In this document: one piece after another, positions 1-25,016 of the stretch | Position numbering within the stretch: the stretch's first letter is position 1 | How the letters are laid out: every line of letters begins with the position of its first letter | NCBI GenBank assembly: GCA_021157815.1 | Contig: JAGGVT010000048.1 | Location: 1 to 25,016 of the forward strand | DNA from: a bacterium | Lineage (GTDB): Bacteria; JAJVIF01; JAGGVT01 | Direction: 5' to 3' | Length of the DNA stretch: 25,016 nt | Notes under the pieces: model-generated | The model's input: the letters and a program-made list of their open reading frames with translations, nothing else | What the model was told of the DNA's origin: nothing | The model's database searches: none | Position numbers and translations under genes: made by a program

Positions 1-3
1 CCG

Positions 4-39
4 TAACTATCCTATATGCGATAGCATATGGGATAGTTA
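4..39. repeat. Strong inverted repeat, 16-bp stem with 4-base loop
   Basis: The arms at 4-19 and 24-39 pair over 16 positions with a single G-T wobble, leaving the loop GATA at 20-23. It lies upstream of the AT-rich cassette. No T-run follows, so it is not a classic intrinsic terminator. It could be an operator, the end of a mobile element or an RNA hairpin; the sequence does not decide between these. Confidence 0.7.
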
Positions 40-45
40 TCCTGA

Positions 46-204
46 AACTTATCTATCAACAGTCACAAGGTATATTCCAATGAAAGCGAAAAACCTTATC
101 TGGATTTCCTGAAACCGATTCACAAGGACGCGCATATGAAAAATCTTAGAAAGCTTAAAAAGAAAGGTGTCAGTGAGTTTCTAAAAGGTAAAAGGCACTG
201 GTAA
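46..204 (+). pseudogene. Open frame, possible C-terminal remnant of a lost gene
   Basis: After a stop codon at 43-45 the frame stays open to a TAA at 202-204. It has no ATG until 136, where 22 very basic codons begin (MKNLRKLKKKG...FLKGKRHW). The stretch before that ATG also reads like ordinary protein (..KPYLDFLKPIHKDAH..). It could be the tail of a gene truncated when the neighbouring cassette arrived, a very small basic protein starting at 136, or chance. I do not recognise a family. The ATG at 136 has no obvious Shine-Dalgarno sequence. Confidence 0.3.
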
Positions 205-223
205 ATCAGCATAGAGAAATAAT

Positions 224-230
224 GGGAGGT
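224..230 (+). promoter_or_regulatory. Strong Shine-Dalgarno sequence (GGGAGGT)
   Basis: A near-consensus ribosome binding site ending 6 bases before the ATG at 237. It serves a 7-codon mini-ORF rather than the long gene starting at 260, which has no good site of its own. Confidence 0.6.
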
Positions 231-236
231 AACTAA

Positions 237-260
237 ATGTCTCAAATTGACAAATTCTAA
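237..260 (+). CDS. Seven-codon leader mini-ORF (MSQIDKF)
   Basis: ATG at 237 follows the GGGAGGT site and reads MSQIDKF before TAA at 258-260. The stop shares its last A with the ATG of the next gene (TAATG). The downstream gene has an in-frame stop at 248-250 and no Shine-Dalgarno sequence, so ribosomes ending here are the simplest source of its initiation. This geometry is typical of translational coupling and could set a low, controlled level of the regulator. That it is actually translated is inference. Confidence 0.4.
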   Translation: MSQIDKF

Positions 261-1147
261 TGACTATCTATCGCATAAATAGTAACCACCATGGGTTTGA
301 GCAGTTAATTGGTCTTCATCATCAATTAATATCAACATCAGATTCAACATTCGAACTTGATCTAAGTAAGACTCAATGGTTCGATGCAAATATGTGTGCT
401 GTCTTAGGCGCTGTTCTTGTCTTCGCCCAAAAGAAAAAGCGATTGAAGATTTCTATTAATCGAACTATTCAAAAAGGTGTCGAAGATATTATGCAAAAGA
501 ATGGGTTTCTGTGTCATTATGGATGGGACGAAGAACCAGATATTTATGATACGGTTTTTAAATTTGAGTGCTTTGAATCGAACGAGACTGGCAGGTTCTC
601 AGAATATATTGAGAAGTATTTTGTTAAAGGTGGTAGAGGTTTACCAAAAATGTCTTCTCAACTACTCGGTAGATTCCGAGTGAGCATCTATGAGATTTTT
701 GAAAATGCTAGAGAACATGCGGATAGCAAGCATGGTGTTTTTGTTTGTGGGCAATATTTTCCAAAAAATAAAAGGATAGCTTTCTCAATTGTGGATCTGG
801 GTATTGGTTTTCAAAAAAAGATAAGAAATTCTTTAAATCTCAAGTTAAAACCTAATGAAGCGATAGATTGGGCATTAAGTGAATGTAATACAACTCGTGA
901 TCCTTCTGCAGGGAAACCAGGAGGTATCGGATTAAAGCTAATTAGAGAATTCATTGAAAAGAATAATGGACGATTAATTATAGTATCTGACGCAGGTTAC
1001 TGGGAATTAACAGAAAAAGGAAAAATCGAAATGCGGCAGTTTGAATTCCCATTTCCTGGCACTGCTGTAACATTTGAAATTGATACTTCTGACACTAAAG
1101 AGTATTATCTTGAAGGTGAAGATCCTGATATTGATAGTATATTCTAG
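260..1147 (+). CDS. STAS-like + GHKL (HATPase_c) ATP-binding regulatory protein
   Basis: The 295-residue protein has two parts. Residues ~1-100 resemble a STAS domain: beta strand FELDLSKTQWFDA, then helix LGAVLVFAQKK, then strand LKISIN. Residues ~130-275 are a GHKL ATPase: N-box EIFENAREH (145-153) with Mg-binding Asn149, G1 box DLGIG (179-183) and G2 box GGIGL (221-225). There is no histidine phosphoacceptor domain, no membrane segment and no signal peptide, so it looks like a cytosolic switch kinase or anti-sigma-type ATPase rather than a sensor kinase. It is the first long gene of a tight cluster with a STAS-like protein, a plausible binding partner or substrate, and a PIN protein. Composition is AT-rich compared with genes after 2.3 kb. 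The domain call is firm; the role is inference. Confidence 0.8.
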   Translation: MTIYRINSNHHGFEQLIGLHHQLISTSDSTFELDLSKTQWFDANMCAVLGAVLVFAQKKKRLKISINRTIQKGVEDIMQKNGFLCHYGWDEEPDIYDTVFKFECFESNETGRFSEYIEKYFVKGGRGLPKMSSQLLGRFRVSIYEIFENAREHADSKHGVFVCGQYFPKNKRIAFSIVDLGIGFQKKIRNSLNLKLKPNEAIDWALSECNTTRDPSAGKPGGIGLKLIREFIEKNNGRLIIVSDAGYWELTEKGKIEMRQFEFPFPGTAVTFEIDTSDTKEYYLEGEDPDIDSIF

Positions 1148-1167
1148 CATTACTTAGGGAGATAAAA

Positions 1168-1536
1168 ATGGAAAAGACTAAAAAAGTGATAAAGATCAAG
1201 GATATTGTTGGAAGCAATTTGTGTATCTCATCTCACGATGGGGAAAGAGTATATCTTGAGATTGCCAAGGCACTAAGAAAGGGTTTTTGCATAAAACTGT
1301 CTTTTGAAGATATTGAGGATCTGACTTCCGCCTTTTTAAACTCAGCAGTCGGACGATTATATAACCACGAATTTGAATATGAAACTATCAGTGAAAACCT
1401 AACACCTGAAAATATTTCGCCGGATAAATTACGTCTTTTAAAACGTGTTGTTGACAGGGCCAAAGAGTTTTTCGAAGAACCCGATCGATTTGACAATGCT
1501 GTTCAAGAAGTATTGGGGAGTAATGAGAATGACTAG
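1168..1536 (+). CDS. Small STAS-like (DUF4325-type) protein
   Basis: The 122-residue protein starts 20 bases after the previous stop behind a good site (AGGGAG, 1156-1161). It shows the DUF4325 pattern: strand CIKLSFEDIEDL, then TSAFLNSAVGRLY (residues ~42-66), equivalent to the STAS phospho-site loop and helix, with Thr and Ser candidates there. The C-terminal third is helical and charged. DUF4325 proteins are described as STAS-like and often neighbour GHKL ATPases. A partner-switch role, binding to or phosphorylation by the upstream ATPase, is inference. Its 3' end overlaps the PIN gene by 8 bases, so the two are probably made together in a set ratio. Confidence 0.75.
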   Translation: MEKTKKVIKIKDIVGSNLCISSHDGERVYLEIAKALRKGFCIKLSFEDIEDLTSAFLNSAVGRLYNHEFEYETISENLTPENISPDKLRLLKRVVDRAKEFFEEPDRFDNAVQEVLGSNEND

Positions 1537-2071
1537 AGCGATGGATATCAGGTCTTATTCTTTTCACTCAGATGATAAGTTATTCTTAGACACAAATATT
1601 CTCCTTTATGTTTATGGTCCATTCTCAGGTAAAATCCAACCAAGAGTAGAAAAATATTCACTTGAAATGAGTAGGATAAGAGCTGGTCGATGCGCTACAT
1701 TTGTTGATGTTTTAGTTATCTCAGAGTTCATCAATAGGTTTTCACGACATGAGTGGGAAAGAATGCCATGTAAAGAAAGAGTTTCCTTTAAGGATTTTAG
1801 AGGAACAACGCTCTTTAAACCTGTTGCAGAAGAAATTGCGGATAATATTAGATCTATTTTGGGATTCTGTAATCGTATAGGTTCAGAATTTGATAAAATT
1901 GACATCAACTCCAGCATGAGCCATTTTGAACAGGGTAATTCTGACTTCAATGATGAGATAATAGCTGAAATTTGCAAAAGGAACAGCTTAATACTGATTA
2001 CAGATGATTCAGATTTCAAGGATTATGATATTCAAATACTCACAGCTAATCGTAAACTTTTAGCAGATTAA
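1529..2071 (+). CDS. PIN-domain protein (predicted Mg-dependent ribonuclease)
   Basis: ATG at 1529 is chosen because GGGGAG at 1515-1520 sits 8 bases upstream; this gives 180 residues. The PIN acidic set is visible: LFLDTNILLY at the N-terminus, VISEFINRF mid-protein, DFNDEIIAE, and LITDDSDFKDYDI near the C-terminus, matching the usual D-E-D-D arrangement. PIN proteins are commonly single-strand RNases and toxin components of VapBC-type systems. This one is longer than a typical VapC (~130 residues), with an insert between the Glu and the third acidic residue. It lacks the usual small upstream DNA-binding VapB; its neighbours are a STAS-like protein and a DUF2283 protein instead. Nuclease activity is inferred from retained residues. 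Confidence 0.8.
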   Translation: MTRAMDIRSYSFHSDDKLFLDTNILLYVYGPFSGKIQPRVEKYSLEMSRIRAGRCATFVDVLVISEFINRFSRHEWERMPCKERVSFKDFRGTTLFKPVAEEIADNIRSILGFCNRIGSEFDKIDINSSMSHFEQGNSDFNDEIIAEICKRNSLILITDDSDFKDYDIQILTANRKLLAD

Positions 2072-2072
2072 C

Positions 2073-2279
2073 ATGAAAATTATCTATGATAGAGAAACAG
2101 ACACGCTCTCACTGATTTTAAGTGAAGATCAGGTTGTGGAAAGCGATGAATTAAGAGAAGAAGTGATTATTGATTACAACACCAATGGCCAGGTTGTGGT
2201 GGTTGAGATACTTGACGCTTCTAAAAACCTTGAAGACCCAACAGCTATCTTATACGAGTTAAAAGAAAAAACAGCGTAG
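2073..2279 (+). CDS. DUF2283-family small protein
   Basis: The 68-residue protein opens with MKIIYDRETDTLSLILSE and contains EEVIIDYNTNGQVVVVEILDAS, the DUF2283 pattern. Its ATG lies one base after the PIN stop with no separate Shine-Dalgarno sequence, so translation is probably coupled. DUF2283 proteins are small, of unknown function, and often found beside toxin-antitoxin genes. It could be an antitoxin-like partner of the PIN protein, but nothing in the sequence proves that. Confidence 0.75.
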   Translation: MKIIYDRETDTLSLILSEDQVVESDELREEVIIDYNTNGQVVVVEILDASKNLEDPTAILYELKEKTA

Positions 2280-2292
2280 TATCAGCGATGCA

Positions 2293-3006
2293 ATGGCTGG
2301 AAATATCAAAAAAGCTAACCCCCCAAACGAATCCGCACTGAAAAAACGCGTTAAATCGCTTATTAAAAATCTCGATGAATTCTATCCTGTGTTCAAACCG
2401 AAAAAACGCTATGACCCGCTTGATGAACTTGTACTGACAATCCTCTCGCAGAACACAAACGACAATAATTCATTCGAAGGTTATAAAAGGCTTAAAAGCA
2501 GGTTCCCGACGTGGGATAAAGTAGCACGGGCGAATCCCAACACAATTGAGAAAGCGATCAGTATCGCGGGACTTGCTCCGACCAAGACTAAATATATCAA
2601 GGGTGTTCTGGATGGCATCGGCGCGGATAATCAAGCGAAAAATCGATTAGAAAAAGGTTCGCCATATCATCTGAATCATCTAAAAGAAATGACCCTTGAG
2701 AAATCTTTGGATTACCTGACATCGTTCAAAGGTGTCGGGCAGAAAACCGCCGCTTGTGTACTGGCATTTTCTCTGGATATGCCGTCCTTTCCAATCGATA
2801 CACATGTGCGTCGGATTCTTGTCAGGCACGGGATAATTCCCGCGAATATGACCGCTGAAAATGCGCATCATGTGATGTACCGTCTTACAATTCCTGATGA
2901 GCGTTATCGATTCCACATGAGTTTGATTCGATATGGCCGCGACATTTGCCACGCCCGTAATCCTGAATGTGACAAATGCGTGATTAAGCGAAATTGCGAA
3001 TATTGA
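2293..3006 (+). CDS. nth: Endonuclease III, DNA glycosylase/AP lyase
   Basis: The 237-residue protein excises oxidised pyrimidines and cleaves AP sites in base-excision repair. The helix-hairpin-helix (TSFKGVGQKTAACVL, ~143-157) carries catalytic Lys151, and PIDTHVRRI supplies catalytic Asp169. Four cysteines at 219, 226, 229 and 235 (spacing C-X6-C-X2-C-X5-C) form the 4Fe-4S cluster. The motif LSQNTND replaces the LSAQATD of the E. coli enzyme, a known variation. The N-terminus has a basic extension of about 15 residues. GC content rises from here onward relative to the upstream cassette, which suggests this is native chromosome. The start has no strong ribosome site and sits 13 bases after the DUF2283 stop. 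Confidence 0.92.
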   Translation: MAGNIKKANPPNESALKKRVKSLIKNLDEFYPVFKPKKRYDPLDELVLTILSQNTNDNNSFEGYKRLKSRFPTWDKVARANPNTIEKAISIAGLAPTKTKYIKGVLDGIGADNQAKNRLEKGSPYHLNHLKEMTLEKSLDYLTSFKGVGQKTAACVLAFSLDMPSFPIDTHVRRILVRHGIIPANMTAENAHHVMYRLTIPDERYRFHMSLIRYGRDICHARNPECDKCVIKRNCEY

Positions 3007-3031
3007 ATAACCTCTAACCAACAATATATGG

Positions 3032-3037
3032 TATAAT
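3032..3037 (+). promoter_or_regulatory. Possible -10 box (TATAAT)
   Basis: A perfect TATAAT lies in the 65-base gap before the methyltransferase gene, about 34 bases ahead of its ATG. No good -35 is present at 16-18 bases; TTGAAT at 3003-3008 is too far (23 bases). The match may be chance in an AT-rich gap. Confidence 0.35.
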
Positions 3038-3071
3038 AAATGCGATTTATTTTACGTTTTATTCCAAAACC

Positions 3072-5741
3072 ATGGGTAATTCACTCGAAACAAATGCCCT
3101 GAATCTCTGTGCATCCATCGCGCACGGATTCGCTTCCCATCCGTCAAATAAAATCGATCTCGATAACACTGATAATCTGCATCAGACATCGCTCAGAACG
3201 CTTTTTATAATCCTCTTGTCGCTGTACCTTGAGGAAAATGGATTCCTCCCCGATGATACTGATTTCCGCAATGACACCGGAATATTCACTCTTCGCAAGG
3301 AACTGGCAAATAATCCGCGTAAATCAGGCGGGAAAAAGCTCAGCATTATCAAGCGTATTCGACACTTGATGGAACAGATTTATTCCCCTGATTTGGCGTA
3401 CGCTCCATTCAAAGCGAGGCTGTTTGACCCTGATAACCCTGCCAACCGGAATATTGCAAAGTGGAAATTTTATGATGGCGAGATAACGAATTCACTGAAA
3501 CAGATTTTCTCTATCTGGGCGCATCCGGGGACAAGCTTGATGTCATCCAATCCGCCCGGCATTTCAGAATTGATTGGCATATATACGTTTCTGCTCGATT
3601 ACACACCGCGCGTTACAGATTACGATGTTGTCCTTTTGAACAACGGAAAGCGAATAATCGCGCTCTCAGAGGCTCATCCCGGGGATATCCGTCGGGGACA
3701 CGTGCATGAAAAGGGCAGCGTTATTTATGAATATGCCAAACGAAAATCGCGTAAAAGCGGAACTGTCTATACACCCGATGAAATAGTGAATCGAATTGTA
3801 AAGCGAACTCTTGATCCGCTAATCGGCAGCACCGATAGAAAAAGACCCTTGAGAATTATCGATCCATCCTGCGGAACAGGTCGTTTTCTTTCCGGTGCGG
3901 TCGATTATCTGATTGGGCATAATAACAGGGCAAACGGCGTTAACGCTCGAAATGCCGAGAATGAAAGACAGATAATTTCTGACTCGATTTACGGTGTCGA
4001 TCACGATAAACTCGCCATTGAACTTGCGGAAATCCCGCTAATGCTCAGAACGCACAGCCGCGACAATCCGGCGCCTAATCTTGAAGCAAATATCATCGCG
4101 GCTGATACATTAAAAGGCATCGACTCGCATTTTATTCGCCGATTGATTCTAGGCAATGGGCGGATAGATGACAGCGATGCCGACGAATCGCAGTACACGT
4201 TTGATGAAATCGACTGGCAGTCTGTTTGGAAAACCGTAATTGCCCAGAACAAAAAAGGCGCTCTTGCCGCGCAGTTCGAGATTTTTATTGATTACCTGAG
4301 CGGTAATAACGAAAACTTCAAAACAGTGTCTGATGAGTTTCACAATAAACTGCGTAAACTAACCAGCGGTGATAATAAACCTGTCGAATCGAAAGGCTGC
4401 GGTTTTCATCCTGAGGTATTTTTTCCATCGCTTTATTTCACAACCGCGGGAGAGATGCTTTCCGATAGCGGTTTCGATGCTGTAATCGGCAATCCTCCCT
4501 ATGGCGACATTCTCGATACGGCATCCAAGAGGCTTCTGGAAAACCTCGGATATAAATCAGGCGGCGGAGGCAACAACGACATCTTTCGTTTCTTTGTTGA
4601 ACGCGGATTAAACCTGCTTCGGCGGGGCGGAATGCTCGGATTCATCCTGCCAAATACGTTCCTGAAAGGGCGTAAATATCGAAACTTCAGAAAGAGAATT
4701 CTTGAACTTAGTTATCCTGAGGAGATTCTCGATTTCAATCATCAAAAAGTATTCCAGCGTGATGTCTTTACATCGCTTTTGTTTTTACGGAAAAAACCCG
4801 CAAAAAAATCACAACCGCGATTTCTAACAAGCCTTGATGGTTCACTCGATTATCTTGAACAGGAAGCGTTTGACCCATCGGGAAACGTCGATGATTCCTG
4901 GCTTCCAACGGGTGAACTATACCAGCGGCTCAATTCTGACAAGCGTTACATGCGCATTGACCCGTTTTTCACGCAAATCGGCGATGTCGGAATCAACTAT
5001 CAGCGACGGTCTGTCGGGTGGAGCGAAAGAACCAAAAGCCGTATCGCTGATGTTATTTTCTATGAGGGCAAAAAAGAGCATCCTGACGACAAGGAGTTTC
5101 TCAAGGGAGAGGATGTCGAACGGTTCAGGATTAATCCCAAATCAAAACGATGGCTCAGGCATGACTGGCAAGCGCATATTCAGGACAGCGAAGTTGTAAA
5201 TGTTAATTATGAATGGGCGAATCGGCCTGTCAAAATACTTTCGCGCCAGACAGGAGATTCACTAATCGCCGCGATTGACACAAGCTGCATGCTGACCGGA
5301 CGTTCGCTGCATACATCAGTGGTACGCGACATCGCCTACTCACCTTACTACATTATCGCCCTCATGAATTCCGATGTTTTAACCAGGGTTTACAGGGAAT
5401 TGACTCGTGAAACAGGCCGTCCGCAGGCGCAGGTTAAGCTCTCATTCCTCAGGAAAATCCCGATACGGCGAATCAACTTCACCTTGAATGAAAGCGAACG
5501 TGAGAAGATGTTGAACAAATCGATTAAGAGCATTAACGAAAATCCGGACAACCTTCCCAATGCTGTTAAGGATTCGCTTGAACATCACACTGAGGATATA
5601 GCTCACGATTTGATAGCTTGCTCATCCCGGCGGATAGAGCATCTGCTGGGGTCAAACGGCTCGAATGGAACATCCACTGATTTGGAAAAGTGGCGTAACG
5701 CTCTGAATATATCTATTGATATGCTGTATGAGATAAACTGA
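3072..5741 (+). CDS. Eco57I-like adenine-N6 DNA methyltransferase, nuclease domain not seen
   Basis: 889 residues. Motif I (AdoMet binding) is DPSCGTG at 264-270 and motif IV (catalysis) is NPPY at 474-477, marking an N6-adenine methyltransferase. RKSGTVYTPDEIV (227-239) is the usual lead-in of Eco57I/type IIG enzymes. The C-terminal part (~600-889) resembles the TaqI-type target-recognition region, e.g. FLKGEDVERF and TGRPQAQVKLSFLRKIPI. Type IIG enzymes usually begin with a PD-(D/E)XK nuclease; here the protein starts almost directly with the helical linker-like segment LRTLFIILLSLYLEENGFLP (42-61), and I see no D...E-X-K motif before it. It may be an orphan methyltransferase, a trimmed type IIG enzyme or a BREX PglX-like protein; no other BREX genes are here. 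The start lacks a clear ribosome site. Confidence 0.82.
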   Translation: MGNSLETNALNLCASIAHGFASHPSNKIDLDNTDNLHQTSLRTLFIILLSLYLEENGFLPDDTDFRNDTGIFTLRKELANNPRKSGGKKLSIIKRIRHLMEQIYSPDLAYAPFKARLFDPDNPANRNIAKWKFYDGEITNSLKQIFSIWAHPGTSLMSSNPPGISELIGIYTFLLDYTPRVTDYDVVLLNNGKRIIALSEAHPGDIRRGHVHEKGSVIYEYAKRKSRKSGTVYTPDEIVNRIVKRTLDPLIGSTDRKRPLRIIDPSCGTGRFLSGAVDYLIGHNNRANGVNARNAENERQIISDSIYGVDHDKLAIELAEIPLMLRTHSRDNPAPNLEANIIAADTLKGIDSHFIRRLILGNGRIDDSDADESQYTFDEIDWQSVWKTVIAQNKKGALAAQFEIFIDYLSGNNENFKTVSDEFHNKLRKLTSGDNKPVESKGCGFHPEVFFPSLYFTTAGEMLSDSGFDAVIGNPPYGDILDTASKRLLENLGYKSGGGGNNDIFRFFVERGLNLLRRGGMLGFILPNTFLKGRKYRNFRKRILELSYPEEILDFNHQKVFQRDVFTSLLFLRKKPAKKSQPRFLTSLDGSLDYLEQEAFDPSGNVDDSWLPTGELYQRLNSDKRYMRIDPFFTQIGDVGINYQRRSVGWSERTKSRIADVIFYEGKKEHPDDKEFLKGEDVERFRINPKSKRWLRHDWQAHIQDSEVVNVNYEWANRPVKILSRQTGDSLIAAIDTSCMLTGRSLHTSVVRDIAYSPYYIIALMNSDVLTRVYRELTRETGRPQAQVKLSFLRKIPIRRINFTLNESEREKMLNKSIKSINENPDNLPNAVKDSLEHHTEDIAHDLIACSSRRIEHLLGSNGSNGTSTDLEKWRNALNISIDMLYEIN

Positions 5742-5756
5742 GAATAAAGCAAATAC

Positions 5757-5776
5757 CCCGGTGAAGGGACACCGGG
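5757..5776 (+). terminator. Hairpin after the methyltransferase gene, weak terminator candidate
   Basis: Perfect 7-bp GC-rich stem (CCCGGTG / CACCGGG) with a 6-base loop, 15 bases after the stop at 5741, followed by TTACATTTTATAAA. The T-run is interrupted, so termination would be weak. The right arm continues as CCGGGTTAC, the same word seen at 10114-10122 (reverse), 13866-13874 and 14009-14017, so it may be a repeat fragment instead. Confidence 0.35.
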
Positions 5777-5826
5777 TTACATTTTATAAACCAAAGATGC
5801 TTTTCCCCTGGGAGCGCTGGTTTCTA

Positions 5827-6016
5827 GGAGCTGTTGAGAAATCCTGTTTTAATTTTATCTTCCCTCAAAGATGGCAAATTGTCATTCTGAACTTGATTCA
5901 GAATCCACGTCTTCCAGGCTTGAAGACGGATTCCGGGTCAAGCCCGGAATGACATTGAATATACTTGATGGTTTTATTATGATTTTCTGGCCTATTAAAC
6001 CTTTTTCAACAGCCCC
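5827..6016. mobile_element. Nested MITE-like element, TIR GGGGCTGTTGAAAAA, TSD TTCTA
   Basis: The 190-bp element is bounded by GGAGCTGTTGAGAAA and the complement of TTTTTCAACAGCCCC. Direct repeats TTCTA at 5822-5826 and 6017-6021 flank it exactly, and the reconstructed site matches the uninterrupted copy B. A second member with the same ends occupies 19801-19931, but the interiors differ. No transposase reading frame is inside, so movement would need an enzyme from elsewhere. Confidence 0.8.
5881..5953. repeat. REP-like inverted repeat (GTCATTC...GAATGAC) inside the nested element
   Basis: The imperfect inverted repeat runs from GTCATTCTGAACTTGATTC on the left to the complement of CCGGGTCAAGCCCGGAATGAC on the right. 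A central hairpin CGTCTTC / GAAGACG is present. The outer word GTCATTC...GGATTC matches the repeat at 19720-19947. Such palindromes are widespread intergenic repeats in many bacteria. Confidence 0.65.
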
Positions 6017-6260
6017 TTCTAACCGGCACCTGGGTTAGGTTAATAGAAATCAATTGAGCTTTTTTAACAAACGAAATACCCCAAAATAAGCGTTGAGTTA
6101 ATAAACCTTTTTTATAAAATTCCCGTTTTTACCTTTTAGTTAATCTGTTCAGGTGCCGGTTAGAAACCAGCGCTCCCAGGGGAAAACAAAGTAAAAATCG
6201 CCTTCCCCAACACCCTCAAAGTATAGTGCTTTTTGGATTCACTTTTCCATAATCCGATTC

Positions 6261-9200
6261 CTACTTCCGTTTAAACGGTCTTTTAATTCCGCTTTTCATG
6301 GAACTCGTACTTTCCTTAATAACACCGCTGAGAGTCTTCGCGCGCTTTTTCGCGAGTTCCATTCCCTGCTGCGCTTGCTTGTGATTGGGACTAAGTTCAA
6401 GCGCGCGGGCGAAATGATTCATCGCCTGCCCATATAGATTCTGCTTGAAATAGAACTGCCCAAGCGCTGTCCATGGTTCCGGATTCTCCATCCCGAGCTG
6501 GCAGGCGTAGAAATACTCCTCCTCGGCATCATCGATTTTACCCTTCGCGTAGTAAATATCGCCAAGTTTGATATGCCCATCGACAAAGTTCGGGAACAGC
6601 GCGAGCGCTTTTAGGATAAACGAATTCGCCATGTCAACAGCGCCCTTGCCAAGATATGCCAGCGCAAGCTGATAGTTCACGCTGAAAGCATCCGGGGAGA
6701 TATCATAAGCTTTGTTGAATTCATTGATTGCCTGGTCATGCAGCCCGTTTTCGTAGTACGCAATGCCTTTTTGCAGATAATGATGAATAACAGGCGCGGC
6801 GTGGAATCGGTGCGCTTTGGGCATCTGAGCCGTGATTTCACCGAATTGAACGATGACCGTTGACGCTCCTGCAATTTCCTCTCTCTTGCCTTTGAACCGA
6901 TTTGCAGCAAGGCCGATTATCCGCTCGCACGATTCCTGCACATCCTGTGTGGATAAGACTGTGTTGCGGATTTCCAAATCAGCCAGAACGCGGGACAGAT
7001 TCCCGGTTCCAAGAACAAGAATATCGCCAAGCCTGAGATGGCGTTCCGTTGTGTCGATTTTTATCGTCATCTCCCTGCCGAGCATTCGCTTGTCCTCGGG
7101 TTTTCTGAGAAATGTTCTAATGCTGTGCCCCCTGAAAAGATAAGCGAACGCGGCACCGACTCGCCCGAGATAGAGGCGATTCCTGGTAATCAGGCCGAGT
7201 ATTATCTCAGCGCCGAATTTGCCCAGCTGGTTAAGCCTGAACGCCTCCTGGTTAATCGCGCCGTTCGCCCGATTGATTGCCTCATTTATCAGCGCCAGCG
7301 GGTCCTCATGCAGAGGCAGATCCAGTAATCTTGATGGCGAGAATATTTTTTCTATTTCCTCGATTGCGCGATTCTGCGCGAGAGCCGAGTACTCGGGATT
7401 TCCAATTCCGGACACTATCGCGATAACTCCCCTTATTCCGCTCGATGTCGCGGGAAGGCGGTTTGCAAACACGTGGCGAACATCCTTTTCACCCTCGATT
7501 TCGCTTCTGAAGGAGCTTGAGCCAAGAAGGAAATTCAGGGGCGCTTCCGTTTCATCCCCGCCTGACCGGCTTGCCAGATAATCGTCAAGATCATCTATCA
7601 ATTCCTGCAAATCCGGGTACCGGCTCATCATGTCCTTGTCAATGCACCTTGCCAGAATTCGTTTCAGGTTCGGATGAATGTCCTCATCTTTCAGCAGTTC
7701 CTGAGGCTCGGCGAAAACATGCTTGTTGATTATTTCATGCGGCTCGCCGGTGATTAAATCATGGCCTGTCAAAATGAAATACAGAATCAGGGCAAGCGAA
7801 TAGATATCCGATGGTGCTTCTTTCTTTCCAAGTCCGGTGATATGCTCCGGCGGCAGATAGGACGAGTTGTTCTGGTCATGCGGCGATGTGTAAAGGAAAA
7901 CTCTCTCGTAACCCGCAATTTTTACCGTCAATACAGGTGATTCCAGAACGAATATATTATCCGGATTGAGCGAACCGTAATAATTTCTTCCCTCATCATA
8001 TATGTGCTTAAGCGCCTCAGTTATTTGTTTTATCAGTTCTATCGCGGTTTCCTCATCAAGGAGAGGAGTATTCGCGACAAATTCCCTGAGTGTCAGTTCG
8101 CGCAGTTCAGTAACGAAAAAGAACGCGCCTTTGTCGTGGCCATGTTCCAGCACTCGAAGAATATTAGGATGATTATATTTCGAAATATCCTTGACTGCTT
8201 TATTGAATATATCCTCCATCTCTTTCGTGCGTGTGAATCTATAGAACCAGATCATAACAGGCGTCTCGGTTTGCGTATGAAGTCCACGATAAAGCAGCGG
8301 CTGTCCGCCATACAGGGGAATACGCTCTTCAAGAATATATTTGCCCTTGATTTTGGTTCCGGTTTCGATGAGTTTCAACCCGCCGGCGGCTTCGCTGTCG
8401 CCGGTCAGTTGCACTATATCCGCGAGAAACGCCGTGTAATCCGGGTATCTATCCTCAGGATTCTTCTCCAGCGCCTTTATCATTATGTCATGGAACACCA
8501 TCGGGATATTCTGGTTGTTTACTATCTCCTCCTTGGGATCCCAGTTAAGATGCTTGTCCATGACATCCTGTGGGATTTTGCCCTTGAAAAGATCCGTGCC
8601 TGTAACCAGTTTGTAAAGAAGTGTGGTAAGAGCGTAGATATCAGCAGGGGGGCCTATTTCTCCCTCATCGGTAATTATTTCAGGCGCCGAATAATGATAG
8701 GAACTAAGCGGCAAACCGAATTCATCTTGGATAAACCTTGATGTTTCCTCCAGCCTGAAATCAGTGAGGAAAATATCCTCGCCTTGTGGATTAATCAGGA
8801 TATGTTCCGGTTTCAATTGCTGATGCGCTTTAAGAGTACCCTTGCGATGGAGATATTCGAGTATCGCGGTCGTTCGCCTGATAATTCTCAGCGCTTGTTC
8901 AGGAGTCAGCTGTGGCTCATCCGCAAGAATGTTCGCAAGCGATGTCGGCACGTGGTCAAAAACGAGATAGTATTTGTCATCATGCCATCCGCTTGCAATC
9001 AGATTTACAACCTGCGGATGCCGAATCTGCGTACGAGCGAACATGTCGTTGTTCATCGCTCGCACAAATTCCTCTTTCTGCGATATCTGTTTATCGAACA
9101 GTTTCAGTGTGTATGTATTTTCCCTGCCCATCTCAAGCACTTTGAAAGTCGATGCGAAATGGCCATGGCCAAGGTCCTCGATTACCTCCCATTTTGAATC

Positions 9201-10046
9201 CAGAATTGTCCCGACAAGTGAGTCGGCTGGAGCCTTTTTCCTGTATGACGCCGCGCTGAGAGTGTAACTTACAGCATCCTTAAGTTCCTCAAGATTCGGA
9301 TACCGTTTTGTTGGGTTTTTCTCAAGGCAGTTCAGGATTATCTCCTGCACCATTGATGGAATTTGGGCGTAATACTCAACATGTTTGCGCGGCGAGACAT
9401 AAACCTGATGATACCGGACATCCTCATCCTCACCCTGGAAAATCGGATATCCCACAAGCATCTGATAGAGCAGGATTCCAATCTGGTAGATATCGGTATG
9501 TACGCCTGTATCGCCGATGCCATGTATCTGCTCCGGCGCCATGTAACGGGCATCCTCCCATTCGGCGCGTTTCGGCTGCTCCAGCATTAACATTCCCTGC
9601 GCCATGTACCAGTCAGCGATTTTGGGTATCTCATCCTCGGAACTCATAAGTATGTTATTGCTGCGAAGGTCAAGATGAGGTTCCAGCTCATTTTCATAAC
9701 CGTATATAAGGCCGTCGATTATCTTCATCAGCATCGTAAGAGCCGGAACAATGTCGAGTGTTTCATGACGCTTGATATATTCGGTCAGGTTAATATCGAG
9801 AATTTCGGTCGCTATATACAACCGGTCTGAATGAGTGCCGATTTCCTTGATTGTTACTATGTTTTCGTGGTTAAGGTATTTGAGTTTCGTGGCGACTGAA
9901 TCGACCTTATCGGTGAAAACATCACTGGACGCAAACGGGTCCTTGAAGAGTTTCATGATGCAGTCAATCTTGGTGGTTTCATCGGTGCCCCGATATATTA
10001 ACGCCGCCGGTGAACTACGAAGTCTTTCCCTTGGTGCATAAGGCAT
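6261..10046 (-). CDS. Tandem kinase/pseudokinase + PP2C-like + TPR signalling protein
   Basis: 1261 residues. Three Ser/Thr-kinase-like domains are followed by a PP2C-like domain and TPRs. Domain 1 (~10-260): Lys32, HLDLRSNN with Asp126 and Asn131, DW in place of DFG (Asp145), APE present, but no glycine loop; it may be active. Domain 2 (~285-545): intact LGHGHFAS loop, Lys315, DFR, but HQQLKPEH, so the catalytic Asp is Gln410. Domain 3 (~568-825): Lys replaced (VMIWF), YGSLNPDN lacks Asp, no DFG; a clear pseudokinase. PP2C-like region (~838-1070): fold motifs such as GRVGAAFAYLFRG and LRLGDILVLGTG are kept, but the metal ligands are changed (SGIG for DGMG, GAST for DN-T). About four TPRs follow (~1085-1235). 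No membrane segment. GAGG (complement at 10054-10057) supports the start. Probably a cytosolic scaffold or regulator; its partner is unknown. Confidence 0.85.
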   Translation of the reverse strand: MPYAPRERLRSSPAALIYRGTDETTKIDCIMKLFKDPFASSDVFTDKVDSVATKLKYLNHENIVTIKEIGTHSDRLYIATEILDINLTEYIKRHETLDIVPALTMLMKIIDGLIYGYENELEPHLDLRSNNILMSSEDEIPKIADWYMAQGMLMLEQPKRAEWEDARYMAPEQIHGIGDTGVHTDIYQIGILLYQMLVGYPIFQGEDEDVRYHQVYVSPRKHVEYYAQIPSMVQEIILNCLEKNPTKRYPNLEELKDAVSYTLSAASYRKKAPADSLVGTILDSKWEVIEDLGHGHFASTFKVLEMGRENTYTLKLFDKQISQKEEFVRAMNNDMFARTQIRHPQVVNLIASGWHDDKYYLVFDHVPTSLANILADEPQLTPEQALRIIRRTTAILEYLHRKGTLKAHQQLKPEHILINPQGEDIFLTDFRLEETSRFIQDEFGLPLSSYHYSAPEIITDEGEIGPPADIYALTTLLYKLVTGTDLFKGKIPQDVMDKHLNWDPKEEIVNNQNIPMVFHDIMIKALEKNPEDRYPDYTAFLADIVQLTGDSEAAGGLKLIETGTKIKGKYILEERIPLYGGQPLLYRGLHTQTETPVMIWFYRFTRTKEMEDIFNKAVKDISKYNHPNILRVLEHGHDKGAFFFVTELRELTLREFVANTPLLDEETAIELIKQITEALKHIYDEGRNYYGSLNPDNIFVLESPVLTVKIAGYERVFLYTSPHDQNNSSYLPPEHITGLGKKEAPSDIYSLALILYFILTGHDLITGEPHEIINKHVFAEPQELLKDEDIHPNLKRILARCIDKDMMSRYPDLQELIDDLDDYLASRSGGDETEAPLNFLLGSSSFRSEIEGEKDVRHVFANRLPATSSGIRGVIAIVSGIGNPEYSALAQNRAIEEIEKIFSPSRLLDLPLHEDPLALINEAINRANGAINQEAFRLNQLGKFGAEIILGLITRNRLYLGRVGAAFAYLFRGHSIRTFLRKPEDKRMLGREMTIKIDTTERHLRLGDILVLGTGNLSRVLADLEIRNTVLSTQDVQESCERIIGLAANRFKGKREEIAGASTVIVQFGEITAQMPKAHRFHAAPVIHHYLQKGIAYYENGLHDQAINEFNKAYDISPDAFSVNYQLALAYLGKGAVDMANSFILKALALFPNFVDGHIKLGDIYYAKGKIDDAEEEYFYACQLGMENPEPWTALGQFYFKQNLYGQAMNHFARALELSPNHKQAQQGMELAKKRAKTLSGVIKESTSSMKSGIKRPFKRK

Positions 10047-10581
10047 AACTAAACCTCACTGACATGAATATAATGAAATGAATATATAAAAATTATAATT
10101 TCCGTTCTGAATTGTAACCCGGCATTTCGACAAGCTCAGTACAAGCTGTCCCTTCGCCGGGGTTTTCCTTAATAAAATCAGCCATCCAGCTAAAAATATC
10201 GCCCACAAGGGACGACCTCTACATATATATGACTGCATATTCGCAGCAATGTTCCCTGTTTTCCCATATTTGGATTATATCACATGGACTAAATGGGAAC
10301 AGGACGCAATGGCATGTCCGCAAGTTGAAATAAAATTTAAGCTCTTTAATAAATCGTGAGGGTTGAGTTTAGATTAAGTAAAAAAAGGGAACTGTCCCAA
10401 CCAGTCAAATAAACACAGTAAAAATAAGGGGTAACAGCATAGTATATTGGCAACATCAAATCTGAATCCTCATGTGGACTGTACCCAATGATTGTGGAAT
10501 GCCCCTTTTTTGCGGAGTGCAAATAACCTACACTGTTTACTGAAGCGCCAAAATATATTCATCATATATTTGAACTTTTTG
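10047..10581. other. Intergenic region between divergent genes
   Basis: This stretch separates the divergent kinase-like and ABC genes. Apart from the repeat at 10114-10166 I see no gene, tRNA or convincing riboswitch. Small palindromic words occur (GGGAACTGTCCC near 10388), and A-rich and T-rich ends with GGG/CCC flank 10379-10516 loosely, but no clear element boundaries were found. Promoters for both genes must lie here or just downstream. Confidence 0.5.
10114..10166. repeat. Short palindromic repeat (GTAACCCGG...GCCGGGGTT)
   Basis: The left word GTAACCCGGC and right word GCCGGGGTT form an imperfect hairpin enclosing ATTTCGACAAGCTCAGTACA. The GTAACCCGG word recurs at 13866-13874, in reverse at 14009-14017, and partly at 5772-5780, so it belongs to a dispersed repeat family of this genome. 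Confidence 0.55.
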
Positions 10582-10610
10582 TTGGAAATATGTGTTTTCA
10601 TTAATAAAAT
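10582..10610 (+). promoter_or_regulatory. Candidate sigma-70-type promoter for the ABC-pyrC operon
   Basis: TTGGAA (10582-10587), a 17-base spacer and TAAAAT (10605-10610) give 4/6 and 5/6 matches. Transcription would begin near 10617, which makes the TTG at 10617 an unlikely start codon and favours the TTG at 10650. Confidence 0.4.
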
Positions 10611-10649
10611 GACAGCTTGTTAAATATCGGAAACAAAAGAGAGAAAACC

Positions 10650-11582
10650 TTGGCCGCGATTAGCGCAACGAACATTACAAAGGTTTATAAGCAGGGGCTT
10701 TTTAAAAAAGGCATTAAAGCCGTGGATAACCTTTCAATCGAAGTCAGTGAGGGGGAGGTTTTCGGATTCCTCGGCCCCAACGGCGCTGGGAAAACAACGT
10801 TCATAAAAGTCCTGCTGAATATCATTTATCCCACAAACGGAAACGCCCGGCTTCTGGGGATTGACATTTACAATCCAAAAGCGCGCCGGAATGTCGGTTA
10901 CCTTCCCGAAAGCCCTTATTTCAACGACAGGATGAACGCTTTTCAACTGCTTGAATTCTACGGCGCTTTCTATAAGATGAAGCGCAATCATCTTGAAAAA
11001 CGCCGTAATGAAGTGCTGGAAATCACAGGCCTGACTGAGGCCGCGAAACGGCCATTGCGAAGTTATTCAAAAGGAATGCTTCAAAGAATCGGGTTTTGCC
11101 AGGCGATTCTTTCCGAGCCGGAAATCGTGTTTCTCGATGAACCATCCACAGGCCTTGACCCGATGGGCAGGAGGAGAATCAAGGATGTCATCCGTGATTT
11201 AAAAAAGCGCGGCACGACTGTTTTTCTCAATTCACATATCCTCTCGGATGTTCAGGACACCTGCGACAGAATTGGAATTGTCAAGGACGGCAAACTTATC
11301 AAGGTCGCGAATATTCAGGAACTTACTGTTGATCAGCATGTCCTGCGGATAAATATCGACAACCCAACGGATGAAATTATCAGCGCGATGGATGCAATTG
11401 TGATTTCGTGCAGGAAAGTCGATGACAACACGATTGAACTCGCGATTGACACACCACAGAATACGCCGGGCATTATCGCTAAACTCGTTGAACTTGGCGG
11501 CAGGATTTACGATGTTCGATATCACGAATCGAGCCTTGAGGACACCTTCATCAGCATTATCGAGAACGAGGGGGAACAATAA
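10650..11582 (+). CDS. ABC-2 type exporter, ATP-binding subunit
   Basis: The start is set at TTG 10650 because AGAGAG (10638-10643) precedes it and the family N-terminus (ISATNITKVYKQG) follows; the frame opens 33 bases earlier at another TTG. The 310 residues contain Walker A GPNGAGKTT with Lys48, signature YSKGM (~139-143, a common variant of LSGG in this subfamily), Walker B VFLDEPSTGLDP with Asp163 and Glu164, and H-loop His196 (NSHIL). After residue ~220 a C-terminal extension follows, as in NatA/CcmA-like exporters. The stop shares one base with the permease start (TAATG), so the two are coupled. The exported substrate cannot be told from sequence. Confidence 0.9.
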   Translation: MAAISATNITKVYKQGLFKKGIKAVDNLSIEVSEGEVFGFLGPNGAGKTTFIKVLLNIIYPTNGNARLLGIDIYNPKARRNVGYLPESPYFNDRMNAFQLLEFYGAFYKMKRNHLEKRRNEVLEITGLTEAAKRPLRSYSKGMLQRIGFCQAILSEPEIVFLDEPSTGLDPMGRRRIKDVIRDLKKRGTTVFLNSHILSDVQDTCDRIGIVKDGKLIKVANIQELTVDQHVLRINIDNPTDEIISAMDAIVISCRKVDDNTIELAIDTPQNTPGIIAKLVELGGRIYDVRYHESSLEDTFISIIENEGEQ

Positions 11583-12517
11583 TGCCGGGAATTTTAACAG
11601 TTGCGAGATTCAGTTTCGCTGAGATGGTTAAATCGAAAGTCTTTAAAACGATAATGATAATCGGGCTTATTGCGAGTTTTCTTGTTTGCTTTATGGGATA
11701 TTGGACAGTTTCACGCTCGCCATTATCAGATGAGATCATCGGGGAGCAGAAACATGATATAGAACGTATGGAACGTAATGAGAGCATGGGGAGTGCATTT
11801 GAATCGGAAATTAGTGAAGTTACAGACCAGGCTGTATTAAGCTATCTAACAACATTTTTAAAATGGTTCGATTATGCGATTTACATTTTTTTCGGAAACC
11901 TTCTCGCGATATTCATTGCGATAGGGCTTCTCGCGCCTGAACTGGAGCGGCGAAGCATATACACTCTCATATCAAAACCGCTGTCGCGTTCGGGAATTAT
12001 TATCGGGAAACTCCTTGGCGCGTTCATGTGCCAGATTGTGTATGCAGTCCTTATGGTATTAATCGCGCAGTTCTTTTTCCTCATAGGCGGAGCTGGATTC
12101 CAATCGGCGCTGTTTCCGGCGTTCGCTGTCGGGTTTCTGAATTTCCTGATTTTCGGTTCACTCGCGATGTTCCTCTCCATTCATTTCAGGTCGATTCCAT
12201 CCGCGGTTATCTCAATGATAATCCTTTGGGTAAGCACTCACAGCGGAGTATTTTTTATTAAAACAATCGGGAAGGAACTTTTTAAATTCGGCGCGTGGCT
12301 TGATTACGCTCTTTTAATCCTCCCGCAGCAGAAGAACATCGGATTTTACGCTCTTAGTTTTATCTTCGATAAATATCAAAGAGCAATGCTTGATAAAATG
12401 CCTGACATGTTTGAACTGGTTTCCGATAATCCGAGCATGCTTATTCAACCGGCAGTCTGGCTTGCGTGTATAATAGTTCTGAATCTTCTGAGCTTCTATA
12501 GAAAGGAATTTGACTGA
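11582..12517 (+). CDS. ABC-2 type transporter permease
   Basis: 311 residues with about six hydrophobic helices at ~20-43, 97-118, 141-170, 173-200, 204-226 and 288-305. A polar loop of ~50 residues separates the first two. The segment LAPELERRSIYTLISKPLSRSGIIIGKLLG is typical of ABC-2 permeases (split here only for description: LERRSIYTL then SKPLSRSGIIIGK). It forms the membrane channel for the ATPase encoded immediately upstream, probably as a 2+2 complex in the inner membrane. Its TGA overlaps the ATG of pyrC by one base. Confidence 0.85.
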   Translation: MPGILTVARFSFAEMVKSKVFKTIMIIGLIASFLVCFMGYWTVSRSPLSDEIIGEQKHDIERMERNESMGSAFESEISEVTDQAVLSYLTTFLKWFDYAIYIFFGNLLAIFIAIGLLAPELERRSIYTLISKPLSRSGIIIGKLLGAFMCQIVYAVLMVLIAQFFFLIGGAGFQSALFPAFAVGFLNFLIFGSLAMFLSIHFRSIPSAVISMIILWVSTHSGVFFIKTIGKELFKFGAWLDYALLILPQQKNIGFYALSFIFDKYQRAMLDKMPDMFELVSDNPSMLIQPAVWLACIIVLNLLSFYRKEFD

Positions 12518-13785
12518 TGCAATCACTGTTAATAAAAAGCGGAAGAATCGTTGACCCATCAACCGGGTTCGATGAGATCGGTGACATTCTGATTCTTGAT
12601 GGCAAAATCAACAGTGTCGGCGTTGTCGATTCTGCAATCAAACCGGATAAAACAATAGACGCTTCCACCTTGTGCGTATTCCCCGGACTTATTGATGTCC
12701 ACGTGCATTTCAGGGATCCCGGATTCACTCACAAGGAGGATTTCCAGTCCGGTTCATCAGCTGCATTGGCTGGCGGATTCACATCCGTGATTCAGATGCC
12801 GAACACCAATCCGCCGCTTTCGACCGCTCAACTGGTCTCTGAATATACCAGAAATGAACCTGTTCGATCGTATGTCGCAGCCGCGGTTACATCTGATAGA
12901 GCGGGAAAACAGATAAACGACCTCGAAACTCTTTATAACGCCGGCGCCGCCGCGTTCAGCGATGACGGCTCCCCTGTGCATGACGATTCAATCATGGCTG
13001 ACGCGCTTATCAAATCAAAACAACTCGGCTTGAGAATTATGTCTCACGCTGAAAACCTCGAATTGGTAAAAGGTGGCGCGATTGTTAAAGGCGAGGTGGC
13101 TGATGAACTCGGATTGGCGGGAATCGAGCGGGAGGCTGAATCCTCGATGGTTGAGCGGGATATCCAACTCGCGGCTAAACATCAGGGACTGCTGCATATC
13201 TGCCATGTCTCGACAAAAAAATCGGTTGAACTTATTCGCAAAGCCAAATCCGATGGCGTGAATATTACCGCTGAGGTTACTCCCCATCACCTTCTGCTGA
13301 ATCATAAAGCTGTTTTGAAATATGGTTCGAACGCGAAAATGAATCCGCCGCTTGCATACGAGGAGGACAGGCTGGCGTGCATTAATGGGTTAAAGGACGG
13401 TACGCTTGATATCATCGCCACCGACCACGCCCCACATTCGAGAGAGGAGAAAGCCCAAAGCATTTCCGATGCGCCGTTTGGAATAATCGGACTGGAGACA
13501 TCGTTCTCACTGATGTACACACACCTTGTAAAAATCGGCGAATTAACACTGATGCAGCTAATTGAACGAATGAGTTTATTGCCATCACGAATTTTCAACC
13601 TTCCCGGCGGAAGCATCACTGCCGGCAATCCAGCGGATTTGACAATCGTCGATTTGAACGGCGAATACACAATAGATGCCGGCAAATTCCACTCAAAAAG
13701 CGCAAACACACCGTTTGACAACTGGAATGTCCAGGGCAAAATTAAATGGACAATTGCCGATGGCGAAATCAGGTTTCCATTTTAG
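12517..13785 (+). CDS. pyrC: Dihydroorotase, class I
   Basis: The 422-residue zinc enzyme catalyses the third step of pyrimidine synthesis, interconverting carbamoyl-aspartate and dihydroorotate in the cytosol. Metal and substrate motifs are intact: HVHFRDPG (His62, His64), FSDDGSPV with the acidic residue that bridges metals in class I enzymes (~149-150), SHAE (His177), ICHVST (His230) and ATDHAPH (Asp303). MPNTNPP matches the family. Length is normal. It is last in a tightly overlapping set with an ABC exporter; no other pyr gene is nearby, so the link to transport is unexplained. An inactive paralogue is unlikely because all ligands are present. Confidence 0.92.
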   Translation: MQSLLIKSGRIVDPSTGFDEIGDILILDGKINSVGVVDSAIKPDKTIDASTLCVFPGLIDVHVHFRDPGFTHKEDFQSGSSAALAGGFTSVIQMPNTNPPLSTAQLVSEYTRNEPVRSYVAAAVTSDRAGKQINDLETLYNAGAAAFSDDGSPVHDDSIMADALIKSKQLGLRIMSHAENLELVKGGAIVKGEVADELGLAGIEREAESSMVERDIQLAAKHQGLLHICHVSTKKSVELIRKAKSDGVNITAEVTPHHLLLNHKAVLKYGSNAKMNPPLAYEEDRLACINGLKDGTLDIIATDHAPHSREEKAQSISDAPFGIIGLETSFSLMYTHLVKIGELTLMQLIERMSLLPSRIFNLPGGSITAGNPADLTIVDLNGEYTIDAGKFHSKSANTPFDNWNVQGKIKWTIADGEIRFPF

Positions 13786-13853
13786 GCGCCTGTCCCAAAT
13801 CCAACACAGGTTGTCGTTTGTTTTGACACACTTTGAGTAATTAGTCCTGAAAA

Positions 13854-14017
13854 GTTGATTTCCCCGTAACCCGGTCATGCCGCCCCGAATAAAATCAACA
13901 ATTATCTATAAGGTGAATCAGGCATGCCGGGGTCCCGCGTAAATAGCCACCTCCCCGGAATGCCTGCGAACGTTGTAGAATAGATTCACTCTTTTTAATA
14001 AAGGCATTCCGGGTTAC
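13854..14017. repeat. Composite palindromic repeat with GTAACCCGG ends
   Basis: GTAACCCGGTCATGCC (13866-13881) pairs imperfectly with GGCATTCCGGGTTAC (14003-14017). Inside, GTGAATC (13913-13919) pairs perfectly with GATTCAC (13983-13989), and AGGCATGCCGGGG (13920-13932) pairs with CCCCGGAATGCCT (13953-13965, one mismatch). GTTGATTT / AAATCAAC (13854-13861, 13892-13899) forms another stem at the left. It fills much of the 425-base gap between pyrC and the A2M gene, in which I see no gene. Confidence 0.65.
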
Positions 14018-14210
14018 ATTAAAACCTATCCTTTTTCAACAACGCATAAAAAATAATTATCTTCCCTCCGAAAAATCATGGCAAGAAAATTGAATGTATT
14101 TTTAACGATTACTTTAATAAAACGCTCAAGTGCATTAATATAAAATTCTATTGGATTTGTTCAGCAGTGCAAATAATTAAACAAACTCTTTGAGGGCGAG
14201 GTAAATCAGG

Positions 14211-17200
14211 ATGTCATTCCCAAAATTCATTAAGATTGCGCTTACGTGCATCGCGGCAGTCTGCATTATTACATCCCTTGTTACATGCAAGGAAAAACCA
14301 TCGACCTTTGGCAGCTACAGCTCAACCGCAGTGGCAATCGCATCCGTATATCCAACAGGCGAGGGTTCTGTAACAACAAATATCACAGTTGATTTCACGC
14401 ACAATATGGTTCAGGAGGATCAGGTCGGAATTGAACTGCAGAACGATACGATTACATTCACGCCTGAGATTATGGGGAAGTGCAGATGGGTCGCGCCGAA
14501 TAAACTTCGATTTCACCCGACGAATTCCCTTATGCCGGCGACAGGCTACGATGCTGAGGTTTCGCCTAAATTGAAATCACTCAACGGACTGCCGCTGAGG
14601 GGGCAGCGTAAGTTCAGTTTCTACACAACGCCGCTAAAAGTAAAAACCTCTTATGGAAATGGGACTTTCTCAAAATCAACATCTTCGAATCTCACAACCG
14701 AATGGAAGGTCACTTTCAACCATAAAGTTGATCCTGTCCAGTTGAAACAACATCTAAAATTCTCTCCCGATTGGAATTCAAGGTATAACCTGAAATACAC
14801 TATCAGCCCTGAAACGCCCGACAGGGAGTTTACAGTTATATGCACCTTGCCGGACAGGACACGGTTGAAGTGTAAGCGCATAAAGGTTTATATCTCAAAA
14901 CAACTGCGTGGCATTGATGGGCCTCTTGGTTTGAAATACGATTATAAATCATGGATTGGCATTGACGCTGACCTTGTGGTGAAGCAGATAAAATCGCAGC
15001 ACCTGGAAAATTTGCTCTATATCAACATCGAATTTTCCACAAAGGTTGATCCTGAAATCGCAGAAGCATATATAACGGTTGAGCCTGAAATACCTTTCAA
15101 AATTGAATCCTACAGCCGTTACCTGAATCTCAAGGGCGATTTCAAGGCAGGGCAATGGTATCTGGTTAAAATCAAAAGCGGCCTTGCCGCCAATGGCGGC
15201 ACGCGTCTCGAGAAGGATTTTGTCCAGAATGTAAAAATCGGCGACATCAAACCCTACATCAATTTCCAGCACGATGGAGTCTATCTTCCAGCAACGAATT
15301 CACAGCATATCGCGGTGGAAAGCGTAAACGTTGACAAGATAAACATTCAGATTGCCAAAATCTATAAAAACAACATTGTTCAGTTTCTGAGAAGTACCCA
15401 TCGCTATGACTCATGGTACTCAATCGGGACAACAGGAAAGATGGTACATGACGAGGAGATTGAAATCGACTCGGTGAAAAACGAAACGGTAATCACTCCG
15501 ATTGATATCGGGCATTTCTATGATGAGGGAGTACGCGGCATTTTTCAGGTTACCGCAAGGTCAGCTAAGGATTACTGGGTTCGAAAAACGAACATTGCCA
15601 TGATTACCGACATTGGCATCGTTGCGAGCCTCGCTGACGATGACCTTTTTGTATGGGCCAATTCGCTTTCAACTCTGATGCCGATTAAGAACGCAGAAAT
15701 AACGCTCTACAGCGTCAACAACCAGGTGATAGCATCCGGTCGCACCAATAACAAAGGCGCATTGTTGATTAAAAATCTTGAATCGCTGAAAAAGGAAGAA
15801 GAGTATTACCCGTTTCTGATTACAGCTTCATATCGCGATGATTTCTCGTTCATGCGTTTTGAATCCTGCCGCCTGCCGCTTGTATCCCACGATATCGGTG
15901 GACGACCTTTGCTGGCAAAAGGATACGAGGCTTTTCTGTTTGCCGACCGTGATGTTTTCCGACCGAATGACAAGGCGCATATCGCTGCCGTGGTGCGTGG
16001 CGTGAATGTCAGAAATCCTGAATCATTTCCCGTGAAACTGAATATTATCGACCCCAGGGATAAATCATTCGATGTAATCCTCAAAACCCTCGATAAAAGC
16101 GGCATTATCGATTTCGAATTAATCATTCCCGATTACGCAATGACAGGGAACTATATCGCTTCGCTTTTAATCGCGGATGAGGAAATCGGAAGGATGGAAT
16201 TCTTTGTCGAGGATTTCATTCCGGATAAAACAAAAGTTGAAATTCAAACGGACAAGCAATCGTACCGTACGGGCGAGAATATCAAAATTGATGTCGCGGG
16301 GAATTACCTGTTCGGCCCTCCCGCCGCTAACCAGAGAGTCCAATGCAAACTGCTTGTTAAATCATCTCCGTTCAGTTGTTTGAAATTCGCGGATTATACA
16401 TTCGGCGATGCTGACAGGAAGTTCGAGGAGATTGAAATCGAACTCGGCGACGGGATACTTGATGAGAACGGTAAATACACATTTGAAGGCAAAATTCCGG
16501 ACAACATCTCTCCATCATCAGCTCTCAAATGCACAATCGCTGTTACCTTGAATGAAGAGGGCGGGCGGGCTGTAAGCGCATACACCGATGTTATTGTCCA
16601 TCCCTGGGCTTTCTATATTGGATTGAGGCCGAAGTCTGATGATTACGCTGAAATCGGGAAGACCTACGATGTCGATTTTGTGTATATCAATCCCGACTGC
16701 ACAGAAAAAGAACCTGAAATGCTGGAAGCGAAAATCTACAGGGTCGTTTATAATTCCGTTCGCAGTCGTTATGGCTATGGTTATAGCAGATACACATCCG
16801 AAAGAAGCGATGAACTCCTGCACACAATCCAAATAGACCCTGCGACAACGCGCATAATTAGTTTCAAACCCGAGAAGTACGGCAGATATAAAATTCTTTT
16901 GAGCACACCTGATGGCGGCACATCCAGCGCGATTATGTTTTACGCGTCCGGCTGGGGATACGCTCCGTGGTCGATGGAGAATCCCGGCAGGATTGAAATC
17001 GAAGTTGAAAAAGAGATTTATAAATCAGGCGACAAAGCGAAACTGCTTGTTAAATCCCCATTCCCGGGTAAACTTCTGCTGCTTGTCCAGCGTGAAAAGG
17101 TTTTTGATTACAGGATTGTCAATATGCCTGAAAACACGGCTACAATCACCATTCCGGTCAGGTCGGAATACCTGCCCAATGTCTATGTTTCAGCGACGGT

Positions 17201-19601
17201 TATCAAATCGCTCGATGAATATGACGGTGAATCGCCCATGAGGGCATTTGGAATCACGCCGCTGATGGTGAATGCATCCGGCAGGAAACTGGGCATTGAG
17301 ATTTCATCGCCGGAGGAAATCCGCCCCGGCAAAAAACTTGATTTGAATATAAAAGTAAATAACAACAAAGGAGTGTCTCATATTGCAATTGCCGCTGTTG
17401 ATGAGGGTATCCTGCAGCTTACAGGCTATCCGACACCCGACCCCTTTGAATTCTTCTATGGCAAAAAGCGCCTGAGCGCGGAGTATTTCGATATCTTCTC
17501 ATTCGTATTTCCTGAACTCGACAAGTTTAAAACCCAACCCGCCGGCGACAGTTATGATGAACAAAGAAAGAAACACCTGACACCTGTTGGAATAAAGCGT
17601 GTCGAACCAATATCTCTCTGGTCGGGAATTGTTAAAACCGATTCCAAAGGCAACGCGAAAGTGAGTTTTGACATTCCCGAATTCCAGGGGCAGCTTAGAA
17701 TCATGGCTGTCGCTGTTAATTCCTCGCGCATGGGAAATATGGAGAAGGATATTTTTGTTCGCGACAAACTGATTCTCAAACCGACACTGCCCAGGTTTAT
17801 TTCATCGCTGGATGATTTCATCCTGCCGGTCATGGTTTTCAACAACACCGCTCAAGATGGCGATTTCGAGGTGAAACTCGATATCGACGGCGATGTGTCC
17901 GTTCTGAATAACCATTCACAAAGCGTGCATATCGCGGATGGGGAATCGAAAGCAATTAGTTACAGGTTGAAAGTTGGAAATTCAATCGGGAAGGCATCCT
18001 TTACAATCTCAGCGTCAGGCGCGGATGAAACCACCAAAACGACAATCAACGTACCGATCAGGCCATCATCGCCGGTAATCACAAAAACAGGAAGCGCTGC
18101 CATTACCGAGTCTGAGCCGTTGGAAATTGATCTGCCCGATGGATTTCTCAATGGCACTGAAAATGCGAAATTGATTATTTCATCGTTCCCGCAGGTTCAA
18201 TTCACAGCAAGTTTGCAGTATCTTCTGAAATACCCGCATGGATGCCTTGAGCAGACAACATCGCGGGTCTTTCCACTTTTATATTTCGATGAGATCGCCA
18301 GAAACGCCGAGCCTGAACTTTTCGAGAAAAACAGCGCATGGTTCTTTGTCGAGAGAGGAATCAACAAGATAATCACAAAGCAGCGGTATGACGGCTCATT
18401 TACATACTGGTCAAGAGGAAATCGCGTTTGCTCATGGAGTTCAATCTATGCCACGCACTTTCTAGTCGAGGCAAGAATAGCCGGATATCATGTCCCCGAC
18501 GGTGTTTATGATGACATGCTCAGATACCTTAAAAACTATGTAAAGGAGCAATTGAACGAGGATTATCTTTGGCAAAGGCAGGTGTACGCGTGCTATGTTC
18601 TCGCGATTGCCGGCATGCCGCCTAAATCCAGCATGGATTATTTCAGAGAGAACAAACTTGGGAAATTGCCGCTGTCATCGCAGTACCAGCTGGCACAGTG
18701 TTACATGATAGCTGGCGATGAAAAGACCGCAAAGAAACTGCTGCCGGATGACATCCATCCGGTAACGGTTGAGCGGGAGACTGGTCGCAATTTCAGATCA
18801 TCGACACGTGAAAACGCTATTATGCTTAACGCCCTGCATGAAATATCGCCGGACCATCCGGGCATCCCCATTCTGGTTAAAGAGTTAAGCGATTCTGTTA
18901 ATTTTGGCAGATGGTACACAACGCAGGAAAACGCTTTCGCGCTGATTGCGATAGGCAAGGTAATGAAATCGCAGGAGGACGCGAATTATACCGGCACGAT
19001 TTTTATCGACAGGGAAATGCACAGTGAATTTAATACTGATGGATTGAAAATCGAGGGCAGTGACCTTGTCGGCAAGAATGTGAAAATCAGCATAAACGGC
19101 ACAGGTCGATGCTATCTCTACTGGCAGGCGTGGGGCGTTCCAGAAAAACCGGTCTTTAATGAATATGACAAGGGTATCAGTGTTAGGAGAAGATATCTGG
19201 ACATCGACGGCAATCCGCTTGATTACACGGCTGTTAAACGCGGTAACCTGGTCGTTGCTGAAATAATAATGCAGGCGTTGAACAAGAATCTCGATAATGT
19301 GATCATCGACGACATGCTGCCGGCTGGATTTGAAATTGAAAATCCACGCCTTAAGTCGAGAGCGCAAATCGGCTGGGTGCAGAAAAAGAAGAATGACTTC
19401 TATCCTGATTACATGGATATTCGTGATGACCGCCTTCTTTTATACGCATCGCTGCGAAGGCACAAACCGTCAACGTTCTATTACACGCTTCGCGCGGTTA
19501 CATGCGGCCATTTCGCGCTTCCGCCAGTATCCGCGGAATGCATGTATGACCCGACATACACCAGCGTTCAATCATCGGGAATGATTACGATTGTTGATTA
19601 G
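14211..19601 (+). CDS. Bacterial alpha-2-macroglobulin lipoprotein (YfhM-like)
   Basis: 1796 residues, slightly longer than E. coli YfhM (~1650). Residues 1-26 are a lipoprotein signal with box LVTC (Cys26); Thr just before Cys is unusual but tolerated. The next residues are K-E, not Asp, so outer-membrane sorting is plausible if the E. coli +2 rule holds here. Many beta-rich macroglobulin repeats follow. The conserved A2M entry segment (PISLWSGIVKTDSKGNAKVSF) starts near residue 1131. The thioester site GCLEQ lies at 1344-1348 with Cys1345 and Gln1348, as in protease-trapping A2Ms, and an alpha-alpha toroid follows. It is thought to trap invading proteases by covalent capture in the periplasm. 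GAGG at 14198-14201 supports the start. The next gene is pbpC, the usual partner. Confidence 0.93.
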   Translation: MSFPKFIKIALTCIAAVCIITSLVTCKEKPSTFGSYSSTAVAIASVYPTGEGSVTTNITVDFTHNMVQEDQVGIELQNDTITFTPEIMGKCRWVAPNKLRFHPTNSLMPATGYDAEVSPKLKSLNGLPLRGQRKFSFYTTPLKVKTSYGNGTFSKSTSSNLTTEWKVTFNHKVDPVQLKQHLKFSPDWNSRYNLKYTISPETPDREFTVICTLPDRTRLKCKRIKVYISKQLRGIDGPLGLKYDYKSWIGIDADLVVKQIKSQHLENLLYINIEFSTKVDPEIAEAYITVEPEIPFKIESYSRYLNLKGDFKAGQWYLVKIKSGLAANGGTRLEKDFVQNVKIGDIKPYINFQHDGVYLPATNSQHIAVESVNVDKINIQIAKIYKNNIVQFLRSTHRYDSWYSIGTTGKMVHDEEIEIDSVKNETVITPIDIGHFYDEGVRGIFQVTARSAKDYWVRKTNIAMITDIGIVASLADDDLFVWANSLSTLMPIKNAEITLYSVNNQVIASGRTNNKGALLIKNLESLKKEEEYYPFLITASYRDDFSFMRFESCRLPLVSHDIGGRPLLAKGYEAFLFADRDVFRPNDKAHIAAVVRGVNVRNPESFPVKLNIIDPRDKSFDVILKTLDKSGIIDFELIIPDYAMTGNYIASLLIADEEIGRMEFFVEDFIPDKTKVEIQTDKQSYRTGENIKIDVAGNYLFGPPAANQRVQCKLLVKSSPFSCLKFADYTFGDADRKFEEIEIELGDGILDENGKYTFEGKIPDNISPSSALKCTIAVTLNEEGGRAVSAYTDVIVHPWAFYIGLRPKSDDYAEIGKTYDVDFVYINPDCTEKEPEMLEAKIYRVVYNSVRSRYGYGYSRYTSERSDELLHTIQIDPATTRIISFKPEKYGRYKILLSTPDGGTSSAIMFYASGWGYAPWSMENPGRIEIEVEKEIYKSGDKAKLLVKSPFPGKLLLLVQREKVFDYRIVNMPENTATITIPVRSEYLPNVYVSATVIKSLDEYDGESPMRAFGITPLMVNASGRKLGIEISSPEEIRPGKKLDLNIKVNNNKGVSHIAIAAVDEGILQLTGYPTPDPFEFFYGKKRLSAEYFDIFSFVFPELDKFKTQPAGDSYDEQRKKHLTPVGIKRVEPISLWSGIVKTDSKGNAKVSFDIPEFQGQLRIMAVAVNSSRMGNMEKDIFVRDKLILKPTLPRFISSLDDFILPVMVFNNTAQDGDFEVKLDIDGDVSVLNNHSQSVHIADGESKAISYRLKVGNSIGKASFTISASGADETTKTTINVPIRPSSPVITKTGSAAITESEPLEIDLPDGFLNGTENAKLIISSFPQVQFTASLQYLLKYPHGCLEQTTSRVFPLLYFDEIARNAEPELFEKNSAWFFVERGINKIITKQRYDGSFTYWSRGNRVCSWSSIYATHFLVEARIAGYHVPDGVYDDMLRYLKNYVKEQLNEDYLWQRQVYACYVLAIAGMPPKSSMDYFRENKLGKLPLSSQYQLAQCYMIAGDEKTAKKLLPDDIHPVTVERETGRNFRSSTRENAIMLNALHEISPDHPGIPILVKELSDSVNFGRWYTTQENAFALIAIGKVMKSQEDANYTGTIFIDREMHSEFNTDGLKIEGSDLVGKNVKISINGTGRCYLYWQAWGVPEKPVFNEYDKGISVRRRYLDIDGNPLDYTAVKRGNLVVAEIIMQALNKNLDNVIIDDMLPAGFEIENPRLKSRAQIGWVQKKKNDFYPDYMDIRDDRLLLYASLRRHKPSTFYYTLRAVTCGHFALPPVSAECMYDPTYTSVQSSGMITIVD

Positions 19602-19719
19602 TGATTAACAGAATAACCGAGCCCCGAACGTGAGTGAGGGGCAGGAAAAGTCGATGCATTTTATTAATATAGGGTAAAAGTCAAAATTGGCCACTGAAAT
19701 TATGATTCGCCAATTAACC

Positions 19720-19947
19720 CGTCATTCCCGCGAAAGCGGGAATCCATTTAAAAATGAGAGATACCAACTCTCCATAAAAGAAAAGTGGATCCCCGCTTTC
19801 GGGGCTGTTGAAAAAGGGCTGAATGTAAGGGGTAGGTCTCTGTGCCTACCCTAAATATTGGCATAAATACAGGGCAACCACGGAGAGTTGCCCCTACGGT
19901 CTGGGACAAAACGGGGTTTTTCAACAGCCCCTTTCGCGGGAATGACG
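19720..19947. repeat. Middle layer: REP-like CGTCATTCCCGCGAAAGCGGG inverted repeat, interrupted
   Basis: CGTCATTCCCGCGAAAGCGGGAATCCA (positions 19720-19746) pairs with a right arm that is split by an inserted element: TGGATCCCCGCTTTC (19786-19800) then GCGGGAATGACG (19936-19947). Joining the two parts restores the arm with one mismatch. Each arm is itself a small palindrome (CCCGCGAAAGCGGG). Confidence 0.75.
19801..19931. mobile_element. Inner layer: MITE-like element, TIR GGGGCTGTTGAAAAA
   Basis: 131 bp bounded by perfect 15-bp ends GGGGCTGTTGAAAAA / TTTTTCAACAGCCCC. TTTC at 19797-19800 and 19932-19935 is a probable target duplication. Inside are two hairpins: GGGTAGG..CCTACCC (19830-19851) and GGGCAAC..GTTGCCC (19872-19893). 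It has no coding capacity. Its ends match the element at 5827-6016. Confidence 0.78.
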
Positions 19948-20055
19948 GAATATCATCATTAGTCTGGCTTAGGAACAATTAAACGGTATCAGTCGCCAAT
20001 TATTACGACTTTCCCGACAGGCTCTAACGTTCGAGGCTCGGTTAAAAAAAGTAAA

Positions 20056-22389
20056 ATGAATCTGTTTAAAAAACATAAAGGAACAAATACTCACCAGTGG
20101 CTACGGCGACTCATCATCGCGTTGTTCCTGTTACCGCTAATCGCGTTTCTGATTCTCAATCTGCTCTACCCGCTTCCAATCGACAAACTCACACGCGATT
20201 CATCCACCGCTGTCTATTCAAAAAACGGTGAACTTCTAAGTTTGTATCTTTCCGATGATGACTTCTGGCGCATCAGGACTGAGATTGAGGACATTCCACA
20301 GTTTATGCAAAAAGCGTTAATCGAGTATGAGGATAAGTGGTTTTATTATCATCCCGGAGTCAATCCGGCATCGCTTGTAAGGGCGTTTGCGGCAAACATA
20401 AAATCCGGCAGGAAGGCATGCGGCGGTTCGACATTAACCATGCAGGTCGCGCGAATGATGGAACCGAAACCGCGGACATACAAATCCAAACTGGTTGAAA
20501 TATTCCGCGCATTTCAGATTGAATCGAGATACACCAAGAAAGAAATTCTTGCGATTTATTTCAATCTGGCGCCCTACGGCGGCAACATCGAGGGAATCGG
20601 CGCCGCGTCATATTTCTACTTTGGGAAATCATCTGCGGTACTGAGCAAAAGCGACTCGCTGGCACTTGTCGGGCTTCCGAATTCACCAAACCACCTTCGC
20701 CCGGATCTGCATTATGAGCAGGCTGTGCGTCATCGCGACAAAATCGCCAATTTGCTTAATCAAAAAGGATTAGTCTCAAACGAGGAATTGGCGGATATTA
20801 TTGCAGACACGATTCCTGAAAAGCGATTCCACGCGCCATCATCAGCGCCTCATTATTCAAGGCTGATAAAGCGGAAGTACCGTAATGATGCGAAGATCAA
20901 AACAACTCTCGATATGCCTGTCCAGCGAACCTGCGAGGATTTGCTTTCTGAGCATTTGTCGCCGCTTATGAAACGCGGCATTTCTAACGGCGCGGTTGTT
21001 GTTATCGAAAACAAAACCCGCGCTGTTCGGGCGATGGTCGGATCGAAGGACTTTTACGATTCAATTAACTGCGGGCAGGTAAACGGAGCGATATCCCCGC
21101 GCTCTCCGGGTTCAGCGCTTAAACCATTTGTATATGCTCTTGCTTTTAACGAGGGGCTTATCTCTCCAAGGACAATGCTGTCCGATGTGCCGATCAATTA
21201 TTCAGGTTATACGCCGTCAAACTACAGCGATAATCACCTTGGCAGCGTTTCCGCCGAGGATGCGTTGAAGTTTTCGTTAAATATTCCCGTAATCAATCTT
21301 CATTCCAAACTCGAAAACAGATTCTACAACCTGTTGAAATCGGGCGGAATCACAACTCTGACAAAACCGTATGAGCATTACGGACTGCCCCTTGCGCTTG
21401 GCGCGGGTGAAGTTACACTTCTGGAATTGACAAATTTATATTCAACTCTGGCAAGTGATGGGAGCTATCAGCCATACAGGCTCACCGAATCTCAAACGGA
21501 TGGCAATTCCAAACAATTATTTTCAGATGCCACATCATATATCATTACTGAAATACTGGCTGATATCAGGCGGCCTGACCTTCCAGATTGCTGGGAATCA
21601 TCGGTTAATCGCCCTAAAATTGCGGGGAAAACAGGGACATCATACGGCAACCGGGACGCATGGAGCATCGGCTATAATCCAGAATACACAATAGGAGTCT
21701 GGATTGGCAATTTCTCGGCAAGGGAATCTGATAACCTTGTCGGCGCTGAGGTAGCAGCGCCATTGCTTTTTGATATTTTCAATTCACTTAACGTTTCATC
21801 ATCCTGGTTTGCAAAACCGGAATCCATAGGCACACGCAAAGTCTGCTCAGTCAGCGGAATGCCGGTTAACGGCTATTGCCCCCACTCGGTAACTGAGATG
21901 TATATCCCGGGAATCTCGCCATCGGTGAAATGCAACATGCACAAACGATTTTATATCGATGATGAAACCGGCATGAGGCTAACGGTGGCAAATCGGCATG
22001 AACACAAGCATACGCAAAAGGTTTATGAAATCCTGCCACAGAAAATAGCATCATGGCGAAAACGGATGGGATATCCCGTCGATGAAATCCCGGCATTGCT
22101 GCAGGATTCCTCATTCCCTTCAAGCGAAAGCAATCCTGTGATTCTCTCTCCACAAAACACATCGTCTTTTGTGCTGCAGAAGTACGTTCCGGTGGAGCAT
22201 CAGCGGATTCTTCTGAAAGCATCGGTTTCAAACACCATTAAGCAATTGTTCTGGTTTGTTGATGGCGAGCTTTTAACAAAGTGCGCTCCTCATGATGATC
22301 AGTTCTATTATCCAACGCTGGGAAATCATAAAATCGCCTGCATGGACAACGAGGGCAATTCATCGACTGTGCAGATATCGATTAACTAA
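20056..22389 (+). CDS. pbpC: Penicillin-binding protein 1C (bifunctional glycosyltransferase/transpeptidase)
   Basis: 777 residues. A single membrane anchor lies at ~17-40. The GT51 glycosyltransferase (~55-230) has E92-D in YEDKWFYYHPG and GGSTLTMQVARM (123-134). The transpeptidase has SALK (Ser353, Lys356), SLN (407-409) and KTG (525-527). The C-terminal ~90 residues form the PBP1C-specific domain (from LSPQNTS). It builds and cross-links peptidoglycan from the periplasmic face. PBP1C genes commonly sit beside A2M genes, with the PBP proposed to repair the wall where the A2M traps proteases. The start at 20056 has a poor ribosome site. The gene lies just after a large repeat cluster that probably separates it from A2M read-through. 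Confidence 0.94.
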   Translation: MNLFKKHKGTNTHQWLRRLIIALFLLPLIAFLILNLLYPLPIDKLTRDSSTAVYSKNGELLSLYLSDDDFWRIRTEIEDIPQFMQKALIEYEDKWFYYHPGVNPASLVRAFAANIKSGRKACGGSTLTMQVARMMEPKPRTYKSKLVEIFRAFQIESRYTKKEILAIYFNLAPYGGNIEGIGAASYFYFGKSSAVLSKSDSLALVGLPNSPNHLRPDLHYEQAVRHRDKIANLLNQKGLVSNEELADIIADTIPEKRFHAPSSAPHYSRLIKRKYRNDAKIKTTLDMPVQRTCEDLLSEHLSPLMKRGISNGAVVVIENKTRAVRAMVGSKDFYDSINCGQVNGAISPRSPGSALKPFVYALAFNEGLISPRTMLSDVPINYSGYTPSNYSDNHLGSVSAEDALKFSLNIPVINLHSKLENRFYNLLKSGGITTLTKPYEHYGLPLALGAGEVTLLELTNLYSTLASDGSYQPYRLTESQTDGNSKQLFSDATSYIITEILADIRRPDLPDCWESSVNRPKIAGKTGTSYGNRDAWSIGYNPEYTIGVWIGNFSARESDNLVGAEVAAPLLFDIFNSLNVSSSWFAKPESIGTRKVCSVSGMPVNGYCPHSVTEMYIPGISPSVKCNMHKRFYIDDETGMRLTVANRHEHKHTQKVYEILPQKIASWRKRMGYPVDEIPALLQDSSFPSSESNPVILSPQNTSSFVLQKYVPVEHQRILLKASVSNTIKQLFWFVDGELLTKCAPHDDQFYYPTLGNHKIACMDNEGNSSTVQISIN

Positions 22390-22418
22390 ACGTTGTTGCG
22401 TTTTACAAATAAGTTTTT

Positions 22419-22597
22419 CCTGGGAGCGCTGGTCTCTGACCGGCACCTGAACGATCTAGCTAAAAAGTAAAAGCGGGAATCTTACAAACATGGTTGATTA
22501 ACTCAACACCTATTATTTGGCATGTCGTTTGTTGGACAAGCTCAATTGATTTCTATTAACTTAACACAGGTGCCGGTCAGAGACCAGTGCTCCCAGG
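22419..22597. mobile_element. MITE-like 179-bp element (copy B), intact
   Basis: The 31-bp inverted ends at 22419-22449 and 22567-22597 (CCTGGGAGCGCTGGTCTCTG then ACCGGCACCTG) differ by one base between arms. The interior aligns without gaps to copy A in the opposite orientation and includes the shared block TAATAGAAATCAATTGAGCT (complement here). It sits between convergent genes pbpC and the nitroreductase, ending 9 bases from the latter's stop codon. It could form one long hairpin in RNA made from either strand. Confidence 0.85.
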
Positions 22598-22606
22598 TTC
22601 AGGATT

Positions 22607-23122
22607 TCACTTTTCAGGCAGAAGTTCACCCATCAGGCGTCTTGGATTTTCCGGTGGAGATTCCGCCGGATAACCGATTGGCAATATCGCAACAGGCACA
22701 ATGCCATCTCGTAAATTCAGAATCCTTGCAACTGCAGGCGAGTCAAACGCTCCGACCCAGCATGAGCCAAGCCCGAGATCAGCCGCCGCGAGATGCGCAT
22801 GGCTTACCGCGACAGCTGTATCCTGGTGAACATACAAACTCGATCCACGTACGCCATAGGTTTTTTCCGTTCGCGCAGCATCCTCGATAAATACAATTAC
22901 AACCGGCGCTGTGGCAATGAATCCCTGCCCATAAGCCGCGGTTACAAGTTCGTTTTTAACCTGGATGTCCCTGATGATTCTGAATTCGTATGGTTGAAGA
23001 TTTCCTGCTGATGGCGCAATCCGCGCGGCTTCAAGTATTTTATCAACCAAACTGTCATCAACAGGCTCATCAGTATAAAGACGAATGGAGCGTCTCTTTT
23101 GTATCAATTCAAAAAATTCCAC
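22607..23122 (-). CDS. Nitroreductase-family FMN oxidoreductase
   Basis: GTG at 23122 is chosen because GGAGG (complement 23130-23134) sits 7 bases upstream and the protein then begins EFFELIQKRRSIR, the normal family N-terminus; this gives 171 residues. An in-frame ATG 90 bases further upstream would overlap the neighbouring gene and add a non-conserved stretch. FMN-binding signs are RRSIR (~10-14), PSAGNLQPYEF (~37-47) and the DLGLGSCWVGAF segment (~115-126). These enzymes reduce nitro- or quinone-type compounds with NAD(P)H as cytosolic dimers; the substrate is unknown. It follows the propeller-like gene by 49 bases on the same strand and may be co-transcribed. Confidence 0.85.
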   Translation of the reverse strand: MEFFELIQKRRSIRLYTDEPVDDSLVDKILEAARIAPSAGNLQPYEFRIIRDIQVKNELVTAAYGQGFIATAPVVIVFIEDAARTEKTYGVRGSSLYVHQDTAVAVSHAHLAAADLGLGSCWVGAFDSPAVARILNLRDGIVPVAILPIGYPAESPPENPRRLMGELLPEK

Positions 23123-23129
23123 GATAGGG

Positions 23130-23134
23130 CCTCC
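23130..23134 (-). promoter_or_regulatory. Ribosome binding site (GGAGG) deciding a GTG start
   Basis: Read on the minus strand, GGAGG lies 7 bases before GTG at 23122-23120. It outweighs the longer in-frame ATG start because that one has no comparable site. Confidence 0.65.
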
Positions 23135-23171
23135 AAAAAAAAAGTAATTCATGTAATTATACACAAAAGCA

Positions 23172-24689
23172 TCACCGAATAAAAAACGCTTCGCTTGCGT
23201 GGCTGGGTTCACCTACAAGAACCCGACTTTCTCCCGTCTCCATGTCCAGATAATACAGCCTGTTTGATTTTACCCCGACCTTTTTCCCCTGAACGATAAT
23301 CGTCTCCCAGCTCAGATTTGTTCCCTTGTAGCGGCAGCAGTTGTCATCGCCGCACTGGAAATACATAATGCCTTTGCCGTCATCGCTTATCCCCATGAAA
23401 AATCCCTTTATCGGCTTGGAAACAAAATCGGAAGTAAAATCAATTATTCTAAACGCCTGGTAACCCATTGTGTTTGACGCCAATATTGCTATATCCTCAA
23501 ATCCGTCCGGGAAATACAGCTGGTGATACAAAGGCCTTTCTGAATATGCCTCATCCGGAAGGTCAGGCACGTTAATCCATCTGAGCGATGTTGACTCAAT
23601 ATCGCCGTATGCCACAATCAGGTTTTCAGAGCGGAGGTTTATTTCATCAGCGTTTAAACCAGTGGAATTTTCGAGTGTGATTTTAGTTTTAAGATTATCC
23701 AATACAAATGAAACCACAGCGAAACGTTTCAATCCGAAACTGACAGGTCCCTCGGAGAAATCATCGTTTACAGGCAGATGCTCGGGGATAAGCCCCATAC
23801 CGCGCATCGGAAGATTGATAAAACTGTCCAGGCGATTAATCCTGCTGCCAACAAGGTCGTACAGGATTAGGTCATCACCATTGAGAATATACAGGAGATT
23901 ATCCGATGCGAACGACGCCTGATGGATTTCACAAAACGGCAGTTCATATCCGAAGAACGGAGATGTTTCATCATCGTCATTATCGCTGGAGATTTCATAA
24001 ACCATGATTTTCATTCCGCTCGATTCAGTGGAATGAACGGGCACGAAAAATCGCCTTCCTGACGGGCTGAATGAGGGGAAATCGCATCCGGCTATACAGG
24101 TTATCGATGTCTCATCTGGGGTTTCGACCCATTTGCGCAAGTCGATAAAAACAACCGTTGCATTATCCGATGACATATCCCGCAAAACCATAGGCGGATT
24201 GCCGTTTCCCGATTCAATCTCAACGCCATTGGGGAATGTAGCAACCGCAAACCTGCCGTCGGGAGAAAAGCCGTATTCATTAAAAGTTCCGGATGGGAAT
24301 TTGCCGTTACGCTCATCGCCGTTTGGAGTTCGTGTGAGCTGGATTGTTTTCGCATTGGTAAAATCCATAAGGAGAAGTTCGTTTGTGAAATCCTTATGAT
24401 TGAATTTACGCCCAAGCGCAAAGCTGCCATCGGCGCATACTCTGACTGACAGCAAGCCATGCCCACCGGGAATGTTTATCAAATTTCTTTCAAACGTTTC
24501 AGTGTTGAATCGATAGAAGCCGTAATCTGTCTTGCCAGCTGAATTATAGATATTAATGTATGCGATTATTTCATGCGGATGCGCATCCTCGTCAGATAAA
24601 GCAACTTGAGTGGAGAGGGTGAAAATCAACGCCAGAAGTATGGCTAATGTATTTATCAAACCGCGATTCACAGGTATATGGTAATCCAT
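23172..24689 (-). CDS. Secreted propeller-like (TolB/PD40-type) protein of unknown function
   Basis: 505 residues. An N-terminal signal peptide is likely: basic RG then hydrophobic INTLAILLALIFTLSTQVAL (11-31), with cleavage near residue 31. Two PD40-like words, FSPDGRFAVA (141-150) and FSPSGRRFFV (207-216), point to a beta-propeller. Other regions are beta-rich with repeated LLYILNGDDL- and LYYLDMETG-like strands. A Cys cluster CGDDNCC lies near 446-452. It may be periplasmic or exported, reporting or binding some state. I do not recognise a family. The ribosome site is weak (GAAAAGA). It heads a probable two-gene unit with the nitroreductase. Confidence 0.7.
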   Translation of the reverse strand: MDYHIPVNRGLINTLAILLALIFTLSTQVALSDEDAHPHEIIAYINIYNSAGKTDYGFYRFNTETFERNLINIPGGHGLLSVRVCADGSFALGRKFNHKDFTNELLLMDFTNAKTIQLTRTPNGDERNGKFPSGTFNEYGFSPDGRFAVATFPNGVEIESGNGNPPMVLRDMSSDNATVVFIDLRKWVETPDETSITCIAGCDFPSFSPSGRRFFVPVHSTESSGMKIMVYEISSDNDDDETSPFFGYELPFCEIHQASFASDNLLYILNGDDLILYDLVGSRINRLDSFINLPMRGMGLIPEHLPVNDDFSEGPVSFGLKRFAVVSFVLDNLKTKITLENSTGLNADEINLRSENLIVAYGDIESTSLRWINVPDLPDEAYSERPLYHQLYFPDGFEDIAILASNTMGYQAFRIIDFTSDFVSKPIKGFFMGISDDGKGIMYFQCGDDNCCRYKGTNLSWETIIVQGKKVGVKSNRLYYLDMETGESRVLVGEPSHASEAFFIR

Positions 24690-24889
24690 TCTTTTCAGTG
24701 CTGATTATATCCGCCTTGCGATTATTGTCCACATAAAAAAAATCAGCATCTAAAAATAGTGGATTACAGATTAAGCGATACGGTTCAAGTTGATTGTCAA
24801 AAACGTCCCCCACCTCAACCCCATAAGCGCTAAGTTAAACTTTTCGTTGCCAGGTAGTATTCACTCAATTCCCGACTGATGCATCATCC

Positions 24890-24965
24890 GAGCCCCGAAC
24901 GTTAGTGAGGGGTAACCTCGAAGCTGCTATAAACCTTGCTTACCCCTCACTAACGTTTGGGGCTC
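24890..24965. repeat. Near-perfect 26-bp inverted repeat (GAGCCCCGAACG type)
   Basis: Arms at 24890-24915 and 24940-24965 match at 25 of 26 positions around a 24-base loop. Each arm contains GAACGTTAGTGAGGGGTAA or its complement, the word that also starts the outer repeat at 19617. The rest of 24690-25016 shows no gene or clear signal. Confidence 0.8.
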
Positions 24966-25016
24966 TGATTTCAATGTCCGGCTTTACAGTTCATTGCGAT
25001 TTTACAGTAGTTTAAA

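What the first reader, a model, noticed from the sequence alone, without database searches (positions are those of the whole stretch)
237..2279. STAS-GHKL ATPase / STAS-like / PIN / DUF2283 cassette: candidate undescribed regulatory or defence system
Four genes are packed with overlaps or tiny gaps: a STAS+GHKL ATPase, a DUF4325-type STAS-like protein, a PIN protein with intact acidic residues, and a DUF2283 protein. Known: GHKL and STAS proteins form partner switches, and PIN proteins are often toxins. Inference: an ATP-dependent switch may hold or release an RNase. The cassette is AT-rich; sampled 60-base lines give 19 (301-360), 24 (901-960) and 20 (1921-1980) G+C, versus 28 (2701-2760) and 34 (4021-4080) in later genes, fitting acquisition.
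Basis: partly seen in the sequence, partly recalled or inferred. Interest (0 to 1): 0.75.

Follow-up and report, generated by a model that had tools for sequence, protein, structure and literature searches.

The report
VapKSC toxin switch in acquired island
This is a three-gene bacterial self-poisoning switch (a kinase, an antitoxin and an RNA-cutting toxin) of a kind described in 2026 as an anti-phage system; here it sits in a poorly known lineage, and relatives lie in archaea, in prophages and inside DNA-restriction operons.

Summary
The four genes are real. The first three form a conserved operon: a STAS+GHKL kinase (260-1147), a DUF4325 STAS-like protein (1168-1536) and a PIN nuclease (1529-2071). 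This is VapKSC, described in June 2026 (PMC13373217): ssDNA-activated VapK phosphorylates the antitoxin VapS and frees the toxin VapC. My VapS and VapC profiles hit the solved Escherichia VapS and VapC (PDB 9z7o) as their only significant PDB matches. The VapS phospho-serine aligns with window S54 and the VapC catalytic Asp with D21. VapK models as a SpoIIAB-like kinase. The triad, in this order, recurs in 91 of 99 loci by strict count. The cassette is AT-rich (35% G+C against at least 42% elsewhere), so acquisition is plausible. Beyond the paper's text: VapKSC in archaeal assemblies and prophages, and embedded between mod and res of type III R-M operons (17 loci with mod upstream, about 10 with both). 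A matched control supports R-M linkage: 12/22 loci against 1/20 control regions hold an amino-methyltransferase motif ORF.

The parts
260..1147 (+). vapK: STAS (about residues 1-97) + GHKL kinase domain (98-281), 295 aa
   Evidence: HATPase_c; RsbS profile match of the N-terminus; AF2 pLDDT 93, GHKL part best matched to SpoIIAB, Z 10.1, rmsd 2.9 over 129 residues; N box E145/N149/H153, G1 box D179xG181, G2 box G222xG224 invariant or nearly so in 67-69 homologues
377..379 (+). vapK codon W40: candidate equivalent of VapK F54 / CapK W68 (ssDNA-stacking aromatic)
   Evidence: Aromatic (W 75, F 10, Y 2) in 87 of 87 homologues covering the position; F54/W68 role from PMC13373217. Equivalence inferred, since the Escherichia VapK sequence could not be aligned
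1168..1536 (+). vapS: STAS-like (DUF4325) antitoxin, 122 aa
   Evidence: PF14213 E 8.5e-15; profile hits Escherichia VapS 9z7o_A E 5.4e-21; AF2 pLDDT 85, RsbV Z 7.4, SpoIIAA Z 6.3
1327..1329 (+). vapS codon S54: phospho-acceptor, equivalent to Escherichia VapS S48
   Evidence: Profile alignment to 9z7o_A puts S54 on S48 (numbering assumes an 18-residue tag offset, 134-aa chain for a 116-aa protein); S/T in 99 of 99 loci and in loci found by other probes; first residue of helix 54-60 in the model
1529..2071 (+). vapC: PIN-domain nuclease toxin, 180 aa; active-site set D21, E66, D139, D142, D160, D162
   Evidence: PF01850 E 3.3e-7; only PDB hit is Escherichia VapC 9z7o_C, E 2.1e-13, with D21 on D28; each acidic residue kept in at least 88 of 91 homologues
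2073..2279 (+). DUF2283 gene, 1 nt after vapC, in the same AT-rich block but not part of the conserved module
   Evidence: PF10049 E 6.3e-16; no homologue in any of the other related loci
2293..3006 (+). HhH-GPD (endonuclease III-like) glycosylase; neighbour, 13 nt downstream
   Evidence: PF00730 E 1.4e-13; 43.8% G+C
3072..5741 (+). Eco57I/TaqI_C-type DNA methyltransferase (type II/IIG-like); neighbour, 65 nt downstream
   Evidence: PF07669 E 2.2e-31, TaqI_C E 2.3e-15; PADLOC REase_MTase_IIG E 7.5e-32

Best explanation
The locus is a VapKSC module. VapC (PIN) is an RNase toxin. VapS (STAS-like) binds it and puts its C-terminal helix over the active site. VapK (STAS+GHKL) is a SpoIIAB-like kinase, probably switched on by single-stranded DNA, that phosphorylates VapS on S54; VapS then lets go and VapC stops growth, which limits phage spread. 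Shown here: gene order, folds, conserved catalytic and phospho-acceptor residues, homology to the solved Escherichia VapS-VapC complex. Shown in the paper for the Escherichia homologue: toxicity of VapC, neutralisation by VapS, loss of binding with S48E, phage protection that needs D28, S48 and F54. Inferred: that the window's copy is active, that ssDNA is its trigger, and its RNA target.
For: VapS and VapC profiles hit 9z7o chains as the only significant PDB matches, with the key residues aligned; the VapK GHKL part matches SpoIIAB best of the PDB chains compared; the VapS model is STAS-like; the triad is in order in 91 of 99 loci across many bacterial phyla, archaeal assemblies, a Deinococcus plasmid and phages; paper text.
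Against: The window's VapS and VapC are only distantly related to the tested Escherichia proteins, and VapK could not be compared with Escherichia VapK directly. There are no activity data for this lineage. ssDNA activation of VapK is untested biochemically even in the paper (VapK was insoluble).
Confidence: 0.9

Rival explanations
1. A CapKS-type transcription switch: the kinase and the STAS protein regulate neighbouring genes rather than hold a toxin.
For: Same kinase/STAS pair logic (PMC13373217); defence-like neighbours downstream.
Against: VapK here starts directly with STAS and has no HTH; VapS is 122 aa with no wHTH in Pfam or in the model; the profile hits VapS of 9z7o; the PIN gene is almost always the third gene.
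Confidence: 0.04
2. A four-gene system in which DUF2283 is a second antitoxin or regulator.
For: 1-nt gap after vapC and the same low G+C as the cassette.
Against: No DUF2283 in any of the other related loci; a second DUF2283 stretch stands elsewhere in the genome, where no further VapS or VapC relative was found.
Confidence: 0.05
3. A VapKSC-derived remnant that no longer works.
For: Some relatives are visibly decayed: L005 vapC has an in-frame TAG, a second archaeal copy lacks vapK, and one vapS stands alone (L142).
Against: All three window ORFs are intact, with every catalytic and phospho-acceptor residue present.
Confidence: 0.05

Closest known systems
VapKSC, Escherichia sp. E4736 (PMC13373217; PDB 9z7o)
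   Same: Gene order; VapK with STAS+GHKL and no HTH; VapS with S/T phospho-acceptor and a C-terminal helical tail; VapC PIN with its Asp/Glu set
   Different: Low sequence identity (Escherichia VapS carries ASPFFN where the window has TSAFLN); a different host lineage; DUF2283, glycosylase and methyltransferase genes follow
CapK/CapS regulators (PMC13373217)
   Same: STAS+GHKL kinase acting on a STAS protein at an equivalent Ser
   Different: CapK has an HTH and CapS a wHTH and represses transcription; no toxin in the module
SpoIIAB/SpoIIAA and RsbW/RsbV partner switches
   Same: GHKL Ser kinase fold (SpoIIAB Z 10.1) and STAS fold with the Ser at the start of helix 2
   Different: No sigma factor; the partner that is released is a nuclease
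VapBC toxin-antitoxin
   Same: PIN nuclease toxin
   Different: Antitoxin is a STAS protein, not a DNA-binding VapB; release by phosphorylation rather than proteolysis

Membership tests
VapKSC | Three-gene operon vapK-vapS-vapC in this order | tested here: met
   Window 260-2071; same order in 91 of 99 loci
VapKSC | VapK = STAS + GHKL kinase, without HTH | tested here: met
VapKSC | Conserved aromatic in VapK (F54) at the ssDNA site | tested here: inconclusive
   Position W40 is always aromatic in 87 homologues, but no alignment to Escherichia VapK was possible
VapKSC | VapS STAS domain with conserved Ser/Thr (S48) | tested here: met
   S54 aligns with S48 of 9z7o_A; S/T in 99/99 and in loci found with other probes
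VapKSC | VapS C-terminal region that reaches the VapC active site | tested here: inconclusive
   Helix 85-103 and a low-confidence helical tail to residue 117 are present; the contact was not modelled
VapKSC | VapC PIN nuclease with intact acidic site (D28 and partners) | tested here: met
   D21 on D28; E66, D139, D142, D160, D162 present and conserved
VapKSC | VapC toxicity, VapS neutralisation, phospho-release, phage protection | not testable with these tools
   Shown for the Escherichia system only
CapKS | HTH on the kinase and wHTH on the STAS protein | tested here: not met
   No such domains in Pfam or in the models
VapBC | DNA-binding VapB antitoxin next to vapC | tested here: not met
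   Neighbours are DUF4325 and DUF2283

The most novel reading that the evidence does not exclude
VapKSC is often a built-in fail-safe of restriction-modification operons. In a widespread five-gene form it lies between mod and res of a type III system, with the vapK start overlapping the mod stop, so that DNA damage from restriction or from phage attack on the R-M system triggers VapC, as PrrC does for type I EcoPrrI (PrrC analogy from general knowledge). The window's run of vapKSC, DUF2283, glycosylase and Eco57I-like methyltransferase (gaps 1, 13 and 65 nt) would be a looser version.
Probability: 0.35. Interest if true: 0.6.

Novelty: new member of a known kind. Interest (0 to 1): 0.33.

Why it matters
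It identifies an unannotated locus as a recently described immune switch, and shows that the family is broad and mobile: archaeal assemblies, prophages, a plasmid, many phyla. Its embedding in R-M operons gives a testable idea of what sets it off. The PADLOC 2.0 and NCBIfam libraries searched here do not name it, so annotation with those versions would miss it.

Tried and rejected
DUF2283 as a conserved fourth gene: rejected. The VapK start at 237: rejected, another frame with a stop after 7 codons. A genome-wide repeat at the hairpin 5-38: single copy with up to 3 mismatches. Finding Escherichia VapK for a residue map: failed in plasmids, phages, viral contigs and 369 genomes of the Legionella class. 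Foldseek with VapS alone was weak (no E <= 0.001); VIA-align gave STAS proteins among the top rows at middling Z (6-7.6), so the STAS assignment rests mainly on Pfam and the 9z7o profile match. The phylum-level search had only 4 genomes; one of the other three carries the triad, with an interrupted vapC. One pattern of the VapS scan required [ST]AFLN, so conservation of S54 was re-checked in loci found with other probes. Promoter and terminator scans gave no more sites than shuffled sequence would, within about 1.5 sd, and settle nothing about operon limits.

Full report
What is there. The window is the whole 25,016-base contig C133 of a 3.2-Mb draft genome. At its left end four ORFs are packed on the + strand: a STAS+GHKL protein (260-1147), a DUF4325 STAS-like protein (1168-1536), a PIN protein (1529-2071) and a DUF2283 protein (2073-2279). 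Two coordinates change: ATG 237 opens only a 7-codon mini-ORF that ends in TAATG at the real start 260, and the PIN gene most likely starts at 1529. The block is AT-rich, 35.3% G+C, while no 2-kb stretch after about position 2300 falls under 42.5%.

Is it more than chance? Yes. A profile of the STAS-like protein found 265 relatives in one genome per species (80 kept) and 15 in viral contigs. Profiles for the three proteins, run over all ORFs of 99 loci, place kinase, STAS-like and PIN in this order in 91 by strict count. The minus-strand L005 and the ORF-calling artefact L080 also fit; most other exceptions are contig ends. True exceptions are L077 (kinase last) and L100 (kinase apart, no PIN found). 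Conservation falls on functional residues: GHKL N, G1 and G2 boxes; a Ser or Thr at VapS position 54; the PIN acidic residues. Because one scan pattern contained [ST]AFLN, I re-checked position 54 in loci found with the PIN profile (L106, L108) and with Escherichia VapS (L118, L120); all keep Ser or Thr.

What it is. A literature search turned up Chambers et al., EMBO J. 2026 (PMC13373217), who describe VapKSC: VapK (STAS+GHKL), VapS (STAS antitoxin, phospho-site S48, inhibitory C-terminus) and VapC (PIN, D28). They report 289 cases across bacterial groups, 36% within 10 kb of another immune gene, a crystal structure of the VapS-VapC complex, and about 2-log protection against phage Bas42. My profiles hit exactly that structure, 9z7o: VapS E 5.4e-21 and VapC E 2.1e-13, the only significant PDB matches. 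Window S54 lies on S48 and D21 on D28. No other paper in the library uses the name vapKSC.

Structure. VapK models with pLDDT 93; its residues 98-281 match SpoIIAB best (Z 10.1, 2.9 A over 129 residues), above histidine kinases. Its N-terminus matches RsbS by profile. VapS models with pLDDT 85; the best rows include RsbV (Z 7.4) and SpoIIAA (Z 6.3), values that alone would be middling. S54 is the first residue of helix 54-60, at the start of the second STAS helix, where SpoIIAA carries its phospho-serine (established knowledge).

Mechanism. By homology: VapS blocks VapC; VapK, switched on by ssDNA, phosphorylates S54; VapC is released and cuts RNA. For the window's copy this is inference. ssDNA activation is biochemically shown for CapK and only predicted, with a supporting F54A phage result, for VapK. 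Position W40 of the window's VapK is aromatic in all 87 homologues that cover it and is my candidate for F54.

Beyond the paper's text. (1) Archaea: cassettes occur in four archaeal assemblies (L018, L022, L025, L043). In L022 and L025 a 2.4-kb block is 95% identical in different flanks, which suggests movement as a unit. The L022 genome has a second vapS-vapC on another contig, within 2 kb of a Pcc1-family gene, an archaeal-type neighbour. Misbinning of single contigs is not excluded. (2) Phages: cassettes lie directly beside integrases (L093, L096), a superinfection-exclusion gene (L092), an internal virion protein (L003), and on contigs with terminase genes (L087, L088). In L089 the gene just upstream is S24-peptidase-like (just below Pfam's cut-off). 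(3) R-M: in 17 loci a type III Mod-like methyltransferase is upstream, usually overlapping the vapK start by 4 bases, in 12 a Res-like helicase is downstream, and about 10 have both. Others sit near DUF1156/Hma-like, type ISP or type I genes. In a control on the same contigs, 12 of 22 vapKSC regions but 1 of 20 distant regions hold a long ORF with [DNS]PP[YFW] (Fisher p 0.0006); the motif is a proxy, and three of the twelve may not be methyltransferases. Searching the paper's main text for type III, prophage and archaea gave nothing about VapKSC; its datasets could not be read, so these loci may be listed there.

Rarity. Escherichia VapS found relatives in 3 of 369 genomes of the class that includes Legionella, so the module is sporadic, as expected of a mobile defence gene set.

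Verdict. Observation confirmed; interpretation partly supported; a new member of a known kind. The R-M embedding is the part most worth following.

Noticed in passing
L016 2794-9565, L020, L021, L014, L060, L063 and others: vapKSC lies between a type III Mod-like methyltransferase and a Res-like helicase, with the vapK start overlapping the mod stop by 4 bases in most.
   Followed up: partly
L022 4960-7345 and L025 4962-7344: A 2.4-kb vapKSC block is 95% identical between two archaeal assemblies whose flanks differ, as if moved as a unit.
   Followed up: partly
L141 6309-7269: A second vapS-vapC pair without vapK in an archaeal genome, within 2 kb of Pcc1-family, rubrerythrin/EncFtn-like and LigD phosphoesterase genes.
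   Followed up: partly
L005 6311-6772 (minus): The same-class relative has an in-frame TAG in vapC just before the last acidic motif; the frame stays open afterwards.
   Followed up: no
L142 6450-6800 (minus): A vapS-like gene with no vapK or vapC nearby.
   Followed up: no
L089 6368-7120: A phage vapK is preceded by an overlapping S24-peptidase-like (LexA/CI-type) gene, a possible second DNA-damage input.
   Followed up: no
window 5-38: A near-perfect inverted repeat (AACTATCC...GGATAGTT with an inner TATGC/GCATA arm) at the contig edge, single copy in the genome.
   Followed up: partly
window 237-260: A 7-codon mini-ORF behind a Shine-Dalgarno-like GGGAGG, whose stop overlaps the vapK start (TAATG); possible translational coupling. 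Not tested systematically in other loci.
   Followed up: no
window 2293-5741: An endonuclease III-like glycosylase gene stands just before an Eco57I/TaqI_C-type methyltransferase.
   Followed up: no

Follow-up and report, generated by a model that had tools for sequence, protein, structure and literature searches.

What role could be played by a bacterial protein that joins kinase and phosphatase folds in one chain when most of the catalytic residues of both appear to be missing? The question is raised by a gene in the 25,016-nucleotide stretch of DNA analysed here (the window). It is a single open reading frame without internal stops, which encodes a protein of 1261 aa carrying three Pkinase domains, a PP2C fold and TPRs. 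No strongly hydrophobic segment was found along the 1261 residues from the hydrophobicity of the sequence, so the protein is predicted to be soluble and is probably cytosolic. The features discussed below are the following, with G001, G002 and G003 denoting the three other genomes examined from the same phylum:

6261..10046, minus strand: whole gene, tandem pseudokinase, pseudo-PP2C and TPR protein (1261 aa, ATG start at 10046)
9297..9998, minus strand: kinase-like domain 1 (aa 17-250; Pkinase E=7.5e-30)
9669..9671, minus strand: codon of Asp126, which occupies the HRD-Asp site of domain 1 (the residue is shared with G002; G001 and G003 have Ala)
8445..9188, minus strand: kinase-like domain 2 (aa 287-534; Pkinase E=9.3e-33)
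7617..8291, minus strand: kinase-like domain 3 (aa 586-810; Pkinase E=8.4e-20)
6792..7544, minus strand: pseudo-PP2C domain (aa 835-1085; HMM against PDB 2e-11, Foldseek against PstP 3e-11)
6342..6782, minus strand: TPR array of four to five repeats (aa 1089-1235; TPR_2 2e-16 and others)
6264..6341, minus strand: basic C-terminal tail (aa 1236-1261, ending in IKRPFKRK; low-confidence structure)

Domain searches and structure prediction supported both kinds of fold. When the three kinase-like segments were run separately against PF00069 (cut-off 31.7 bits), domains 1 to 3 scored 104.6, 114.2 and 71.7 bits, respectively, which assigns all of them to the Hanks-type fold. For the kinase part, AlphaFold2 gave a low-confidence model (mean pLDDT 61) that is uninformative on domain arrangement; bacterial Hanks kinases were still its top Foldseek matches. 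As a single sequence, residues 835-1085 fell below the Pfam PP2C cut-offs and scored 47 bits with the NCBIfam model NF033484 (Stp1/IreP PP2C), under that model's cut-off. A profile searched against PDB reached 1e-6 with five sequences and approximately 2e-11 to 6e-11 with 11 homologues, the latter matching Staphylococcus aureus Stp1 (E=1.9e-11) and also tPphA. The AlphaFold2 model of this region, built from a four-sequence alignment (mean pLDDT 75), matched PstP in Foldseek (E 3e-11, TM 0.72 normalised by target) and again tPphA, and sequence and structure searches thus both identify a PP2C (PPM) fold. The TPRs scored 59 bits with TPR_2 against a cut-off of 27 and were modelled as helical pairs with pLDDT mostly between 80 and 96. 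The preliminary description, which had proposed three tandem kinase-like domains together with TPRs in one chain, is borne out by these Pfam matches.

Relatives were found in two phyla. Each of the four genomes examined from the window's phylum carries an orthologue, either full-length or truncated by a contig end, at 46-48% identity (48% in G002, an assembly of 4 contigs that is 99% complete, and 46% in G001; the G003 copy breaks off at a contig end). In a second phylum, 7 of 10 genomes encode a related protein made of two kinase-like domains, the pseudo-PP2C domain and TPRs; domain 1 is absent there, the N-terminal kinase domain is hardly recognisable, and the C-terminal one keeps Lys, Asn and the DFG-Asp and lacks the HRD-Asp in all seven. 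No member was detected in a third phylum when two broad genome samples, which overlap and number 385 and 384, were searched; in these, family members matched with E values of 1e-78 or better and the next matches, ordinary PP2Cs, with 1e-23 or worse. The window's genome holds no paralogue of the whole protein, and a search of named genomes with the whole protein gave nothing; the PP2C profile recovered three named MAGs, LacPavin SED3 (JAPKYR), 'Planctomycetota bacterium' CSMAG_1386 (DAOVJF) and SJ870 (JADZFO). Each kinase slot was monophyletic in the kinase tree (support 100/100). The tree gave no one-to-one pairing of kinase domains across the two phyla.

Catalytic residues were read from an alignment with HRD-containing kinases, and in no domain is the triad of an active Hanks-type Ser/Thr kinase (VAIK Lys, HRD Asp, DFG Asp) conserved across the orthologues. 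In domain 3, Lys is replaced by Trp600, HRD by YGS, and the DFG-Asp is lost. Conservation in this domain is highest in TETPVMIWF and in YLPPEHITG, the latter covering APE/P+1, the catalytic loop being 15% invariant. The earlier view of this domain as nearly devoid of catalytic residues holds for Lys, HRD and DFG and needs correction at the HRDxxxxN position, where this copy, and this copy only, has Asn. In domain 2 the GxGxF loop, Lys315 and the DFG-Asp429 are kept in all four orthologues, the HRD-Asp is Gln410 here, as had been noted, and Gln or Ala across the four, the Mg-binding Asn has become His (His415 here), and the alphaC Glu is Asp in 4/4. Because the Gly-loop, Lys and DFG-Asp are retained, nucleotide binding by domain 2 is possible. 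In none of the orthologues does domain 2 or domain 3 have the HRD-Asp used in catalysis.

In agreement with the preliminary description, domain 1 has Lys32, Asp126, Asn131 and Asp145 but no glycine loop. JAK-type pseudokinase domains regulate a kinase in cis, and by analogy domain 1 might still be a (weakly) active kinase regulated by the other kinase domains, the pseudo-PP2C domain and the TPRs, as the presence of every triad residue here and in G002 and the Pkinase E value of 7.5e-30 would allow. We consider this unlikely, given that no orthologue has the Gly-loop or the alphaC Glu (the latter position, assigned relative to the following His, is Val or Ile, and Val here), that DFG reads DWY, that Ala stands at the HRD-Asp site in G001 and G003, proteins under strong constraint in other respects, and that the second phylum does without the domain. 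With neither Gly-loop nor alphaC Glu in any orthologue, and with Ala at the site of Asp126 in two of the four, domain 1 is probably catalytically dead too. The description of two dead kinase domains is accurate for domains 2 and 3 and is better extended to all three.

Loss of phosphotransfer need not mean loss of all chemistry, and one of the pseudokinase domains might carry out another ATP-dependent reaction such as the AMPylation or glutamylation of SelO and SidJ, in which a lost HRD-Asp with kept Lys and DFG-Asp is a known pattern (PMC12599244). The selective retention of Gly-loop, Lys and DFG-Asp by domain 2 in 4/4 orthologues, and of Lys and DFG-Asp by the last kinase domain in 7/7 proteins of the second phylum, fits this proposal. 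Nevertheless, no SelO- or SidJ-like similarity appeared among the Pfam and NCBIfam matches and the adjoining pseudo-PP2C domain favours a binding role, which makes such a chemistry fairly improbable.

In the phosphatase fold, the NxD, DGMGG, GDS, SDGL and DNxT motifs by which an active PP2C is recognised are lost in all 11 proteins, which agrees with the reported lack of metal-binding Asp residues. In the protein studied here DGMG reads SGIG, GDS reads GAA, SDGL reads TGNL and DNxT reads AGxS; at the NxD position the window's phylum has Arg and most of the second phylum Glu. In a tree with 21 active PP2Cs, the pseudo-PP2Cs of both phyla fell on one side of a branch with support 98/97, and because of this split they probably have a single origin and were inactive already in their common ancestor.

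Gene neighbourhood gave little guidance to function: no neighbouring gene is common to the window's orthologues, hence no hint of an operon partner, and three loci of the second phylum have neighbours in common with each other. At L061-L063 of the second phylum (in G062-G064) a conserved protein, some 270 aa long, is encoded after the gene, and in G063 and G064 a protein of more than 520 aa, which by its sequence looks like an SLH-domain surface protein, also lies downstream. Elsewhere in the window, HATPase_c-like, DUF4325 STAS-like and PIN-domain proteins stand in a row (260-2071), and an HhH-GPD DNA glycosylase-like protein precedes an Eco57I/TaqI_C-type N6 adenine methylase (2293-5741), a gene pair resembling type IIG restriction enzymes. 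On the other side, a bacterial alpha-2-macroglobulin (1796 aa) lies beside penicillin-binding protein 1C (14211-22389), which is a known gene pairing, and a nitroreductase-like ORF (22607-23212) adjoins a 505-aa ORF (23172-24689, minus strand) without any Pfam or NCBIfam match.

A role as a component of a kinase-containing defence system (BREX/PglW, MADS or PD-T4-6), set beside restriction-modification-like genes, could be suggested by the adjoining type IIG-like methylase and by the PD-T4-6, mad6 and PglW models listed by PADLOC, yet it is very improbable: these are generic kinase-domain matches, the NCBIfam scores are far below the cut-offs (MAD6, 248 bits against 460; PglW, 92.5 against 990), the methylase neighbourhood is not common to the orthologues, and presence in 4/4 and 7/10 genomes looks like that of a vertically kept housekeeping gene and not of mobile defence.

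Conservation within the family was analysed at the level of selection. In the pairwise comparisons G001-G003 and G063-G064, pN was 0.06-0.14 and pS 0.52-0.78 in every domain, and dN/dS is about 0.02-0.11 wherever silent sites are unsaturated; against G002, the protein is 43-55% identical by domain, with roughly even conservation. Recent pseudogenisation or a sequencing or assembly artefact, which the many missing catalytic residues and the draft assembly of 221 contigs might suggest, is refuted by the single open frame, the orthologues in three other genomes (one of 4 contigs and 99% complete), a dN/dS far below 1 and identical motif losses in the second phylum. The inactive state, as read from its motifs, is maintained under purifying selection in 11 proteins of two phyla. 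The earlier judgement that the protein is mostly inactive is upheld, given that no homologue found here has its catalytic residues intact throughout and that both folds are supported.

All these data suggest, with a probability that we put at roughly 60%, that the protein is a non-catalytic, cytosolic scaffold, hub or switch in Ser/Thr phospho-signalling. A scaffold or allosteric sensor, as first suggested, is the most economical role because inactivity is conserved in 11 proteins under purifying selection; binding, partner and output are the inferred parts of that proposal. Since the folds have been kept under selection while their chemistry was lost, all four would have been retained as surfaces on which other kinases and phosphoproteins dock, and a further partner could be recruited by the TPR array. 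Domain 2, with its Gly-loop, Lys315 and DFG-Asp429 and no catalytic Asp, may bind nucleotide as a conformational switch, a property that the C-terminal pseudokinase of the second phylum might share through the equivalent Lys and DFG-Asp. Some observations weigh against a scaffold: no conserved gene neighbourhood points to a partner, the Lys, HRD-Asp, Asn and DFG-Asp of domain 1 here and in G002 make weak phosphotransfer conceivable, and several pseudokinases, SelO and SidJ among them, have other chemistries (PMC12599244).

A candidate partner of the putative scaffold can be named in the window's phylum, whose genomes contain active-looking Hanks kinases. One of these (L106, at G000:C51:35718-36455) consists of an HRD-type Ser/Thr kinase with an FHA domain after it and then a hydrophobic segment, and its orthologues (L105, L106, L107 and L110; FHA E about 1e-9) occur once per genome in all four genomes. 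The pairing is a co-occurrence in four genomes of one phylum and may reflect simple vertical inheritance of both genes. A candidate with intact catalytic motifs and a single copy per genome makes the question testable. Regarding phosphatases, no Stp-type PP2C was found in this phylum, with PF13672 giving no match and NF033484 matching only the dead domain. A complete lack of PP2Cs was also considered and is refuted by the SpoIIE-type PP2Cs, with 6-8 matches per genome. In most genomes of the second phylum an Stp1-like PP2C, scoring up to 212 bits, is encoded by a gene of its own. Two fusion proteins of 593-603 aa (L077 in G212 and L079 in G072) combine zinc-ribbon-like Cys motifs with an intact PP2C domain and include a stretch that resembles a degenerate kinase by eye; an FRD-type kinase is encoded at the locus. 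A dedicated family of all-pseudoenzyme hubs that stands in for an Stp phosphatase by reading phosphorylation or shielding phosphosites could be proposed from a phylum with Hanks kinases and SpoIIE-type PP2Cs in which the Stp type goes undetected; we regard this extension as doubtful.

Among known systems, S. aureus Stp1 and Mycobacterium tuberculosis PstP are the closest relatives of the pseudo-PP2C domain in fold and sequence, and differ from it in that active PP2Cs have the metal and phosphate motifs that are all lost here. The animal protein TAB1, a pseudophosphatase of PP2C fold, binds the kinase TAK1 and activates it. The likeness lies in a PP2C fold without phosphatase chemistry and a role in kinase signalling, and the TAB1 structures 2irm and 2pop were among the Foldseek matches of our model; however, TAB1 is eukaryotic, has no kinase domains and acts on a kinase that is a separate protein, and orthology is not implied.

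Bacterial pseudokinases have been little studied. The families reviewed in PMC12599244 (including MviN/ActPs3, EssB/YukC, CP1 and DLHK) resemble our protein in having a Hanks-type fold from which catalytic residues have been lost; among them, EssB/YukC acts as a scaffold without catalysis, and CP1 and DLHK are soluble. They are unlike it in having a single pseudokinase domain linked to TM, COG3899 or helicase domains, and the text of that review holds no tandem array and no PP2C or TPR partner. CP1 is defined by a linked COG3899 ATPase and DLHK by a DEAD/DNA2 domain (PMC12599244), neither of which was found here in the Pfam and NCBIfam scans, and ActPs1-3, GLW and DYD have family-specific changes of catalytic motifs, mostly with a TM segment (PMC12599244); our protein has no TM segment, and its motifs differ from the ones that the review quotes. 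Kinase and PP2C folds in one chain are also known from fusions in Pseudomonas and Deinococcus (PMC1262709), in which the PP2C precedes the kinase, the parts are treated as enzymes and there are no tandem pseudokinases. Plant tandem kinase-pseudokinase proteins such as Yr15/WTK1 (PMC6170490) resemble it in their tandem kinase folds with degenerate members; these act in plant immunity, with one kinase and one pseudokinase domain and no PP2C. Neither a bacterial PP2C pseudophosphatase nor this all-pseudoenzyme combination was found described in the open-access literature, to which the search was confined. The initial statement that no protein of this layout had been described agrees with that literature, and the layout is not unique, as orthologues and a two-kinase form exist. 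Kinase and phosphatase folds that are inactive yet kept across two phyla offer a clean natural case for the non-catalytic functions of these folds. In comparison with these systems, the parts of the protein are of known kinds, and as a whole it would represent a pseudoenzyme scaffold of unusual composition, in a combination apparently new to the open-access literature.
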